Below are positions 1-64,000 of a DNA stretch of 64,000 bases, piece after piece. The position numbers were made by a program, and so were the translations under genes. The stretch covers positions 496,001-560,000 of the forward strand of contig NZ_RCCE01000002.1 in assembly GCF_003663885.1 (NCBI RefSeq). The letters are read 5' to 3'. Source of the DNA: Litoreibacter meonggei. GTDB taxonomy: Bacteria > Pseudomonadota > Alphaproteobacteria > Rhodobacterales > Rhodobacteraceae. The notes under the pieces are model-generated. The model did no database searches. It worked only from the letters and a program-made list of their open reading frames with translations, and was not told the DNA's origin. Position 1 is the stretch's first letter, and each line of letters starts with the position of its first letter.

Positions 1-658
1 CGCCCAACTTCAACAACATGTTCAGGCAGGCGATGCCCGCGGCACCACCGCCGGTGGAGACGATCTTGATGTCCTCGAATGCTTTGCCCGCGACCCGCAA
101 CGCATTGGTTGCCGCAGCGCCAACCACAATGGCAGTGCCGTGCTGATCGTCATGGAAGACCGGGATATCCATCCGCGCGCGGCAAATGTCTTCTACGATA
201 AAGCAATCTGGCGCCTTGATGTCTTCAAGGTTAATCGCGCCAAAGGTCGGGCCTAAGGCGCAGACGATTTCAGCCAGTTTTTCGGGGTCTTTTTCATCCA
301 ACTCGATGTCGAAACAATCGATATTGGCGAATTTCTTGAACAGGACGGCTTTGCCCTCCATCACCGGTTTGGAGGCGAGTGCACCGATATTTCCAAGGCC
401 AAGAACGGCTGTCCCGTTGGTAACCACTCCGACCAGATTGCCGCGCGAGGTGTAGTCGCGGGCCGTATCAGGTTCAGCCTTAATTTCTAAGCAGGCTTCG
501 GCCACTCCGGGAGAATACGCACGAGACAGATCGCGACCATTGGCCAAAGGCTTGGTTGCGCGGATTTCCAACTTACCGGGCTTCGGGTAGCGGTGATAAT
601 CCAAAGCGGCCTGACGAAGCGCCTGTTGGCGATCCTCATCGGTGCGTTCATCTGCCAT
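1..658 (-). CDS. maeB: NADP-dependent malic enzyme, N-terminal part (cut by window edge)
   Basis: This gene encodes the N-terminal ~219 residues of malic enzyme, which oxidatively decarboxylates malate to pyruvate; the rest lies beyond base 1. Reading the minus strand from the ATG at 658 gives a protein starting [20 protein letters not shown], with the family blocks [53 protein letters not shown] and FHDDQHGTA. These are the malic-domain substrate and metal region of the long bacterial enzymes, many of which carry a C-terminal phosphotransacetylase-like domain that cannot be seen here. A GGGAGGAA ribosome site lies 7 bases before the ATG. The promoter region holds a perfect palindrome (676-701). 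Identity is firm; the NADP preference and full length are inferred from the family. Confidence 0.93.
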
Positions 659-675
659 CGTGTTCCTCCCAAAAT

Positions 676-701
676 AAAGTAGTTTAACATTAAACTACTT
701 T
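676..701. promoter_or_regulatory. 11-bp-arm perfect palindrome, candidate operator
   Basis: AAAGTAGTTTA and TAAACTACTTT flank a 4-base centre (ACAT). The element is in the divergent gap between malic enzyme and the cupin gene, 18 bases upstream of the malic enzyme ATG. It has no poly-U run in a terminating position for either gene, and the AT-rich two-fold symmetry is typical of MarR- or GntR-type operators. No regulator gene is adjacent, so the cognate protein is unknown. Confidence 0.55.
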
Positions 702-795
702 TTCGTAGCGCCTTCTATGTCGCGCAAAGTGCAGCGCAAGGCAAGTCTTGCATATTGCGGCGCCTGTACCCACTCTGCGTCAAAACGGAGGGGTC

Positions 796-1872
796 ATGCC
801 AGACATCATTGCGGAAATTCGCCTGCCCACACAAGAGTTGCGCAACGATATTCCTTTCTACACCAAAGTGCTCGGGATGCGGATGGATATGATTTACCCC
901 GCCGATGACCCGACCGTAGCAGTGTTCTCCGGCTATGGCCTGCGGTTACGCATCGAAAAAGACGCGCCGGAGCCTGTGGGAACGATCCGCATCCTGACCG
1001 AAGATCCTGATGGGTTCGCAGATGGCAAGCGCGAGTTGATCGCACCGAACGGCACGCGCATCGAGATCGCGGACCGCAACCCGCCGTTAATCATGCCCGA
1101 AACGCAGCACGCTTTTGTCGTGCGCCGGCTGGCGGATCAAGCTCCGTGGATCATTGGTCGCGCGGGAATGCACTATCGTGATCTGATCCCCGACCGGCTT
1201 GGCGGCTCGATCATTGCGTCGCATATCCGCATCCCTGATGGCGGGCCGGTGCCGGACATGATGCATTATCATACGGTCGGGTTTCAGCTGATTTTCTGTT
1301 ATCGTGGCTGGGTCGATTTGGTCTACGAGGATCAGGGCGAGCCCTTCCGACTACACGCAGGCAACTGCGTAATCCAGCCGCCGGAAATCCGGCATCGGGT
1401 ATTATATGCGTCTGATAATATTGAAGTTATCGAGATTGGTGTCCCTGCTGAACATGTCACAACGATTGACCATGAGATGAAACTGCCAAACGGCCCTGCC
1501 AATCCTGATCGCGATTTTCAGGGGCAAAAATTCGTGCACCACAAAGCCGAAGACGCATCTTGGCAACCGTTTCGCATTGCCGGCTTCACCTGCCGCGATA
1601 CCACGATTGCGCAAAACACCCGCAATGTCGCAGGCGTTCAGGTTGTGAAAAAAGACGGCGTGGCGGATTGGTCCAGCCACGACGCCGATATTCTGTTCAC
1701 TTTTGTGATGGACGGCACGATGGTCCTTCAAGGCGAGGGCAAGGAGCCCTATGCGTTGGAAGCAGGCGATGCGTTTGTTATTCCTCCCAGCATGAAGACC
1801 AAATACGCCGACGCGTCCGACAATCTCGAGCTGTTGGAAGTGTCATTGCCGGGCGTCTTCGAAACGCACTAA
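796..1872 (+). CDS. VOC (glyoxalase-like) / double cupin domain protein
   Basis: A 358-residue soluble protein. Residues ~1-100 look like a vicinal-oxygen-chelate half (EIRLPTQELRNDIPFYTKVLGM, then YGLRLRIEK). Two cupin domains follow: one around MMHYHTVGFQLIFCYRGWVDLVYEDQGE with the HxH metal motif, and one around residues 295-345 (WSSHDADILFTFVMDG, then LEAGDAFVIPPSM). Such proteins are usually metal-dependent dioxygenases, isomerases or sugar/small-molecule binders; the substrate cannot be read here. The start is placed at 796, not the upstream ATG at 748, because ACGGAGGGG sits just before it. It is divergent from malic enzyme and its stop abuts the stop of the next, convergent gene. The function is unassigned. 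Confidence 0.75.
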   Translation: MPDIIAEIRLPTQELRNDIPFYTKVLGMRMDMIYPADDPTVAVFSGYGLRLRIEKDAPEPVGTIRILTEDPDGFADGKRELIAPNGTRIEIADRNPPLIMPETQHAFVVRRLADQAPWIIGRAGMHYRDLIPDRLGGSIIASHIRIPDGGPVPDMMHYHTVGFQLIFCYRGWVDLVYEDQGEPFRLHAGNCVIQPPEIRHRVLYASDNIEVIEIGVPAEHVTTIDHEMKLPNGPANPDRDFQGQKFVHHKAEDASWQPFRIAGFTCRDTTIAQNTRNVAGVQVVKKDGVADWSSHDADILFTFVMDGTMVLQGEGKEPYALEAGDAFVIPPSMKTKYADASDNLELLEVSLPGVFETH

Positions 1873-2043
1873 TCAAGCTTGGCTTGGCACTTCACGCGCG
1901 CGGAGTTCTTTCAACCGTTCCTCGGCCTCTTCCATCGTCAGATCGTCGCTAAACGGCATTTCGTGCAGAATCGCCAATTCACGCAATTCATAGCGCTGTG
2001 CATCGTTCATAAGGGCGGGGTCGGATGTTTTGTTCTGGGTCAT
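1873..2043 (-). CDS. Small acidic DUF3072-like protein
   Basis: A 56-residue protein, MTQNKTSDPALMNDAQRYEL at the start and ending EVPSQA, preceded by an excellent AGGAGG site 8 bases before the ATG. The second half has the pattern LTMEEAEERLKELR, reminiscent of small DUF3072 or SAP-like helical proteins whose function is unknown. It is acidic and predicted to be two helices with no signal peptide. It is convergent with the cupin gene, the two stop codons being directly adjacent. The ribosome site and clean protein-like composition support expression; family membership is tentative. Confidence 0.6.
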   Translation of the reverse strand: MTQNKTSDPALMNDAQRYELRELAILHEMPFSDDLTMEEAEERLKELRAREVPSQA

Positions 2044-2108
2044 GTGGAAGCCTCCTGATGGTATTGCATTCAGGGGTTAACGAATATCGAAGCGCGAAGT
2101 TCCCGAAA

Positions 2109-2876
2109 TCAGGCAAATTGTTCGCGGATCAAGCGCTCTTCCAGCCCGTGACCGGGATCGAAAAGTATGCGGTGGGTCACATTCGGCTCGGACGTGATTT
2201 CAACCGACACGACATTTCCAGCAGACCGGCCGTCGGCGTCAGCCATGACAGGGCGTTTCTTAGGTTGCAGCACCTCAAAGCGCACCTTTGCCGCCTTTGG
2301 CAACAACGCACCGCGCCAGCGCCGAGGGCGGAATGCGGACATAGCCGTTAAGGCCAAAACCTCTGACCCGATGGGCAGGATCGGGCCGTGGGCCGAATAG
2401 TTATACGCAGTCGAGCCTGCGGGGGTGGAGACGAGCGCGCCGTCGCAAACCAGTTCTTCCAGCCGCTCGCGCCCGTCCACGAAAATACGCAACTTGGCCG
2501 CTTGGGATCCTGCACGCAGCAGCGACACCTCGTTGATGGCCAACGCTTCATGGACAGTCCCATCCTCGCGAATGGCCTTCATACGCAGCGGATTTATGTC
2601 TTCCTCAACCGCCTCGGCCAGACGATCCCGCAGCTTGGGCTCATGGTACTCGTTCATCAAAAACCCGACCGTGCCGCAGTTCATACCATAGACCGGCGTG
2701 TCGAGATGCTGGGTCGCATGCAGCGTTTGCAGCATAAAGCCGTCTCCGCCCAAGGCCACGATGACGCCTGCCTCTTCCAAAGGCGTATCGCCATAGCTGT
2801 CGACCATAGCGGCGCGGGCTTCACAGGCCACATCCGTGTCCGAAGCGAGAAAAGATATTTTGTTAACGTCGAGCAT
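2109..2876 (-). CDS. nadK: NAD kinase
   Basis: A 255-residue cytoplasmic enzyme that phosphorylates NAD to NADP with ATP. The glycine-rich GGDGFML motif (residues 43-49) and the downstream [10 protein letters not shown] block are the family's ATP/NAD site, and [22 protein letters not shown] holds the conserved STPTGSTAY-type loop. Its length matches the short alphaproteobacterial form. It is divergent from glyA with ~185 bases between the start codons, enough for two promoters. Identification is secure from the motifs. Confidence 0.95.
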
Positions 2877-3060
2877 CTACGGGCAAGTTTCCAAGTCTTT
2901 CCAAGACCTTCGCGTGGGAAAGCAGGAAACACAAGTACATCATCGGCAACAGCAGGACGCAAGAGAGCGCAAGCGTGTCGCTTTGACCGCTTCCGATCCT
3001 GATAAAATCCCCTTAAAAGGCGCACAATTCTTGCGCTGCCTCTTAGGGAAGGAACCCCCA

Positions 3061-4356
3061 ATGAACGCCACTCACCGTGATGACGGCTTTTTCACCGAAA
3101 GCCTAGAGACCCGCGACGCCGAACTGTTCGGCGCCATCACCAAAGAGCTGGGCCGCCAGCGCGACGAGATCGAGCTGATTGCCTCGGAAAACATCGTGAG
3201 CCGCGCGGTCATGGAAGCCCAAGGCTCCGTGCTGACCAACAAATACGCCGAAGGCTACCCTGGCCGTCGCTACTATGGCGGGTGCCAGTATGTTGATATC
3301 GCAGAAAATCTGGCGATTGATCGCGCGAAACAGCTGTTTGGCTGTGAGTTTGCCAACGTGCAGCCAAACTCCGGCTCGCAGGCGAACCAAGGCGTGTTTC
3401 AGGCGCTGATCAAACCGGGCGATACCATTCTGGGCATGTCGCTGGACGCAGGCGGCCACCTGACGCATGGCGCGAAGCCGAACCAGTCGGGCAAGTGGTT
3501 TAACCCGATCCAATACGGCGTTCGCGCTGACACGTTGGAGCTGGACTACGACCAAGTGGAAGCACTGGCACTGGAGCACAAACCACAGCTGATCATCGCC
3601 GGTGGCTCCGCCATTCCGCGCCAGATCAACTTCGCCAAAATGCGCGAGATTGCCGACAAGGTCGGCGCGTTTCTGCTGGTGGATATGGCACATTTCGCGG
3701 GCCTCGTGGCTGGCGGGCAGCACCCCTCCCCGTTCCCGCATGCGCATGTGGCAACGACGACGACACACAAAACCCTACGCGGGCCACGTGGCGGCATGAT
3801 CCTGACCAATGACGAGGCAATCGCGAAGAAAGTGAACTCCGCGATTTTCCCCGGTATCCAAGGCGGGCCGCTGATGCATGTGATCGCGGGCAAGGCCGTG
3901 GCCTTCGGCGAGGCGCTGCGCCCGGAGTTCAAAGAGTACCAGAAGCAGGTTGTGCTCAACGCGCAAGCGATGGCGGATCAGTTGATCAAAGGCGGCTTGG
4001 ACATCGTGACAGGCGGGACCGACACCCATGTGATGCTGGTCGACCTGCGCCCCAAAAACGTGAAGGGCAACGCGACCGAAAAAGCTTTGGGCCGCGCCTA
4101 CATCACCTGCAACAAGAACGGCATCCCGTTCGATGACGAGAAGCCGACGATCACCTCCGGCATCCGCCTCGGCTCCCCTGCGGGAACCACGCGCGGGTTC
4201 ATGGAGGCCGAATTCCGCCAGATCGCCGATCTGATTGTGGAAGTGGTCGACGGACTTGCGGCCAATGGCGAAGAAGGCAACGCCGCCGTGGAAGATGCAG
4301 TGAAAGCCAAGGTGCTGGATTTGTGCGGCAGGTTCCCGATCTACCCCGAGCTATGA
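3061..4356 (+). CDS. glyA: Serine hydroxymethyltransferase
   Basis: A 431-residue PLP enzyme interconverting serine and glycine with tetrahydrofolate, the main source of one-carbon units. The PLP lysine is K237 in [38 protein letters not shown] and QPNSGSQAN are diagnostic substrate and cofactor blocks. The reading frame is open further upstream, but the ATG at 3061 gives the usual family N terminus ([13 protein letters not shown]) and is preceded by AGGGAAGGA. A strong hairpin terminator follows at 4376. The gene appears monocistronic. Confidence 0.97.
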
Positions 4357-4375
4357 GTTAGCGCACAACTCGAAG

Positions 4376-4408
4376 AAAAAGGCCCCCAGATGTCGGGGGC
4401 CTTTTTTG
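4376..4408 (+). terminator. Rho-independent terminator of glyA
   Basis: GGCCCCC and GGGGGCC arms around a 7-base loop are flanked by an A-run and followed by TTTTTT, 20 bases after the glyA stop. The A-run on the left means it could also act on minus-strand transcripts arriving from the VPLPA-CTERM gene. Confidence 0.93.
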
Positions 4409-4550
4409 TATGGGTCTGTCAGGTGGGATGCGATAACAATAACCGACAACAATCGGTCAATCATCTACACGGAAAACTGCTGTTTCGCTTGAAGGTACAG
4501 CGCACGAGCACGATACTCAGCGCATTCGTATCTCTTGCGGTGCCTTTAGC

Positions 4551-5120
4551 TTAACGGCGGCGCTTTTTCGCCAGACCAAAGGCGCCCAAGGCGCTCAGTA
4601 GAAGCATGCCACCGGCAGGGAGCGGAACAGTTGGTATTTGACCGACCTGCACGTAGTGACTCAAACCACCTTGCGCACCGCTTGCCTTGTCATATGAAAA
4701 TGTCAACGCACCGCCACTGTCGTTACGCAAAATGGTGTGAGACGGTGACTGGCCGATTTTTAGAATGACGTACAGAAAGCTGGTGACATAGTTTACGCCA
4801 CTACTGGTGCTATCAACTTTGCTGCTATCGCCCAATCCATAACTCGTATTCAGTACAGAATTCATCCAAGTCAGTTCGTTCGATGGGTTGTTGCCATTGA
4901 ACGGGAATTCAAACAACTCGCCCGGATCACCGAAACCAAACGATCCGCCTGCGTTTGTCAGTACGGAGCATGCAGCGCTACAATTGACGGTGCCCCGAAT
5001 CCCGTTCGGACCGCCACTAGAGGCGGCAACGTCATTGAATACTTGAACTTGAGATGCTTGAACTGCACCAACAGGTAGCAGTGCGGCGACGATTAAAATC
5101 CCCAGACTTTTCATGCGCAT
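4551..5120 (-). CDS. VPLPA-CTERM sorting domain protein
   Basis: A 189-residue exported protein of unknown function. Residues 1-24 are a signal peptide (KSLGILIVAALLPVGAVQAS). The body is Gly/Ser/Asn-rich with two Cys in TVNCSAACS. The C terminus is a textbook sorting tripartite: VPLPAGG, a hydrophobic segment (MLLLSALGAFGLA) and a basic tail KKRRR. Proteins of this type are processed by a VPLPA-specific exosortase in Rhodobacterales; no exosortase gene is in this window. I chose the ATG at 5120, with GGAG 7 bases before it, over the GTG at 5132. The upstream region has paired GTTAAC sites. Confidence 0.85.
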   Translation of the reverse strand: MRMKSLGILIVAALLPVGAVQASQVQVFNDVAASSGGPNGIRGTVNCSAACSVLTNAGGSFGFGDPGELFEFPFNGNNPSNELTWMNSVLNTSYGLGDSSKVDSTSSGVNYVTSFLYVILKIGQSPSHTILRNDSGGALTFSYDKASGAQGGLSHYVQVGQIPTVPLPAGGMLLLSALGAFGLAKKRRR

Positions 5121-5151
5121 TGTCGTCTCCACTAGTTAAAAAACACATTTA

Positions 5152-5168
5152 GTTAACGTAAAGTTAAC
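5152..5168. promoter_or_regulatory. Paired GTTAAC sites upstream of VPLPA-CTERM gene
   Basis: GTTAAC occurs twice with a 5-base spacer, giving an 11-base period, about one helical turn, 32 bases before the ATG of the VPLPA-CTERM gene. The rest of the 5121-5394 gap is AT-rich and I see no gene in it. The pair may be an operator or part of the promoter; no regulator can be named. Confidence 0.35.
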
Positions 5169-5394
5169 AGAAATCTCATTTTTTCGCAAAAACTAACTTC
5201 TGCAACCCATTGTGGCCATAGTCTGTTGTTTGAACGCGACAAAGTCGAGCCGCGGGAAGGGGCTCAACGACAAATTCGCTGATCTCAAACGACAGTTAGC
5301 GGTCGAAAACGCGTTTTTTGTGCCGAATCGCTCACCAACCTCACTCCTCTTTGCTCAGATAATGAAACTTGGCATAGCCATCCGCAGACCGCCT

Positions 5395-6033
5395 CTATTC
5401 AGCCGCCCGCCCTGCCTCTAGTTTCCGTTGGCGTTCTTTCCAGCGGGGCATCCGGACAGCCTTGCCGGCCATGTCGGAGTAAATCGTCTCGACGCGGGAA
5501 AGTGACAGGCGACCGTCGGGTTTGTACCAACTCGTCACCCCATTGAGCATGGCAATCAAGGCCAAGGTGGTCAGCTTGGTATCGTCTACGTCAAACACGC
5601 CTTCGTCCTGACCGCGCTTCAGGATAGCCTCAAGCGAGTTTTCATACTGGCGGCGCATGTTTTCTAGCGCTTTGAAGTTGTCCTGCTCCAGATTGCGCAA
5701 CTCCATGTAGGAGATGAACACCTGCTCTGGGCGCTCCAGATGGAAGCGGATGTGGAAACGGGTGAAGGTCTCCAGCTGGTTGATCGGCCCGTCGGGCTTC
5801 TCCTCCGCCGCCCATGCATCCAGCACCTCTTGCATGTGTTCGCGCAGCAAATCGAACAGCAAGGATTGCTTGTCAGGCGTATAAAGATAGAGCGCACCAG
5901 CCTGCACCCCGACCTCTGCCGCGATTTGGCGCATGGAGACGGCGGCAAAGCCGTGGGCCGCAAACAGCCTAAGCGCCGCGGCGCGAACGCGCGGGCCGGT
6001 GATGTCGGAATGTGAACCAGTTTTGCGTGCCAT
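5395..6033 (-). CDS. TetR/AcrR family transcriptional regulator
   Basis: A 212-residue repressor-type protein. The N-terminal helix-turn-helix (residues ~12-58) reads RVRAAALRLFAAHGFAAVSMRQIAAEVGVQAGALYLYTPDKQSLL, the classical TetR form. The C-terminal part (GPINQLETFTRFHIRFHLERPEQVFISYMELRNLE) resembles the ligand domain of regulators of acyl-CoA or branched-chain catabolism, but the ligand is not deducible. The Shine-Dalgarno site is weak. It is divergent from the small lipoprotein gene, with a short inverted repeat between them that may be its own operator. Confidence 0.9.
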   Translation of the reverse strand: MARKTGSHSDITGPRVRAAALRLFAAHGFAAVSMRQIAAEVGVQAGALYLYTPDKQSLLFDLLREHMQEVLDAWAAEEKPDGPINQLETFTRFHIRFHLERPEQVFISYMELRNLEQDNFKALENMRRQYENSLEAILKRGQDEGVFDVDDTKLTTLALIAMLNGVTSWYKPDGRLSLSRVETIYSDMAGKAVRMPRWKERQRKLEAGRAAE

Positions 6034-6047
6034 ATGGTCATGCTATC

Positions 6048-6061
6048 TGAACACGCGTTCA
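6048..6061. promoter_or_regulatory. Inverted repeat, candidate TetR operator
   Basis: TGAAC and GTTCA arms around ACGC lie 15 bases upstream of the tetR ATG in the divergent promoter region. The size and place fit an autoregulatory TetR operator, but five-base arms could arise by chance. Confidence 0.35.
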
Positions 6062-6142
6062 TATCAAGCCTATATGTGGCGCTGGACGGCCACGACCACG
6101 GCCCCTATTGTGCGCGACAGTATTTACACTCGGACTGGTTTT

Positions 6143-6442
6143 ATGCGCTGCACCCTTCCCGCCCTGACCATTGTGCTGCTGTCCGCGTGCACCGCAAACC
6201 TGCCTGACATTGACAGCACCATCAGCAAGTCGGCCCGCAACGCGGACTATCCCGCTCTGCAACCTTTGCCCGACCTCATCGCCCGGTCCGAGGCCGGGAG
6301 TACCATCGTGGTGCAAACCGAAATCCTTGAGGGGCGGGTCGCACGGTTAAAGGCCCGCGCACGTGCTTTGAAAGGACGCAGCATCATTGACGGAGCCACC
6401 CGCTTGAGGCTGTTGAACGCTGTGAAAGACCGCCCTGTCTAA
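6143..6442 (+). CDS. Small predicted lipoprotein
   Basis: A 99-residue protein with a lipoprotein signal (MRCTLPALTIVLLSAC; Cys16 would be lipidated after the LLSA/C lipobox). The mature part has a proline-rich linker, PALQPLPDLIARSE, followed by a basic amphipathic helix with repeated Arg/Lys/Ala (EGRVARLKARARALKGRS), resembling the small anchored alpha-helical envelope proteins common in Rhodobacteraceae. No known domain is recognised. It is divergent from the TetR gene and precedes hom by 72 bases. Confidence 0.75.
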   Translation: MRCTLPALTIVLLSACTANLPDIDSTISKSARNADYPALQPLPDLIARSEAGSTIVVQTEILEGRVARLKARARALKGRSIIDGATRLRLLNAVKDRPV

Positions 6443-6514
6443 GCAGGTTGCATTGCGCCCCTGAGCGATACGCGCTAACGAGCGCGCAATACCTTTTTTG
6501 ACGGAGCATCCCCC

Positions 6515-7798
6515 ATGTCTGACCCCCTTCGCCTTGGCATCGCAGGACTGGGCACCGTCGGAGTGGGCGTCGTGCGCATCATCCGCCAGAAAGCCGCGCA
6601 GCTAGAAGCGCGCACCGGGCGAAAAATTGTGATTTCCGCCGTGTCCGCGCGATCAAAGAAAGATCGTGGCATTCCGTTGGACAGCTACGCGTGGGAGGAT
6701 GATCCGGTAAAGCTGGCCACCCGCGATGACGTGGATGTGTTTGTGGAACTGATGGGCGGCGCTGATGGCCCCGCGAAAGCTGCTACCGAGGCGGCGTTGA
6801 AGGCGGGCAAAGATGTCGTGACCGCCAACAAGGCAATGCTCGCCGAGCATGGTCAGCAACTTGCGCTTCTGGCGGAAAGCGAAGATCGCGTCTTGCGTTT
6901 TGAGGCGGCGGTGGCAGGCGGCATCCCCGTCATCAAGGCGCTGACCGAGGGCCTTGCGGGCAACGATATTACCCGCGTGATGGGGGTGATGAACGGCTCT
7001 TGCAACTACATCCTGACCCGCATGGAAAATGCCAACCTCACCTATGAGGAGGCCTTTGCCGAAGCCGACGGCCTTGGCTACCTGGAAGCCGATCCAGAGC
7101 TGGACGTGGGCGGCATCGACGCCGCGCACAAGCTGGCACTGCTGGCGGCCATATCCTTTGGCACACAGGTGAAATTTGACGGCGTGCAACTGGAAGGCAT
7201 TGGCCGTGTCACCATAGAGGACATCCACCAAGCCGCTGACATGGGCTACAAGATCAAGCTGCTGGGCACCGCCCAGATGACAGGCCGCGGACTAGTACAG
7301 TCAATGACGCCATGTCTGGTTCCCGCCACCTCGCCCCTTGGACAATTGGAAGGCGGCACCAATATGGTGGTGCTGGAAGGCGACCATGTCGGCCAGATCG
7401 TGCTGCGCGGCGCGGGTGCTGGTGAAGGCCCAACGGCCTCCGCGGTGCTGTCCGATATAATTGACATAGCGCGTGGGCTGCGGCTGCCGACCTTCGGCCA
7501 ACCCGCCAGCACACTGAAAACCACGCCATCCGCCAATTCCGGCAGTCCCGCACCGTTTTATCTGCGCATGACGCTGCATGACAAACCCGGCGCGTTGGCT
7601 AAGGTCGCGACCTGTCTGGGCGATGCGGGCGTTTCGATTCACCGGATGCGCCAGTACGATCATCTGGACGACAAAGCGCCGGTGCTGATCGTGACACATA
7701 TGACATCGCGCGATGCCTTGGACGAAGCGTTGACCAAGTTGCCGACGACCGGGGTGCTGGCCTCTGACCCTGTCGCTTTGCGGATCGAAGAAGTCTGA
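6515..7798 (+). CDS. hom: Homoserine dehydrogenase
   Basis: A 427-residue enzyme reducing aspartate semialdehyde to homoserine, the branch toward threonine and methionine. The N-terminal Rossmann motif is GIAGLGTVGVGV (residues ~8-19); the catalytic region has MNGSCNYILTRM and the signature EADPELDVGGIDAAHKL. A C-terminal ACT domain (residues ~350-427, LRMTLHDKPGALAKVATCLGDAGVSI) is the usual threonine-feedback site. GGAG precedes the ATG. It leads the hom-glpX-recJ block. Confidence 0.97.
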   Translation: MSDPLRLGIAGLGTVGVGVVRIIRQKAAQLEARTGRKIVISAVSARSKKDRGIPLDSYAWEDDPVKLATRDDVDVFVELMGGADGPAKAATEAALKAGKDVVTANKAMLAEHGQQLALLAESEDRVLRFEAAVAGGIPVIKALTEGLAGNDITRVMGVMNGSCNYILTRMENANLTYEEAFAEADGLGYLEADPELDVGGIDAAHKLALLAAISFGTQVKFDGVQLEGIGRVTIEDIHQAADMGYKIKLLGTAQMTGRGLVQSMTPCLVPATSPLGQLEGGTNMVVLEGDHVGQIVLRGAGAGEGPTASAVLSDIIDIARGLRLPTFGQPASTLKTTPSANSGSPAPFYLRMTLHDKPGALAKVATCLGDAGVSIHRMRQYDHLDDKAPVLIVTHMTSRDALDEALTKLPTTGVLASDPVALRIEEV

Positions 7799-7877
7799 GA
7801 CGGCGTGATACCGCCGTCCTTGAACCCTGAACCCGCCCCCGCTAAACGGAATGCAACTGCCATTTAAGGATTTCCAC

Positions 7878-8846
7878 ATGACCGTTTCCACCGATCAATT
7901 CCAAGACCGCATGTTGTCGCTGGGTCTTGCCCGCGTTTCCGAGGCCGCCGCGCTGGCCTCCGCAAAGCTGATCGGACGCGGCGACGAGAAGGCCGCCGAC
8001 CAGGCCGCCGTGAACGCCATGCGCGAGCAGTTAAACCTGCTCGACATCGCAGGCGTCGTGGTCATCGGTGAGGGCGAGCGCGACGAAGCCCCGATGCTCT
8101 TCATCGGCGAGGAAGTCGGCACCGGTAACGGCCCCGGCGTGGATATCGCGCTGGACCCGCTGGAAGGCACCACGCTGACCGCCAAGGACATGCCCAATGC
8201 GCTGACCGTGATCGCGATGGGCCCGCGCGGCTCCATGCTGCACGCACCTGACGTCTATATGGACAAATTGGCGATCGGGCCGGGCTACGCAACCGACACC
8301 GTGACCATGGAAATGTCGGTGAAAGAGCGCGTGGCGGCACTGGCCAAGGCCAAAGGCTGCAAGGCCGATGACATCACCGTATGCGTTCTGGAACGCCCGC
8401 GCCACGAGCAGATCATCGAAGATATCCGCTCCACCGGCGCAGCCATCCGCTTGATTACCGACGGCGACGTCGCAGGCGTCATGCACTGCGCCGAGGCCGC
8501 CACGACAGGCATCGACATGTATATGGGCGAAGGCGGCGCACCCGAAGGGGTGCTGGCAGCGGCAGCACTGAAATGTATGGGCGGGCAGATGTATGGCCGC
8601 CTTGTGTTCCGCAACGACGACGAGCGCGGACGCGCCGCCAAGGCGGGCATCACCGATCTGGATAAGGTCTACAGCCGTGACGAGATGGTGACCAAGGACG
8701 TGATCTTTGCGGCAACCGGCGTCACCGACGGCTCCATCCTGAAGGGTATCCGCCGCGAGGTGGGTCACCTGACCACAGAGACGATCCTGATGCGCTCCAA
8801 GACCGGCTCGGTCCGTCGCATGACCTACCGCAACCCGGTCAGCTAA
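7878..8846 (+). CDS. glpX: Fructose-1,6-bisphosphatase, class II
   Basis: A 322-residue metal-dependent phosphatase of gluconeogenesis and the Calvin cycle. The N-terminal block SLGLARVSEAAALASAKLIGRGDEKAAD is characteristic of GlpX, GEGERDEAPMLFIGEEVG supplies metal ligands, and DPLEGT replaces the DPIDGT of related phosphatases, as is normal in this class. The start at 7878 is favoured over the ATG at 7851 because AAGGA lies just upstream and it matches the usual N terminus. It overlaps recJ by one base, so the two are probably translationally coupled. Confidence 0.96.
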   Translation: MTVSTDQFQDRMLSLGLARVSEAAALASAKLIGRGDEKAADQAAVNAMREQLNLLDIAGVVVIGEGERDEAPMLFIGEEVGTGNGPGVDIALDPLEGTTLTAKDMPNALTVIAMGPRGSMLHAPDVYMDKLAIGPGYATDTVTMEMSVKERVAALAKAKGCKADDITVCVLERPRHEQIIEDIRSTGAAIRLITDGDVAGVMHCAEAATTGIDMYMGEGGAPEGVLAAAALKCMGGQMYGRLVFRNDDERGRAAKAGITDLDKVYSRDEMVTKDVIFAATGVTDGSILKGIRREVGHLTTETILMRSKTGSVRRMTYRNPVS

Positions 8847-10600
8847 TGACGCAAGCCTTCCTTGGTGTAGAGAATTCGCTGACAGGCCGCCGCTGGGTGG
8901 GCCTGTCAGTTGAACAGGAACGCCAAGCGGAGACTATGGCCCAACAAACAGAGCTTCCCCGTCCGCTCTGCGCGACACTGGCACGCCTTGGGGTGCCGGT
9001 TGAAGAGGCCGAGGGCTACTTGGCCCCTGCCCTGCGCGACCTGCTGCCGGACCCATCGATGTTGAAAGACATGGATACTGCGGCTGATCGCTTGGCTGTC
9101 GCAGTCCGCAATCACGAAAAGATCGCCGTATTTGCGGATTATGACGTGGACGGAGGGTCCTCCGCCGCGCTGTTGATCTGCTGGTTGCGTGAGATGGGTT
9201 TGCCCGCGACGCTCTATATTCCCGACCGCATCGACGAGGGCTACGGCCCCAACGCGCCCGCGATGGCCGGGTTGGCCGCAGATCACGATCTGATCCTATG
9301 CGTCGATTGCGGAACCTTGTCCCATGACGCCTTGGCGGCAGCAATCGGTGCGGACGTGATCGTTCTGGACCATCATTTGGGCGGCGAGACCCTTCCCCCA
9401 GCGCTGGCCGTGGTAAACCCGAACAGGCAGGACGAGGACGGCACGCTTGCGCATCTCTGCGCCGCTGGTGTGGTGTTCCTGCTGCTGGTCGCCGTGAACC
9501 GCGTGATGCGGGGCGAGCGTGATGTGCCAAACCTGATGGCGATGCTGGATCTGGTGGCACTTGCGACCGTCGCCGATGTCGCCCCGTTGGTCGGGGTGAA
9601 CCGCGCCTTGGTGCGGCAGGGCCTGAAGGTAATGGCTGCGCGCCAGCGCGTGGGCCTTCGGGTGTTGTCTGACGTGGCGCGGATGGACACGGCGCCGACC
9701 TCGTATCATCTGGGCTTCCTGCTTGGACCACGGATTAACGCAGGCGGGCGCATTGGCGCGCCGGATCTTGGCGCGCGGCTTTTGTCGACAGATCAAGAGC
9801 ACGAGGCGCAAGCCTTGGCTGAACGTCTGGACACCCTCAATACCGAACGCCGCGAAATCGAAGCAGCCGTGCGTGAGGCTGCTCTACTACAAGCCGAGGA
9901 GCGCGGGTTGGACGCACCGCTGGTCTGGGCTGCGGGCGAAGGCTGGCATCCTGGTGTCGTCGGCATCGTGGCGGCTCGTTTGAAGGAGGCCAGTAACCGA
10001 CCCGCTGTCGTCATCGGGCTGGAGGGCGACGAAGGCAAAGGATCCGCACGTTCCGTGACCGGCATCGACCTCGGCGCGCAAATCCAGAAGCTGGCCGCCG
10101 AGGGCCTGCTGATCAAAGGCGGCGGGCACAAAATGGCTGCTGGCCTGACGGTCGCCCGTGACAAGTTGGAACCCGCGATGGCGCGGCTAACAGAGATGAT
10201 GGAAAAACAAGGCGCCGGTTTGCTTGGACCGTCCGATCTACGGCTGGACGGGATCATTATGTCCGGCGCGGCATCGGTCGAGCTGATCGAATTGATCGAG
10301 CAAGCAGGCCCATTTGGCGCAGGCGCTGCGGGACCACGGTTTGTCTTCCCGGACCAACGCATTTTGTTCACCAAACCTGTCGGTGAGGGACATCTGAAAA
10401 TCAGCTTTGGCGAGGGCGGGCCTGAGAAGATGGATGCGATCGCGTTCGGCGCGTTCAACTCCGATCTGGGACCGACTCTAGAGGCCCATGCAGGACGGCG
10501 ATTCCATTTGGCTGGACGGGTCGAAATCAACAGCTGGCAGGGTCGGCGCTCGGCGCAGCTGCGTTTGGAAGATGCGGCACTGATACAAGCTCCGGCCTAA
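8846..10600 (+). CDS. recJ: Single-stranded-DNA-specific exonuclease RecJ
   Basis: A 584-residue 5'-3' ssDNA exonuclease for recombination and mismatch repair. Motif I DYDVDG is at residues 98-103 (FADYDVDGGSSAAL), the DHH motif is in IVLDHHLGGE, and the DHHA1 region is seen as GGGHKMAAGLTVA. LGFLLGPRINAGGRIGAPDLG is a conserved RecJ block. The C-terminal ~100 residues form the usual OB-like domain. It follows glpX with a one-base overlap, an arrangement shared by many Rhodobacteraceae. Confidence 0.96.
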   Translation: MTQAFLGVENSLTGRRWVGLSVEQERQAETMAQQTELPRPLCATLARLGVPVEEAEGYLAPALRDLLPDPSMLKDMDTAADRLAVAVRNHEKIAVFADYDVDGGSSAALLICWLREMGLPATLYIPDRIDEGYGPNAPAMAGLAADHDLILCVDCGTLSHDALAAAIGADVIVLDHHLGGETLPPALAVVNPNRQDEDGTLAHLCAAGVVFLLLVAVNRVMRGERDVPNLMAMLDLVALATVADVAPLVGVNRALVRQGLKVMAARQRVGLRVLSDVARMDTAPTSYHLGFLLGPRINAGGRIGAPDLGARLLSTDQEHEAQALAERLDTLNTERREIEAAVREAALLQAEERGLDAPLVWAAGEGWHPGVVGIVAARLKEASNRPAVVIGLEGDEGKGSARSVTGIDLGAQIQKLAAEGLLIKGGGHKMAAGLTVARDKLEPAMARLTEMMEKQGAGLLGPSDLRLDGIIMSGAASVELIELIEQAGPFGAGAAGPRFVFPDQRILFTKPVGEGHLKISFGEGGPEKMDAIAFGAFNSDLGPTLEAHAGRRFHLAGRVEINSWQGRRSAQLRLEDAALIQAPA

Positions 10601-10656
10601 CAGCCCCTGGTTTCAAGGCTTCGTGAAACTTTCCACACTGCGTCGACATTTTCCTC

Positions 10657-10685
10657 TTGCCAGCGCCCCGCGCCTTGCCTAAATA
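10657..10685 (+). promoter_or_regulatory. Sigma-70-type promoter of tRNA-Glu
   Basis: TTGCCA and TAAATA are separated by 17 bases and end 18 bases before the mature tRNA. This is the best -35/-10 pair in the 103-base gap between recJ and the tRNA gene. Confidence 0.6.
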
Positions 10686-10703
10686 GCCCCTCACGATCCC
10701 GGT

Positions 10704-10778
10704 GCTCCCTTCGTCTATCGGTTAGGACGCCAGGTTTTCAACCTGGAAAGAGGGGTTCGATTCCCCTAGGGAGTACCA
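10704..10778 (+). tRNA. tRNA-Glu (UUC anticodon)
   Basis: A complete cloverleaf with encoded CCA. The acceptor arm GCTCCCT pairs with AGGGAGT (one G-U), the D arm contains GGTTAGGA, the anticodon loop TTTTCAA carries TTC with stem CCAGG/CCTGG, and the T arm is AGGGG-TTCGATT-CCCCT. Its sequence is close to the standard bacterial tRNA-Glu. Confidence 0.97.
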
Positions 10779-10832
10779 CTTTCGTTTCCCCAAAACGGAA
10801 CAACGCTGAATTCATGCGGTTAATTGCTTTGC

Positions 10833-11942
10833 TCAGTTAACAGCATCGAACAGTTCAGGGCTAAACACTGTATGGCGTGCCCGCCCCTGATCCTTTGATG
10901 TATAGAGCGCACGGTCAGCATCATTCAGCATGCGGTCCGCAGCGGGGGCGCTGTAAAAGCTCGACAATGTCGTCCCGATGCTGGCCGAGATTCGGCAGAG
11001 ATCGCCGTCATATAAGATCGGCTCTTCAAGCCGGGAGATTATCCGCCACGCGATACCCTCCAAAACCGTTAAATCAATGGCGCCGTTAAAGATGAGGACG
11101 AATTCATCCCCGCCAACCCGCGCCACAAGATCGCTTGCGCGGGTCTCGTCTTGCAGCACACCGGCGACGACTTTTAAAACATGGTCCCCCGCCCCGTGCC
11201 CAAATGTGTCGTTGACCTGTTTGAAATGGTCCAAATCCAAATGCATCAGGCCGAACGGTTCCCCCGACGCTTCGAGGTGACGCAGCAAACTGTCCATGCT
11301 GCGCCGGTTCTGAAGCCCGGTAAGCGTATCCGTATAGGCTTGTTGTTCGGCCTCAACCCGCGCACCTTCCAGCCGCGAATTGAGCCGTTTTGACTCCTCT
11401 AAGGCAATTGATTTGGCCTCGATCAGGTAAAGCATGTCGACAGTAGGATCGGCGGGCGCGAAATCTGCGCTGCTCAGGTTATAGCGCTGAACAGCTTCAA
11501 CGACATTGACCCCAAGGGACAGGTTTAGCAACGCACCTTGGGGGGCGTTCATCACGCCCGGCGCTATCGGCCGCAACACCGGCCATGCCTCACCCGTGAC
11601 GCGCCTATCAGGCAGCAAAGGGTGACGCGCGGACAATGGGACGAATAGCCCCTTCATACCCAGCCTATGCCCATAGCGAAACTTGGTCCGAACCAAGCAA
11701 CTTCCATGTTCCAGAAGGTCGCTGAATTCCAGAATATGAAGCGGTCGCTTTATCTCGAAGACTTCCAGCAGCCGTTTTCCGATCAGGGTTTCGTCCGGTC
11801 GCAGCTTGGCCAATGTGGGCCCTGCTGACATGATGTGGCCAGTGGATGAGACGTGCATATGCATCGGCATCAAGGCCCCGAGCGCATCAGGGGCAATCGG
11901 GACATACTGTGCAGGCACCGGATGCACGAAATCACCGCTCAT
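10833..11942 (-). CDS. HNOBA-GGDEF diguanylate cyclase
   Basis: A 369-residue predicted c-di-GMP synthase. Residues ~20-185 resemble the haem-NO-binding-associated (HNOBA) PAS-like domain and end in a helical linker (IEAKSIALEESKRLNSRLEGARVEAEQQAYTD). The GGDEF domain follows, with an intact GGDEF at 277-281 and an RASD product-inhibition site at 268-271, exactly five residues before it, so catalysis and feedback control are both likely. Its start overlaps the end of the H-NOX gene by four bases, so the pair forms one unit in which the H-NOX would control the cyclase. Confidence 0.92.
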   Translation of the reverse strand: MSGDFVHPVPAQYVPIAPDALGALMPMHMHVSSTGHIMSAGPTLAKLRPDETLIGKRLLEVFEIKRPLHILEFSDLLEHGSCLVRTKFRYGHRLGMKGLFVPLSARHPLLPDRRVTGEAWPVLRPIAPGVMNAPQGALLNLSLGVNVVEAVQRYNLSSADFAPADPTVDMLYLIEAKSIALEESKRLNSRLEGARVEAEQQAYTDTLTGLQNRRSMDSLLRHLEASGEPFGLMHLDLDHFKQVNDTFGHGAGDHVLKVVAGVLQDETRASDLVARVGGDEFVLIFNGAIDLTVLEGIAWRIISRLEEPILYDGDLCRISASIGTTLSSFYSAPAADRMLNDADRALYTSKDQGRARHTVFSPELFDAVN

Positions 11943-12541
11943 GTTGCGGTGTCCTCCGTCACCAAGCCGAAGCCACGATCCGCAGCGAATTCCGCCTCGA
12001 ACAACTCCACCATGACACGCTCAATCACCTCAACGCCCAATGCAGAGCGTTCGAGGTCCAGCACGACAAGTGCCCCATAGTCGTCGGCCATCGCCCGCAG
12101 AATGCCCAGAAGCACCGCCCCGAATCCCGGCCGGTCAAACTTCACCAATACGCTGAACGAGGTGCCGGAATGCGCCTCGACTTCCAGTTGGGGGAGACCC
12201 AGATCAGGCAGGGCCAGTTTGACCCGATCATGAAGATCATCAAGCGACAGGAGAAATTCTTCAAATGATGTGCCACCAAAGCGCAGCAACCTGCGCACCG
12301 TCTCCATACGTTTGTGGGTGACCAGATAGGCGCCTACATCCTCCAGCACCTGCGTCGGCGTCTTCTCAAGTTGATCCGAAAGCGCCAGAAGAACATCGTC
12401 TAGATGATCGTCAGGATAGGGTAGCATCGCTTCATATTCATATAGCTGGTGACCGGCCTCCGCGACCACCTTGTCCCAGAGCGCATCCCCATAGATGTCC
12501 TGCGCAAAACACTGCAACGCGCGATGAACCAAGCCGTACAT
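11939..12541 (-). CDS. H-NOX haem NO-binding sensor with altered YxSxR motif
   Basis: A 200-residue haem-nitric oxide/oxygen binding protein. It begins MYGLVHRALQCFAQDIYGDALWDKVV, the canonical H-NOX N terminus, and keeps the proximal haem histidine as H104 in LDDLHDRV and the haem-distorting proline as P117. The haem-propionate YxSxR motif, expected at 133/135/137 from the same offset, reads V133-F135-R137, so only the arginine remains. The C-terminal ~20 residues are an extension. It precedes the GGDEF gene with an ATGA overlap. The 242-base gap upstream to 12784 holds no convincing gene. Haem binding should be tested, given the motif loss. Confidence 0.9.
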   Translation of the reverse strand: MYGLVHRALQCFAQDIYGDALWDKVVAEAGHQLYEYEAMLPYPDDHLDDVLLALSDQLEKTPTQVLEDVGAYLVTHKRMETVRRLLRFGGTSFEEFLLSLDDLHDRVKLALPDLGLPQLEVEAHSGTSFSVLVKFDRPGFGAVLLGILRAMADDYGALVVLDLERSALGVEVIERVMVELFEAEFAADRGFGLVTEDTAT

Positions 12542-12783
12542 GTGATGCCTTTTCTCAACCCTGAAAACACATCTGCCGCAAAACGGTTAAAGAAACGCCA
12601 AGAAAAGGTTTCGGGATATCTAAGGTTGGAGATGTTAGCAAACCTTGGACGCCTGCATAGAGCCCGTTCTAGAAACCTGATGTTCTTGCTGCAGCCGTTG
12701 CACCTAAATGCTGCGTCAACAGAAGCTGCGCCCGCACCAGTCCGCCTTGCTGACTTTGGCTGCCCCTAGCATAGCACCAAACG

Positions 12784-14340
12784 TCAAAAGTCCGTCGGCA
12801 CCCCACCTTCGGATTTCCGGCGGGCCACGAAATCCGCCAGCTCATCGCGGATGGCAATGTCTATAGGCGGGGCCTCGAACTCTGCGATGATGCCCTTATA
12901 CATCTCGTGCGCCCGCTCCGCCGTCCAAACGCCACCATTCAAATCCCACGCCTCGTAATTGGACCAGTCGGAAATCAGCGGCGAGTAGAACGCATCCTCA
13001 TACCGGTCCTGCGTGTGCTGGCAGCCGAAGTAATGCCCGTTCGGGCCAACCTCGCGGATCGCGTCCAGTGCAATGTCGTCAGGCGTCGTAGCGTAGGTGG
13101 CAGGCTCCATATACCGTTGAATTTGCTGGATAACATCGCAATCCATGATGAACTTCTCGGGGCTGGCGATCAGACCGCCCTCCAGCCAGCCCGCCGCGTG
13201 GTAGACGACGTTTGTGCCAGACTGCACGGCGGCCCACAGGGAATTCGACGTCTCCCACATCGCCTGCCCGTCCGGAACGTTCGCGGCGCACACGCCGGAC
13301 GAGCGGATCGGCAGCCCGTAAAACCGCCCCATCTGCCCCGTCATCTGCGTCGCGCGCATGTATTCGGGTGTGCCAAACGCGGGCGCGCCAGTCTTCATAT
13401 CCACGTTCGACGTAAACGTCCCGATGGCACAAGGGGCACCCGGATTAACCACTTGCAGCAGCACAATCGCGGCCAGCCCTTCGGCCAGCGACAACGTCAC
13501 CGCGCCCGACATGGTCACGGGCGCCATGGCCCCCGCCAAGGTAAACGGCGTCACGATCACCGGCTGGTTGCGCCGCGCATGGATCATAGCGCCTTCCAGC
13601 ATCGGGAAATCGTGTTTCAATGGCGAGACCGAGTTGATGTTCGTATACATATGCGGCTTGGCATCGAACTCCTCGCGCGTCATGCCGCCCGCGATGCGCA
13701 CCATCTCCATCACGTCCTCCACCCGCTCCTTACCCAGCGAGTAGGCATGCACGACCTTGTCCGTCAGGGTCAGCTTTTCATACAGGCAGTCGAGGTGACG
13801 TTCGCGCGCGTGGATGTCGATAGGCTCCACCGGATAGCCGCCCGCGAAATGGATGCAGTTGAAGAACTGGGTGAGCTTGATGAACTCCTTATACCCCTCG
13901 AAATCGCCGGTGCGCTTGCCGCGCTTCAGATCCCACATATTGGGTGGCGAGGAGACGTTGCCGAACAGGATATGCTTGCCCCCCATCGGGATAGCACGGT
14001 CGGGATTGCGCGGGGTGATGGTAAACTCCGCTGGCGCATGGTCGAGCATTTCCATCACGAAATCCTCGCCCATTCGCACGTTGGTGCCATCGACCTTGCA
14101 GCCCGCGCCTTTCAGAATCTTGCACGCGTCAGGGTTCAGAAATTCAATGCCGATCTCGGACAGAATGCGCATCGCACCTTTGTGGATGGCCTGAACGCCG
14201 TCTTCGTCCAAAGGCTCCGTCGGCTTGTCGGTGTTGACCGGAATGCGCCACGGCATCTGCTCCGGCAGCTTGGAGGTCGTGCGCCTGGCGTTCCCCGCAC
14301 GGCCACCGCCGCGCTTACGTTTGATGGGTTCATCTGCCAT
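12784..14340 (-). CDS. MttB-family (trimethylamine methyltransferase-like) protein without pyrrolysine
   Basis: A 518-residue member of the MttB superfamily (COG5598). After a basic, disordered head (KRKRGGGRAGNARR) it carries the TIM-barrel blocks ILSEIGIEFLNPDACKILKGAGCKVDG, HILFGNVSSPPNMWD, PFTLAGAMAPVTMSGAVTLSLAEGLA and GTFTSNVDMKTGAPAFGTPE. Pyl-dependent MttB has an in-frame UAG; this frame is uninterrupted, so it belongs to the non-Pyl branch whose known members demethylate quaternary amines such as glycine betaine. No corrinoid carrier or activase gene is nearby. I start at 14340 (GGAGG 10 bases upstream), dropping 14 residues from the longest frame. The substrate is unknown. Confidence 0.88.
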   Translation of the reverse strand: MADEPIKRKRGGGRAGNARRTTSKLPEQMPWRIPVNTDKPTEPLDEDGVQAIHKGAMRILSEIGIEFLNPDACKILKGAGCKVDGTNVRMGEDFVMEMLDHAPAEFTITPRNPDRAIPMGGKHILFGNVSSPPNMWDLKRGKRTGDFEGYKEFIKLTQFFNCIHFAGGYPVEPIDIHARERHLDCLYEKLTLTDKVVHAYSLGKERVEDVMEMVRIAGGMTREEFDAKPHMYTNINSVSPLKHDFPMLEGAMIHARRNQPVIVTPFTLAGAMAPVTMSGAVTLSLAEGLAAIVLLQVVNPGAPCAIGTFTSNVDMKTGAPAFGTPEYMRATQMTGQMGRFYGLPIRSSGVCAANVPDGQAMWETSNSLWAAVQSGTNVVYHAAGWLEGGLIASPEKFIMDCDVIQQIQRYMEPATYATTPDDIALDAIREVGPNGHYFGCQHTQDRYEDAFYSPLISDWSNYEAWDLNGGVWTAERAHEMYKGIIAEFEAPPIDIAIRDELADFVARRKSEGGVPTDF

Positions 14341-14440
14341 GTCGCTGTGACCTCCGGTGTTAGCTGCCCACCCAGCTTGCACCGCGCCCCAAGGGCAGGT
14401 TTGGCGTTTACCGACGGGTTACGTCGCTTTTGGCGCAAGG

Positions 14441-15139
14441 CTACCGCGCGGCCAACCAGTGCGGGATGTCCGCGATGCTGTTCAAAACCACATCCGCATG
14501 CGGCTCCAGATCGGCGCGTCTCGCGGGGCCGGTCAGCACGCCCACGCAAATCATCCCCGCATTACGGCCCGCATGAAGGTCGTGCGTGCTGTCGCCCACC
14601 ATCGCCACCTCGGACGGGGCAAATCCGCAATGGTCCGAGAACGCCAGAAGCATCTCCGGCGCGGGTTTTCCACCAAAGCCGGAATCGAAGCCCAATATGC
14701 GCGCGAACCGCGTCTCAACCCCCAACGTGCGCATATGTGCATGGGCGGAGCTTTCGGCGTCGTTCGTCGCAATCCCCAACGGCAGCCCCATGGCATCGAA
14801 CCGGTCAAACAGTTCGGGCAGCGCACATGGGGTCACCAATTCGGCCTGCGCCGCTTTCTCGTTGCCATATTCCAGCAAGGCCTGCCGCTCCCAATGCGGA
14901 ACGAAGGGCAGCAACAGATCAATCACCACATCCGCAGTATCGGCAATCACCGGACTGTCGGGGTGGAAGGTTCTGGATGCCGCATTGAACCCGGCCGCAT
15001 CCGCCATGCGCGCGCTAAGTCCGGCGTCGCCCTGCGCCAGATCGTCAAAGAACCCGGCGGCCCATTGGCCCCACGTCGCGTCGAAATCCAGCAAGGTGCC
15101 GTCCTTGTCAAACAGCAAGCCTTTGATCTGCCCTGTCAT
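14441..15139 (-). CDS. HAD-family phosphatase, phosphoglycolate-phosphatase-like
   Basis: A 232-residue HAD hydrolase. Motif I is DKDGT (11-15, nucleophile D11, acid D13), motif II is T125 in IATND, motif III is K158 in GGKPAPEM, and motif IV is D183/D187 in GDSTHD. The helical cap sits at residues ~20-90. It resembles Gph-type phosphatases, but the substrate cannot be assigned. The frame extends far upstream; the ATG at 15139 with AGAGGAAC before it gives a normal N terminus. It is divergent from the RdhA fusion and lies downstream of no obvious partner. Confidence 0.88.
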   Translation of the reverse strand: MTGQIKGLLFDKDGTLLDFDATWGQWAAGFFDDLAQGDAGLSARMADAAGFNAASRTFHPDSPVIADTADVVIDLLLPFVPHWERQALLEYGNEKAAQAELVTPCALPELFDRFDAMGLPLGIATNDAESSAHAHMRTLGVETRFARILGFDSGFGGKPAPEMLLAFSDHCGFAPSEVAMVGDSTHDLHAGRNAGMICVGVLTGPARRADLEPHADVVLNSIADIPHWLAAR

Positions 15140-15178
15140 ATCCCGCCCGTTCCTCTCTTGACCCGCTATGAATGCTCC

Positions 15179-15253
15179 ATGACAGTGACGAGTATGAGCA
15201 ATGAGAACAAGCGCTATGCGCCGCGTGCCGGCAGAACCTTGAAGCAGCCCTGA
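15179..15253 (+). CDS. Possible 24-codon leader ORF of the rdhA fusion
   Basis: A short frame (starts MTVTSMSNENKRYAPRAGRT, ends LKQP) stops with TGA immediately followed by the ATG of the dehalogenase fusion. The dehalogenase ATG itself has no clear Shine-Dalgarno, so translation could be coupled to this leader. It might equally be chance coding in a 114-base gap. No family is recognised. Confidence 0.3.
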   Translation: MTVTSMSNENKRYAPRAGRTLKQP

Positions 15254-18200
15254 ATGACAAAACTCTTCTCCTACCGGAACCGCCCCGTCCATTTGGGACC
15301 TTACCCTTTGGAAAAATTGGAGCGGGTAGACAGCGCTGCATTGGATCATGTGCCCGCGATGGCGCATGTCAGCTTTCGACGGCCTGAAGACCCTTTGAGC
15401 ATCGTCAACGCGATGCAGGAGTATCAGGCGATGCTCGACGCCACCCGCGACGGGTTGGTGAAAAAAGAAATCGCCGAAATCCCGTCAGACCTGACGGAGC
15501 GGGCCAATCACCTCAAGGCCTTCGGCTACTACTGCGATGCGTCGATGGTCGGCACCTGCGAGATACCGCGCGAGGCATGGCTGGACACCCCACTGGTCAA
15601 CCCAGATGTAGACCGGCTGGCAGACAAACTGCGGACCTTGCAACCCAAAACCTTGGCCGCTGGCATCGACGTCATCATGGCTGGCCTGCGCGAAAGCATG
15701 CGCGCCCCGCCGCAAGCCTGCGACCACCACACTCACGCTCTGGTGTTCCTTTACGACATGCCCCGCGATCCAGAGCCGGACGAGGTCGGGTGCGACTGGA
15801 TCACCGACGCCCAAGACCACCGCACCTGCCTGCGCGGGATGGAGACGGCGGTGACCCTCGCCTCCTACATCCGCACTTTGGGCTTCGATGCGCGGGCGCA
15901 TTCGATGGCAGCGAGCGACGTGCATCTTGGCAAGCTTGCGGTGGCGTCGGGCCTGAACCATGCGGATGGCGCAAACCCGTTTCTGGGCAACCGCTACGGA
16001 TTGGCCGTGGTGACCACGACTTTGGCGATGACGGCAGACCGTCCGTTGGCCCCAAATGCCAAGCCCGGGCTGTCTTGGGCCATCGGCCTTTCCGGCCATA
16101 CGAAAAGCCGACGCTTTGCCGACGCTTTTCAGACACGCAAATTCCGCGACGGCCCGCACCCGTTCGAGACCCTCAAACGGGTCGAAAATCCGACCACCTA
16201 TATCGATAAACCCAACGTCGCCCGCGTCCCGAAGCGCGCCAACCTGTTCGCGCGCGGGCTGTTCGGCGACATGGGAAAAACGGTGCAAGAGGCCACGAAA
16301 AACGGCAACTATGTCCGCAAATCGGCGGCGGCATTTGCCTTCCGCCCGTCGCTTGGCGCGTTCGTTTTGCTACAAGACGGGGAGGCTTCCGAGGTCCACG
16401 AGTCTACACAAGACCCCGACCGCAACGCCGCCAATATCAAGGCCGCGCTCTACTGGCTGGGCGTCGATGCGGCAGGCCTAAGCGCCTGCCCTGATTGGGT
16501 TTATTACAGTCACGACGCAGCAGGCCAGCCGATCATGCCCTACCATTCCAACGCGATTTCCATGATCATCGACCAAGGCCACGAGACCATGGAAGGTGCC
16601 TCCGGCGACGACTGGATCGCCTGCGCGCAGTCGATGCGCGCCTACCTGCGGTTCTCGCTTCTGGGCGGTGTGCTGGCCGAGCACCTGCGCCGCCTCGGCT
16701 ACACCGCCCGCGTCCATTCTGTAATGGACGACGAGGTCCTGCACCCGCCCCTGCTGCTGCTCTCCGGTCTGGGCGAGGTTTCCCGCATCGGCGAAGTGAT
16801 CCTCAACCCCTTCCTCGGCCCCCGTCTGAAGTCCGGTGTCGTCACCACCAACATGCCGCTAACCCACGATAAACCAATAGATTTTGGACTTCAAAAATTC
16901 TGCGAAGCCTGCAACAAATGCGCCCGCGAATGCCCCTCCGGTGCTATCACCGCTGGCCCGAAACTGATGTTCAACGGCTACGAGATCTGGAAATCCGATA
17001 GCCAGAAATGCACCACCTACCGCGTTGCCCAAAAGAACGGCGCGATGTGCGGGCGCTGCATGAAAACCTGCCCGTGGAACCTTGAAGGCTTGTTCGCCGA
17101 AGCCCCCTTCCGCAAGCTGGCCATGACCCTGCCGCAAGCTGCCAAGGCCTTGGCAAAGCTGGATGATTTGGCGGGGCAAGGCGAAATCAACCCCGTCAAA
17201 AAGTGGTGGTGGGATCTGGAAATGGTCGACGACGGGGCCTACCGCCCCTCGGCCCATCCGGTGAACGCACGCGGGCTGCAAAAGGGTTTGGACCTGCGCT
17301 ACGAGGACCAGACGCTGGCCGTCTACCCCGCCCCCCTGGCCCCGCCGCCCTATGCCTATCCCTACCCGATGGACCGCGAGGCGGGCATCGCCGCCTACAA
17401 GGCGATGATCCCCGCACCCGAGCATAAAGCCCGCCGCGCCAAAGGGTTAGCGCCTGAGCATATCTACACCGCCGACCAGCAAGACAGCCCCGTCATGGGT
17501 GCGGTGATCTCGAAGGTTGAGCACATGACCGACACGATCACGAAATACGAGTTCGCAATGCCCGACGGCTCCGACATGCCCCCCGTGGCGGCTGGCGCGC
17601 ATATCGACGTGGTCGTCGCCCCCGAATTCCTGCGACAATATTCGCTGTCCGGTGACCCCGCCGACCGCTCCCGCTACCAGATCGCCGTGCTGCGCGAGGA
17701 TCACGGGCGCGGCGGTTCGCGCCTGATGCACCGCATTTTCGAGGAAGGACGGCGGGTGCATATCTCCAAGCCGATCAACCACTTTCCGCTGCATGAGGAT
17801 GCCAGTTTCACCTACCTCATGGGCGGCGGCATCGGTGTCACGCCGATGATCGCGATGGCCCATAGACTACACGCCATCGGCGCGGATTTTGCGCTGCACT
17901 ACTCCTGCTCGACGCGCAGCGGGGCGGGGTTCTTGGACGATCTGGCAAAGGTGCCATGGGCTGACAAGGTGCACCTGCATTTCTCCAACGAAGGCTCCCG
18001 CTGCGACCTCGCCAACACGCTGAAACACCGCACCGGCGCGCATGTCTACACCTGCGGGCCGGAGGTCTACATGGCCGCCGTCATGGACGCAGCGCAGGCG
18101 AACGGTTTCCCAGAAGAGGCACAGCATCTGGAGTTTTTCTCGGTCCCCGAGCAGCCCGACTACGTGAACCACGCCTTCACCCTGCGGCTTGCCAGCACCA

Positions 18201-18436
18201 GCATGGACATCGCCGTGAAGGCCGACGAAGCCGCGACCGACGCCCTTCTGCGAGCGGGAATTCATGTGGATGTGAAATGCTCGGACGGGCTGTGCGGGGT
18301 GTGCAAATGCGGCGTGGTCGCGGGCGATGTGGAACACCGCGACTTCGTGCTGTCAAACGCGGATCGCGCAAAGGCGATGATCCTGTGCCAGTCCCGCGCA
18401 GCTGAAAAGGATGGTCTGGTGGAGATCGACTTATGA
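15254..18436 (+). CDS. Reductive dehalogenase (RdhA) - FMN/NAD/2Fe-2S reductase fusion
   Basis: A 1060-residue, probably cytoplasmic and self-sufficient corrinoid dehalogenase. Residues ~1-620 are the RdhA part: a degenerate first module, a second B12-binding module, and two 4Fe-4S sites, C550-C553-C556-C560 and C586-C599-C602-C606 (CX12CX2CX3C). Residues ~740-1060 resemble phthalate dioxygenase reductase: flavin motif RQYSLSG (794-800), NAD motif GGGIGVTPM (857-865), and a C-terminal plant-type 2Fe-2S ferredoxin with C1009-C1014-C1017-C1045. There is no Tat signal and no rdhB anchor gene, unlike respiratory RdhA. The layout matches aerobic catabolic enzymes such as BhbA and NpRdhA, which reduce halophenols with NADPH. 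An epoxyqueuosine-reductase-like role is less likely given the size and fusion. The next gene overlaps by four bases. The substrate is unknown. Confidence 0.88.
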   Translation: MTKLFSYRNRPVHLGPYPLEKLERVDSAALDHVPAMAHVSFRRPEDPLSIVNAMQEYQAMLDATRDGLVKKEIAEIPSDLTERANHLKAFGYYCDASMVGTCEIPREAWLDTPLVNPDVDRLADKLRTLQPKTLAAGIDVIMAGLRESMRAPPQACDHHTHALVFLYDMPRDPEPDEVGCDWITDAQDHRTCLRGMETAVTLASYIRTLGFDARAHSMAASDVHLGKLAVASGLNHADGANPFLGNRYGLAVVTTTLAMTADRPLAPNAKPGLSWAIGLSGHTKSRRFADAFQTRKFRDGPHPFETLKRVENPTTYIDKPNVARVPKRANLFARGLFGDMGKTVQEATKNGNYVRKSAAAFAFRPSLGAFVLLQDGEASEVHESTQDPDRNAANIKAALYWLGVDAAGLSACPDWVYYSHDAAGQPIMPYHSNAISMIIDQGHETMEGASGDDWIACAQSMRAYLRFSLLGGVLAEHLRRLGYTARVHSVMDDEVLHPPLLLLSGLGEVSRIGEVILNPFLGPRLKSGVVTTNMPLTHDKPIDFGLQKFCEACNKCARECPSGAITAGPKLMFNGYEIWKSDSQKCTTYRVAQKNGAMCGRCMKTCPWNLEGLFAEAPFRKLAMTLPQAAKALAKLDDLAGQGEINPVKKWWWDLEMVDDGAYRPSAHPVNARGLQKGLDLRYEDQTLAVYPAPLAPPPYAYPYPMDREAGIAAYKAMIPAPEHKARRAKGLAPEHIYTADQQDSPVMGAVISKVEHMTDTITKYEFAMPDGSDMPPVAAGAHIDVVVAPEFLRQYSLSGDPADRSRYQIAVLREDHGRGGSRLMHRIFEEGRRVHISKPINHFPLHEDASFTYLMGGGIGVTPMIAMAHRLHAIGADFALHYSCSTRSGAGFLDDLAKVPWADKVHLHFSNEGSRCDLANTLKHRTGAHVYTCGPEVYMAAVMDAAQANGFPEEAQHLEFFSVPEQPDYVNHAFTLRLASTSMDIAVKADEAATDALLRAGIHVDVKCSDGLCGVCKCGVVAGDVEHRDFVLSNADRAKAMILCQSRAAEKDGLVEIDL

Positions 18437-18978
18437 CCGTACTGACCGGCGAGGTTCACATTGCGCGACCCGTGGCGGAGGTCTACGACCTCTACACCGA
18501 TGCGCGTCTGACGGCAGAGCATAGTTCGGGCCGCACCGAAGTGTCCTTTACAAATGTGGTCGAGGATGGCCCCGGCACGCAGGCGGTCTGGATGTTCATC
18601 TACCCCGAGTTGAAAACCGAGATGGTTGAGACCGTGGTCGAGGTCGACCGCCCGCACCGCATCACCAGCCACCTGCAAATCACCCGCGTTCTGCCACTGG
18701 CCCCGCATGAAGTGACGCCGGGCGTCATGCCCGCGTTGGCCTATAACATGCGTGACGATTACAGCCCGCTCTTCGGAAAGCTCCCCGCTGAGGGTGTGCA
18801 GGAAACGAGCTTCACCCCTGACGGCGACGGCACCGTTTTGCGGGTCACGACACAGATAGCCCTTGGCGGATGGTCGCGCATATCAGGCTGGTTCATGTCG
18901 CGCTCTAAACGCTCGCCTTTGCAACGTGATCTGGAGGCATTCCGCGACCGCCTTGAGGCTATGCGCGGGACAGGCTGA
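18433..18978 (+). CDS. SRPBCC (START-like) domain protein
   Basis: A 181-residue protein with a SRPBCC beginning (TGEVHIARPVAEVYDLYTDARLTAEHSSG) and the alternating beta-strand pattern of the helix-grip fold (HRITSHLQITRVLPLAPHEVTPG, VLRVTTQIALGGWSRISGW). Such proteins bind small hydrophobic ligands. Its ATG overlaps the dehalogenase stop (ATGA), so the two are co-translated, suggesting a role in binding the halogenated substrate or product. It converges on znuB with a 20-base overlap at the ends. The function is inferred from fold and context only. Confidence 0.7.
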   Translation: MTVLTGEVHIARPVAEVYDLYTDARLTAEHSSGRTEVSFTNVVEDGPGTQAVWMFIYPELKTEMVETVVEVDRPHRITSHLQITRVLPLAPHEVTPGVMPALAYNMRDDYSPLFGKLPAEGVQETSFTPDGDGTVLRVTTQIALGGWSRISGWFMSRSKRSPLQRDLEAFRDRLEAMRGTG

Positions 18979-19747
18979 CCACGCTGCTCAGTCCGAACAA
19001 CACGGCAGCGACGCAGACCATTGTAGGTCCGGCGGGCGTGTCAAAGCGGTAGGCCAACTGCAAGCCCCCCAACGCCGATACCCCACCTATCACAGCCGCG
19101 ATAGCGGCCATACGCTCAGGCGTCTGCGCCAGCGGACGGGCGGCAGCGGCGGGGATGACCAACAATGCTGCGATCAGCAGGACACCGACGACCTTGATTG
19201 CCACGGCGACGACCACGGCCAGTGCGATGGTCAGGATCAGCTGCTCGCGCTTCGGGTCGATGCCGCTGGCCTGCGCCAGATCGGGGCTAACGGTGGACAG
19301 CAGCAGTTGCTGCCAGCGCCAGCCAACAAGCGCCAGAACCAGCAAGGCTCCACCCCAGATCACCGCCAGATCGACACGGCCCACGGCCAGAATATCGCCG
19401 AACAGGTAGGCCATCAGGTCGATGCGCACCCCGTCAAGGAACGACACCGCCACCAGCCCGAAGGCAATGGCGGAATGGGCCATGACGCCCAGCAACGTGT
19501 CCATCGCGTAGCCACGCCCTGACAGGGTGGACACTGAGGTTGCCATCACCAAGGCCACGACAAGGACACCTGCGAAAACGGACATGTTGAAGCTGAGCGC
19601 CAGCGCCACACCAAGGATCGAGGCATGCGCGGTGGCGTCGCCGAAATAGGCCATGCGCCTCCAGACAACGAAGCAGCCCAAGGGGGCGGCGGCCAACGCA
19701 ACGCCAAGCCCAGCGAGGGCGGCGCGAACGAGAAAACTGTCGAGCAT
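18959..19747 (-). CDS. znuB: Zinc ABC transporter permease
   Basis: A 262-residue inner-membrane permease of the manganese/zinc (ABC-3) family, with ~8 hydrophobic segments, starting DSFLVRAALAGLGVALAAAPLGCFVVWRRMAYFGDATAHASILGVAL, where RRMAYFGDATAHAS is the diagnostic first-loop signature. It forms the channel of ZnuABC. It shares one base with the znuC stop and is the last gene of the zur-znuC-znuB unit. Its 3' end overlaps the SRPBCC gene on the other strand by 20 bases. Confidence 0.95.
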   Translation of the reverse strand: MLDSFLVRAALAGLGVALAAAPLGCFVVWRRMAYFGDATAHASILGVALALSFNMSVFAGVLVVALVMATSVSTLSGRGYAMDTLLGVMAHSAIAFGLVAVSFLDGVRIDLMAYLFGDILAVGRVDLAVIWGGALLVLALVGWRWQQLLLSTVSPDLAQASGIDPKREQLILTIALAVVVAVAIKVVGVLLIAALLVIPAAAARPLAQTPERMAAIAAVIGGVSALGGLQLAYRFDTPAGPTMVCVAAVLFGLSSVVSLSRA

Positions 19748-20499
19748 TATTCTGCGGCCTCATGGGAGTGATCGTGATCGCACTCGTGGCCATGCACATG
19801 GTCATGATCGTGGCGATACAGCGCCAAGGCCCCGCCCGTGCCAGAACCAAACAAGGCGCGGTATTCGGGGGCGGAAGCGACGACGTCGGGCTTGCCCTCG
19901 CAGCACACATGGCCGTTGAGGCAGATCACACGGTCGGAGGCGCTCATCACAACGTGCAGCTCGTGGCTGATCATCAGGACGGCGCAGTTCAGCTCGTCCC
20001 GCACCTTCTCGATATGGTGGTAGAACGCGGCGGAGCCGGGTTGATCCAGCCCCTGTGTCGCCTCGTCCAACAGCAAAAGTTGTGGCTTATGCAGCAACGC
20101 ACGGGCAAGCAAAACACGCTGGAATTGGCCCCCGGATAAATTTGACATTTGCCGCGAACCCAAATCGGGCACACCGGCTCGCCTCAACGCCTCAGATGCG
20201 TCGGTGTCGGAGATCTTTACGGGCAGACTCAGAAATCGCTTAACTGTCATAGGCAGGGTCGGGTCGATATGCAGTTTTTGCGGCACGTACCCTATCCGCA
20301 GACCCATTGCGCGGCTAATTTGGCCCGATGCAGGCTTCAAAGCGCCAATCAACGCGCGCAGTAACGAAGATTTACCAGATCCATTCGGGCCGACAATGGT
20401 AACAATTTCGCCTGGAGCTATGCTGATATTCACGTCCTCCAGCACCTTCTGCGCCCCATATTTGAGGTTCACGTTGTTGAAATCGACCAGCGCATTCAT
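19747..20499 (-). CDS. znuC: Zinc ABC transporter ATP-binding protein
   Basis: A 250-residue ATPase with Walker A GPNGSGKSS, signature LSGGQFQRVLLARALL, Walker B LLLLDEAT and the H-loop SHELHVV. The C terminus is strikingly His/Asp-rich (HDHDHVHGHECDHDHSHEAAE), a metal-buffering tail often found on Zn transporters. It overlaps zur by four bases and znuB by one. It powers zinc import with ZnuB and ZnuA. Confidence 0.95.
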   Translation of the reverse strand: MNALVDFNNVNLKYGAQKVLEDVNISIAPGEIVTIVGPNGSGKSSLLRALIGALKPASGQISRAMGLRIGYVPQKLHIDPTLPMTVKRFLSLPVKISDTDASEALRRAGVPDLGSRQMSNLSGGQFQRVLLARALLHKPQLLLLDEATQGLDQPGSAAFYHHIEKVRDELNCAVLMISHELHVVMSASDRVICLNGHVCCEGKPDVVASAPEYRALFGSGTGGALALYRHDHDHVHGHECDHDHSHEAAE

Positions 20500-20975
20500 T
20501 CGGATTTACTCCGGCAGTTCGGGCAAACGCCCTCTGCCTCGAGAACGGTGCGCTCGATGGTGAACCCTGTTTCCTGAGCAGCCTTGCCAAGTCGCCCACC
20601 TGCCGCTGCCGTCACTGTTTCGGCAACAGCGTCGCAGCTGCGGCAAATCAGGAATGCTGGCGCATGCGTATCGCCGGGATGGGTACAGGCGATAAAGGCG
20701 TTCAGCCGCTCGATCTTGTGGGCGAAGCCGTGCTTCACCAGAAAGTCCAAAGCGCGGTAAACCACGGGGGGCTGTGAGCCTAGCCCCTCCTCGCGCAAGG
20801 TATCCAAAATTTCATATGCCCCAATGGCGCGGTGTCCCTGGAGCAGAATCTCCAGCACACGCTTGCGCACAGGGGTGAATTGCAACCCTTCCTCGGCGCA
20901 GGTTTGCACCACGGCAGCGACGCCGCCAGAAATGCAATTTGAATGATCGTGATGCTTGAAGCCGAGCGGGTTCAT
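20496..20975 (-). CDS. zur: Fur-family zinc uptake regulator
   Basis: A 159-residue repressor. The winged helix covers QFTPVRKRVLEILLQGHRAIGAYEILDTLREEGLGSQPPVVYRALDFL, and two CxxC pairs (CRSC and CPNC near the C terminus) form the structural zinc site. An early His cluster, KHHDHSN, is at residues 7-13. The ATG at 20975 has AGGAG 7 bases upstream and is preferred over the longer frame. Its place as first gene before znuCB, divergent from znuA, identifies it as Zur rather than Fur. A palindrome in the gap is its likely operator. Confidence 0.93.
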   Translation of the reverse strand: MNPLGFKHHDHSNCISGGVAAVVQTCAEEGLQFTPVRKRVLEILLQGHRAIGAYEILDTLREEGLGSQPPVVYRALDFLVKHGFAHKIERLNAFIACTHPGDTHAPAFLICRSCDAVAETVTAAAGGRLGKAAQETGFTIERTVLEAEGVCPNCRSKSE

Positions 20976-21005
20976 GGGAGGCTCCTGAAACTTTAGGGTT
21001 GATAC

Positions 21006-21044
21006 GTTATGATATAACACTTATCAGAGAGCAATATGTTATAC
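21006..21044. promoter_or_regulatory. Candidate Zur box region between zur and znuA
   Basis: GTTAT-GAT-ATAAC at 21006-21018 is a perfect palindrome close to the alphaproteobacterial Zur core (TGTTATA, then ATAACA). A second, weaker TGTTATACA at 21037-21045 lies nearer znuA. Both are in the 86-base divergent gap, well placed to repress both directions when zinc is plentiful. Confidence 0.75.
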
Positions 21045-21061
21045 AATCACATAGGTGAAAT

Positions 21062-21982
21062 ATGCTGCGCCCCTTCCTGCTATTGTCCGTGCTTTCCGCC
21101 TCGCCCGCCCTTGCGGAGGTCCCACGTGTCGTGACCGACATCACCCCTGTCCACTCACTGGTCGCGCAGGTGATGGGCGATCTGGGAGAGCCGGAGGTTT
21201 TGGTCACCGCCAACGCCTCTCCACACAGCTTCGCGCTGCGCCCTTCGCAGGCAGGAGCGCTGGAACAGGCGCAGGCTGTGTTCTGGGTGGGAGAGAGCCT
21301 GACCCCGTGGCTGGAGCCGATGCTGGACCGCCTGTCAGCCGATGCCGTGCAGGTTGAACTGCTGCACCTGCCAGAGACGCAAACCCTAGGGTTTCGGGAC
21401 GCGGACGGGTTCGAGGCACATGACCACGACGACGATCACGATGGTCACGACGACCACGGGCATGACGACCATGGCAATGTCGACCCGCACGCATGGCTGA
21501 ATCCCGACAACGCGGTGGTGTGGCTGGACGCGATTGCGGCGGAGCTGTCGACGCTCGATCCGGATAACGCCGCGACCTATGCGGCCAATGCACAAGCCGC
21601 GAAAGATGGGCTGGCCGCGACGGTCGCGCAGATCGAAGCCACACTCGCCCCTGCACAAGGCAAGGCATTCGTCGTGTTCCATGACGCCTACCATTATTTC
21701 GAGGCCCGCTTCGGGATAGAGGCCGTTGCGGCAATCTCGCTCAGCGACGCCGCCACCCCCGGCCCTGCACGGGTAGAGCGCATCCAACAGACGGTGCGCG
21801 AGAACGGCGTGTCCTGTGCGTTCTCGGAGCCTCAGTTCTCGGATGGCTTGGTGGCCACGGTGCTAGACGGCACCGACGCGCGGGTCGCCGTGCTGGACCC
21901 GCTGGGCGCCGCATTGCCTGAAGGGCCGGAACTCTACAACGATTTGCTGCGCAACATGGCGGAGACCATCGCGGGGTGCTAA
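21062..21982 (+). CDS. znuA: Periplasmic zinc-binding protein ZnuA
   Basis: A 306-residue solute-binding protein. Residues 1-18 are a Sec signal (LRPFLLLSVLSASPALA). H55 in ANASPHSFALRPSQ and H143 in DPHAWLNPDNA are conserved zinc ligands, and FVVFHDAYHYFEARFG supplies a third. A His/Asp-rich loop (119-138), typical of zinc rather than manganese binders, precedes the second ligand. AGGTGA lies just before the ATG. It is divergent from zur. Confidence 0.96.
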   Translation: MLRPFLLLSVLSASPALAEVPRVVTDITPVHSLVAQVMGDLGEPEVLVTANASPHSFALRPSQAGALEQAQAVFWVGESLTPWLEPMLDRLSADAVQVELLHLPETQTLGFRDADGFEAHDHDDDHDGHDDHGHDDHGNVDPHAWLNPDNAVVWLDAIAAELSTLDPDNAATYAANAQAAKDGLAATVAQIEATLAPAQGKAFVVFHDAYHYFEARFGIEAVAAISLSDAATPGPARVERIQQTVRENGVSCAFSEPQFSDGLVATVLDGTDARVAVLDPLGAALPEGPELYNDLLRNMAETIAGC

Positions 21983-21991
21983 ACGCGGCTC

Positions 21992-22924
21992 ATGGTCGGT
22001 AACGTATTCACCCTCAAACAACTTGAAGCCCTTGTGTGGGTTGCCGACCTCGGCAGCTTTCGCAAGGCGGCGCAGCATCTGAACACGACTCAGCCCAACA
22101 TCTCCTCACGCATCGCGGGTCTTGAACGCACGTTGGGCGTTGTGCTGATGCTGCGCGATTCTGGGTCGGTGAGTCTGACGGACAGGGGAGGTGAGATCCT
22201 TCAGGTTGCACGCAGTGTGCTGCGCCAGGCCGAAGAATTGATCGAAGTCGCGGCCCGCCCTGATCTTGTGCAGGATCGACTCCGTCTTGGTGTTACAGAG
22301 TTGATCGCGGCCACGTGGCTGCACGATTATTTGCGGCGACTCAAGAGTGCCTACCCCGAAGTCTCGGTCGAACTGACAGTGGATTTGTCACGCACGCTGG
22401 ACCGCGCTTTAGCGCTCAACGAATTGGATATTGCGCTACAAAATGCTCCGTTTGCCTCCGAGATGTCGGGTGAAATCGAATTGGGGGATTACCCATACGT
22501 CTGGGTGGCCGACGCCGCTACGGCGGCGGAACTTCCGCCAGAAATTAATGTCAGCGATTTAATCCCGCATACCCTGTTAACCCATGCGCGTCATACGCAG
22601 GCCTTTGCTGAATTGTCGGACTATGCCGATAGCAACGCCTTGCCCAAAACACGCTTCGTTCCATCGAGTTCAATGTCCTCTTGCTTGCAGATGACGCTGG
22701 ATGGAATGGGTGTTGCCCTGTTGCCGGAAGCAATGGTGGAGAAAGATGTAGCAGCTGGACGCTTGGTTCAACTAGCCGTGGATTGGGTTCCCAGTGCACT
22801 GCGTTTCACTGCACGCTTTCATGCGGAGAATGCGGCGCGGTTTGTAGTGCGGGCAGCCCAAATCGCGGAGGAGATCGCAGCCGATTACACACGGCTCAGA
22901 GATCAGCGACCTTCATCACAATAA
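21992..22924 (+). CDS. LysR family transcriptional regulator
   Basis: A 310-residue regulator. The winged HTH (residues ~6-65) reads FTLKQLEALVWVADLGSFRKAAQHLNTTQPNISSRIAGLERTLG, and the C-terminal periplasmic-binding-like domain starts at RLRLGVTELIAATWLHDYL. It begins nine bases after znuA but its content points to the next genes: it lies directly upstream of hyuA-hyuB in the same direction with an AT-rich 82-base gap. It probably controls that catabolic cluster; the inducer is unknown. Confidence 0.9.
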   Translation: MVGNVFTLKQLEALVWVADLGSFRKAAQHLNTTQPNISSRIAGLERTLGVVLMLRDSGSVSLTDRGGEILQVARSVLRQAEELIEVAARPDLVQDRLRLGVTELIAATWLHDYLRRLKSAYPEVSVELTVDLSRTLDRALALNELDIALQNAPFASEMSGEIELGDYPYVWVADAATAAELPPEINVSDLIPHTLLTHARHTQAFAELSDYADSNALPKTRFVPSSSMSSCLQMTLDGMGVALLPEAMVEKDVAAGRLVQLAVDWVPSALRFTARFHAENAARFVVRAAQIAEEIAADYTRLRDQRPSSQ

Positions 22925-23006
22925 TCTATCACAAGAATACAAATAAATAATTGGAATATATCATATGACTTCGCCTACCTTTCCCTAAATTCCATAGGTG
23001 AGACAC

Positions 23007-25091
23007 ATGAAAACTTCTTCTGTTCGGCTGGGTGTGGATATCGGCGGCACGTTCACCGACGTGGTGCTGGAGGTGGACGGCGCGTCGTTCTCAACCAAGG
23101 TGCTGACAACCTACATCGCACCGGAGAACGCCATCATCGACGGGATGCAGCAGGTCTGCACCAAGGCGGGCATTACGCCTGCGGATATCGGGCAGATCAT
23201 CCACGGGACGACCCTCGCCACCAACGCCCTGATCGAGCGGCGCGGGGCGAAGACCGCGCTGATCACCACCGAAGGTTTCCGCGACGTGATCGAGATGCGC
23301 ACGGAATCGCGGTTCGAGCAATATGACCTGAACCTCAACATTCCCGAGCCACTGCTGCCCCGCCAATGCCGCTACACCGTGCCGGGGCGTATTGATGCCA
23401 CGGGGGCGGAACTGATGCCGCTGACCGAGGCGGATATCGCGCCGGTGGTCGAGGCCATCGCGGAGGCCGGATATGACAGCGTCGCCATCGGGTTGATCCA
23501 TTCGTATCTCAATGACAGCCACGAGAAGCTGGTGCGCGATGTGCTGGCGAAGCGCTTGCCGGACGTGATGATCTCGCTGTCGACCGAAGTCAGCCCCCAG
23601 ATGCGCGAATACGAGCGGTTCAACACCGTTGTAGCGAACGCCTATATCAAGCCGCTGATGAAGTCGTATCTGGGTCGACTGGAAGGCCGCCTGCGCGACG
23701 AGGGCGTGGGTTGCAACATCTTTCTGATGCACTCCGGCGGCGGGATTATCTCGCTGGAGAACGCGGCGGAGTTCCCTGTGCGTCTGGTCGAATCCGGCCC
23801 TGCCGGTGGCGCGGTCTTCGCCGCCAACATCGCCGCGCGCTATGGGTTGGACAAGGTGCTGTCCTTCGACATGGGCGGCACCACGGCCAAGATTTGCCTG
23901 ATCAAGGATCAGACGCCGAAGACCTCCCGCGTGTTCGAAGTGGCGCGGACGTACCGCTTCAAGAAGGGCTCCGGCATGCCCATTTCGATCCCTGTGATCG
24001 ACATGGTAGAAATCGGTGCAGGCGGCGGCTCGCTGGCCCATGTTGATGCGATGCGCCAGATTCGCGTCGGGCCGGAAAGCGCGGGGTCCGAGCCGGGGCC
24101 GGCCTGCTACGGGCGCGGCGGCGACAAACCCGCCGTGACGGATGCGGACCTGGTGCTGGGCAAGCTGGACCCTGACAACTTCGCGGGCGGCTCGATCAAG
24201 CTGGAAACCGCCGCGTCGGAGACCGCGTTGCGTGCCGTTCTGGGCGATATGCTGGACATGGACGCCGCAACCTCCGCCTTTGGCTTGGCCGAAGTAGTGG
24301 ACGAAAACATGGCCAACGCGGCACGGGTTCATGCGGTGGAAAACGGCGAGGATTTGAGCGAATACACCATGATCGCCTTCGGCGGCGCAGCCCCGCTGCA
24401 TGCGGGCCGCTTGTGCGAAAAGCTGGGGGTGGAGCGCCTGCTGGTGCCACCGGGCGCGGGCGTCGGTTCCGCCATCGGCTTCCTGCGCGCGCCTTTCAGC
24501 TTCGAGGCCAACCGTTCCGTCTATATGAAGCTGTCCGACTTTGACGCGGACAAGATCAAGGCGTTGCTTGGTGATTTGAAGGCCGAGGCAACGGGTTTTG
24601 TGCGCAACTGCGACGCGGACAGCGATATCCTGTCGGAGTTCAAGGTCTACATGCGCTACACAGGGCAAGGCTGGGAAATCCCGATCACCCTGACCGAAGC
24701 GCAGGCGATGACCCCAAATGCCGCCACTTTCGAGGCGCGGTTTGTCGAGGATTATACCAAGCTGTTTGGCCGCGCAGTCACGGGTATGGATATCGAAATC
24801 ACCGTCTGGTCGGTGAATGCGACAACCCCACCCGAAAAGGTCACGGAGATCGACGCCGCCAAGCCCAGCGGGGACGCTCCGATCCACGGCTCCCGCTCGC
24901 TATTCGATCCGGCCACAGCGGAGTTCGCGGAAGCCTCTGTCGTGTTGCGTGACGATATGATTGAGGGCGCAGAGGTCACAGGCCCTGCCGCGATCACCGA
25001 GGACGAGACGACAATCATCGTTCCATCGTCCCGCAAAGCCATCCGTCAGCCGGACGGCTGCATCGACATCACCACCAAGAAGGGGGCCTGA
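23007..25091 (+). CDS. hyuA: HyuA: hydantoinase/oxoprolinase family subunit A
   Basis: A 694-residue subunit of the ATP-dependent hydantoinase/5-oxoprolinase/acetone-carboxylase superfamily. The N terminus has the ASKHA phosphate-binding signature RLGVDIGGTFTDVVLE; HGTTLATNALIERRGAKTALITTEGFRDV and SFDMGGTTAKICLI are the other actin-like blocks. Members phosphorylate the carbonyl of a substrate to drive hydrolysis or carboxylation. The ATG at 23007 with AGGTGAG upstream is chosen over the GTG at 22998. hyuB follows after five bases. The specific substrate cannot be read from sequence. Confidence 0.93.
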   Translation: MKTSSVRLGVDIGGTFTDVVLEVDGASFSTKVLTTYIAPENAIIDGMQQVCTKAGITPADIGQIIHGTTLATNALIERRGAKTALITTEGFRDVIEMRTESRFEQYDLNLNIPEPLLPRQCRYTVPGRIDATGAELMPLTEADIAPVVEAIAEAGYDSVAIGLIHSYLNDSHEKLVRDVLAKRLPDVMISLSTEVSPQMREYERFNTVVANAYIKPLMKSYLGRLEGRLRDEGVGCNIFLMHSGGGIISLENAAEFPVRLVESGPAGGAVFAANIAARYGLDKVLSFDMGGTTAKICLIKDQTPKTSRVFEVARTYRFKKGSGMPISIPVIDMVEIGAGGGSLAHVDAMRQIRVGPESAGSEPGPACYGRGGDKPAVTDADLVLGKLDPDNFAGGSIKLETAASETALRAVLGDMLDMDAATSAFGLAEVVDENMANAARVHAVENGEDLSEYTMIAFGGAAPLHAGRLCEKLGVERLLVPPGAGVGSAIGFLRAPFSFEANRSVYMKLSDFDADKIKALLGDLKAEATGFVRNCDADSDILSEFKVYMRYTGQGWEIPITLTEAQAMTPNAATFEARFVEDYTKLFGRAVTGMDIEITVWSVNATTPPEKVTEIDAAKPSGDAPIHGSRSLFDPATAEFAEASVVLRDDMIEGAEVTGPAAITEDETTIIVPSSRKAIRQPDGCIDITTKKGA

Positions 25092-25096
25092 GTCAC

Positions 25097-26806
25097 ATGG
25101 CACAGTCACAGTCCAACGTCGCCTATCAGGTCATGTGGAACCGCCTTATCTCGGTCGTCGAAGAGCAGGCGCAAGCCCTAGTGCGCACGGCGTTCTCGAC
25201 CTCCGTGCGCGAAGCGGGCGATTTGTCTGCGGGGGTCTACGACACCCATGGCCGGATGCTGGCGCAGGCGGTCACCGGCACGCCGGGGCATGTGAACGCC
25301 ATGGCCGACGCGGTGGCGCATTTCATCCGTCGCATCGGGCGGCAGAACATCTTTGAAGGCGACGTCTACCTGACCAACGACCCGTGGGAAGGCACCGGCC
25401 ACCTGCACGACATCACCATGGTGACACCGTCTTTTTACAAAGGCGTTCTGGTCGGCTTCTTTGCCTGCACCGCGCATATCGTGGACATTGGCGGGCGCGG
25501 TTTCGGGGCTGATGCGGCCAGCGTTTATGAAGAAGGGCTGTACATCCCCATCATGAAATTCGCCGAGCGTGGCGACGTGGACGACACCTTAGTGCGCATC
25601 GTGCGCGGCAATGTGCGCGAGCCGGACCAGCTGATCGGTGACATGTACGCGCTGGCGACGTGTAACGAAATTGGCCATCGCCGCCTGATCGAAATGATGG
25701 ACGAGTTCGGGCTGGACGATCTGGACGGCATCGCCGCGTTCATCTTGGACAACTCCCGCCGCGCCACGTTGGAGCGCATCGCCGCCCTGCCCCGCACCAG
25801 CGCCGAGGGAGAGATGACGGTGGACGGTTTCGCGACGCCGATTACCTTGAAGGTCAAGCTGACCATTGAGGAAGACCGGATCGTGTCGGACTTCACTGGC
25901 ACCTCGGGCGTCGACAAGAAGGGCATCAACTGCCCGCTGGTCTACGCAAAGGCCTATGCCTGCTACGCGTTGAAATGCGCGATTGCTCCGGAGATCCCGA
26001 ACAACGCGGCCTCACTCGCCCCGTTCGAGATCGAAGCGCCGGTGAATACCATCGTCAACGCAGTACACCCTGCCCCCGTGGCCCTGCGCCATATCGTCGG
26101 GCATTTTGTGCCGGACACCGTCTATGACGCTTTGGACAAAATCCTGCCCGGTGTTGTGCCTGCCGAAGGTGCAGGCTGTCTGTGCAACTTCCAAGTTTCC
26201 TTGCGTCCGCGCACCGACGCGCCTGCACCACCGGACGCTGTGCGCTCCGAGGTGCTGACGTTCAACTCCGGCGGCTCCGGCGCGCGTCCCGAGCACGACG
26301 GGCTGAATGCCACGGCGTTCCCGTCTGGCGTTATGACCATGCCGATTGAGGCCACGGAACACGCGGGTCCGGTGATCATCTGGCGCAAGGAATTGCGCCC
26401 CGATTCAGGTGGCGCGGGCAAGCAGCGCGGCGGGTTGGGGCAATACATGGAGGTCGGCGCACGCGAGGGGCATGAGTTCGACTTTCAGGCGATGTTCGAC
26501 CGTGTGGACCACCCTGCCCGCGGACGTCGTGGCGGGAAGGCGGGCGCGTGCACCACGATCGCGCAGGACGATGGCAGCGAAATGTTCGGTAAGGGCAAGC
26601 AATTCGTGCCACACGGCCGGAAGGTGATGCTCGCCCTGCCCGGCGGTGCGGGCTATGGCGATCCGGCGGAACGGTCGCTTGATCTGGTCAAACGCGATCT
26701 TCTGCGAGGATACATCGCCTTTGAAGCGGCCAAACGTGACTATGTGTTAAGCGATGCGGACATCGCGGATGTGCAAGAAAAGATGCGCAAGGGCGACACG
26801 GTATAG
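25097..26806 (+). CDS. hyuB: HyuB: hydantoinase/oxoprolinase family subunit B
   Basis: A 569-residue partner of HyuA. Diagnostic blocks are VVEEQAQALVRTAFSTSVREAGDLSAGVYD, GTPGHVNAMADAV, VYLTNDPWEGTGHLHDITMVTP and SGGSGARPEHDGLNATAFPSGVM. The length and order fit N-methylhydantoinase B and acetophenone-carboxylase-type subunits alike. Acetone carboxylase has a third, zinc-containing gamma subunit, which is not seen here. The 123-base gap after it holds no gene, then the BKACE gene starts. Confidence 0.93.
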   Translation: MAQSQSNVAYQVMWNRLISVVEEQAQALVRTAFSTSVREAGDLSAGVYDTHGRMLAQAVTGTPGHVNAMADAVAHFIRRIGRQNIFEGDVYLTNDPWEGTGHLHDITMVTPSFYKGVLVGFFACTAHIVDIGGRGFGADAASVYEEGLYIPIMKFAERGDVDDTLVRIVRGNVREPDQLIGDMYALATCNEIGHRRLIEMMDEFGLDDLDGIAAFILDNSRRATLERIAALPRTSAEGEMTVDGFATPITLKVKLTIEEDRIVSDFTGTSGVDKKGINCPLVYAKAYACYALKCAIAPEIPNNAASLAPFEIEAPVNTIVNAVHPAPVALRHIVGHFVPDTVYDALDKILPGVVPAEGAGCLCNFQVSLRPRTDAPAPPDAVRSEVLTFNSGGSGARPEHDGLNATAFPSGVMTMPIEATEHAGPVIIWRKELRPDSGGAGKQRGGLGQYMEVGAREGHEFDFQAMFDRVDHPARGRRGGKAGACTTIAQDDGSEMFGKGKQFVPHGRKVMLALPGGAGYGDPAERSLDLVKRDLLRGYIAFEAAKRDYVLSDADIADVQEKMRKGDTV

Positions 26807-26929
26807 GCGACCGTTTGGAGGATCGCCGCGTGACGTGAATTGCATCACGAGATGCCCTCCCCTATCGTTTCTTCAATCGGCCAAGCCGAGTGCAAAGCCC
26901 CGCTGTTCGGCACCTAGAGGAACACCACA

Positions 26930-27766
26930 ATGTCTAAACCCTGCATCATCTGCGTGGCCATTACAGGATCCGTCCCAACTCAAGCCGACAACCCTGCGGT
27001 GCCCGTCACATTCACCGAACAGATCGAAAGCACGCATGCGTCTTTCGAGGCAGGTGCCTCCATCGCGCATTGTCATGTTCGCGACGATCAAGGCAAACCT
27101 ACCTCGGACGCGGAGCGGTTCGCGCGGCTGAAAGAAGGTATAGAAAAACACTGCCTCGGCATGGTTATCCAACTCTCTACCGGCGGGCGCTCTGGCTCGG
27201 GGCGTGACCGCGGTGGGATGCTGCCCTTGGCGCCAGATATGGCCTCGCTATCCGTGGGGTCCAACAACTTCCCGACCCGCGTCTACGAAAACAGCCCCGA
27301 TCTGGTGAATTGGCTGGCAGCCGAGATGCTGAAATATGATGTGAAACCAGAGATTGAGGCCTTTGACCTCAGCCATATTGTTCAGGCCACGCGCATGGCC
27401 GCGGACGGACGGCTAAAGGGGCCTCTATATGTACAGTTCGTGATGGGTGTGAAAAATGCCATGCCTGCGGACAAGCGAATTTTCGACTTCTACATTGAAA
27501 CGCTAAACCGTCTCGCCCCTAACGCAGAGTGGTGTGCGGCAGGTGTTGGTCCGGCGCAGGTTCAGGTCAATGAATGGTCAATCGCCCAAGGTGGACATAC
27601 GCGAACGGGCTTGGAGGACAACATCCGTTGGGACCGCGACACCCTCGCCCCGTCGAACGCAGCCTTGGTGCAACGCGCCGTCGGGCTGTGCGAAAAATAT
27701 GAGCGCCCTGTCGCGACATGGCAGCAAGCGCGCGAGATTCTAGGGCTTCGACAGGTCGCCGCTTAG
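26930..27766 (+). CDS. Beta-keto acid cleavage enzyme (BKACE, DUF849)
   Basis: A 278-residue TIM-barrel enzyme. The zinc ligands H47 and H49 are in IAHCHVRDDQGKPT, the substrate-carboxylate region is VIQLSTGGRSGSGRDRGG, and EWCAAGVGPAQ supplies a third metal region. BKACE proteins, whose founder is the 3-keto-5-aminohexanoate cleavage enzyme, condense a beta-keto acid with acetyl-CoA and split it to acetoacetate plus a new acyl-CoA. Following hyuAB, it is well placed to process their product. The exact beta-keto acid is unknown. Confidence 0.9.
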   Translation: MSKPCIICVAITGSVPTQADNPAVPVTFTEQIESTHASFEAGASIAHCHVRDDQGKPTSDAERFARLKEGIEKHCLGMVIQLSTGGRSGSGRDRGGMLPLAPDMASLSVGSNNFPTRVYENSPDLVNWLAAEMLKYDVKPEIEAFDLSHIVQATRMAADGRLKGPLYVQFVMGVKNAMPADKRIFDFYIETLNRLAPNAEWCAAGVGPAQVQVNEWSIAQGGHTRTGLEDNIRWDRDTLAPSNAALVQRAVGLCEKYERPVATWQQAREILGLRQVAA

Positions 27767-27792
27767 ACCGTTTGACGGTCAAAGATGCGCTG

Positions 27793-28560
27793 TCACTTAG
27801 GACCCATGCGGATTGCGCCATCCAGCCGGATGACTTCGCCGTTCATCATCACATTCTCGCAGATGGAGCATACGAGCGCCGCAAACTCCGCCGGGTCGCC
27901 TAGCCGTTGAGGAAAGGGTGTTTGCCCGCCTAAAGAGTCTTGCACGTCTTGCGGCAGCCCTTTCATCATCGGCGTCATGAACAGGCCGGGCGCGATGGCC
28001 ATGACGCGAATACCGGAGCGGCTCAGATCGCGCGCCATCGGCAGAGTCATCCCCACGATACCTGCTTTTGACGCCGCATAGGCAATCTGCCCGACCTGCC
28101 CGTCAAAGGCCGCGATTGAGGCTGTGTTGATGATCACCCCCCGCTCGCCATCGTCATTCAAAGCATCTGCTTCGGACATGCCAGCGGCAGCCAAGGACGA
28201 CGCCAGAAAAACGCCATACAGGTTCACATCCAACGCCGTGCGAAATAGATGCGCGTCATGCGGTTGACCTTTCGAGGCGGTTTTCGCCCCCGGTGCGATG
28301 CCCGCACAAGAAACCAATACACGTTCCTGCCCATGGGCATGACGCGCGGCCTCGAAAGCTGCGACCATGCTTTCATTATCGGTGACGTCGGCGTTACAAA
28401 ACAGGCCGCCAATATCAGAGGCGACAGCCTGTCCAGCCTCCGCATTGCGGTCAAAGATTGCGACCTTCAAACCCTTGGCCGCCAATGCGCGTGCCGTCGC
28501 TTCGCCCAAACCTGATCCGCCACCGGTCACAACCGCTGACATGCCTGTTTTCAATTCCAT
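27793..28560 (-). CDS. SDR family 3-hydroxyacyl-CoA dehydrogenase-like protein
   Basis: A 255-residue short-chain dehydrogenase. The NAD motif is TGGGSGLG (12-19), S148-Y161-K165 are the catalytic residues in NTASIAAFDGQVGQIAYAASKAG, and SCAGIAPG is the NAG-type strand. The end, MMNGEVIRLDGAIRMGPK, and the long insertion ADALNDDGERGVIINTAS resemble type II 3-hydroxyacyl-CoA dehydrogenases (HSD17B10-like). The start at 28560 has AAGGAGAG before it. It is convergent with BKACE and divergent from the acyl-CoA dehydrogenase. Confidence 0.87.
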   Translation of the reverse strand: MELKTGMSAVVTGGGSGLGEATARALAAKGLKVAIFDRNAEAGQAVASDIGGLFCNADVTDNESMVAAFEAARHAHGQERVLVSCAGIAPGAKTASKGQPHDAHLFRTALDVNLYGVFLASSLAAAGMSEADALNDDGERGVIINTASIAAFDGQVGQIAYAASKAGIVGMTLPMARDLSRSGIRVMAIAPGLFMTPMMKGLPQDVQDSLGGQTPFPQRLGDPAEFAALVCSICENVMMNGEVIRLDGAIRMGPK

Positions 28561-28724
28561 GATCGCTCTCCTTGTCGGGTGGATTTTATATGCCGTCAGC
28601 CGATAGCGCAAAGCCATAACGCTGTGATGGCTTTATATGTTTGCAGTATCAGAAAGGTGGGGGCCATAGTGATCCCCATACGCAAGCCTTGCGAATTTCA
28701 GCCCCCTTGTCGACGAGAGTGACT

Positions 28725-29888
28725 ATGCTTCAACACACCAATGACGAATTTGAAGATATCCGCGATGCGATACGGGCACTTTGTGCTGAATTTCCCGACG
28801 AGTACCACCGCAAGATCGACGAACAGCGCGGCTACCCCGAAGCATTCGTCGATGCGCTAACCAAGGCGGGCTGGATGGCCGCCCTGATCCCCGAGGAATA
28901 TGGCGGCTCCGGCCTTGGACTGACGGAAGCCTCTGTCATCATGGAAGAAATAAACCGCGCGGGTGGGAATTCCGGTGCGTGCCATGGCCAGATGTATAAT
29001 ATGAACACCTTGGTGCGGCATGGCTCGGAAGAGCAACGCCAGAAATACCTGCCCCGCATCGCCTCCGGCGAATTGCGCTTGCAATCCATGGGCGTGACCG
29101 AGCCCACAACCGGCACCGACACAACGCAGCTGAAGACCACCGCTGTCAAGAAGGGCGACCGCTATGTGATCAACGGTCAGAAGGTCTGGATCAGCCGGGT
29201 ACAACACTCCGATCTGATGATCCTACTGGCCCGAACGACACCATTGTCAGAGGTGAAGAAGAAATCCGAAGGCCTGTCGATCTTCCTCGTCGACATCAAG
29301 GAGGCGATGCAAAACGGCATGACCGTGCGGCCCATCCTGAACATGGTGAACCATGAGACCAACGAGCTGTTCTTCGACAATCTGGAAATACCCGAGGAAA
29401 ACCTGATCGGCGAGGAAGGCAAGGGCTTCAAATATATCCTGACCGGCCTGAACGCTGAACGCACATTGATCGCAGCAGAATGCATCGGGGACGGGTATTG
29501 GTTCACCGACCGCGTGACCAAATATGTCAGCGAGCGCACCGTTTTCGGACGCCCCATCGGTCAGAACCAAGGCGTGCAATTCCCCATCGCAGAAGCCTTC
29601 ATAGAGATCGAAGCAGCCAACCTGATGCGCTACGACGCCTGCCGCCGCTATGACGCGGGCCAGGACTGCGGCGCGCAAGCCAACATGGCGAAATACCTCG
29701 CTGCCAAAGCATCATGGGAGGCCGCCAATGCTTGCCTTCAGTTCCACGGCGGCTTCGGCTTTGCCTGCGAATATGACATCGAGCGCAAATTCCGCGAAAC
29801 CCGCCTGTATCAAGTCGCACCCATCTCGACCAACCTGATCCTGTCCTATGTCGCCGAGCACGTGCTTGGCCTGCCAAGGTCGTTCTGA
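28725..29888 (+). CDS. Acyl-CoA dehydrogenase
   Basis: A 387-residue FAD enzyme oxidising an acyl-CoA to an enoyl-CoA. Family blocks are MAALIPEEYGGSGLGLTEASVIMEEI, QSMGVTEPTTGTDTTQLKTTA (FAD/substrate), RTVFGRPIGQNQGVQFPIAEAFIEIEAA and CLQFHGGFGFACEYDIERKFRETRL. The start at 28725 fits the usual N terminus; the longer frame from 28641 lacks family features. Its TGA overlaps the ATG of the CoA-transferase by one base. The chain type is not predictable. Confidence 0.92.
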   Translation: MLQHTNDEFEDIRDAIRALCAEFPDEYHRKIDEQRGYPEAFVDALTKAGWMAALIPEEYGGSGLGLTEASVIMEEINRAGGNSGACHGQMYNMNTLVRHGSEEQRQKYLPRIASGELRLQSMGVTEPTTGTDTTQLKTTAVKKGDRYVINGQKVWISRVQHSDLMILLARTTPLSEVKKKSEGLSIFLVDIKEAMQNGMTVRPILNMVNHETNELFFDNLEIPEENLIGEEGKGFKYILTGLNAERTLIAAECIGDGYWFTDRVTKYVSERTVFGRPIGQNQGVQFPIAEAFIEIEAANLMRYDACRRYDAGQDCGAQANMAKYLAAKASWEAANACLQFHGGFGFACEYDIERKFRETRLYQVAPISTNLILSYVAEHVLGLPRSF

Positions 29889-30994
29889 TGACGCAGGAAC
29901 TACCGCTGTCAGGTCTCAAGGTCGTCGCGATCGAACAAGCGGTGGCGGCCCCGTTCGCCTCTGCCCGCCTCGCAGATGCGGGGGCGGAAGTGATCAAAAT
30001 CGAACGTCCCGGCGGTGACTTTGCGCGGGGGTATGACACCGCTGCGGCAGGCCAGTCGAGCTATTTCGTCTGGCTCAACCGTGGCAAGACCTCGCTGGTT
30101 TGCGACTTGGCGACAGACGCAGGCAAGGCCGCCCTTGAAGAGCTTCTTGGAACGGCAGACGTCTTGATCCAGAACTTGAAGCACAACGCTCTGAACCGGC
30201 TGGGCTTCGGCACGGAGCGATTGACACAGGCCTACCCCCGCCTGATTTCCTGCGCAATCAACGGCTATGGCGAAAGCGGGCCAATGGCGGAGCGCAAGGC
30301 CTACGATCTGCTCATACAAGCTGAATCGGGGCTCTGCTCCATCACTGGCGGCCCGTCAGAGCCGTCCCGCGTGGGTCTTTCCGTCGTCGATATCGCCACT
30401 GGCGCCACCGCCCATGCCGCCATCCTTGAGGCGCTGATCCAGCGTGGCATCACCGGCAACGGCGCCAGCATTTCCGTGTCGATGTTCGACGTGATTGCCG
30501 AATGGTTAACTGTGCCCTTGCTCAATCACGAAGGCGGCAACAGCCCGACGCGGCAGGGCATGATGCATCCGTCAATTGCCCCCTACGGCGTGTTTGAGAC
30601 CAAGGACGGAAAGCTCGTCCTGATCTCCGTGCAAAGTGACAGGGAATGGCGACGCCTGTGTCGCGAATTCATAGGCGACGAGCGCTTGGGCATTGATCCT
30701 TTATTTGCAACCAATGTGGCGCGGGTGCAAAACCGCACGAAAACCGACGCGCTCATAGCGGCCAAATTCTCCGAGATGACCGTCGATGAGGTAACGCAGG
30801 CTTTGCTGCGCTCGGATGTCGCATTGGCCAACGTGAACGATATGGCGGACCTGTCCTCGCATCCACATCTGCGGCGGATCACCGTGCAAACACCCAACGG
30901 ACCTGTCTCGATCCCCGCTCCCGCACCAATTACCCACGGCGAGCCCCGCACCTACGGCACAGTTCCCGAGCTTGGGAATATTTCCGCCACCTAA
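29888..30994 (+). CDS. CaiB/BaiF-type (class III) CoA-transferase
   Basis: A 368-residue CoA-transferase of the formyl-CoA/carnitine type. Blocks: LSGLKVVAIEQAVAAPFASARLADAGAEVIKIERPGGDFARGYD, NRGKTSLVCDLATDAGKAALEELL and GYGESGPMAERKAYDLLIQAESGL, where the aspartate of KAYD is the expected acylated residue. It is coupled to the acyl-CoA dehydrogenase, so the pair probably activates a carboxylate as its CoA ester and oxidises it. The substrate is unknown. Confidence 0.92.
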   Translation: MTQELPLSGLKVVAIEQAVAAPFASARLADAGAEVIKIERPGGDFARGYDTAAAGQSSYFVWLNRGKTSLVCDLATDAGKAALEELLGTADVLIQNLKHNALNRLGFGTERLTQAYPRLISCAINGYGESGPMAERKAYDLLIQAESGLCSITGGPSEPSRVGLSVVDIATGATAHAAILEALIQRGITGNGASISVSMFDVIAEWLTVPLLNHEGGNSPTRQGMMHPSIAPYGVFETKDGKLVLISVQSDREWRRLCREFIGDERLGIDPLFATNVARVQNRTKTDALIAAKFSEMTVDEVTQALLRSDVALANVNDMADLSSHPHLRRITVQTPNGPVSIPAPAPITHGEPRTYGTVPELGNISAT

Positions 30995-31020
30995 GCGCAA
31001 CGGTTTTGGATGTCAGCCCG

Positions 31021-33294
31021 TTAACCGCATTTAGAGTGGCCGCAGGATCCGCAAGTCATACACCCTTCGACCATACGCAAATCATACTGGCCGCAGCTTG
31101 GGCAGGCCGGGCCGCGATTGCCGCTGAGATTCACAACTTGCGCGTGGGGGTCGACTTTGAGGCCCATCCCCTCGCCCGCGATAAAGCCTGTGGCGATCAT
31201 GTGTTTCTCGATCACGCCCCCAATCGCCGCCAGAATGGAGGGGATGTATTTGCCGTTCATCCACGCACCACCGCGCGGGTCGAACACGGCCTTCAGCTCT
31301 TCCACCACAAAGGACACGTCCCCCCCGCGCCGGAACACAGCCGAGATCATGCGGGTCAACGCCACAGTCCACGCGAAATGTTCCATGTTCTTGGAGTTGA
31401 TGAACACCTCGAACGGGCGACGGTGGCCGTTCAGCACGATGTCGTTGATGGTGATGTAAATCGCGTGCTCGCTGTCCGGCCACTTCACCTTGTAGGTCTG
31501 GCCTTCTAGTTCTGCGGGGCGGTCCAGCGGCTCTGACATGTAGATCACGTCGCCATCCGTGGCCGTTTCCGGATTTTCGGACGGGGTCGTGTCAGCGCTC
31601 TCCGAGACGCTCAAAACTGACCCTGTCACCGCATTGGGCCGATAGGTCGTGCAGCCTTTGCAGCCGGTGTCCCACGCTTCCATGTAGACATCTTTGAAAT
31701 CATTAAAGCTGATGTCTTCCGGGCAGTTGATAGTTTTAGAGATCGACGAGTCCACCCATTTCTGCGCCGCCGCTTGCATCCGCACATGGTCCAACGGGGC
31801 AAGCGTTTGGGCGTTGACGAAATACTCCGGTAACTCGGCATCGCCGAACTTGTCGCGCCACATCTGCACTGCGTAATCGACCACCTCTTCCTCGGTGCGG
31901 GAGCCGTCTTTCTGCAAGACCTTGCGGGTGTAGGCGTAGGCAAACACCGGCTCGATCCCCGACGACACGTTGCCCGCATAAAGCGAGATGGTCCCCGTCG
32001 GCGCGATTGACGTCAGCAACGCATTGCGAATGCCGTGGTCTCGGATGGCGTCGCGCACGTCCTCGTCCATCGCTTGCATCGTGCCTGACGCCAGATAGGC
32101 GTCCGCGTCGAACAGGGGAAACGCGCCTTTTTCCTTCGCCAAATCCACCGAAGCCAGATATGCGGCGCGGGCGACCGCGTGCAGCCAGCGCTCGGTCAGA
32201 CGCGCCGCCTCCTCGGAGCCATAGCGCGAGCCCACCATCAGCAGGGCATCGGCCAAGCCAGTAACCCCCAACCCGATACGGCGCTTCGCGTGGGCTTCAC
32301 GCGCCTGATCCTCCAGCGGAAACTTGGACGCGTCCACCACGTTGTCCATCATCCGCACTGCGACGGACACCAATTCGGTCAGCTTTGCTTCATCCAGATC
32401 TGCGCCGTCCTCAAACGGGCGATCCACCAGACGCGCCAGATTGATCGAGCCAAGAAGACACGCGCCATAGGGCGGCAAAGGTTGCTCGCCGCAAGGATTG
32501 GTCGCCGCAATCTGCTCCACGTAAGACAGGTTGTTCGCGGCGTTGATCCGGTCGATGAAGATCACGCCCGGCTCCGCGTAGTCATACGTGCCGCGCATGA
32601 TCTTGTTCCACAGATCCAGCGCCTGCACCGTTTTGTAGACCTTGCCGTCAAACACCAAATCCCACGGACCATCCGCTTTAACCGCTTCCATAAACGGGTC
32701 GGTGATCAGAACAGACAGGTTGAACATACGAAGACGCGCGGCGTCTTGCTTGGCTGCGATGAACTGCTCCACGTCGGGGTGGTCGCAGCGCATGGTGGCC
32801 ATCATCGCCCCGCGGCGCGAGCCTGCGGACATGATCGTGCGGCACATCGCATCCCACACATCCATAAATGACAACGGGCCGGAGGCATCCGCAGCCACAC
32901 CCTTCACATCCGCTCCCTTGGGCCGGATGGTGGAGAAGTCGTAGCCGATCCCGCCACCCTGCTGCATCGTCAGCGCAGCCTCTTTCAGCATCTGGAAGAT
33001 GCCTCCCATGTCATCGGGAATCGTGCCCATCACGAAGCAGTTGAACAGCGTCACAGACCGCTTGGTGCCAGCCCCCGCGATGATGCGTCCGGCGGGCAGG
33101 TATTTGAAGTCAGCAAGCGCGTCGTAGAATGTCTCTTCCCACTGCGCAGGGTTATCCTCGACCTTCGCCAGATCACGGGCGATCCGCCGCCACGTGTCCT
33201 CGACGGTTTCATCCACCGGAGTGCCGTCTGCATCTTTGAAACGGTACTTCATATCCCAGATTTGCTCGGCAATGGGGGCGGCGAAAGCGGTCAT
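31021..33294 (-). CDS. nrdJ: Adenosylcobalamin-dependent ribonucleotide reductase (class II)
   Basis: A 757-residue enzyme making deoxyribonucleotides without oxygen-dependent radical generation. C86 in TLFNCFVMG and C268 in TNPCGEQPLPPYG are the redox/thiyl region cysteines, and TSIAPTGTISLYAGNVSSGIEP is the conserved finger block. The C terminus is a zinc-ribbon-like tail (CPSCGQYDL, then CMTCGSCGHSKCG) that supplies reducing cysteines. It is the shorter class II form, versus ~1200 residues in some relatives. It requires B12. It is convergent with the CaiB gene. Confidence 0.95.
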   Translation of the reverse strand: MTAFAAPIAEQIWDMKYRFKDADGTPVDETVEDTWRRIARDLAKVEDNPAQWEETFYDALADFKYLPAGRIIAGAGTKRSVTLFNCFVMGTIPDDMGGIFQMLKEAALTMQQGGGIGYDFSTIRPKGADVKGVAADASGPLSFMDVWDAMCRTIMSAGSRRGAMMATMRCDHPDVEQFIAAKQDAARLRMFNLSVLITDPFMEAVKADGPWDLVFDGKVYKTVQALDLWNKIMRGTYDYAEPGVIFIDRINAANNLSYVEQIAATNPCGEQPLPPYGACLLGSINLARLVDRPFEDGADLDEAKLTELVSVAVRMMDNVVDASKFPLEDQAREAHAKRRIGLGVTGLADALLMVGSRYGSEEAARLTERWLHAVARAAYLASVDLAKEKGAFPLFDADAYLASGTMQAMDEDVRDAIRDHGIRNALLTSIAPTGTISLYAGNVSSGIEPVFAYAYTRKVLQKDGSRTEEEVVDYAVQMWRDKFGDAELPEYFVNAQTLAPLDHVRMQAAAQKWVDSSISKTINCPEDISFNDFKDVYMEAWDTGCKGCTTYRPNAVTGSVLSVSESADTTPSENPETATDGDVIYMSEPLDRPAELEGQTYKVKWPDSEHAIYITINDIVLNGHRRPFEVFINSKNMEHFAWTVALTRMISAVFRRGGDVSFVVEELKAVFDPRGGAWMNGKYIPSILAAIGGVIEKHMIATGFIAGEGMGLKVDPHAQVVNLSGNRGPACPSCGQYDLRMVEGCMTCGSCGHSKCG

Positions 33295-33357
33295 ATCGGC
33301 ATCCTAGGGGTTGGAATCGCATTGAAGTCGGGAGCGGGAAGCATACAATATATAGAT

Positions 33358-33780
33358 ATGATCAATCTCATCAAGCTAAGCGTTGGCACAGAATCGGTAG
33401 AAAGCCTGCAAGCGTGGCACAATTCGCCGCGTCCCAAAGGCCCCGATGGCTTGCCCCGTCACATCACCCGCATGTGGCCCAAGCGGGAAGCTGAACTTCT
33501 GGACGGCGGCTCCATCTATTGGGTCATCAAAGGCGTCGTGCAAGCCCGCCAGAAATTGCTGCGATTGGATGAGGTTATCGGCCAAGACGGTATCCGCCGC
33601 TGCGCGTTGGTGTTCGAGCCGGAGCTGATCCGAACTGCCCCGGTTCTGAAAAAACCGTTCCAAGGCTGGCGCTACCTCAAACCCGAGGACGCGCCGCCCG
33701 ACATCTCCGCCCGCCGCGCCACGGAAGACGCCCTGCCGCCGGAGCTGTCCGCGGCCCTAGCCGATATCGGGATTCTCTAG
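33358..33780 (+). CDS. DUF1489 family protein
   Basis: A 140-residue soluble protein of a family restricted largely to alphaproteobacteria and without known function. It begins MINLIKLSVGTESVESLQAW and keeps the family blocks PRHITRMWPKREAELLDGGSIYWVIKG, LLRLDEV and PFQGWRYLKPEDAPPDI. The start is at 33358; upstream codons of the open frame look non-coding. Its last 24 bases overlap the end of hisG on the other strand, an arrangement common in Rhodobacterales. Confidence 0.85.
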   Translation: MINLIKLSVGTESVESLQAWHNSPRPKGPDGLPRHITRMWPKREAELLDGGSIYWVIKGVVQARQKLLRLDEVIGQDGIRRCALVFEPELIRTAPVLKKPFQGWRYLKPEDAPPDISARRATEDALPPELSAALADIGIL

Positions 33781-34455
33781 GCCCAGCACCCGCGTCAAAC
33801 CGGCCAGATCGCATCCGGTCCAGTCCGCCGCCTTGCTCGCGAACAACGTCGCCTGAGACGCTAGGATCGGTCCGTCCGACAACATCCGTAAATGGTTGGC
33901 CTCCAAGGTCGCTCCGGTTGAGGTGATGTCCGCCACAGCCTCCGCCGTCAGGTTCGCCACAGTGCCTTCCGTCGCCCCTTGGCTGTCGACCAACTGGTAA
34001 TCCGCCACCCCATGCGCTTGCAGGTATTCCCGCACCAGCCGGTGGTATTTTGTGGCGATACGCAACCGAAACCCGTGTTCCTTGCGAAATGCGGCGGCGG
34101 CGGCGTCGAGGTCGTCGACGGTCTCCACATCCACCCAGAAGTTCGGCACCGCGATGATCAGATCGGCGTGGCCAAAGCCCATTTCCGCCAAAGGGGTGAT
34201 TTTCTCGGACCACAGCGGGATCTTCTCACGCACCATGTCGGTGCCCGTCACGCCCAAATGAATGCGCCCCGCCGCCATCTCGCGCGGGATTTCGCCCGCA
34301 GACAACAGCACCAGCGACACCCCTTCCACGCCCGACACTTCTGCCGCGTATTCGCGATCAGAGCCGGTGCGGGCGAGCGTAACACCGCGCGCAGAAAACC
34401 ATGCGAACGTGTCCTCCATCAGACGCCCTTTGGAGGGAATGCCAAGCTTGATCAT
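33757..34455 (-). CDS. hisG: ATP phosphoribosyltransferase, catalytic subunit (short form)
   Basis: A 232-residue enzyme for the first step of histidine synthesis. MIKLGIPSKGRLMEDTFAWF, DLIIAVPNFWVDVET and EAVADITSTGATLEANHLRML (the PRPP-binding loop EAVADITSTG) are diagnostic. It lacks the C-terminal regulatory domain of long HisG, so it needs HisZ, encoded immediately upstream with an ATGA overlap. It is the last gene of the hisS-hisZ-hisG unit. Confidence 0.96.
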   Translation of the reverse strand: MIKLGIPSKGRLMEDTFAWFSARGVTLARTGSDREYAAEVSGVEGVSLVLLSAGEIPREMAAGRIHLGVTGTDMVREKIPLWSEKITPLAEMGFGHADLIIAVPNFWVDVETVDDLDAAAAAFRKEHGFRLRIATKYHRLVREYLQAHGVADYQLVDSQGATEGTVANLTAEAVADITSTGATLEANHLRMLSDGPILASQATLFASKAADWTGCDLAGLTRVLGLENPDIG

Positions 34456-35483
34456 GTCAGCGCCTCCAGCAATTCGGGCCGGATCACGCCGCCGACCGCA
34501 GGGATTTCGCGCCCCTGCCCCAGCACGCGGGTCAGCGCGTCGTAGCGCCCGCCTGTGGCGACCGGCACCGGATTGTCCGCATGAAAACCGAAGACGAAAC
34601 CGTCGTAATATTCCATCGTGGTGCGCCCGTAGGTGCCGGAAAATGGCAAAGCGTCCACGTCCACGCCGCGCTTGGCCAGTGCAGACAAGCGGGCCTCGAA
34701 CTGGTCCAACGCAGGCGTGATCGCAGGTAGGTCCTGCGCAATCTTGCGCAGCTCTGCCAAAGCGGTCGGGGCCATGTCGGACACCTCCAGAATTGCCTGC
34801 AATGCCCGCAACTCCACCGCATCCAGCGGGGCCGTTTGCGCGTCCTCGCGCAAAGCCTCCAGCCGCGCTCCGACCTCGGCGATGGAGCGCATGCCGATCT
34901 CCGGAACCTCCGCCCGCATGTCAGGGATAACGCGGGTCGCAGGCACGCTGAACCGCTCCAAAAGCGCACGGAACCGACCGGGCCGCCACAAGTGGCGCAG
35001 CAAGGCCGCTCGCCGTCGCTCGGTCGTCGACAGCCCTGCAACGGCTGCGATCAGAACGCCAATGTCGCCTGTTTCCGCCTGCACCGGAGCGCCCTGCAAT
35101 GCCTCCGCAAACAAGGCGAACACCTCCGCATCCGCGCCCGCGGGATCGCTACGGTCAAACACTTCGTAGCCCACTTGCAGATATTCCGAGGCACGGCCCG
35201 TCCCTGCCTCCTGCTTTCGAAAAACCAGCCCCTGATAAGTATACCGCGCAGGCTCCGCGCCTTCTTCCATATGGCGTTGCACCACGGGAACGGTAAAATC
35301 GGGCCGCAGCATCTGCTCGCCCAGAACAGGGTCTGAGGTCACATAAGCCCGTGCGCGGATGTCTTCGCCGTAAAGGTCCAACAAGGTGTCCGCAGGTTGC
35401 AGCACCGACGTTTCCACAGGCACAGCACCTGCGTCACGAAAGAGGCGCGACAGCCGCTCTGTTTGTTGGCGAACGCGGTCCAT
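34452..35483 (-). CDS. hisZ: ATP phosphoribosyltransferase regulatory subunit
   Basis: A 343-residue HisRS-like protein that forms a hetero-octamer with short HisG and confers activity and histidine feedback. Motif-2-like MLRPDFTVPVVQRHMEE and RYTYQGLVFRKQE, and the motif-3 region GTYGRTTMEYYDGFVFGF then ATGGRYDAL, show class II synthetase ancestry; there is no anticodon-binding domain. It lies one base downstream of hisS and overlaps hisG by four bases. Confidence 0.95.
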   Translation of the reverse strand: MDRVRQQTERLSRLFRDAGAVPVETSVLQPADTLLDLYGEDIRARAYVTSDPVLGEQMLRPDFTVPVVQRHMEEGAEPARYTYQGLVFRKQEAGTGRASEYLQVGYEVFDRSDPAGADAEVFALFAEALQGAPVQAETGDIGVLIAAVAGLSTTERRRAALLRHLWRPGRFRALLERFSVPATRVIPDMRAEVPEIGMRSIAEVGARLEALREDAQTAPLDAVELRALQAILEVSDMAPTALAELRKIAQDLPAITPALDQFEARLSALAKRGVDVDALPFSGTYGRTTMEYYDGFVFGFHADNPVPVATGGRYDALTRVLGQGREIPAVGGVIRPELLEALT

Positions 35484-35484
35484 A

Positions 35485-36972
35485 TCAGCCCAGCATCTTC
35501 TTGATCACAGCGACCAACTCGCTGCGCTTCACTTCACTTTGTGCAGGCTGGCCTTTCCATTCCTCAAGCGACGCGGTCTTGGCAATCTCTGCGCCCAGTA
35601 CAAGGTCCTTGACCTGTACGACGCCGCGCTCCGCCTCGTCCGAGCCTTCGATGATCGCCAGCGGCGCATTGCGCTTGTCGGCGTATTTCAACTGGTTACC
35701 GAAGTTCTTCGGGTTGCCCAGATAGACCTCCGCGCGGATGCCGGCTGCCCGCAATTCACCAACTATACTTTGGTAATGCGCCATGCGGTCGCGGTCCATG
35801 ACCGTGACGATCACGGGGCCAACGGTTTCTTTGGTCATCCGGCCTTTCGCCTGCAGCGCGGCCAGCAAGCGGTCGACGCCGATGGAGACCCCCGTTGCGG
35901 GCACTTCCTGACCGGTGAAGCGCTTGACCAGATCGTCATATCGCCCACCGCCTGCGACCGAGCCGAACTGCCGCGGGCGGCCTTTTTCGTCTTTGATCTC
36001 GAAGGTCAGCTCCGCTTCATAGACGGGGCCGGTATAGTAGCCGAGGCCACGGACCACGCTTGGGTCGATCTCGATGCGATCTGAGTTATAGCCCTGAGCC
36101 GCCATCAACTCTGCTATGGTTTCCAGTTCTTGCACACCAGAAGCACCTGTCTCGGAACCAGTTACCAGCTCATTGAGCCGTGCCACCGTCGCAGCACCGC
36201 TGTCGCGTTTAGCTTGCATGAAGCCCATCACAATCTCGGCTTGCTCGTCGCTTAGGCCAGCGCCCTTTGTAAAGTCGCCGCTATCATCTTCACGACCAGC
36301 ACCCAGCAAGGCGCGCACGCCGTCTGCGCCAAGCCGGTCCAGCTTGTCGATGGCGCGTAGCACAATGCCGCGCTCGGTCACGAATTTGTCCGGGTCGGAC
36401 GGGTCCAACACCCCAGCCACTTCCATGACACCGTTCAAAACCTTGCGGTTATTCACGCGCACAATGTAGTCGCGGCGCTCAATCCCGACCGCCTCCAACG
36501 TATCAGCCAGCATCGCGCAAATCTCGGCATCTGCTGCCACTGAAGACGCCCCGACCGTGTCCGCATCACACTGATAGAACTGGCGAAACCGTCCCGGACC
36601 GGGCTTCTCGTTGCGCCAGACCGGACCCATCGCGTAGCGGCGATAGGGCGTCGGCAGATCATTGCGGAACTGCGCATAGACGCGGGCCAGAGGGGCCGTC
36701 AGATCGTAGCGCAAGGCCAGCCAATCGGCGTCGTCATCCTCTTGCCACGCAAACACACCCTCGTTGGGGCGATCCACGTCAGGCAGGAACTTGCCAAGCG
36801 CCTCCACGGTCTCGACCGCGCTGCTTTCCAGCGCCTCAAACCCGTAGAGCTGGTAGACCTCGGAAATCTTGTCCAGCATCGCCTTGCGCTGCGTGACCTC
36901 CGCGCCGAAGTAGTCGCGAAACCCTTTCGGGGTGACGGCCTTGGGGCGCGGCTGCTTTTTTACTTTGGCCAT
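35485..36972 (-). CDS. hisS: Histidyl-tRNA synthetase
   Basis: A 495-residue class II synthetase charging tRNA-His. Motif 1 lies near [18 protein letters not shown], motif 2 is [27 protein letters not shown], and the HisRS signature is [14 protein letters not shown] with [13 protein letters not shown]. The C-terminal anticodon-binding domain covers ~390-495. Its length and insertions fit the alphaproteobacterial form. It heads the hisS-hisZ-hisG unit, linking tRNA charging with histidine synthesis. Confidence 0.97.
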
Positions 36973-37074
36973 GACGAGACGTCCTGCTTGCGTTGTTTGG
37001 CCCAGCCTTTACCCCGCAGCCCTTGCGGGGGCAAGCAAAGCGCCATATCTGCGACATGAAAACCGGAGGTTCCC

Positions 37075-37278
37075 ATGACTGACACGACGAAGCTGGAAGA
37101 GAAAATCGCCCATCTGACCCGCTCGGTCGAAGATATGTCCGACATCGTGGCCCGTCAGGAAACCGAGATCGCCACCCTGACCCGCCGCGTGGAAATGCTG
37201 ATGCAACGCTCGGCGGAGGCGGAACTAGACGTGGGAGGCAGCGCCGTTTTGGCCGACCAACGCCCGCCGCATTGGTAG
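37075..37278 (+). CDS. slyX: SlyX family protein
   Basis: A 67-residue coiled-coil protein (KLEEKIAHLTRSVEDMSDIVARQETEIATLTRRVEMLMQR) ending in the SlyX-type tail DQRPPHW. The CGGAGG ribosome site is ideal. It is divergent from hisS and convergent with dnaE. The biological role of SlyX remains unclear. Confidence 0.85.
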   Translation: MTDTTKLEEKIAHLTRSVEDMSDIVARQETEIATLTRRVEMLMQRSAEAELDVGGSAVLADQRPPHW

Positions 37279-37284
37279 GCCGGC

Positions 37285-40200
37285 CTAAACCTCTTCCACC
37301 ATCACCACGCCACTGAGCGACTTGATCGCGCCCTTGACTTGCGGGTTCACGGCGAAGCGGTCGCCAAGTGACACCTCCACCTCCCCCGGCAAGCCCGGCG
37401 ACATCAGGCACAAGGACACCGGCCCGCGCGCGCGGATTTTCGGGTCTTGGCCGGAGCGTTCCAGCACCGACGCAATCGCGGTGATTGCGCTGTCGTTCTC
37501 GACGAAAATCTTCAAGCCGATAGATCCGGCATCCGCCACCGCGCCATCCACTGGCTGCGCCCCACGGCACAGCAGTTTCAGCTGCTCGGCCTCCAAAGTG
37601 GCCTCAACGGTCAGTACGACGTTAGCTCCAGTCACCAAGTGATCACCGGATTTCTCAAGTGTGTCAGAGAACACCGTGACCTCGAACTGCCCCGTCGGGT
37701 CAGACCCCTGCACAAAAGCAAACCGATTGCCGCGTGCAGACTTTCGATCCTGACGCCCAGCGATATTTGCCCCAAGCATCGCCACGAACGGCCCACCTTG
37801 GGCGCGCAGTGCGATTTCGGTCAGGGTCATGGCTCCCTTGCGCTTCAAGATCAGCATGTAATCGTCGAGCGGGTGGCCGGACAGGTAGAAGCCGATGGCC
37901 TTGAATTCCTCCATCAGGCGCTCGGCTGGCAACCAGTCTTCGACCGGCGACAGGCGCGGCTCCGGCAGGTCATCCCCCGCCTCACCAAACAGGGACACTT
38001 GGTTCGAATTGCGTTGCTCGTGAATAGCGGCGGAATAATTTACCAAGCCGTCCAGCGACGCGAAGACACGGTGGCGGTTGGGGTCGAGCTGATCAAACGC
38101 GCCCGAGCGCGCCAGCATTTCCAGCGGCCGCTTGCCCACGCGTTTCAAATCCACGCGACGCGCCACATCGTAGAGCGTGGTGAACGGGGTATCGCCGCGC
38201 CCTTCGGTCACCAGTTTCATCGCCTCCACACCCACGTTTTTCAGCCCGCCAAGCGCGTAGATGACCTTGCCGTCGCCCACGGTAAACATCGCCTCGGAGC
38301 GGTTCACACAGGGCGGCACCACCTCCAAATCCATCTTCTTGGTGATTTCATTGAAATAGTCGGCCAGCTTGTCGGTCAGGTGCAAATCGCAATTCATCAC
38401 CCCCGCCATGAACTCGACAGGGTGGTTCGCCTTGAGCCACGCGGTTTGGTAGCTGACCACCGCATAGGCCGCCGCGTGGGATTTGTTGAAGCCGTAGTTG
38501 GCGAATTTCTCCAGAAGGTCGAACACCTCGCGGGCCTTCTTAGCGTCGACGCCGTTTTCCTTGGCACCTTTCTCGAATTTGGGCCGCTCGGCGTCCATGG
38601 CCTCTTTGATCTTCTTACCCATCGCGCGGCGCAGCAGATCAGCGCCGCCGAGCGAGTAGCCCGCCATGACCTGCGCGATCTGCATAACCTGTTCTTGGTA
38701 GACGATAATGCCTTGGGTTTCGGCCAAGATATGGTCGATGGAGGGGTGGACGGACTCCAGCTCCTTTGTGCCGTTCTTCACCTCGCAATAGGTCGGGATA
38801 TTCTCCATCGGACCGGGGCGATACAGCGCCACCAAAGCCACAATGTCCTCAATACAAGTGGGTTTCATGCGCCGCAGCGCATCCATCATGCCGGAGCTTT
38901 CCACCTGGAACACCGCAACGGTCTTGGCGGCGGAATAGAGGTCGTAAGACTTCTTGTCGTCCAGCGGGATCGCCCCGATGTCGTTCTCTGCACCTGCGGG
39001 CGGCTCGAACAATGTGTTGCCGTCGGCATCCACATGAAGTGGCCGCGATGGGATAATCAGGTCGATGGCGTTCTGGATAACGGTCAGGGTTTTCAGGCCC
39101 AGAAAGTCGAATTTGACCAGCCCCGCCTGCTCCACCCACTTCATGTTGAACTGGGTGGCAGGCATGTCGGAGCGCGGGTCTTGGTAGAGAGGCACCAACT
39201 GGTCCAGTGGGCGGTCGCCAATCACCACGCCCGCCGCGTGGGTCGAGGCGTTGCGCAGCAGGCCTTCGACCTGTTGGCCGTAGTCCAGAAGCCGCGCTAC
39301 GACCTCTTCGTTCTTCGCCTCTTCGCGCAGTTTCGGCTCGTCCGCCAAGGCTTTTTCAATCGACACAGGCTTCACGCCCTCGACCGGGATCATCTTCGAC
39401 AGGCGGTCCACCTGCCCGTAAGGCATCTGCAAAACGCGGCCTACGTCGCGCACGGCGGCCTTGGACAACAGCGCCCCGAAGGTGATGATCTGCCCCACCT
39501 TGTCACGGCCGTATTTCTCTTGGACGTAGCGGATCACCTCTTCGCGGCGATCCATGCAGAAGTCGATATCGAAGTCGGGCATGGAGACCCGCTCAGGGTT
39601 CAGGAACCGCTCAAACAGCAGGGAATAGCGCAGCGGGTCAAGGTCGGTGACCGTCAGCGCGTAGGCCACCAGCGAGCCCGCACCGGAGCCGCGACCGGGG
39701 CCTACAGGTATGTCGTGATCCTTGGCCCATTTGATGAAGTCGGCCACGATCAGGAAGTAACCGGGAAAGCCCATGCCTTCGATGATGCCCAGCTCGAATT
39801 CCAGCCGTGCCTCGTATTCCTCCACGGGTGCCGCATGCGGGATCACCGCCAGCCGAGCCTTTAGCCCCTCTTGGGCCTGACGGCGCAACTCTACGACCTC
39901 ATCATCCGCAAATTTCGGCAAGATCGGGTCGCGTTTGTAGACCTTAAACGCGCAGCGCTGTGCGATTTCGACTGTATTCTCCAGCGCCTCGGGCAGGTCG
40001 GCAAACAAAGTTGCCATCTCTTGCGGCGACTTGAAGTAGTGCTGCGGCGTCAGACGACGGCGGCCTTCTTGTTGGTCAACGTAAGCCCCTTCCGAGATAC
40101 ATATCAACGCATCATGCGCTTCGTACATATCCGGCTTGGGGAAGTAAGCGTCGTTGGTTGCCACCAAGGGCAACCCCATCGCATAGGCCATTTCAACATG

Positions 40201-40782
40201 GCCGCGCTCCGACTTTTGTTCGGCTTCGGGCAAGCCTCCGTCCACCGGATGCCGTTGCAATTCCACGTAGAGACGGTTGGGATAAATTCGCGCCAGATCG
40301 CGCATCAATGCGTCCGCTTTCGGAGTTTGTCCTGCTCTCAGCAGTCGCCCGATTGGGCCATCCGGTCCGCCCGTCAGGCAGATCAGGCCATCGTTATAAA
40401 TATCGAGTTCTTCGACGGAAACCTGCGGCAACGCCCCGCCCGCATCAATATACAGACAGGAGTTTAGCTTCATCAGGTTTTCATAACCGCGTTCGCTTTG
40501 GGCCAATAGCACGATTGGAGCCGGATCGCGGGGGCGTTCGCCTTGAGCCGCTTTTTCGTAGGTCAGGTCTACCTGACACCCGATGATCGGCTGGACACCC
40601 GCCTCTGACGCGTATTCGGAAAACTCCAGCGCCGCGAACATATTATTGGTGTCGGTCAGAGCAACAGCAGGCATTCCCACGGCGGCGCAAAGTCCCGGCA
40701 ATTTCTTCAGGCGTAAAGCCCCTTCCAGCAGTGAGTACTCGGAATGGACGCGAAGGTGGATGAATCGGGGGGAGCTGCTCAT
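37285..40782 (-). CDS. dnaE: DNA polymerase III subunit alpha
   Basis: The 1165-residue replicative polymerase. The N-terminal PHP domain begins FIHLRVHSEYSLLEGALRLKKL; the catalytic aspartates are in MPDFDIDFCMDRREEVI; GPGRGSGAGSLVAYALTVTDLDPLRYSLLFERFLNPER is the palm, and FNKSHAAAYAVVSYQTAWLKANHP follows. A helix-hairpin-helix and OB-fold end the protein (ALRAQGGPFVAMLGANIAGRQDRKSARG). It is full length for a DnaE1-type enzyme. A long antisense open frame over it is a codon-bias shadow. Confidence 0.98.
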   Translation of the reverse strand: MSSSPRFIHLRVHSEYSLLEGALRLKKLPGLCAAVGMPAVALTDTNNMFAALEFSEYASEAGVQPIIGCQVDLTYEKAAQGERPRDPAPIVLLAQSERGYENLMKLNSCLYIDAGGALPQVSVEELDIYNDGLICLTGGPDGPIGRLLRAGQTPKADALMRDLARIYPNRLYVELQRHPVDGGLPEAEQKSERGHVEMAYAMGLPLVATNDAYFPKPDMYEAHDALICISEGAYVDQQEGRRRLTPQHYFKSPQEMATLFADLPEALENTVEIAQRCAFKVYKRDPILPKFADDEVVELRRQAQEGLKARLAVIPHAAPVEEYEARLEFELGIIEGMGFPGYFLIVADFIKWAKDHDIPVGPGRGSGAGSLVAYALTVTDLDPLRYSLLFERFLNPERVSMPDFDIDFCMDRREEVIRYVQEKYGRDKVGQIITFGALLSKAAVRDVGRVLQMPYGQVDRLSKMIPVEGVKPVSIEKALADEPKLREEAKNEEVVARLLDYGQQVEGLLRNASTHAAGVVIGDRPLDQLVPLYQDPRSDMPATQFNMKWVEQAGLVKFDFLGLKTLTVIQNAIDLIIPSRPLHVDADGNTLFEPPAGAENDIGAIPLDDKKSYDLYSAAKTVAVFQVESSGMMDALRRMKPTCIEDIVALVALYRPGPMENIPTYCEVKNGTKELESVHPSIDHILAETQGIIVYQEQVMQIAQVMAGYSLGGADLLRRAMGKKIKEAMDAERPKFEKGAKENGVDAKKAREVFDLLEKFANYGFNKSHAAAYAVVSYQTAWLKANHPVEFMAGVMNCDLHLTDKLADYFNEITKKMDLEVVPPCVNRSEAMFTVGDGKVIYALGGLKNVGVEAMKLVTEGRGDTPFTTLYDVARRVDLKRVGKRPLEMLARSGAFDQLDPNRHRVFASLDGLVNYSAAIHEQRNSNQVSLFGEAGDDLPEPRLSPVEDWLPAERLMEEFKAIGFYLSGHPLDDYMLILKRKGAMTLTEIALRAQGGPFVAMLGANIAGRQDRKSARGNRFAFVQGSDPTGQFEVTVFSDTLEKSGDHLVTGANVVLTVEATLEAEQLKLLCRGAQPVDGAVADAGSIGLKIFVENDSAITAIASVLERSGQDPKIRARGPVSLCLMSPGLPGEVEVSLGDRFAVNPQVKGAIKSLSGVVMVEEV

Positions 40783-40913
40783 GGCACCACACTAGGGTCA
40801 CGCCGACCGATCGAAAACCCCGAAAACAGGTATCAACACGTGGCAAAAAAGGCCGCTTGTATAATTCTGAGTGTTTTAATAAGAAATGTATATCTTACAA
40901 AAGGACTCAGAAT

Positions 40914-41231
40914 ATGAAACGCCTATCACTCATCTCTCTACTCTCGATAACTCTGGCCACATCAGCACTTGCATCTGGCGCAGATGACAAAGCCCATTCT
41001 GGCGACACGACCTTCCTTCCCGACGGCGCATTTACCTATGAAGTCTTTGAGGCTTCGGTCGAGCATGCAGACCTAGAAGGTTGCCCTAAGCAGTTCGACA
41101 CCGACGTTGTATTCTGCCGCATCACACTGGCCAGCGATCAAGCACACATCTTTGTCTTCTCCTACGAGGGCGACCAACCCCTCATGGCGGTGAAACCTTA
41201 CGACCTGACTGACGGCTTCTTGCCGTTCTAG
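40914..41231 (+). CDS. Small secreted protein of unknown function
   Basis: A 105-residue protein with a clear Sec signal (MKRLSLISLLSITLATSALA, cleavage near residue 20). The mature part has two cysteines (GCPKQFDTDVVFCRITL), likely disulfide-bonded, and aromatic strands HIFVFSYEGDQPLMAVKPYDL. AAGGA precedes the ATG at 40914. The upstream gap is AT-rich compared with its neighbours. No family is recognised. A long perfect hairpin follows the stop. Confidence 0.72.
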   Translation: MKRLSLISLLSITLATSALASGADDKAHSGDTTFLPDGAFTYEVFEASVEHADLEGCPKQFDTDVVFCRITLASDQAHIFVFSYEGDQPLMAVKPYDLTDGFLPF

Positions 41232-41244
41232 AAATCCTTCCACG

Positions 41245-41277
41245 GCAGAATCTCTTTGCACTCTAAAGAGATTCTGC
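41245..41277. terminator. Perfect 13-bp hairpin, terminator-like
   Basis: GCAGAATCTCTTT and AAAGAGATTCTGC flank a 7-base loop 14 bases after the small secreted protein gene. No U-run follows, so intrinsic termination is uncertain; mRNA stabilisation or an operator for the ArsR gene 35 bases downstream are alternatives. Confidence 0.5.
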
Positions 41278-41311
41278 TTGCTGGATCTGCACGCCCTTGT
41301 AACTTAGGCGC

Positions 41312-41614
41312 ATGGCTAACCATTCGCTCGACATCTTATTTGCGACCCTCGGCGATCCGACCCGACGTGCCATCATCGAACGGCTCGCCCATGGGCCCGC
41401 CGCGGTCAAAGAACTGGCCGCGCCACATGACATGGCACTCCCGTCATTCTTACAACATATCAAGATAATGGAAGCGGGTGGCATCATCGTCACCCGCAAG
41501 GAAGGCCGTCAGCGCATTTGCTGGATGGAGCCCAACGCGCTCATTCCCTTGCAGGGATGGTTGGAATGGCAACGGCAAGCTTGGGAAGCGCAAACCAGCG
41601 AGCCCAGAAACTGA
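41312..41614 (+). CDS. ArsR family transcriptional regulator
   Basis: A 100-residue winged-helix protein: LDILFATLGDPTRRAIIERLAHGPAAVKELAAPHDMALPSFLQHIKIMEAGGIIVTRKEGRQRICWM. It lacks the CxC metal site of ArsR/SmtB sensors and is of the type usually found beside an AHSA1/SRPBCC protein. No such partner follows; instead there is a 126-base gap and then xdhA, so it may have a purine-related or a distant target. The start context is weak. Confidence 0.85.
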   Translation: MANHSLDILFATLGDPTRRAIIERLAHGPAAVKELAAPHDMALPSFLQHIKIMEAGGIIVTRKEGRQRICWMEPNALIPLQGWLEWQRQAWEAQTSEPRN

Positions 41615-41669
41615 AATGCTTGCCAAAAGGGTTTTCTTGCGCTTTCCTTGTCAGCATCAAAATCCCGCC

Positions 41670-41729
41670 TGCCTTCTACGTCGCATCGAAGGCACGCTAC
41701 TGGGGACACCCAACAGGTAACGCGGCAGG
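41670..41729 (+). promoter_or_regulatory. Possible structured leader of xdhA
   Basis: In the 126-base gap before xdhA, TGCCTTC and GAAGGCA form a hairpin (41670-41694), and CTGCC near 41668 can alternatively pair with GGCAG near 41723. The position fits an RNA control element, but no known riboswitch core is recognised. Confidence 0.2.
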
Positions 41730-41740
41730 AATAATTCCAT

Positions 41741-43096
41741 ATGCTAACGTTTCTTCTGAACGGAGAGACCGTGGAGGCCGAGGTCGGCCCCACCGAGACG
41801 TTGCTTGATTTTTTGCGCGAACGACGTGGGATGACGGGGACCAAAGAAGGTTGCAACGAAGGCGACTGCGGAGCGTGCTCCGTTATTGTGACCAATGAAG
41901 ACGGCGTGGCGCAGGCGATGAATGCCTGCATCTTGTTCATGCCCCAACTATCCGGCCGTGCAGTGCGGACGGTTGAAGGGATTGCCGGACCAAACGGCAA
42001 CCTGCACCCGGTGCAACGCGCAATGGTCGAGCACCACGGATCCCAATGCGGCTTTTGCACATCGGGTTTTGTCACCACCATGGCGGCGGCTCACAAAAAT
42101 GGGGCCACTGATTACAACGACCAACTGGCCGGCAACCTGTGCCGCTGCACGGGCTACGCGCCAATTATTCGCGCGGCAGAAGCTGCATCCACCGAAGATG
42201 TACCAGACTGGATGAACGACAGTGCCATCGGAGCTGATGCCCCCTATCCGATGCCCGATAGTTCGGACGAGTTGGCGACATGGTATGAGGCAAACCCCGA
42301 CGGGACATTGATAGGCGGGGCAACAGATGTGGGCCTTTGGATCACCAAGCAGCTGCGCGAGTTGGACAAAGTGGCCTTCACCGGACGCTGCGCCGACCTG
42401 CAACAGATTGAAGAGACCGAAGACGGCCTGCGCATCGGCGCGGCCTGTACGATTACTCAAGTTCTAGAAGCGGTTAAACCGCTCTACCCGTCCTTTGCCG
42501 AAATGCTACGCCGTTACGGCTCCACACAAGTGCGCAACGCGGCCACCATCGGCGGCAATATCGCCAACGGCTCCCCCATCGGGGATGGCCCGCCCGCACT
42601 TATAGCCCTTGGGGCAACGCTGCATTTGCGCAAGGGCGACACACGGCGCGAGATGCCGCTAGAAGATTTCTTCATTGAATACGGCAAGCAAGACCGCCAA
42701 GACGGTGAATTCGTAGAATTTGTCACCATCCCCAAGCAACGTGACACGTTAAAATGCTACAAGTTATCCAAACGTTTTGATCAAGACATCTCGGCGGTTT
42801 GCGGATGTTTCAACGTTGTGGTCGCGGGCGGCTCCGTCGCAAAGGCACGCATTGCATTTGGCGGCATGGCCGGAACCCCCAAACGCGCCTTCAATGTCGA
42901 GAAGGCGTTGATCGGGAAAGCATGGTCCGAAGAAAACATGGAGGTCGCTCTGGATGGCTTCGGCAAAGACTACACCCCGATGAGTGACATGCGCGCATCC
43001 GCCGAATACCGCATGCAAGCCGCGCAAAACATGCTACGTCGCGTCTATGTAGAAAGCCTCGGTATTCCCGCCTCCGTGCTGGAGGTGCGCCCATGA
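41741..43096 (+). CDS. xdhA: Xanthine dehydrogenase small subunit (FeS/FAD)
   Basis: A 451-residue subunit. The plant-type 2Fe-2S site is C38-C43-C46-C63 (EGCNEGDCGACSVI), and the second cluster is C103-C106-C134-C136 (QCGFCTSGF, CRCTGYAPI). The FAD domain starts around residue 190 (NPDGTLIGGATDVGLWITKQ) and includes RNAATIGGNIANGSPIGDGPPALIALGA. Electrons from hypoxanthine/xanthine at the molybdenum centre pass through it to NAD. It overlaps xdhB by four bases. Confidence 0.96.
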   Translation: MLTFLLNGETVEAEVGPTETLLDFLRERRGMTGTKEGCNEGDCGACSVIVTNEDGVAQAMNACILFMPQLSGRAVRTVEGIAGPNGNLHPVQRAMVEHHGSQCGFCTSGFVTTMAAAHKNGATDYNDQLAGNLCRCTGYAPIIRAAEAASTEDVPDWMNDSAIGADAPYPMPDSSDELATWYEANPDGTLIGGATDVGLWITKQLRELDKVAFTGRCADLQQIEETEDGLRIGAACTITQVLEAVKPLYPSFAEMLRRYGSTQVRNAATIGGNIANGSPIGDGPPALIALGATLHLRKGDTRREMPLEDFFIEYGKQDRQDGEFVEFVTIPKQRDTLKCYKLSKRFDQDISAVCGCFNVVVAGGSVAKARIAFGGMAGTPKRAFNVEKALIGKAWSEENMEVALDGFGKDYTPMSDMRASAEYRMQAAQNMLRRVYVESLGIPASVLEVRP

Positions 43097-45372
43097 GCGT
43101 CGGCAAGAACACGGCCCATGATGCTGGCCCGCTGCATGTCACAGGCGCCGCGCGCTATACGGACGACATTCCGACGCCGCGCGGTACGCTGTATCTAGCC
43201 TCTGGTCTGAGTTCCATTGCCAAAGGGGCAATCACCGCGGTTAATCTCGACGCCGTGCGAGTTGCCGACGGCGTCGTAGATGTCCTTGTGGCAGGCGATC
43301 TGCTTCATGACAACGATGTCAGCCCCTCGAACCACGACGAACCATTGCTGGCCACGGGCGACGTTCACTACCTTGGCCAGCCAATCTTCCTTGTTGTTGC
43401 GACCTCCCACCTTGCTGCCCGCAAAGCCGCTCGGCTGGCTAAAGTCGCATACAACGAGCAGACGCCAATCCTGACGATTGATGAGGCGATGGCCGCCAAC
43501 TCCCGCTTCGAGGACGGCCCGCGCATCTACACCAAAGGCGATGCCGAGGCGCAGCTGGGCAAGGCCACCAACCGCGTTCAAGGCAGCTTCGAGATCGGCG
43601 GCCAAGAGCACTTTTATCTGGAGGGCCACGCAGCCCTCGCCGTCCCGCAAGAAGGCAGCGACATGGTGGTTCATGCCTCGTCTCAACACCCAACGGAAAT
43701 CCAACACAAAGTGGCCGAAGCCCTAGGTCGTCCGATGAATGCGGTCCGTGTTGAAGTGCGCCGGATGGGTGGCGGCTTTGGGGGTAAAGAAAGCCAAGGC
43801 AACGCACTGTGTGTGGCATGCGCAGTGGTCGCGCAGAAGCATCACGTACCGGTCAAAATGCGCTATGACCGCGACGACGACATGATCGTCACGGGCAAGC
43901 GCCACGAGTTTCGCATTGACTATGACGTGGGTTTTGATGCCCGCGGACGCATACAGGCGGTGGACTTTGTGCATTATGCCCGCTGCGGCTGGGCGCAGGA
44001 CCTGTCCTTGCCTGTAGCAGATCGCGCCATGCTGCATGCCGACAATGCGTATAATCTGGATCATGCACGGATCACCTCGCACCGGTTAAAGACCAACACC
44101 CAAAGCAACACGGCTTTCCGAGGTTTTGGCGGGCCGCAAGGAGTTGTCGGGATCGAGCGGGTCATGGACCATATCGCGCATCATTTAGGATTGGATGCGT
44201 TGCAGGTGCGCCGCGAAAATTTTTATGCCTCCGGCGGGAATATTTCTGCCAAGATGAAATCCCAGACCACGCCTTACGGGATGGAGGTCACCGACAGCAT
44301 CGTCCGCGAGATGGTGGATGCTTTAGAGGTGTCATCTGACTACCAAGCGCGGCGTCGATCCGTGTCTGAATGGAACGACAAAAATCCCGTGTTGAAACGC
44401 GGGATTTCTTTGACGCCCGTAAAGTTCGGCATCTCGTTCACGCTCACCCACCTCAACCAAGCGGGTGCTTTGGTGCATGTGTACCAAGACGGCTCGATCC
44501 ATCTGAACCATGGCGGCACAGAGATGGGGCAAGGGTTGTTTACCAAGGTGGCGCAAGTGGCCGCGCAGTGCTTTGGAGTGCCATTGGACGTCGTGAAAAT
44601 CACGGCGACCGACACCGGTAAAGTGCCCAATACATCCGCGACAGCAGCCTCATCAGGCTCCGATCTAAACGGCATGGCCGTGTTGAATGCCTGCGAAAAA
44701 ATCAAAGCGCGCGTGGCCAAGTTCCTGTCGAACTCAGAGGTCGTTTTTGAGGGCGGCCTGGTCCGTTTTGACAAGCAAGAGTTGAGCTTCGCCGAGGCCG
44801 TCTCCAAAGCCTACCAGAACCGTATTTCCCTGTCGGCCACCGGTTTTTACGCCACACCCGATGTGCAATGGGACCGCATCAAAGGCCATGGTCGCCCATT
44901 CTTCTATTTCGCATACGGCGCAGCCGTCACTGAAGTGGTGATCGATACACTCACTGGCGAAAACCGTATCCTGAGGGCTGATATTCTGCATGACTGCGGG
45001 CGCTCCCTAAACCCAGCTTTGGATATCGGCCAAATTGAGGGCGGCTATGTGCAGGGCGCAGGCTGGTTGACGACCGAAGAATTGATCTGGGACGCCAGAG
45101 GTAACTTAAAAACCCACGCCCCTTCGACATACAAAATTCCCGCCACCTCAGACCGCCCCGAAGTTTTCAACGTAGCACTTTGGGACGGAGAAAACCGCGC
45201 AGAGACTGTGTTCAAATCCAAAGCCGTCGGAGAGCCACCACTTATGCACGGCATCTCAGCGTGGTCCGCATTGTCCAACGCGATAGCGGCCTGTGGCGAC
45301 GCCTATCCCGACCTTGATGCTCCTGCCACCGCAGAGCGAGTCTTGATGGCCTGCCAGAGGTTACGCGGATGA
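43093..45372 (+). CDS. xdhB: Xanthine dehydrogenase molybdenum-binding subunit
   Basis: The 759-residue catalytic subunit that hydroxylates hypoxanthine and xanthine to urate. Family blocks: FEIGGQEHFYLEGHAALAVPQE, RMGGGFGGKESQGN, TNTQSNTAFRGFGGPQGV (active-site arginine region) and LNHGGTEMGQGLFTKVAQVAA. The C-terminal KSKAVGEPPLMHGISAW contains the catalytic Glu (VGEPP). It requires XdhC for cofactor sulfuration, encoded next with a four-base overlap. Confidence 0.96.
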   Translation: MSVGKNTAHDAGPLHVTGAARYTDDIPTPRGTLYLASGLSSIAKGAITAVNLDAVRVADGVVDVLVAGDLLHDNDVSPSNHDEPLLATGDVHYLGQPIFLVVATSHLAARKAARLAKVAYNEQTPILTIDEAMAANSRFEDGPRIYTKGDAEAQLGKATNRVQGSFEIGGQEHFYLEGHAALAVPQEGSDMVVHASSQHPTEIQHKVAEALGRPMNAVRVEVRRMGGGFGGKESQGNALCVACAVVAQKHHVPVKMRYDRDDDMIVTGKRHEFRIDYDVGFDARGRIQAVDFVHYARCGWAQDLSLPVADRAMLHADNAYNLDHARITSHRLKTNTQSNTAFRGFGGPQGVVGIERVMDHIAHHLGLDALQVRRENFYASGGNISAKMKSQTTPYGMEVTDSIVREMVDALEVSSDYQARRRSVSEWNDKNPVLKRGISLTPVKFGISFTLTHLNQAGALVHVYQDGSIHLNHGGTEMGQGLFTKVAQVAAQCFGVPLDVVKITATDTGKVPNTSATAASSGSDLNGMAVLNACEKIKARVAKFLSNSEVVFEGGLVRFDKQELSFAEAVSKAYQNRISLSATGFYATPDVQWDRIKGHGRPFFYFAYGAAVTEVVIDTLTGENRILRADILHDCGRSLNPALDIGQIEGGYVQGAGWLTTEELIWDARGNLKTHAPSTYKIPATSDRPEVFNVALWDGENRAETVFKSKAVGEPPLMHGISAWSALSNAIAACGDAYPDLDAPATAERVLMACQRLRG

Positions 45373-46298
45373 GCTTCGATGCGGCTGGATTGCGCGATGC
45401 GCTGGCGGAACATGGCCACGTAGCACGCGTAGTGATTGTGGCGCATCAAGGCTCCAGTCCACGCGAGACCGGCGCATCCATGCTGGTCTGGGAGGGCGGG
45501 CAATCTGGAACCATCGGCGGTGGCGCACTTGAACTGGAAGCCGCGCGACTAGCGTTAAAGAGAACGACCCCGACTATCACCCGTGTCCCCCTTGGGCCAT
45601 CATTAGGACAATGCTGCGGTGGAGCCGTGACCTTAGCCACTGAAGTTTTTACAAAGATGCCCGATATCGAAACCAGCTTCGCCCGACGTGTTGACGGCGA
45701 TGCAGCACAACCGATGGCGATAGCGCGCGCTATAGCAAACACCCGCAATGGATCGGGCGAAGGTTTGGTGTTCGAGAACGGGTGGCTTTTTGAACCTGTT
45801 CAACCGGCGCGTACGCCCCTTTGGGTCTGGGGCGCGGGTCATGTCGGGCGTGCAATCGTGAGCACCCTTGCCCCCACGCAAGCCTTCGACATCACGTGGA
45901 TTGATAGCGGGCCGCATCGCTTCCCCGAAAATCAGGACATCCAATCGTCCGTCACAGAGTTGACAGCCATCAACATTCCAGACGCCGCGCATTGTGCCCC
46001 GCTAGAAGCCCACCACCTAATTCTGACCTACTCGCATGCGTTTGACCTCGAGCTTTGCCATCGGCTTCTATCACATGGCTTCGCGACCGCTGGATTGATT
46101 GGATCGGCCACCAAATGGACCCGTTTCAGGTCAAGACTTCAGGCGCTTGGCCATACGGACGCCCAAATCGCGCGCATACGATGTCCAATCGGTCAACCGG
46201 TTCTTGGGAAACACCCCCAGGCCATTGCGGTGGGCGTTGCATCTGAGCTACTGATGTCTATGCAGACGGAGACCTTGGGGAAGGATGTCGCGGTTTGA
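45369..46298 (+). CDS. xdhC: Xanthine dehydrogenase accessory protein XdhC
   Basis: A 309-residue Moco chaperone that binds and helps sulfurate the molybdenum cofactor before insertion into XdhB. The N-terminal XdhC/CoxI block is VVIVAHQGSSPRETGASMLVWEGGQSGTIGGGALE, with LGQCCGGAVTLATE holding the conserved cysteines. The C-terminal Rossmann half starts at PLWVWGAGHVGRAIVSTL and includes YSHAFDLELCHRLL. It shares one base with the ABC transporter ATPase gene. Confidence 0.94.
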   Translation: MSFDAAGLRDALAEHGHVARVVIVAHQGSSPRETGASMLVWEGGQSGTIGGGALELEAARLALKRTTPTITRVPLGPSLGQCCGGAVTLATEVFTKMPDIETSFARRVDGDAAQPMAIARAIANTRNGSGEGLVFENGWLFEPVQPARTPLWVWGAGHVGRAIVSTLAPTQAFDITWIDSGPHRFPENQDIQSSVTELTAINIPDAAHCAPLEAHHLILTYSHAFDLELCHRLLSHGFATAGLIGSATKWTRFRSRLQALGHTDAQIARIRCPIGQPVLGKHPQAIAVGVASELLMSMQTETLGKDVAV

Positions 46299-47845
46299 TG
46301 GATGAGCGCTTGACTAGCGCGGGTGAAGACCTGCTGACAATTGAGGGTCTCACCAAGGCCTATCCCGGCGTTGTCGCCAATGACAATGTTTCGTTTTCCA
46401 TCCGCCCCGGTGAAGTGCACGCCCTGCTGGGTGAGAACGGTGCTGGTAAATCTACACTCGTGAAAATGATCTACGGCTTGGTGAAACCCGACGCTGGCAG
46501 CATGACCTTTAAGGGAACGCCATACGCCCCATCCGAACCGCGCGCAGCACGCGCGTCCGGCGTTGCCATGGTATTCCAGCATTTCTCGCTGTTCGAGGCC
46601 TTGGATGTGGCCGAAAACATCGCGTTAGGAATGGAACATCCGCCCAAGATGCGCGATCTTGCAACCCGCATCCGCGAGGTATCGCATAACTATGGCCTGC
46701 CCTTGGACCCCGACCAGTTGGTTGGCGATCTGTCCGCGGGCGAACGCCAACGCGTCGAGATCATCCGCTGCCTGCTGCAAAACCCCAAACTGCTGATCAT
46801 GGATGAGCCGACCTCGGTGCTGACACCACAAGAGGTCGCCATCCTGTTCCAAACCCTCGAAAAACTGCGGGGCGAGGGCTGCTCGATCCTCTACATTTCC
46901 CACAAGCTCGAAGAAATTCGCGCGCTTTGTGACCATGCCACGGTTCTGCGGTTGGGCAAGAAAGTTGCCACCTGCAATCCGCGCCAAGAAACCGCGCGCG
47001 CTATGGCTGAAATGATGGTGGGCGAAACGCTGCATGTGCCGCAGAAAGCCCTTCGCGTTCCGCAAGATGTCGCCCTTGAAATCGAAGCGCTTGATGTTCC
47101 CGCCCGCACAGCGTTCGGAACATCGCTGAAGGGCATCAACATGTCCGTTCAGAAAGGTGAAATTCTTGGCATAGGTGGTGTCGCGGGTAACGGCCAAGAG
47201 GAGCTTTGCGCCGTGATCGCGGGCGAAATCCTGGTGGAAAATGCCAAACTCCGCCTTGCCGGTATCCCGATCGGCGACCAAGGTCCAAACCCGCGCCGAG
47301 CATTGGGCTTGCTCTCTGCGCCCGAAGAGCGATTGGGACACGCCGCAGCCCCTGATATGTCGCTGACCGAGAACGCACTTTTGTCCGGCTCGGCCCGGCA
47401 AGAATTAGAACACAAAGGTATGATCGACTGGGGTAAGACCCGCGACTTTGCCAAACATATCATCAGAGAATTCGACGTACGCACCCCCTCGCCAAATACT
47501 GCAGCACGAGCCTTATCGGGTGGCAACTTGCAGAAGTTCGTGATTGGGCGCGAGATTCTTCAAAAACCCGCAGTGTTGGTGGTCAACCAGCCCACATGGG
47601 GCGTTGATGCGTCTGCTGCGGCATCCATCCGGCAAGCCCTGTTGGACCTTGCAGCTGAAGATGCCGCGATCGTTGTTATTAGCCAAGATCTCGACGAGTT
47701 AATGGAAATTTCCGACCGCTTTGCTGCGCTGAACGAGGGACGTCTGAGCCCGCCCGTCGAAGCAGCCGGGCTGACCGTCGACCAAATTGGCCTAATGATG
47801 GGCGGCGCTCATGATCTTGAGCCTGCAGCCGAGGTGACAGCATGA
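46298..47845 (+). CDS. Nucleoside-type ABC transporter ATPase (two NBDs)
   Basis: A 515-residue ATPase with two fused nucleotide-binding domains, the sugar/nucleoside importer type (RbsA/NupA-like). The first NBD has GENGAGKST, signature LSAGERQRVEI and LLIMDEPTSVLTPQE; the second has degenerate Walker A GVAGNGQEE and signature LSGGNLQKFVIGREI. This asymmetry is normal for the class. It overlaps the xdhC stop by one base, tying purine uptake to xanthine oxidation. The substrate is inferred to be purine nucleosides or bases. Confidence 0.92.
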   Translation: MDERLTSAGEDLLTIEGLTKAYPGVVANDNVSFSIRPGEVHALLGENGAGKSTLVKMIYGLVKPDAGSMTFKGTPYAPSEPRAARASGVAMVFQHFSLFEALDVAENIALGMEHPPKMRDLATRIREVSHNYGLPLDPDQLVGDLSAGERQRVEIIRCLLQNPKLLIMDEPTSVLTPQEVAILFQTLEKLRGEGCSILYISHKLEEIRALCDHATVLRLGKKVATCNPRQETARAMAEMMVGETLHVPQKALRVPQDVALEIEALDVPARTAFGTSLKGINMSVQKGEILGIGGVAGNGQEELCAVIAGEILVENAKLRLAGIPIGDQGPNPRRALGLLSAPEERLGHAAAPDMSLTENALLSGSARQELEHKGMIDWGKTRDFAKHIIREFDVRTPSPNTAARALSGGNLQKFVIGREILQKPAVLVVNQPTWGVDASAAASIRQALLDLAAEDAAIVVISQDLDELMEISDRFAALNEGRLSPPVEAAGLTVDQIGLMMGGAHDLEPAAEVTA

Positions 47846-48927
47846 TCACTCTTGAAAAACGCCCGCAACCGTCGAAGCTGTGGACTGCCATCACGCCAGT
47901 CTTAGCGGTGATTGCAACTATGATCGCCGGTGGCTTCATGTTCGCCATCCTCGGCAAAGACCCGTTCGAGGCCATTCGCACGATCTTTTGGGACCCGCTG
48001 TTCAATGAGCAATTCGCGGCGTTCTCACGCCCTCAACTTCTGGTCAAAGCCGCGCCGTTGATCCTGATTGCGATTGGTCTGTCCGTCGGCTTTCGCGCAG
48101 GCGTGTGGAATATCGGGGCAGAGGGGCAATACATCATCGGCGCCATCTGCGGCGCGGCAGTCGGCCTGGCCTTCTATCCGACCGAGAGCTTTTTTATCTT
48201 TCCGCTGATGGTCATTGCAGGCGCTTTGGGTGGTTTGGCTTGGGCGATGATCCCCGGCATCCTGAAGGTCAAGTTCCACACTAACGAAATTTTGGTGTCC
48301 TTGTTGCTGGTCTACGTGGCGGAGTTCATCCTTGCTTCCATGGCGCTTGGGACCTTGCGCAACCCTGAAGGCAACGGCTTCCCCGGATCGCGCAATCTGA
48401 AGGAATATCCTTCGGCTTTTAACGCTGAATTGCTTCCCGGCTCCGGCGCGCATTGGGGGGTTGTTGCGGCCATCGTGGCAGTGATCTTCGCCTATGTACT
48501 GTTCTCCAAACACATGATGGGATTCCACATTCGCCTTGCCGGCCAAGCCCCCAAGGCCGCGCGCTTTGGCGGGGTGGAGCCTGCGCGCCTAATCCTGTTC
48601 TGCCTTGGCGTTTCAGGTATGCTCGCAGGTATGGCCGGATTGTTCGAAGTTTCGGGTCCAGCAGGTCAAATCAGTATCGATTTCAACGTCGGCTATGGTT
48701 TCACGGCAATCATTGTGGCTTTCCTTGGTCGCCTGAACCCATTTGGCATTTTGTTGGCTGGGCTGCTGATGGCGCTGACATATATCGGCGGGGAATTGGC
48801 GAGCTTTATGCTGGGTGTCCCAACAGCCGCTATTCAGGCGTTTCAGGGAATGCTGCTGTTTTTCTTGTTGGCGGTCGACGTGCTGACGAACTACCGGATC
48901 AGATTTGGCAAAAGAGGGATTGCATAA
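47842..48927 (+). CDS. Nucleoside-type ABC transporter permease 1
   Basis: A 361-residue BPD_transp_2 permease with ~9-10 membrane segments. RAGVWNIGAEGQYIIGAICGAAVGLAF is the conserved EAA-like family block, and FHIRLAGQAPKAARFGGVEPARLI is the cytoplasmic coupling loop. It is the YufP/NupP-like partner of the permease at 49208. It is separated from it by a small membrane protein gene, an unusual break in this transporter's order. Confidence 0.92.
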   Translation: MITLEKRPQPSKLWTAITPVLAVIATMIAGGFMFAILGKDPFEAIRTIFWDPLFNEQFAAFSRPQLLVKAAPLILIAIGLSVGFRAGVWNIGAEGQYIIGAICGAAVGLAFYPTESFFIFPLMVIAGALGGLAWAMIPGILKVKFHTNEILVSLLLVYVAEFILASMALGTLRNPEGNGFPGSRNLKEYPSAFNAELLPGSGAHWGVVAAIVAVIFAYVLFSKHMMGFHIRLAGQAPKAARFGGVEPARLILFCLGVSGMLAGMAGLFEVSGPAGQISIDFNVGYGFTAIIVAFLGRLNPFGILLAGLLMALTYIGGELASFMLGVPTAAIQAFQGMLLFFLLAVDVLTNYRIRFGKRGIA

Positions 48928-49217
48928 TGCGAGTTCATAAAGCTCCATTGCTGATGGGTGGTATGATGGGACTCATGTTGCCGTGGATGATGCATATGGA
49001 AAACGGCGGGAGCGCGGGGTTTGTTTTTGTGCTTTCCCACATTGCGCTGATTGTTGGTATTGCCGCGTTGGCGTTGTTTGTCCCATCGGTAAGGCACAAG
49101 TTGCGCAATGTTAAAGGTCATATGGCTCATGTCCGACTAATGGGTATCGGCTTGATCTCAGGATTAGCTGCAACCTGTGCAATTTGCCTCGCGATTGGCG
49201 GTGTTCATTGGACCTAA
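48927..49217 (+). CDS. Small membrane protein inside ABC transporter operon
   Basis: A 96-residue protein with three predicted membrane segments: ~8-24 (LMGGMMGLMLPWMMHM, Met-rich), ~31-53 (GFVFVLSHIALIVGIAALALF) and ~71-91 (LMGIGLISGLAATCAICLAIG). The loop between helices 2 and 3 is basic (RHKLRNVKGHMAHVR). Its ATG overlaps the first permease's TAA by one base and its end overlaps the start of the second permease, so it is translationally locked into the operon. No family is recognised; a transporter accessory subunit is an inference. Confidence 0.72.
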   Translation: MRVHKAPLLMGGMMGLMLPWMMHMENGGSAGFVFVLSHIALIVGIAALALFVPSVRHKLRNVKGHMAHVRLMGIGLISGLAATCAICLAIGGVHWT

Positions 49218-50152
49218 GTGCAATCTCCCCAACCCTGCTCCTCGCCTCCCTCATGGTCGCCGCGACGCCAATCCTCTTGGCCGCACTTGGCGAGCTCGTC
49301 GTCGAGAAATCCGGCGTCCTGAACCTCGGGGTCGAGGGGATGATGATCACCGGTGCCATCTGCGGGTTCGCCATCGCAGTCGAAACAGGGTCTCCGGTGC
49401 TGGGCTTCATCGCTGCGGCGATCGGCGGCGCGCTGTTGTCGCTAATCTTCGGCATCCTGACGCAGTATTTGCTCTCGAACCAAGTTGCCACAGGCCTTGC
49501 CCTGACTCTGTTCGGTCTCGGGCTATCATCGCTAATCGGTCAAGGCTACGTGGGTATTCGCCCCCCGGCCGTAGAAAAGCTGAACCTCGGCCCGCTTTCC
49601 GACATCCCTTTCTTTGGGCCGGTACTCTTTAACCACGACCTTATGGTTTACCTGACATTGGCACTCTGTGTGGCGATATGGGCCGTTCTAAAATACTCCC
49701 GCGCCGGACTGATCCTACGCGCGGTCGGAGAAAACCACGACGCGGCGCACGCGCTTGGCTACAAAGTCATCCACGTGCGGCTGCTTGCGATCAGTTTCGG
49801 TGGGGCCTGCGCAGGCTTGGGTGGGGCGTATCTGAGCCTTATCCGCGTGCCACAATGGACCGAGGGCATGACGGCGGGTGCAGGCTGGATCGCATTGGCC
49901 ATTGTGGTGTTCGCAAGCTGGCGGCCGCTACGTGTTCTGCTAGGTGCCTACCTTTTCGGCGGGGTGACCGTATTGCAGCTCAATTTGCAGGCCGCGGGCT
50001 TCTCAATTCCTGTCGAATACTTGTCCATGTCGCCATATCTGATAACCATCGCAGTGCTGGTCATCATGTCCGCGCCACGTAAAGGCAAAAAGGGTCGCGC
50101 GTCACTCGCCGCGCCCGCCTGTCTTGGTCGTGCATTCCATGCCTCACAGTGA
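49208..50152 (+). CDS. Nucleoside-type ABC transporter permease 2
   Basis: A 314-residue BPD_transp_2 permease, the YufQ-like partner. VEKSGVLNLGVEGMMITGAICGF is the conserved family block and RAVGENHDAAHALGYKVIHVRLLAI is the coupling loop. No ATG exists near the family N terminus; I place the start at TTG 49208 (then DLSAISPTLLLASLM), with GGCGG upstream, overlapping the small membrane gene by ten bases. A TTG at 49184 is the alternative. A non-ATG start may tune its level relative to the first permease. Confidence 0.9.
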   Translation: MDLSAISPTLLLASLMVAATPILLAALGELVVEKSGVLNLGVEGMMITGAICGFAIAVETGSPVLGFIAAAIGGALLSLIFGILTQYLLSNQVATGLALTLFGLGLSSLIGQGYVGIRPPAVEKLNLGPLSDIPFFGPVLFNHDLMVYLTLALCVAIWAVLKYSRAGLILRAVGENHDAAHALGYKVIHVRLLAISFGGACAGLGGAYLSLIRVPQWTEGMTAGAGWIALAIVVFASWRPLRVLLGAYLFGGVTVLQLNLQAAGFSIPVEYLSMSPYLITIAVLVIMSAPRKGKKGRASLAAPACLGRAFHASQ

Positions 50153-50190
50153 GGCCACTAATTAGTTTTAACCCTGGGGAGATACCATAA

Positions 50191-51264
50191 ATGAAACGCA
50201 GAACAATTCTGGCAGGGGCCGTTGCAGCTCTAGCATTAAGCGGCGCAGCCTACGCGCAAGATAAAACCAAGGTTGGCTTCATCTTCGTCGGCCCCGTCGG
50301 CGATGGCGGCTGGACTTATGAACACAATCAAGGCCGTTTGGCCGTCGAAGCCGAGTTCGGCGACAAGGTCGAAACCATCTTCCAAGAAAGCGTCCCTGAA
50401 GGGGCCGACGCTGAGCGCGTGATTACCCAAATGGCGCTGTCGGGCGCTGACCTGATCTTCACCACCTCGTTTGGCTACATGGACCCGACCAACGCGGTCG
50501 CAGCGAAATTCCCGAACGTGAAGTTCGAGCACGCCACCGGTTACAAACGCGCCGACAACGTCTCGACATACTCTGCCCGTTTTTATGAAGGCCGCGCAGT
50601 TCAGGGCCACATCGCGGGCAAAATGACCAAGACCAACAAGGTCGGCTACATCGCGTCCTTCCCAATCCCGGAAGTTATCCGTGGCATCAACTCCGCCTAT
50701 ATCCACGCCAAGAAGGTGAACCCTGACGTCGAATTCAGCGTCGTATGGGCCTACACATGGTTTGACCCTGCGAAAGAGGCCGACGCCGCAACTGCATTGA
50801 TCGAGCAAGGCGCAGACGTGATCTTGCAGCACACCGACTCCACGGCCCCACAAGCTGCGGCACAAAAGGCCGGCAACGTGATCACTTTTGGTCAGGCGTC
50901 CGACATGTCGGAATACGCCCCGCTGCCACGTGTGTCCTCGATCATCGACGATTGGGCCCCCTACTACATTGCGCGCGTAAAAGCCGTGATGGATGGCACA
51001 TGGGAAAGCACCGACACTTGGGACGGTATTGGCCCGGGCATGGTTGGTATCGGCGAAATCTCGGACGCTGTTCCAGCCGACGTGAAGGCCGAGGCCCTCG
51101 CACTGAAAGACAGCCTTGCCGACGGCTCCTACCACCCGTTCACCGGCCCGCTAAAGAAACAGGACGGTTCCGATTGGTTGGCTGAAGGCGAGACCGCTGA
51201 CGACGGCACGCTTGCTGGCATGAACTTCTATGTCGAAGGCATTACAGGCGACATTCCTAACTAA
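50191..51264 (+). CDS. BMP-family substrate-binding protein
   Basis: A 357-residue periplasmic binding protein, with signal peptide KRRTILAGAVAALALSGAAYAQ. The mature chain begins KTKVGFIFVGPVGDGGWTYEHNQGRLAVEAEFG, the Bmp/PnrA purine-nucleoside receptor pattern, followed by YKRADNVSTYSARFYEGRAVQGHIAGKMTK. It delivers nucleosides to the two permeases just upstream. A strong terminator follows at 51286. It has a good ribosome site (GGGGAG) and is probably the most expressed gene of the operon. Confidence 0.94.
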   Translation: MKRRTILAGAVAALALSGAAYAQDKTKVGFIFVGPVGDGGWTYEHNQGRLAVEAEFGDKVETIFQESVPEGADAERVITQMALSGADLIFTTSFGYMDPTNAVAAKFPNVKFEHATGYKRADNVSTYSARFYEGRAVQGHIAGKMTKTNKVGYIASFPIPEVIRGINSAYIHAKKVNPDVEFSVVWAYTWFDPAKEADAATALIEQGADVILQHTDSTAPQAAAQKAGNVITFGQASDMSEYAPLPRVSSIIDDWAPYYIARVKAVMDGTWESTDTWDGIGPGMVGIGEISDAVPADVKAEALALKDSLADGSYHPFTGPLKKQDGSDWLAEGETADDGTLAGMNFYVEGITGDIPN

Positions 51265-51285
51265 GGTCAGACCTAGAAAAGCTAC

Positions 51286-51317
51286 AAAGGCCCGTGAGCA
51301 ATCGCGGGCCTTTTTTG
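51286..51317 (+). terminator. Rho-independent terminator after the BMP gene
   Basis: GGCCCG and CGGGCC arms around an 8-9-base loop, preceded by AAA and followed by TTTTTT, 22 bases after the stop. It probably ends the xdh-transporter transcript and also sits at the 3' end of norF on the other strand. Confidence 0.92.
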
Positions 51318-51323
51318 TGGGCT

Positions 51324-51593
51324 TCAGAGTTGCGGAAACAGATACAGCCCAAGCAACAACAGGCAAAACAGCGTCAGCGTCAGATTGAAGCCCCTGCGCC
51401 ACGACGGGGCGTCGGCAAGGCCAAGATAACGCGACAGAATAATGCGCGCTTTCATCAACGCCAAAGCCAATACAACGCTGCCCATGATGCGCGTATCAAA
51501 ACCGCGATCCATCATTGTCGATACCACTGCGGAAAGGCCGCTCAGCGCAATCAGAACAACCCACGCACGGGTGAGGGCATCAGATTTAATCAT
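51324..51593 (-). CDS. norF: NorF-like small membrane protein (COX subunit IV family)
   Basis: An 89-residue protein with three membrane segments (TRAWVVLIALSGLSAVVS, MGSVVLALALMKARIILS, LTLTLFCLLLLGLYLFPQL). The MKARIILSRYLGL pattern is typical of prokaryotic COX IV/NorF proteins. In Rhodobacter and Paracoccus, NorF with NorE supports nitric oxide reductase. The start at 51593 is chosen over a longer frame that runs into norE. It lies two bases after norE. Confidence 0.8.
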   Translation of the reverse strand: MIKSDALTRAWVVLIALSGLSAVVSTMMDRGFDTRIMGSVVLALALMKARIILSRYLGLADAPSWRRGFNLTLTLFCLLLLGLYLFPQL

Positions 51594-51595
51594 GC

Positions 51596-52153
51596 TCAGG
51601 CCAGCAAATAAATAACGGGAAAAAGCAGGACCCAGACCAGATCGACCATATGCCAAAAGGCGGCCCCCATCTCGATGTTCTCAGGCGTATCGCGCCATGC
51701 GACAAGCAACAGAACCAAAACCCCTGCAATCACATGCGCCGCATGGAACCCCGTGAGAAGGTAGTAAAACATGAAGAACGGGTGTGTGTCATAGGTGATC
51801 CCCTGCGCGGCCTTGTCGGCGTATTCGGCCAATTTGATGATAAGAAACACTACGCCCAAAGCCGCCGCCGCAATCAGAGCCAGCCGCGCCGCCCCGCGTT
51901 GGGCCGCCAAATTTAGACGCAAACCTATCGCGGCCAGATAGCCGCTTGTGATCAAAATGATGGTATTGAGGGCCGCGCCAGTGCGATGAAGCTGCGACTG
52001 TGCCTCGGCAAAGCCCGCAGGGTCACTTATGCGCAGCGACAAAAACACCACGAGACCAGCACCGAAGATCAAAAGCTCGCTGATGATCAATACCCACATC
52101 ATCAGGTCGCCCGGCAACTCCTCAAGCAAATTTTGTGATGTTTGTTCTGTCAT
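51596..52153 (-). CDS. norE: NorE-like cytochrome c oxidase subunit III family protein
   Basis: A 185-residue protein with five predicted membrane helices: LMMWVLIISELLIFGAGLVVFLSL, TGAALNTIILITSGYLAAIGL, ALIAAAALGVVFLIIKLAEY, FFMFYYLLTGFHAAHVIAGVLVLLL and WHMVDLVWVLLFPVIYLLA. LTGFHAAHV and HMVDLVWVLLFP are heme-copper oxidase subunit III signatures; the short length fits NorE. No norCBQD or oxidase subunit I genes adjoin. A palindrome with FNR/Nnr spacing lies upstream. Confidence 0.82.
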   Translation of the reverse strand: MTEQTSQNLLEELPGDLMMWVLIISELLIFGAGLVVFLSLRISDPAGFAEAQSQLHRTGAALNTIILITSGYLAAIGLRLNLAAQRGAARLALIAAAALGVVFLIIKLAEYADKAAQGITYDTHPFFMFYYLLTGFHAAHVIAGVLVLLLVAWRDTPENIEMGAAFWHMVDLVWVLLFPVIYLLA

Positions 52154-52208
52154 GGGTGGCCCTTGCGCCTCTCTTTGTCCGAGCATGCTTGACCTAATCC
52201 GACGCAGG

Positions 52209-52232
52209 CAAGGTTGTTCTACGACAACCTTG
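52209..52232. promoter_or_regulatory. Perfect palindrome containing TTG-N8-CAA (FNR/Nnr-like)
   Basis: CAAGGTTGT and ACAACCTTG flank TCTACG in the gap between norE and the aldo/keto reductase. The centre reads TTG-N8-CAA, the spacing of CRP/FNR-family sites, including the NO-responsive Nnr type. It is 56 bases before the norE ATG and 49 before the divergent ATG. Confidence 0.5.
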
Positions 52233-52280
52233 AACGGATTGATCTTTATACATTGTATTTTCTCTGCCAGTCTCGCCTGC

Positions 52281-53216
52281 ATGATACACTTGACCACGGC
52301 CAACGGGGCCCCCGCTTCCAAGCATTGTTTTGGCACCATGCAGTTTGGTGGCAAGGCAGACATCGTCGCCAGCCAATCAATGTATGAGGATTGCCGCACC
52401 GCTGGCATCAACTTTTTCGACACGGCCTATGTCTATACGGGCGGACAGTCCGAGACGATGCTCGGACGTTTTATTCAGTCAGAACGCGATGACGTCCTCG
52501 TCGCCACTAAAATCGCCTATGACAAACCTCAGACCAAGGCGAACGTCTTGCAATCCTTCGAGGAAAGCCGCGCGCGGATGAAGGTCGACATGATTGATCT
52601 GCTGTATCTGCATCGGTTTGACCCCACCACACCCCTAGAAGAGAGCTTTGAAGCTCTGGCCGAATTGCGCGAAGATGGATTAATCCGCTACATCGGCATC
52701 TCCAATTTCGCAGCGTGGCAGGTGATGAAGGCTGCTCAGGTGGCGCGTGGGTTCGGCACGACGGTGGATGTGCTTCAACCGATGTACAACCTTGTGAAGC
52801 GTCAAGCTGAGGTTGAAATCCTTCCCGCCTGCGCGGATCAAGGGATCGCGGTGGTTCCTTACTCTCCACTGGGCGGCGGCTTGCTGACAGGAAAATACGC
52901 AACGGATAAAGCGGCGGGCCGTCTCATCGATAGCGCACAATACAACGCCCGTTATAACGTCACGTGGATGCACGAGGCCGCAGCAAAACTGCCTGCTATC
53001 GCACTGGAGCATCGCACGGATGCCGCAACGCTCGCCGTCGCATGGGTTGCCAAAAACCCCTTTGTTGCCGCTCCAATCATTTCCGCCCGATCGTCAGAGC
53101 AACTGGCGCCATCTTTGGCAGCATTGGATTTTGAGATGAGCGACTCATTGTACGATCAGCTAACTGCGTTGTCCCAGCCTCCGGCCCCAGCAACCGATCG
53201 ACTTGAAGAGGTATGA
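52281..53216 (+). CDS. Aldo/keto reductase
   Basis: A 311-residue NADPH-dependent reductase. The catalytic tetrad is D47 and Y52 (FFDTAYVYTGG), K77 (VATKIAY) and H111 (LYLHRFD). GLIRYIGISNFAAWQV and VPYSPLGGGLLTGKY are standard family blocks, and ISARSSEQLAPSLAAL is the cofactor loop. Residues 1-12 correspond to the normal N terminus when started at 52281. It overlaps the FAD oxidoreductase gene by four bases, so they may act on one substrate. Substrate unknown. Confidence 0.92.
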   Translation: MIHLTTANGAPASKHCFGTMQFGGKADIVASQSMYEDCRTAGINFFDTAYVYTGGQSETMLGRFIQSERDDVLVATKIAYDKPQTKANVLQSFEESRARMKVDMIDLLYLHRFDPTTPLEESFEALAELREDGLIRYIGISNFAAWQVMKAAQVARGFGTTVDVLQPMYNLVKRQAEVEILPACADQGIAVVPYSPLGGGLLTGKYATDKAAGRLIDSAQYNARYNVTWMHEAAAKLPAIALEHRTDAATLAVAWVAKNPFVAAPIISARSSEQLAPSLAALDFEMSDSLYDQLTALSQPPAPATDRLEEV

Positions 53217-54289
53217 TCGATTTTCTGGTAATAGGTGGCGGCATAGCCGGAGCTTCCGCCGCAGCGCGTCTGTCAGAGCTAGGTAGCGTCACACTTTTGG
53301 AGCGTGAGCACGCATTGGCCTATCATGCCTCCGGCAGGTCTGCTGCGATGTTTGAGGAGACTTATGGCAAGCCCTCCACCATTGCCCTGAACCGCGCCAG
53401 CAAAGAGTGGCATCTTGAGATCAACCGGTCCTGTGACCTTCCGCGTGGGCTTATGTTGCTTGGCCATGAGGACAACAAGATCGCCTTTGGAACTGACATA
53501 GTTTCAATGCAGCTGCGACGATTAACGATAGAGGAGGCGTTGGAAATTTTTCCAATTCTCGATCCTGATCGTGTCACTCAAGTGGGCTATCACGAAAGCG
53601 CATGGGACATAGACACGGACGCCGCGATACAGCGTTTTATCCGGCACATGCGCAGCAACGGTGGCACTGTAGTGACCCGCGCCGAGGTGTCAGCTATCGA
53701 GAGAACAAAGCGCGGATGGCGCGTGTCTGCCGGAGAAGACTACGAGGCGCGCCAGATCGTCAATGCGGCGGGCGCTTGGGCTGATCAGATTGCACATATG
53801 GCCAGCATCGCGCCATTGGGATTGCAGCCAATGCGCCGGTCAATCGCGCGGGTTGCGGCGCCCAGTGGATATGATGTCAGCCGGTGGCCCCTACTATTTG
53901 GACCCGGCGAAAACTGGTACGCGAAGCCTGATGCAGGTGCGCTGTTGATTTCGCCTGCAGATGAAGAGCCTGTGCTGCCAGTGGACGCTTGGGCAGTCGA
54001 CATGGTGCTTGCAGAAGGCATCGCCCGCTACGAGGAGCACGTCACCGCGCCGGTGCAACGGATGATCGCCAACTGGGCGGGCTTGCGCACTTTCGCACCG
54101 GACCGTTGCCTTGTGATCGGCGCGTCGGAGCAGGACGGGTTCTGGTGGTGCGCGGGGCAAGGGGGCTACGGCTTCCAGACCGCGCCCGCGGCGAGCCAGC
54201 TTCTGGCCGATCTGATAGGTGGTCGCACGTCGGAGCTGGACGCAGGCGCCATTGCGGCGCTTTCACCCGCGCGGTTTGGCAGCGATTGA
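53213..54289 (+). CDS. DadA-like FAD-dependent amino-acid/amine oxidoreductase
   Basis: A 358-residue flavoprotein of the DAO family. It starts IDFLVIGGGIAGASAAARLSELGSVTLLERE, a full FAD Rossmann motif, and contains YHASGRSAAMFEETYG and GFWWCAGQGGYGFQTAPAASQLLADLI, the C-terminal FAD/substrate block. It probably deaminates or oxidises an amine or D-amino acid. It is co-translated with the aldo/keto reductase just upstream. Confidence 0.9.
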   Translation: MIDFLVIGGGIAGASAAARLSELGSVTLLEREHALAYHASGRSAAMFEETYGKPSTIALNRASKEWHLEINRSCDLPRGLMLLGHEDNKIAFGTDIVSMQLRRLTIEEALEIFPILDPDRVTQVGYHESAWDIDTDAAIQRFIRHMRSNGGTVVTRAEVSAIERTKRGWRVSAGEDYEARQIVNAAGAWADQIAHMASIAPLGLQPMRRSIARVAAPSGYDVSRWPLLFGPGENWYAKPDAGALLISPADEEPVLPVDAWAVDMVLAEGIARYEEHVTAPVQRMIANWAGLRTFAPDRCLVIGASEQDGFWWCAGQGGYGFQTAPAASQLLADLIGGRTSELDAGAIAALSPARFGSD

Positions 54290-54321
54290 ATAGCGCCCGA
54301 ACGCCGCTTATGTGAAAGCGC

Positions 54322-54639
54322 ATGATGGCAACCGACCCTCGCAGACAAGACCGCGCAAGCCGCCGCTTCGAGCGGCAGTTTCGACTGTTCGAGCGCAAGG
54401 TTCCCGCCTTGCGTCGCCCGCTGAACGCCATTCGCGCCAAGGGGTGGTGGATCGTTCGGGTGCCGGTTGCGCTCGTGTTCATCATCGGCGGGTTTCTGGC
54501 GATTTTGCCGGTTTTCGGCATGTGGATGCTGCCGATCGGGTTGCTGCTTCTGGCCGTGGATATCACCGCTCTGCGCGGGCCGTTGGCGGATATGATTGTG
54601 CGCGCAAGGCGGCGGATCGAGCTTTGGCGAAGGCGCTAG
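54322..54639 (+). CDS. Small basic membrane protein
   Basis: A 105-residue protein: a highly basic head (DPRRQDRASRRFERQFRLFERKVPALRRP), two closely spaced hydrophobic segments (IVRVPVALVFIIGGFLAILPV and MWMLPIGLLLLAVDI), and a basic tail RARRRIELWRRR. The pattern ILPVFGMWMLPIGLLLLAVD is conserved in small Rhodobacterales proteins that databases have sometimes misnamed after tryptophan synthase. Function unknown. The 99-base gap after it is AT-rich and holds nothing I recognise. Confidence 0.7.
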   Translation: MMATDPRRQDRASRRFERQFRLFERKVPALRRPLNAIRAKGWWIVRVPVALVFIIGGFLAILPVFGMWMLPIGLLLLAVDITALRGPLADMIVRARRRIELWRRR

Positions 54640-54738
54640 GGCGGCATACCTTCCTGTTCAAAAACAGGCGTCACGCTTGACTCAAACGTCAATTCCGCGA
54701 AGGCTGACCTCATTAATTCAATAAATTGTGAGGTTAGG

Positions 54739-55497
54739 ATGAAAATCCCTTTAGTGCTTTTTGCGGCATCTATTGCTGTTTTTTCCGGATGCGAAAAATC
54801 TGCGACCATTAGTTTGAACTACGCCACCACCGGCATCGGGGTGCATAACGCGGCCAAATATGACGTTGGAAAAGTGTTCGTCTGGCAACCCGCCAACAAC
54901 CTTGTGCGCGATCTGGCGGATGTGGACGCGCGGGCGTCCGGCTACTCGGAAACGCCTGTTCAGGCGACGACCGACACCGCCCGCGAGGTGCGTGGTTTCG
55001 TGACCAGCAACAATTTTCAGGCCACCCCGGCGCAGCGGGCCAGCATGGAATTGAAGGCCAGCAACGCCACCAACATCGCCTATTCCAACTACAAGATCAG
55101 CACGTCAGACGACACGCGCGGGGCCATGGCGGCCTATATCAACGCCCGCCCCGAGGCCGTTGCGGCGGATTGGGCGCTTGACGAGGCCATCGCAAGCGGC
55201 GGCACCTATTACGTCACCGTATTCAAAACCATCGAGACGGAAACGGCGTCGCTCGAAGTCGGGCGGGAGCTGTCAGGCTCCGCCTCCGTCAATGTGCCTT
55301 CGGTCGAGGGGGATGTGAATATCTCGCTCTCCGACACCTCGGCAATCCAGTGCAACGGGCGGCAACGTTGCTTCTTCGACGTGCGCATCTACCAGCCCTA
55401 CAGGAACGGTTCCGGCAACTACGATTTCCGCCGGCCGCTCAGTAAAGGCGTCGACCGGCGGGCCTTTGTCGAGGATTTACGCGGCTCGATCCGCTAA
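54739..55497 (+). CDS. Predicted lipoprotein of unknown function
   Basis: A 252-residue protein with a lipobox (VFSGC, Cys17) after KIPLVLFAASIAVF. The mature region is Ser/Thr/Ala-rich with predicted beta strands (GGTYYVTVFKTIETETASLEVG) and two later cysteines in IQCNGRQRCFFDVRIYQPY, probably paired. The first ~100 bases and the upstream gap are less GC-rich than the neighbours, which may reflect signal-peptide codons only. No family is recognised. It converges on the dimethylglycine-dehydrogenase-like gene with three bases between stops. Confidence 0.72.
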   Translation: MKIPLVLFAASIAVFSGCEKSATISLNYATTGIGVHNAAKYDVGKVFVWQPANNLVRDLADVDARASGYSETPVQATTDTAREVRGFVTSNNFQATPAQRASMELKASNATNIAYSNYKISTSDDTRGAMAAYINARPEAVAADWALDEAIASGGTYYVTVFKTIETETASLEVGRELSGSASVNVPSVEGDVNISLSDTSAIQCNGRQRCFFDVRIYQPYRNGSGNYDFRRPLSKGVDRRAFVEDLRGSIR

Positions 55498-55500
55498 GCC

Positions 55501-57987
55501 CTACCCGTCCATGCGGATGGTTGCGTTTTTCGGATCGTAGGGGCTGTCTTCGACCACGGTGGCGTCCCAAAGCTCGCGCTGCATACGGACTTTCAGCTTG
55601 GTGCCAACCTCCGCCAGTTCCGGTTTGACGTAGCCCATGCCGATGCTTTTTCCGAACGCGACGGAGTAGCCGCCCGACGTCAGGCGGCCCACTTTGGTGT
55701 CGCCGGAATAGAGCGCCTCGCGGCCCCACGGGTCGGCGTCCTCCGGCCCGTCGATCAGCAGCGTCACGCATTTGGAGCGGATACCGATGGCCTCCATCGC
55801 GTCCTTGCCACGGAAGTCTTTTTCCAGATCGACGAAGCGCGGCAGATCGGCCTCCAACGGGGTCGCATCGCGGCCAAGTTCGGTGCCGAACGCGCGGTAC
55901 GATTTTTCCATGCGCAGCCAGTTTTGGGCGCGTGCACCGACCAGTTTCATGCCGTGCGGCTCACCTGCTTTTTCCAGCAGGTCGAACAGGTAGTTCTGCA
56001 TCTCGATGGGGTGGTGCAATTCCCAACCCAGCTCGCCTGTGTAGGCCACGCGGATGGCGTTGACGGGGCACATGCCCAGCTCGATCTGCTTGGCCGACAG
56101 CCACGGGAAGCGCTTGTTGGACAGCGCGGTAGCGGGGTCGGCGTCCTTGATGACGGCGTTCAGAACGTCGCGAGATTTGGGGCCTGCGATGGCAAAGACG
56201 CCCCATTGGGTGGTGACGTCCTGACATTCGATGCGGCCAAACTCCGGCTCTTTGTCCTCGATGGCCTTGCGCAGGTAGTCGGCGTCGTAGGCCGTCCATG
56301 CGCCTGCGGAGACCAGATAGAACTCGTCCTCAGCCAGCCGCACGATGGTGTATTCGGTACGCGTTGTGCCTGCATCGGTCAGCGCGTAGGTCAGGTTGAT
56401 GCGGCCCACGCGGGGCAGTTTGTTGGTGGTGAACCAGTCGAGGAAGGCCGCAGCGCCTGCCCCTTTGACGATGTGCTTGGTGAAGGCGGTGGCATCCACA
56501 AGGCCCACGCCTTCACGGATGGCTTTGGCTTCTTCGACCGCGTATTTCCACCAGCCGCCACGGCGGAAGCTGCGGGCGTCGTGGTCGTTGAATCCTTCGG
56601 GGGCGTAGTAGTTGGGGCGTTCCCACCCGTTGACCCAGCCAAATTGCGCGCCGCGAGCGGCTTGGCGATCATAGGCTGGCGAGGTGCGGAGCGGGCGGGC
56701 CGCGGGGCGTTCCTCGTCCGGGTGATGCAGGATGTAGACGTGGTCGTAGCATTCCTCGTTCTTGCGGGCGGCGAACTCTGTCGTCATCCACGAGCCGTAG
56801 CGTTTGGGGTCGAGAGAGGCCATGTCAATCTCCGCCTCGCCCTCGACCATCATTTGGGCAAGGTAGTAGCCGGTGCCACCAGCGGCGGTGATGCCGAACG
56901 AAAAACCCTCAGCCAGCCACATGTTGCGCATGCCCGGCGCGGGGCCGACCAGCGGGTTGCCGTCAGGGGTGTAGCAGATCGGGCCGTTGAAATCGTCCTT
57001 CAGGCCGCATTCCTCGCAGGACGGAATGCGGTGGATCATTTCCATATATTGCTGCTCGATACGCTCCAGATCGAGCTGGAACAGGTCGGCGCGGAAACTG
57101 TCGGGGACGCCGTATTCAAAGCGGGCGGGGGCGTTCTTCTCGTAGACGCCCAATATCCAGCCGCCGCGTTCCTCGCGGACATAGCTTTGCGCGTCGGCGT
57201 CGCGGATGACGGGGTGTTCGGGGTTGGTCTTGCGCCATTCGACCAGCGCGGGATCCTGCTCCATCACGATGAACTGGTGTTCGACCGGGATGGCGGGAAT
57301 TTTAATTTTGAGCAACTCGGCGGTGCGCTGCGCGTGGTTGCCCGTGGCGGTGACGACGTGCTCGGCGGTGATGACGGTCTGCTCGTCCGAGGCGACCAGA
57401 TTGCCGCCCTTTTCCACCATCTTGGTGACAGTCACGCGCCATTCGGAGCCGGTCCACTCATAGCCATCGACCTGCCACTTGCGCTCGATCGTGACGCCGT
57501 GCTGGCGGGCGCCCTTGGCCATCGCCATGGTGACGTCGGCGGGGTTAATGTAGCCGTCAGTGTTGTGATAAATCGCGCCCTTCAGGTCGTCGGTCCGGAT
57601 CAGCGGCCAGCGGGCTTTGATCTCGGACGGGGTTAGCCATTCATGTGGCACACCGACTGTTTCGGCGGTGGAAGAATAGAGCGCGTATTCGTCCATACGG
57701 TCCTGCGTGCGGGCCATGCGCAGGTTGCCGCAGACCGAGAAGCCGGCGTTCAGGCCGGTTTCCGCCTCAAGCTGCTTGTAGAACTTGATCGAGTAGTCGT
57801 GGATATGGGTCGTGGCGAACGACATGTTGAAATAGGGCAAAAGCCCCGCCGCGTGCCATGTGGAGCCTGACGTCAGCTCGTCGCGCTCCAGCAGCATGGT
57901 GTCCCAACCGGCCTTGCCCAGATGGTAGGCGATCGAGGTTCCGACGGCACCGCCGCCGACCACCAGTGCTTTGACATGCGTTTTCAT
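55501..57987 (-). CDS. Dimethylglycine/sarcosine dehydrogenase-like protein (DAO-GcvT)
   Basis: An 828-residue two-part enzyme. The N-terminal FAD domain starts VKALVVGGGAVGTSIAYHLGKAGWDTMLLERDELTSGSTWHAAGLLP (GGGAVG 11-16). The C-terminal half (~430-828) is a GcvT-like folate domain: NYYAPEGFNDHDARSFRRGGWWKYAVEEAKAIREGVGLVDATAF, then AYTGELGWELHHPIEMQNYLFDLL. Such enzymes demethylate dimethylglycine or sarcosine and pass the one-carbon unit to tetrahydrofolate; DMSP demethylase is a relative of the GcvT half only. The substrate cannot be fixed from sequence. Upstream, the 177-base gap to the next gene holds no other gene. Confidence 0.92.
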   Translation of the reverse strand: MKTHVKALVVGGGAVGTSIAYHLGKAGWDTMLLERDELTSGSTWHAAGLLPYFNMSFATTHIHDYSIKFYKQLEAETGLNAGFSVCGNLRMARTQDRMDEYALYSSTAETVGVPHEWLTPSEIKARWPLIRTDDLKGAIYHNTDGYINPADVTMAMAKGARQHGVTIERKWQVDGYEWTGSEWRVTVTKMVEKGGNLVASDEQTVITAEHVVTATGNHAQRTAELLKIKIPAIPVEHQFIVMEQDPALVEWRKTNPEHPVIRDADAQSYVREERGGWILGVYEKNAPARFEYGVPDSFRADLFQLDLERIEQQYMEMIHRIPSCEECGLKDDFNGPICYTPDGNPLVGPAPGMRNMWLAEGFSFGITAAGGTGYYLAQMMVEGEAEIDMASLDPKRYGSWMTTEFAARKNEECYDHVYILHHPDEERPAARPLRTSPAYDRQAARGAQFGWVNGWERPNYYAPEGFNDHDARSFRRGGWWKYAVEEAKAIREGVGLVDATAFTKHIVKGAGAAAFLDWFTTNKLPRVGRINLTYALTDAGTTRTEYTIVRLAEDEFYLVSAGAWTAYDADYLRKAIEDKEPEFGRIECQDVTTQWGVFAIAGPKSRDVLNAVIKDADPATALSNKRFPWLSAKQIELGMCPVNAIRVAYTGELGWELHHPIEMQNYLFDLLEKAGEPHGMKLVGARAQNWLRMEKSYRAFGTELGRDATPLEADLPRFVDLEKDFRGKDAMEAIGIRSKCVTLLIDGPEDADPWGREALYSGDTKVGRLTSGGYSVAFGKSIGMGYVKPELAEVGTKLKVRMQRELWDATVVEDSPYDPKNATIRMDG

Positions 57988-58164
57988 TTGTACCGACTCC
58001 CCTTGGGCTTACTTGGCTTCTGTCTAGCAAGGCGTGCGGCAATCCCCGAGCGCCTTTCGACCCAAAATCTACCGTTTCCGACAAGCAAGCGCTCAGCCAG
58101 TTGCACCGGGTTCGCTGCGTGGCTAGTCTTTGCAGATCAGAATTCTTTCAAATGGATTTACACC

Positions 58165-58956
58165 ATGCTTCGTTCCGCCGTTCTTATTGCCGCTATTACG
58201 CTGGCGTCCCCTTCTTTCGCCGCGCAGTGCGGCAACAACGCCAACGGGTTCAACGCCTGGAAAGCGTCCTTCGCGGGTGAAGCTGCGCAAGCCGGCGTCG
58301 GCAAGCGCGGCTTGGCCGCATTGGCAGGCACGAGCTACGCCAAGCGGACTATCGCCGCCGATCGAAACCAGAAGAGCTTCAAATACTCATTGGACAAATT
58401 TCTGAAAGTTCGCGGCGCTGACACGATTGTGGCGCAAGGCCGCAAGCGCAAAGCCAAGGATGCCGGTTTCTACGGATCACTGGAAAAGAAATATGGCGTG
58501 CCAGCCGGTGTCATCATCGCAATTCACGGCATGGAAACCGGCTTTGGACGGTTTATGGGCGATAGCAATGTGGTCTCCTCCATCGCGACCTTGGCCTATG
58601 ATTGCCGCCGCTCCGAGTTTTTTACCGGCCATACGCTGGCGGCACTGAAGCTGGTAGATCGCGGCATCATCTCACCCAACTCAATCGGCGCTAAACACGG
58701 CGAATTGGGCCACACGCAATTCCTGCCGGGCAACGTGTTGAAATACGGCCAAGATGGTAATGGCGACGGCCGCATTGATCTCAACAACATGGCGGACGCT
58801 TTGGCGTCGACGGCAAATTTTCTGAAGGGCAAGGGCTGGAAGCGCGGCGCAGGCTACCAAGAAGGGCAGACGAACTTTGCGGTGATCAAGCAATGGAATG
58901 CAGCTGGGGTTTACCAGAAGGCGATTGCTATCATGGCGGGTAAGATCGACCGGTAA
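58165..58956 (+). CDS. MltB-like lytic murein transglycosylase
   Basis: A 263-residue exported enzyme cleaving peptidoglycan to 1,6-anhydromuropeptides. Residues 1-20 are a Sec signal (LRSAVLIAAITLASPSFAA). The catalytic glutamate is E124 in IHGMETGFGRFMGD, and ELGHTQFLPGNVLKYGQDGNGDGRIDLNNMADAL is the conserved MltB-type block with an EF-hand-like DGNGDGRID loop. It is shorter than E. coli MltB and lacks a lipobox and a C-terminal peptidoglycan-binding domain. A terminator follows. Confidence 0.9.
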   Translation: MLRSAVLIAAITLASPSFAAQCGNNANGFNAWKASFAGEAAQAGVGKRGLAALAGTSYAKRTIAADRNQKSFKYSLDKFLKVRGADTIVAQGRKRKAKDAGFYGSLEKKYGVPAGVIIAIHGMETGFGRFMGDSNVVSSIATLAYDCRRSEFFTGHTLAALKLVDRGIISPNSIGAKHGELGHTQFLPGNVLKYGQDGNGDGRIDLNNMADALASTANFLKGKGWKRGAGYQEGQTNFAVIKQWNAAGVYQKAIAIMAGKIDR

Positions 58957-58985
58957 GTATCGTGCAGTCTTGAAGTCACAAAATG

Positions 58986-59015
58986 GCCCCGCCGTAACAG
59001 GCGGGGCTTTCTTTT
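58986..59015 (+). terminator. Rho-independent terminator after the transglycosylase
   Basis: GCCCCGCC and GGCGGGGC arms around GTAACA, followed by TTTCTTTTG, 30 bases after the stop. It also lies just beyond the stop of the convergent PNPOx gene and may serve both. Confidence 0.9.
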
Positions 59016-59016
59016 G

Positions 59017-59526
59017 TTAGGCAGCAGACGCGAAGTTGATCACCTTGTGGGTGCCCGTCTGGGCGGTTCCGTCGGTCATGTTGGCGCGGAGCACCTCTAT
59101 GCCGAACGCGAACGGGTTGCCTGAGGACGACCAGATCGCCGCTTCGTGCAGGGGCATGTGCAGCAGGCACACATCCCGGTCCTCGCGACCGCCCTCAAAG
59201 TAGGCGGCGGCGACGGCAGACCAGATTTCGTCCAGCTTGGCCTCGTCCTGACTTTGGCGGATCGGGCCGGACAGGCAGGCGTAGTAATCCTGCGATGTGC
59301 TTTGGACGCAAAAATGCGCCGTGTTGCCCTGTCCTATGCCACGAACCAAGTCGGTGTCGCGGGAGGTGATGAACCACAACTCGCCGGTATCTCGGTCAAA
59401 ATAGTGGGTCATCGGCTGCATGTGTTGCCCGGAGCCTTCGACCCCCAACATGCCCGCACGGACATCGTCGAGTTGGTCGAAAAGTTGACCCCGCGCGTCT
59501 GTTTCAGTTCGGTCAGTGTCAGCCAT
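59017..59526 (-). CDS. Pyridoxamine 5'-phosphate oxidase family general stress protein
   Basis: A 169-residue FMN-split-barrel protein: LFDQLDDVRAGMLGVEGSGQHMQPMTHYFDRDTGELWFITSRDTDLVRGIG, then FCVQSTSQDYYACLSGPI. This is the YdaG-like general stress group, which binds flavin, rather than true PdxH. It lies two bases after csbD, so both follow the same stress-type promoter. The enzymatic activity is unknown. Confidence 0.85.
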   Translation of the reverse strand: MADTDRTETDARGQLFDQLDDVRAGMLGVEGSGQHMQPMTHYFDRDTGELWFITSRDTDLVRGIGQGNTAHFCVQSTSQDYYACLSGPIRQSQDEAKLDEIWSAVAAAYFEGGREDRDVCLLHMPLHEAAIWSSSGNPFAFGIEVLRANMTDGTAQTGTHKVINFASAA

Positions 59527-59528
59527 GG

Positions 59529-59723
59529 TTAGCTCGCCATGAAGCTGTCGACTTCTTCGCGCGCTTCTTCTTTGGTCTTGCCATATTTTTGCTGGATCAG
59601 GCCCTCGATTTTTTCGCGATTGCCTTCAGCCTGGTCAAGCTCGTCATTGGTCAGCTCGCCCCATTTAGCTTGGGCTTTGCCCTTCCATTCTTTCCAGTTG
59701 CCTTCGATTTGGTCCCAGTTCAT
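59529..59723 (-). CDS. CsbD family stress response protein
   Basis: A 64-residue hydrophilic helical protein, MNWDQIEGNWKEWKGKAQAK at the start, then WGELTNDELDQAEGNREKIEGLIQQKYGKTKEEAREEVDSF. This matches the CsbD family found in general stress regulons. AAAGGAA precedes the ATG. An EcfG-like promoter lies 38 bases upstream. The molecular role is unknown. Confidence 0.92.
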   Translation of the reverse strand: MNWDQIEGNWKEWKGKAQAKWGELTNDELDQAEGNREKIEGLIQQKYGKTKEEAREEVDSFMAS

Positions 59724-59760
59724 CTCGTATTCCTTTCATTCGGTTACGGTATGACTAAAC

Positions 59761-59785
59761 AACGGATGACGCAGACGAATGTTCC
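59761..59785 (-). promoter_or_regulatory. EcfG-type general stress promoter (GGAAC-N16-CGTT)
   Basis: On the minus strand GGAAC (59785-59781) and CGTT (59764-59761) are separated by exactly 16 bases. This is the published consensus of the alphaproteobacterial general-stress sigma factor EcfG. The site points into csbD and the PNPOx gene, both typical stress genes. Confidence 0.7.
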
Positions 59786-59828
59786 GCCACGAGACCTAAT
59801 AATTTTGTGTTAGTGGCTTCGGCGACGC

Positions 59829-60815
59829 CTACAGCATCCCCGGCACGACCTGATCCGGTGGTCGATGACCGTCTGCGAACGTCTTGATATTCAACAAAAC
59901 CTTCTCACCCATCTCCGACCGCCCCTCGCGGGTGGCGGATCCCATATGGGGAAGCAGCACCACATTGTTGAGCTCGCGCAGGCGCGGGTTGATCTGAATA
60001 CCGTGTTCGAACACGTCCAATCCTGCCCCCGCCAATTCTCCGGCACGCAACATGCGGGTCAGAGCATTCTCGTCGATCACCTCGCCACGTGACGTGTTCA
60101 CGATCACAGCGTCGGGCTTCATCAATTTCAGGCGTCGGGCATTCATCAAGTGATAGGTCGATGGCGTATGCGGGCAGTTGATAGAAACCACGTCCATACG
60201 GGCAATCATCTGGTCAAGGCTTTCCCAATAGGTGGCCTCCAACTCGTCAGAGATGCCTTCGTGAACCTTTTTGCGATTGTGATAGTGCACCTGCATACCA
60301 AAAGCCCGCGCCCGACGCGCGACGGCTTGTCCAATGCGCCCCATGCCAAGAATGCCAAGGCGGCGGCCAGAAATGCGCCCTCCCATCAGGGCAGTGGGGG
60401 ACCAGCCTTGCCAATCGCCGGATTGCATAACGGCAAGCCCTTCTGGAATGCGGCGTGTGACGGCAAGAATTAGCGCCATCGTCATATCGGCGGTGTCTTC
60501 GGCGGCCGCCCCGGGCGTGTTTGACACCAATATGCCCCGCTGTCGTGCAGTATGGACGTCGATATGATCAACCCCTGCGCCATAATTGGCGATCAGTTTC
60601 AGCTTCTCGCCCGCCTGCCCCAATAGCCCTGCATCGATCCGGTCCGTCAGCGTTGGCACCAGCACATCTGCGGTTTTGACAGCGTCAACCAACTCCTCGC
60701 GTGTCATCGGAATATCGTCAGATCGGAGTGAGGCGTCGAACAATTCGCTGATTCTGGTTTCAACATGTTCGGGCAACCGTCGCGTCACGACAACACTCAG
60801 CTTCTGGTTTGGCAT
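59829..60815 (-). CDS. D-isomer-specific 2-hydroxyacid dehydrogenase
   Basis: A 328-residue NAD(P)-dependent enzyme, closest in pattern to glyoxylate/hydroxypyruvate reductases. NYGAGVDHIDVHTARQRGILVSNTPG and the Rossmann motif RLGILGMGRIGQAVARRARAFGM are clear. The catalytic arginine is in NTSRGEVIDENAL, the acid in GAGLDVFEHG, and the histidine in VVLLPHMGSAT. AAGGA precedes the ATG. It could serve serine-cycle or glycolate-type metabolism. It is divergent from the SH3-domain gene. Confidence 0.92.
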   Translation of the reverse strand: MPNQKLSVVVTRRLPEHVETRISELFDASLRSDDIPMTREELVDAVKTADVLVPTLTDRIDAGLLGQAGEKLKLIANYGAGVDHIDVHTARQRGILVSNTPGAAAEDTADMTMALILAVTRRIPEGLAVMQSGDWQGWSPTALMGGRISGRRLGILGMGRIGQAVARRARAFGMQVHYHNRKKVHEGISDELEATYWESLDQMIARMDVVSINCPHTPSTYHLMNARRLKLMKPDAVIVNTSRGEVIDENALTRMLRAGELAGAGLDVFEHGIQINPRLRELNNVVLLPHMGSATREGRSEMGEKVLLNIKTFADGHRPPDQVVPGML

Positions 60816-60930
60816 TGGCGCTCATCCTTGAGTGGAAATTCTTCGTCTATAGTGACAAGATCATGGTCAAAGGGGCAAGACAAGAAATGCTCCAAATAGA
60901 ACAAGTGCAGCAGTGCAATCAGGACGGTCA

Positions 60931-61431
60931 ATGAAACGGGTTATCAAGATTGCGGCTTTGGTCGCATGTTTGCTGTGGTCTCCAGTGCTGGCCCTCGCGG
61001 CGGAGCGCGGCCCAGTCACGAATCTTCCTCTTCCACGTTTCGTTTCTCTAAAGGCCGCCGAGGGCAACGTGCGCCGCGGCCCGTCCCTATCCCATCGCAT
61101 TGATTGGGTGTTCAAACATCGCAATATGCCACTGCAGATCGTGGCGGAACACGGGCATTGGCGACGCGTAGTTGATCGCGATGGCGCCGGAGGATGGGTC
61201 CACTACACGCTTCTGTCCGGCTCGCGCTTTAGCTTGATCGAAGAGGACATGACACCGATTTACAAGGTGGCCGATACCGGATCGAACGTCGTCGCCCATG
61301 CCGAGTTGGGTGTCGTCGCGCGTTTGGGCAAATGCGACCAGTATTGGTGTCGTGTTACAGTCGAGGGCACCAAAGGTTGGATGCCCCGTGAAAAGCTGTG
61401 GGGCCTGTTGCCCGGCGAGATTCGCGAATAA
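60931..61431 (+). CDS. Exported SH3-like domain protein
   Basis: A 166-residue protein with a signal peptide (KRVIKIAALVACLLWSPVLALAA). The mature part has two bacterial SH3-type repeats: FVSLKAAEGNVRRGPSLSHRIDWVF, then AEHGHWRRVVDRDGAGGWVHYTLLSG, then DTGSNVVAHAELGVVARLGKCDQYWCRVTVEGTKGWMPREKLWG. Such domains bind cell-wall peptides or scaffold envelope proteins. The start at 60931 has AGGA upstream. Monocistronic in appearance. Confidence 0.88.
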   Translation: MKRVIKIAALVACLLWSPVLALAAERGPVTNLPLPRFVSLKAAEGNVRRGPSLSHRIDWVFKHRNMPLQIVAEHGHWRRVVDRDGAGGWVHYTLLSGSRFSLIEEDMTPIYKVADTGSNVVAHAELGVVARLGKCDQYWCRVTVEGTKGWMPREKLWGLLPGEIRE

Positions 61432-61462
61432 TTTTGGTTTTTCCAAAAAAGATTTGACCACC

Positions 61463-61489
61463 TGTCGAAATGGCTGATCCTCATTCGTC
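61463..61489 (+). promoter_or_regulatory. ECF42-type promoter (TGTCGA-N17-CGTC)
   Basis: TGTCGA at 61463-61468 and CGTC at 61486-61489 are 17 bases apart, 45 bases before the YCII-domain ATG. This agrees with the bipartite promoter reported for ECF42 sigma factors, and the sigma factor itself is encoded in the transcript, implying autoregulation. Confidence 0.7.
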
Positions 61490-61533
61490 ATGTTTATGAG
61501 AGCAGTTTCGCTTTTTTACAGGAGACACAGATC

Positions 61534-61881
61534 ATGAGATACACATTTTTGCTCTACACTGATCCAGCTGACCTCGCCCATATGACGCCCGAAGACTGGG
61601 TAGGAGAGAAAGAAGCATACGGCACCTATATTGATGCCTTGAAAGACGCTGGTGTGTTTTTGGATACCGACAGGCTGGCGGCAATACACACAGCAACCAC
61701 GCTGAGCGAACGAGGCGGTGAGTTGCGCGTGCAAGACGGTCCATTTGCGGACACAAAAGAGACGCTTGGCGGCTTTTTCGTCGTCGATGTGCCTGACTTG
61801 GATACGGCTATGGCATGGGCGCAAAAATGCCCCGCTGCGAGACGCGGCAAGGTCGAAATTCGTGCCTCGGCTATGGTCTAA
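61534..61881 (+). CDS. YCII-related DGPF domain protein
   Basis: A 115-residue protein of the YCII fold, MRYTFLLYTDPADLAHMTPE at the start, with the namesake DGPF at 68-71 (QDGPFADTKETLGGFFVVDVPDLDTAMAWAQKCPAA). DGPF proteins are the conserved neighbours and targets of ECF42 sigma factors. AGGAGA precedes the ATG. The sigma gene begins three bases after its stop. The biochemical role is unknown. Confidence 0.9.
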   Translation: MRYTFLLYTDPADLAHMTPEDWVGEKEAYGTYIDALKDAGVFLDTDRLAAIHTATTLSERGGELRVQDGPFADTKETLGGFFVVDVPDLDTAMAWAQKCPAARRGKVEIRASAMV

Positions 61882-61884
61882 CCC

Positions 61885-63090
61885 GTGAAAGGATCCACCA
61901 AGGCGCGCGCAGAGGAAGTCGCGCGCGCCTCTTATGGACGATTGCTAGCCATCTTGGCGTCGCATGATCATGACATTGCCGCCGCTGAAGATGCGTTGGC
62001 AGAGGCGTTCGCGAAAGCCCTTGAGCACTGGCCCCTGCGCGGCATCCCTAATAACCCTGAAGGCTGGTTAATCACCGCTGCGCGGCGTGGGCGCATTGAT
62101 GCAGCCCGTAAACACGCCCGCACCAAACCCCTGGAGCAGCATGCCGACTACATGGCGCGTTCCGATCAACATGATGAAATACCTGATGAACGCCTTAGCC
62201 TCATGCTGGTCTGCGCACATCCCGCCTTGTCGTCGGCAATCCACGCCCCGCTCATGCTGCAATGCGTCCTTGGTTTAAGTTCCGAACGCATTGCGTTGGC
62301 ATTTCAAACGCGACCGTCAACGATGGCGCAACGCTTGGTACGCGCGAAGTCCAAAATTCGAGATGCCGGGATCACATTTGAGCGGCCCGATCGTGACGCG
62401 TTGCCAGACCGGATTTCGACTGTTCTAGAAGCAACGTACGCCGCCTACTCGATTGACTGGATGCTTTTTCCTGATGGGCGGGATTTGAGCCGCGAGGCGC
62501 TGTTCCTTGCGGATCTTGTGGCGCACTTGAGCCCCGAAACACCTGAAGCTTTGGGTCTCAGCGCGTTGATCAGCTTCCTAAGTGCCCGCCAAGATGCTCG
62601 ACTGAAGGACGGGATGCTCGTGCCGTTAGATGAGCAGAATATTGGCCTTTGGGACCATCGCATGATCGACCATGCCAACCGCATCTTGGCCAATGCCTCA
62701 GTGGCGCGCCAGCTTGGGCGATTTCAGTTGGAGGCTTCAATACAAGCGGTACATGCAGCCCGCGCCACAACTGGGACGACCGATTGGGAGGCCGTGGCTC
62801 AGCTTTATACGGGCCTGAATGCGTTGTTTCCAACGCTGGGAAGTCGCATCGGACAGGCCGCAGCTATAGCGCAAGCACGGTGCGCGAAGGACGGCTTGGC
62901 TCTGTTGGACCAATTGCCCACGAGGCAGGTTGCCAATTTCCAACCCTACTGGGCTACCCGCGCCCAGCTTCTGCGCGATGATGCGCCTCAACAGGCTAAG
63001 CCATGCTATGATAAGGCCATTGCACTGTGCACAGAGCCACCTTTGCGTCGATGGCTAGAGGCGCAAGCGGCAACTCTAAAACTACACTAG
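61885..63090 (+). CDS. ECF42-type sigma factor with C-terminal extension
   Basis: A 401-residue ECF sigma factor. Sigma region 2 is at ~10-80 (ASYGRLLAILASHDHDIAAAEDALAEAFAKALEHWPLRGIPNNPEGWLITAARRGRIDAARK) and region 4 at ~115-165 (LMLQCVLGLSSERIALAFQTRPSTMAQRLVRAKSKIR). A ~230-residue helical extension follows, TPR-like toward its end, which in this group replaces an anti-sigma factor and is needed for activity. The start is GTG. It is coupled to the DGPF gene, the hallmark of ECF42. Confidence 0.92.
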   Translation: MKGSTKARAEEVARASYGRLLAILASHDHDIAAAEDALAEAFAKALEHWPLRGIPNNPEGWLITAARRGRIDAARKHARTKPLEQHADYMARSDQHDEIPDERLSLMLVCAHPALSSAIHAPLMLQCVLGLSSERIALAFQTRPSTMAQRLVRAKSKIRDAGITFERPDRDALPDRISTVLEATYAAYSIDWMLFPDGRDLSREALFLADLVAHLSPETPEALGLSALISFLSARQDARLKDGMLVPLDEQNIGLWDHRMIDHANRILANASVARQLGRFQLEASIQAVHAARATTGTTDWEAVAQLYTGLNALFPTLGSRIGQAAAIAQARCAKDGLALLDQLPTRQVANFQPYWATRAQLLRDDAPQQAKPCYDKAIALCTEPPLRRWLEAQAATLKLH

Positions 63091-63914
63091 GCAAGGAAGG
63101 CGAAGCGCTTTGCCAGTTCTGACCACAATTCTTCAGACGCCGCGGTCAACAACCTGCCTTCGCGCATGGTTGGGTGATAGTCGCGTCCGTCAAGAAGCCG
63201 AACCACACCGCCCGCTTCTTGATAAACTAAGACCCCTGCCGCATGGTCCCAAACGTTGAGCATCCCGGTCAGGTAAAACTGCGACGCTCCGCCCGCAAGC
63301 AGGCGGTATTCGTGACAAGCACAGCGCAAGGACTGCGTACGGCGGAAAGCGGAAAGCTGTGCCGCGATCCGGGCCTGTTCGGGTTTTGCGAAGAGGTACA
63401 TCCCGACATAACCGAAGCAGTCGGACAGTTCCGGTGGCGTATCAAGAGTAAGACGCCGGCGCTTTCCGTTGGCGCCGCAAAACCACGCTCCTCGCCCCTC
63501 GGTAGCGACTATCCAGTCATCATAGCTGGGGTCATAGAGCAGACCGAACACGATTTTTCCGTCCTCGATAACAGACAAGATGACGCCGTAAGTTGCTATT
63601 CCGTTGGCAAAATTCCATGTTCCGTCGATCGGATCGATCACCACCACTTGGCCCTGCCCCACGCGGTCGAGAATTGACTTATCGGCAGAAACAGCTTCTT
63701 CCCCCACAATCGCGGCGTTGGGCAAAAGCTCACGAACGGCGGCAGTGATAGCCAACTCCGCTGCGCGGTCGGCCACCGTCACAAGATCGTCTGGCGCAGA
63801 CTTGCTGTCGATATCCGAGACATCAAGGTTACGGAAAAGCGGCCTGATTTCTTTGGCGGCAACATCGCGGACGATTTGGATCAGGGCGTCCGACTGTTCA
63901 GAGGTGAGGTTCAT
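63087..63914 (-). CDS. Inositol monophosphatase family protein
   Basis: A 275-residue Mg-dependent phosphatase. The metal motifs are GEE (71-73), DPIDGT (94-99, VVVIDPIDGTWNFANGIATYG) and WDHAAG (NVWDHAAGVLVYQEAGG). It could be a sugar- or inositol-phosphatase or a histidinol-phosphatase; these cannot be separated here. It overlaps the end of an upstream gene by four bases (ATGA) and the end of the sigma factor gene by four bases on the other strand. Confidence 0.9.
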   Translation of the reverse strand: MNLTSEQSDALIQIVRDVAAKEIRPLFRNLDVSDIDSKSAPDDLVTVADRAAELAITAAVRELLPNAAIVGEEAVSADKSILDRVGQGQVVVIDPIDGTWNFANGIATYGVILSVIEDGKIVFGLLYDPSYDDWIVATEGRGAWFCGANGKRRRLTLDTPPELSDCFGYVGMYLFAKPEQARIAAQLSAFRRTQSLRCACHEYRLLAGGASQFYLTGMLNVWDHAAGVLVYQEAGGVVRLLDGRDYHPTMREGRLLTAASEELWSELAKRFAFLA

Positions 63915-64000
63915 GCGACGTTGTCCAATCCACGACCTTTTAACAGCGCATCCACGCCCGGAAGGCGGCCACGAAACTCGGTATAAAGCACGTCCGCGTC
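63911..64000 (-). CDS. C-terminal 29 codons of an unidentified protein (cut by window edge)
   Basis: The minus-strand frame enters at 64000 and ends at 63911 with TGA overlapping the ATG of the phosphatase gene. It reads DADVLYTEFRGRLPGVDALL and ends KGRGLDNVA. The coupling shows the two are in one operon. Too little is present to name the family. Confidence 0.6.
   Translation of the reverse strand, partial: DADVLYTEFRGRLPGVDALLKGRGLDNVA

Follow-up and report, generated by a model that had tools for sequence, protein, structure and literature searches.

A self-sufficient RdhA–reductase fusion at a shared chromosomal position in Litoreibacter meonggei

The fused RdhA chain

The window analyzed here is a 64,000-nucleotide stretch of contig NZ_RCCE01000002.1 from Litoreibacter meonggei. 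Its ORF list contains a single 1060-residue frame for a fused RdhA chain, flanked by genes for an SRPBCC protein, a HAD-family hydrolase and an MttB-superfamily methyltransferase (Table 1). The chain is composed, in order, of a vestigial RdhA cobalamin region, an active one, two 4Fe-4S sites and a PDOR-type FMN/NAD/2Fe-2S module. It scores 193.5 bits against the NCBIfam reductive dehalogenase model TIGR02486 (cut-off 160.35), and Fer2, Fer4_7 and Fer4_16 are above cut-off in Pfam. PF13486, the family that the original prediction had named for a search, is absent from the Pfam matches of the chain at E ≤ 0.01. A phmmer search of the PDB returned NpRdhA (4ras, E = 2.8e-165) over residues 3–105 and 156–735. 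Residues 3–105 and 156 onward align with the N-terminal half of NpRdhA, so that the chain begins with a second, vestigial cobalamin domain. The fused frame is real, and the architecture foreseen in the original prediction, one chain joining RdhA to a reductase, is confirmed by these matches and by those of the reductase module below.

A chance open reading frame was dismissed because near full-length relatives exist and dN/dS is low. The best 80 of 253 relatives, found on genome contigs, match at least 1009 of the 1060 residues at 65–94% identity. Against five Litoreibacter relatives, dN/dS is 0.066–0.083 for RdhA and falls to 0.025–0.048 for residues 301–740 in the same analysis, indicating purifying selection.

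Table 1. Positions of the locus features within the window
Feature	Position	Strand	Basis
MttB-superfamily methyltransferase, syntenic block member	12784..14382	-	PF06253 2.1e-218
HAD-family hydrolase, phosphatase-like, syntenic block member	14441..15139	-	PF00702 1.4e-21
Divergent HAD/RdhA intergenic region	15140..15253	.	MarR gene of many relatives absent here
Self-sufficient RdhA fusion	15254..18436	+	TIGR02486, NpRdhA, BhbA, Foldseek matches
C457 (NpRdhA A419), predicted pocket of second (non-ligating) halogen	16622..16624	+	Clade comparison
Y464 (NpRdhA Y426), predicted proton donor of catalytic dyad	16643..16645	+	114/114 rows
K526 (NpRdhA K488), predicted dyad partner	16829..16831	+	114/114 rows
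First 4Fe-4S site, C550/553/556/560	16901..16933	+	Sequence
Second 4Fe-4S site, C586/599/602/606	17009..17071	+	Sequence; invariant in 38 rows of A1
R590 (NpRdhA R552), predicted to bind phenol hydroxyl	17021..17023	+	114/114 rows
Reductase module, residues 743-1053	17480..18412	+	phmmer, PF00111, Foldseek
SRPBCC/Polyketide_cyc2-like protein, 181 aa	18433..18978	+	PF10604 2.6e-10

The two marks of a respiratory RdhA, a Tat signal and an RdhB anchor, are missing from the window chain, as originally proposed. A hydropathy scan found no hydrophobic stretch in the chain, and the Arg pair at residues 42–43 is not followed by a signal peptide. The same scan of ORFs of 55–140 aa starting between 12700 and 21100 revealed no RdhB-like anchor, because the sole small ORF with a hydrophobic stretch (19762–20139) is antisense to an ABC ATPase gene.

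Active-site residues and proposed chemistry

Both RdhA iron-sulfur motifs, defined in an excerpt of PMC6299228 as CXXCXXCXXXCP and CXXCXXXCP, are present, at C550–P561 and C599–P607. The cysteines anticipated by the original prediction occupy their predicted positions. All four cysteines of the first site are invariant among the 38 rows of A1, and C556 and C560 are kept in 114/114 alignment rows. The reductase module carries the FMN motif RQYSLSG, the NAD motif GGGIGVTPM and a plant-type 2Fe-2S site with cysteines at 1009/1014/1017/1045. In the PDB, phmmer matched this module to the reductases 6kbh, 6laa and 2pia (2pia, E = 4e-51).

The six NpRdhA residues tested (F291, S422, M423, Y426, K488 and R552) are identical in every one of the 114 rows, so that Y464, K526, S460 and R590 of the window chain are the same as in NpRdhA throughout. 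The roles given to the equivalents of Y464, K526 and R590 in Table 1, and that of A419 in lining the second-halogen pocket, follow an excerpt of PMC7565698. Structural comparison is in agreement: the top 14 Foldseek matches to the AlphaFold model are all NpRdhA chains (TMt 0.73), with pLDDT below 50 in much of the core. Since the low values cover residues 493–523 and 546–612, which are the iron-sulfur core, we infer the base-off cobalamin pocket from homology rather than from the model.

Together, these features indicate that the window enzyme is very probably a catabolic reductive dehalogenase of the RdhA–PDOR fusion type that works in the cytosol and draws its electrons from NAD(P)H. Its cofactors, mechanism, halogen range and cytosolic location are proposed by analogy with characterized relatives. 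NAD(P)H would reduce the FMN of the reductase module, from which electrons would travel via the C-terminal 2Fe-2S cluster and both 4Fe-4S clusters to cobalamin in its base-off form. A phenol with bromine or iodine in the ortho position may dock with this halogen on the cobalt, its oxygen held by R590, K526 and S460, and the Y464–K526 pair would protonate the carbon. By this analogy, the enzyme most likely removes bromine or iodine from phenols.

A dehalogenase-like B12/Fe-S enzyme could instead serve a reduction that does not involve a carbon–halogen bond, as QueG reduces epoxyqueuosine. The chain does match TIGR00276 (QueG), weakly, at 23.9 of 200 bits, and the conserved chromosomal slot described below could mean a core function. 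However, the residues kept in all 114 rows are those that bind and protonate the halophenol in NpRdhA, and the characterized enzymes with the same layout, BhbA and JtRdhA, are dehalogenases (PMC10463259). We consider such an alternative reduction very improbable.

The genome background is consistent with the preferred catabolic role. It contains cobI for B12 synthesis, and homogentisate and protocatechuate dioxygenases are above cut-off. No 4-hydroxybenzoate 3-hydroxylase (PobA) is above cut-off in the genome; 4-hydroxybenzoate is for that reason not favored as a catabolic intermediate in this strain, and the phenol left after dehalogenation is probably broken down by a route that does not use this hydroxylase.

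Neighboring genes and the chromosomal slot

The SRPBCC gene shares four bases (ATGA) with the end of the RdhA gene, at its stop codon. The same gene with the same overlap lies 3′ of RdhA in three other Litoreibacter loci (L002, L003 and L004). A relative in L025 also overlaps by four bases and was found by our own profile only, with no Pfam match at E ≤ 1. Further relatives lie near RdhA at about 220 bases downstream (L032), about 1.3 kb downstream (L044) and about 30 bases upstream (L079). In L065 and L070, a gene overlapping the RdhA stop lacks a convincing Pfam domain; that of L065 reaches E = 0.019 with the SRPBCC profile, and that of L070 is not among its listed matches. A general conserved partnership was rejected, as profile matches occur in only 13/248 genomes. 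Among 17 listed profile places only that of the window adjoins RdhA, with at most 13 candidates scored per genome so that some may be missed; the profile was seeded from RdhA-adjacent genes, which makes the lack of matches elsewhere within 9 kb a weak control. SRPBCC appears to be a lineage-specific neighbor, its pairing with RdhA recurrent but sporadic.

Upstream, the best NCBIfam models for the HAD protein are phosphoglycolate phosphatases, under their cut-offs. It was rejected as a type II haloacid dehalogenase (TIGR01428, 32.3 bits; cut-off 125.4). Its start is more likely at 15139 (MTGQIKGLLFDKDGT) than at the listed 15367, leaving 114 bases between the divergent HAD and RdhA genes. No sigma-70-like site falls inside this region. 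A promoter and terminator scan of 15000–19100 gave 1 + 3 sites, compared with 0.9 + 3.8 in shuffles, and no riboswitch was found in the window, where Rfam at gathering scores returned one tRNA. The MttB frame is uninterrupted over 532 codons, has no pyrrolysine codon, and scores 262 of 525 bits with TIGR02369 (trimethylamine methyltransferase with pyrrolysine), below cut-off. Its PDB matches are 4yyc, 9yce and 2qne.

These neighbors belong to a wider arrangement. In the RdhA tree the window enzyme lies within a clade of 83 rows, outside of which BhbA and NpRdhA fall, and 73 of the 83 share one slot, MttB-HAD-[MarR]-RdhA-DUF3572-PleD. The clade is over-sampled, since the 80 loci are the best-scoring of the 253 relatives. 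A second Roseobacter clade of 23 rows, taken mostly from 16 loci hand-picked among the RdhA matches of the 248 genomes, has another chromosomal location. The tree is a quick one (LG+G4, SH-aLRT only). Its long branches are those of L128, NpRdhA and, within the second clade, L124; composition is odd in L126, L127, L128, L078 and L071, and L008/L083, L009/L084 and L011/L082 are each a single genome entered as two rows. We know of no member of the window clade with known activity.

MttB and HAD might act with RdhA in a new multi-gene pathway, for example one in which a quaternary-ammonium halotyrosine would be demethylated and a phosphate hydrolyzed, with SRPBCC as carrier. MttB enzymes are also corrinoid-dependent, and among 112 RdhA loci HAD lies divergently upstream in 68 and MttB in 45. 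DUF3572 (56) and PleD (49), with no evident catabolic role, are about equally frequent, however, and HAD or MttB is at its upstream position in 0/23 rows of the second clade, a few of whose contigs end within 2 kb. Moreover, MttB and HAD occur together without RdhA in all 20 loci chosen for that test, a non-random set that we picked from the best-scoring MttB matches, with 10–19 kb of each read; 19 of the loci are from genomes absent from the list of RdhA matches, and G171 has its RdhA elsewhere. On account of these RdhA-free copies, MttB-HAD-RdhA was rejected as a functional operon, and a shared pathway is highly unlikely. The idea of a new kind of dehalogenase setting made up of SRPBCC, MttB and HAD is thus not supported.

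The catabolic dehalogenase that we favor seems instead to have been inherited with its slot. Across 31 loci, RdhA distances correlate with those of its neighbors at r 0.81 and 0.82, and the neighbors among themselves at 0.84, which suggests that RdhA is co-inherited with them about as well as they are with each other. The RdhA presence/absence label requires 4, 6 and 5 changes on the MttB, HAD and PleD trees, in which the RdhA-free loci were picked for an MttB similar to that of the window. Recent acquisition of a pollutant-degradation gene, like bhbA on plasmid pBHB, is scarcely credible against this co-inheritance and the common block. Fused relatives do occur on plasmids: of nine matching plasmid records, eight align with the greater part of the chain, none above 66% identity.

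The RdhA gene appears to be long established on the chromosome in part of the Rhodobacteraceae, and natural marine bromo- and iodophenols are for this reason likelier substrates than pollutants. Reductive dehalogenation is usually pictured as anaerobic respiration or a recent response to pollution. The full-length fused RdhA in 96/248 Rhodobacteraceae genomes (247 genera; hand count) and the apparent inheritance of one lineage at a fixed slot suggest that common marine bacteria have long had this trait.

The residue of the second-halogen pocket is Cys in 80/83 rows of the window clade and Val in 23/23 of the second, a split that predicts different substrate preferences. Tentatively, the Rhodobacteraceae may hold two separate self-sufficient RdhA lineages, with that of the window kept by descent at one slot, carrying the pocket Cys and acting on a different natural halogenated phenol (such as a mono-halogenated or halotyrosine-derived one from marine animals or algae), in some strains with a co-translated SRPBCC ligand-binding protein.

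Comparison with characterized dehalogenases

Respiratory RdhA proteins differ from the window enzyme in being Tat-exported, membrane-associated and free of a reductase domain (PMC10463259, introduction, and general background). Respiratory PceA (4UQU) is a weaker match, confined to the corrinoid/Fe-S core (E = 1.9e-27, residues 437–643). The original placement of the chain as a self-sufficient catabolic RdhA of a marine bacterium agrees with its alphaproteobacterial host and its nearest relatives, which are Litoreibacter.

Ros_A3X954 of Roseobacter sp. MED193 (PMC13101508) resembles the window enzyme as a catabolic Roseobacter RDase, a debrominase with 2,6-dibromophenol as substrate. It was considered as a tested orthologue and rejected: its printed first Fe-S motif, CDICTKCADACP at 283, occurs in 0/113 extracted RdhA proteins, and the MED193 protein of locus L081 carries CESCNKCARECP at 557. 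Because of these differences in motif and position, Ros_A3X954 is another protein than the L081 RdhA, and seems to be of a short, unfused type. It is reported to be oxygen-sensitive (PMC13101508), and oxygen tolerance of the window enzyme is therefore not to be assumed.

The original prediction drew on BhbA and NpRdhA for related layouts, which holds for BhbA. NpRdhA of Nitratireductor pacificus (PDB 4RAS, 6ZXU, 6ZXX, 6ZY1) is the best structural match, with 46% identity over aligned positions and the same six active-site residues, but it lacks the fused reductase (PMC10463259) and has Ala at 419. BhbA of Comamonas sp. 7D-2 (WP_015585978) is a full-length fusion with 49.3% identity over 100% of the query (50.0% over aligned pairs). 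It differs in having Ser at the second-halogen pocket position, in falling outside the slot clade, and in its setting on pBHB adjoining protocatechuate-cleavage genes; no halophenol-catabolic genes adjoin the window RdhA.

JtRdhA of Jhaorihella thermophila (WP_104007082), absent from the original prediction, is likened here by its description (PMC10463259). Like the window enzyme, it combines a duplicated, vestigial cobalamin domain with two 4Fe-4S sites and a fused PDOR reductase, lacks a Tat signal and comes from a marine host, and the same catalytic residues are reported. With NADPH as electron donor, JtRdhA removes bromine and iodine from ortho-halophenols (JBC 2023, PMC10463259). It was inactive on the chlorinated compounds tested, so release of bromide or iodide is the likelier outcome here. 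BhbA and JtRdhA are thus the closest characterized layouts, and the window enzyme adds one member to an RdhA–PDOR fusion type that has already been described.

Domain architecture and cofactor sites

The window protein is a real self-sufficient reductive dehalogenase, as the original prediction held. It exceeds the cut-off of the NCBIfam reductive dehalogenase model TIGR02486 (193.5 bits vs 160.35), whereas PF13486, the family proposed for checking the assignment, is absent among its Pfam matches at E<=0.01. A PDB search aligned residues 3-105 and 156-735 with the Nitratireductor pacificus enzyme NpRdhA (4ras, E=2.8e-165); residues 743-1053 aligned with phthalate dioxygenase reductase (2pia, E=4e-51) and with the reductase parts of the self-sufficient P450s 6kbh and 6laa. 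Fer2, Fer4_7 and Fer4_16 are above their Pfam cut-offs, and NCBIfam reductase models match the last third of the protein below their own cut-offs. Every predicted cysteine is at its given position. The expected lack of a Tat signal and of a membrane-anchor gene was also confirmed: the protein has neither a Tat signal peptide nor a hydrophobic stretch, and no gene for a small membrane protein adjoins it.

The six active-site residues (Table) are identical in all rows of a 114-row alignment of the window protein, 112 loci and NpRdhA; the roles of NpRdhA Tyr426, Lys488, Arg552 and Ser422 are taken from the accessible text of PMC7565698. Identity over aligned pairs is 46.0% between the window protein and NpRdhA, and 50.0% between it and BhbA; across the full query, BhbA aligns at 49.3%. 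The annotated BhbA record bears WP_015585978, the accession that the consulted part of PMC10463259 gives for BhbA.

An AlphaFold2 model built from the window protein and 37 relatives at 65-85% identity has a mean pLDDT of 70.6 and a pTM of 0.64, with low confidence at residues 493-523 and 546-612. The top 14 Foldseek matches are NpRdhA chains (TMt 0.73), followed by P450-reductase fusions and phthalate dioxygenase reductase. The predicted fold is consistent with the sequence; the cobalamin pocket is predicted by homology rather than from the model.

Features of the window and of the fusion protein
Feature	Position	Strand	Remark
H-NOX (haem-NO-binding) gene, then GGDEF protein	10833-12541	-	GGDEF protein has a heme-NO-binding-associated domain
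RdhA fusion gene	15254-18436	+	single open frame, 1060 codons
SRPBCC gene	18433-18978		four-base overlap with RdhA stop; PF10604 member
Hydantoinase/oxoprolinase A and B subunits, beta-keto acid cleavage enzyme	22998-27766	+	separate catabolic cluster downstream
Equivalents of NpRdhA F291/S422/M423/Y426/K488/R552	F332/S460/M461/Y464/K526/R590		114-row alignment

Genome context and the chromosomal slot

The window RdhA is the single match within its genome. There, cobI, homogentisate dioxygenase and protocatechuate 3,4-dioxygenase beta score over cut-off; 4-hydroxybenzoate 3-hydroxylase was not found (top score 31 bits vs a cut-off of 538.7). The SRPBCC gene stands beside RdhA in 4 of 112 loci by tblastn; L002, L003 and L004 carry it at 76, 75 and 91% identity to the window copy. 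L025, L032, L044 and L079 have more distantly related genes close to RdhA, with Pfam support in all except L025. An SRPBCC-type protein occurs in at least 13 of 248 genomes sampled, and among the copies listed only that of the window adjoins RdhA.

Among 248 Rhodobacteraceae genomes, 126 match the window protein at E<=1e-50, many with reductases alone. Full-length matches, which span at least 1056 of the 1060 residues, were counted by hand in 96 genomes, and 13 of these reach at least 70% identity. Class-wide, 30 of 385 genomes match at E<=1e-110, nine at full length and 21 over only parts within residues 153-758. Some partial copies are interrupted by in-frame stops or have a split frame (G193:C12:38798-40096, G096:C17:15563-16784 and G099:C4:333239-336423); these resemble genes in decay or errors of assembly.

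In the 114-row tree, the window RdhA belongs to an 83-row clade (SH-aLRT 100). A second clade of 23 rows (SH-aLRT 100) includes Ruegeria sp. TM1040, Roseobacter sp. MED193 and Jannaschia sp. M317. BhbA with Nitratireductor sp. OM-1, and Aminobacter, lie outside both. Several organism names in the window clade (L002, L003, L012, L032, L047 and L052) may point to ascidian or sponge sources.

Most window-clade genes share the chromosomal slot MttB-HAD-[MarR]-RdhA-DUF3572-PleD. The block was scored as present wherever any one of the upstream genes HAD and MttB or the downstream genes DUF3572 and PleD occurs. By this rule it is present in 73 of 83 window-clade rows and in none of the 23 second-clade rows, some of whose contigs end within 2 kb. 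Eight window-clade rows (Leisingera and one related MAG) have MarR alone upstream; two, one genome counted twice, have neither block genes nor MarR. Across the 112 loci, HAD neighbours RdhA in 68, MttB in 45, DUF3572 in 56 and PleD in 49. In the window, znu genes replace the downstream DUF3572-PleD, and MarR is missing from the locus, its closest relatives elsewhere in the genome being 26-36% identical.

That MttB and HAD, with SRPBCC, form a new dehalogenase setting was not supported. In 20 MttB loci selected for this question (19 from genomes without RdhA, one with RdhA elsewhere), HAD adjoins MttB in every case, DUF3572 is present in 18, MarR in 6, and RdhA in none within the stretch read. 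The RdhA neighbours most likely form no pathway with it. A MarR-type regulator adjoins RdhA in 47 of 112 loci (L031, L093, L107 and others); its presence in six RdhA-free blocks may reflect a regulator remaining after RdhA loss. The congener G171 (L108, L109) keeps the block, MarR included, without RdhA; the RdhA that it does have belongs to the other clade and sits on that contig at a distance of about 105 kb. An H-NOX cluster precedes RdhA, on the far side of MttB or HAD, in 22 of the best 80 of 253 relatives, and is likewise present in many RdhA-free blocks.

At slot loci, pairwise distances of RdhA correlate with those of HAD (r 0.73, n 69), PleD (0.69, n 50) and MttB (0.64, n 46); all three values exceed every one of 999 permutations. 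At 31 loci with both MttB and PleD, RdhA-PleD (0.81) and RdhA-MttB (0.82) compare with 0.84 for MttB-PleD. Under similarity-biased sampling, RdhA presence or absence requires 4 changes on the tree of MttB, 6 on that of HAD and 5 on that of PleD. We only infer that the slot RdhA has been passed on in one position and sometimes lost, because label permutation does not separate descent from repeated exchange at the same place. Among the papers listed, no title or abstract opening dealt with the slot.

The second-halogen pocket and described relatives

According to the accessible text of PMC7565698, Ala419 of NpRdhA is part of the pocket for the second, non-ligating bromine, and the A419M variant, designed to favour mono-halogenated substrates, had some success. 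Here 80 of 83 window-clade rows have Cys (Cys457 in the window protein), all 23 second-clade rows and Aminobacter have Val, and BhbA has Ser. Seven columns, this one included, separate the two clades by differing residues that are each fixed in at least 95% of the rows of their clade. The Cys/Val difference is probably a single evolutionary change, and is therefore a lead to differing substrates rather than proof of them.

No paper combining 'reductive dehalogenase' with Litoreibacter or with SRPBCC was found in a search that left most subscription journals outside. For the enzyme itself, the consulted part of PMC10463259 describes JtRdhA, which comes from a marine bacterium and shares the layout of the window protein. 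JtRdhA is NADPH-dependent, works with and without oxygen, and acts on brominated and iodinated ortho-phenols, while chlorinated ones inhibit it; an insert is common to RdhA-PDOR fusions, JtRdhA included, and these form one of four proposed RdhA subfamilies. According to the portion of PMC13101508 available, homologues of bhbA occur widely within the Roseobacter clade, and Ros_A3X954 is oxygen-sensitive; that protein and the MED193 protein of L081 are different proteins. Since the JtRdhA layout and widespread bhbA homologues are already published, the enzyme type is not new. What the window adds to these described systems is the slot lineage and the second-halogen pocket difference.
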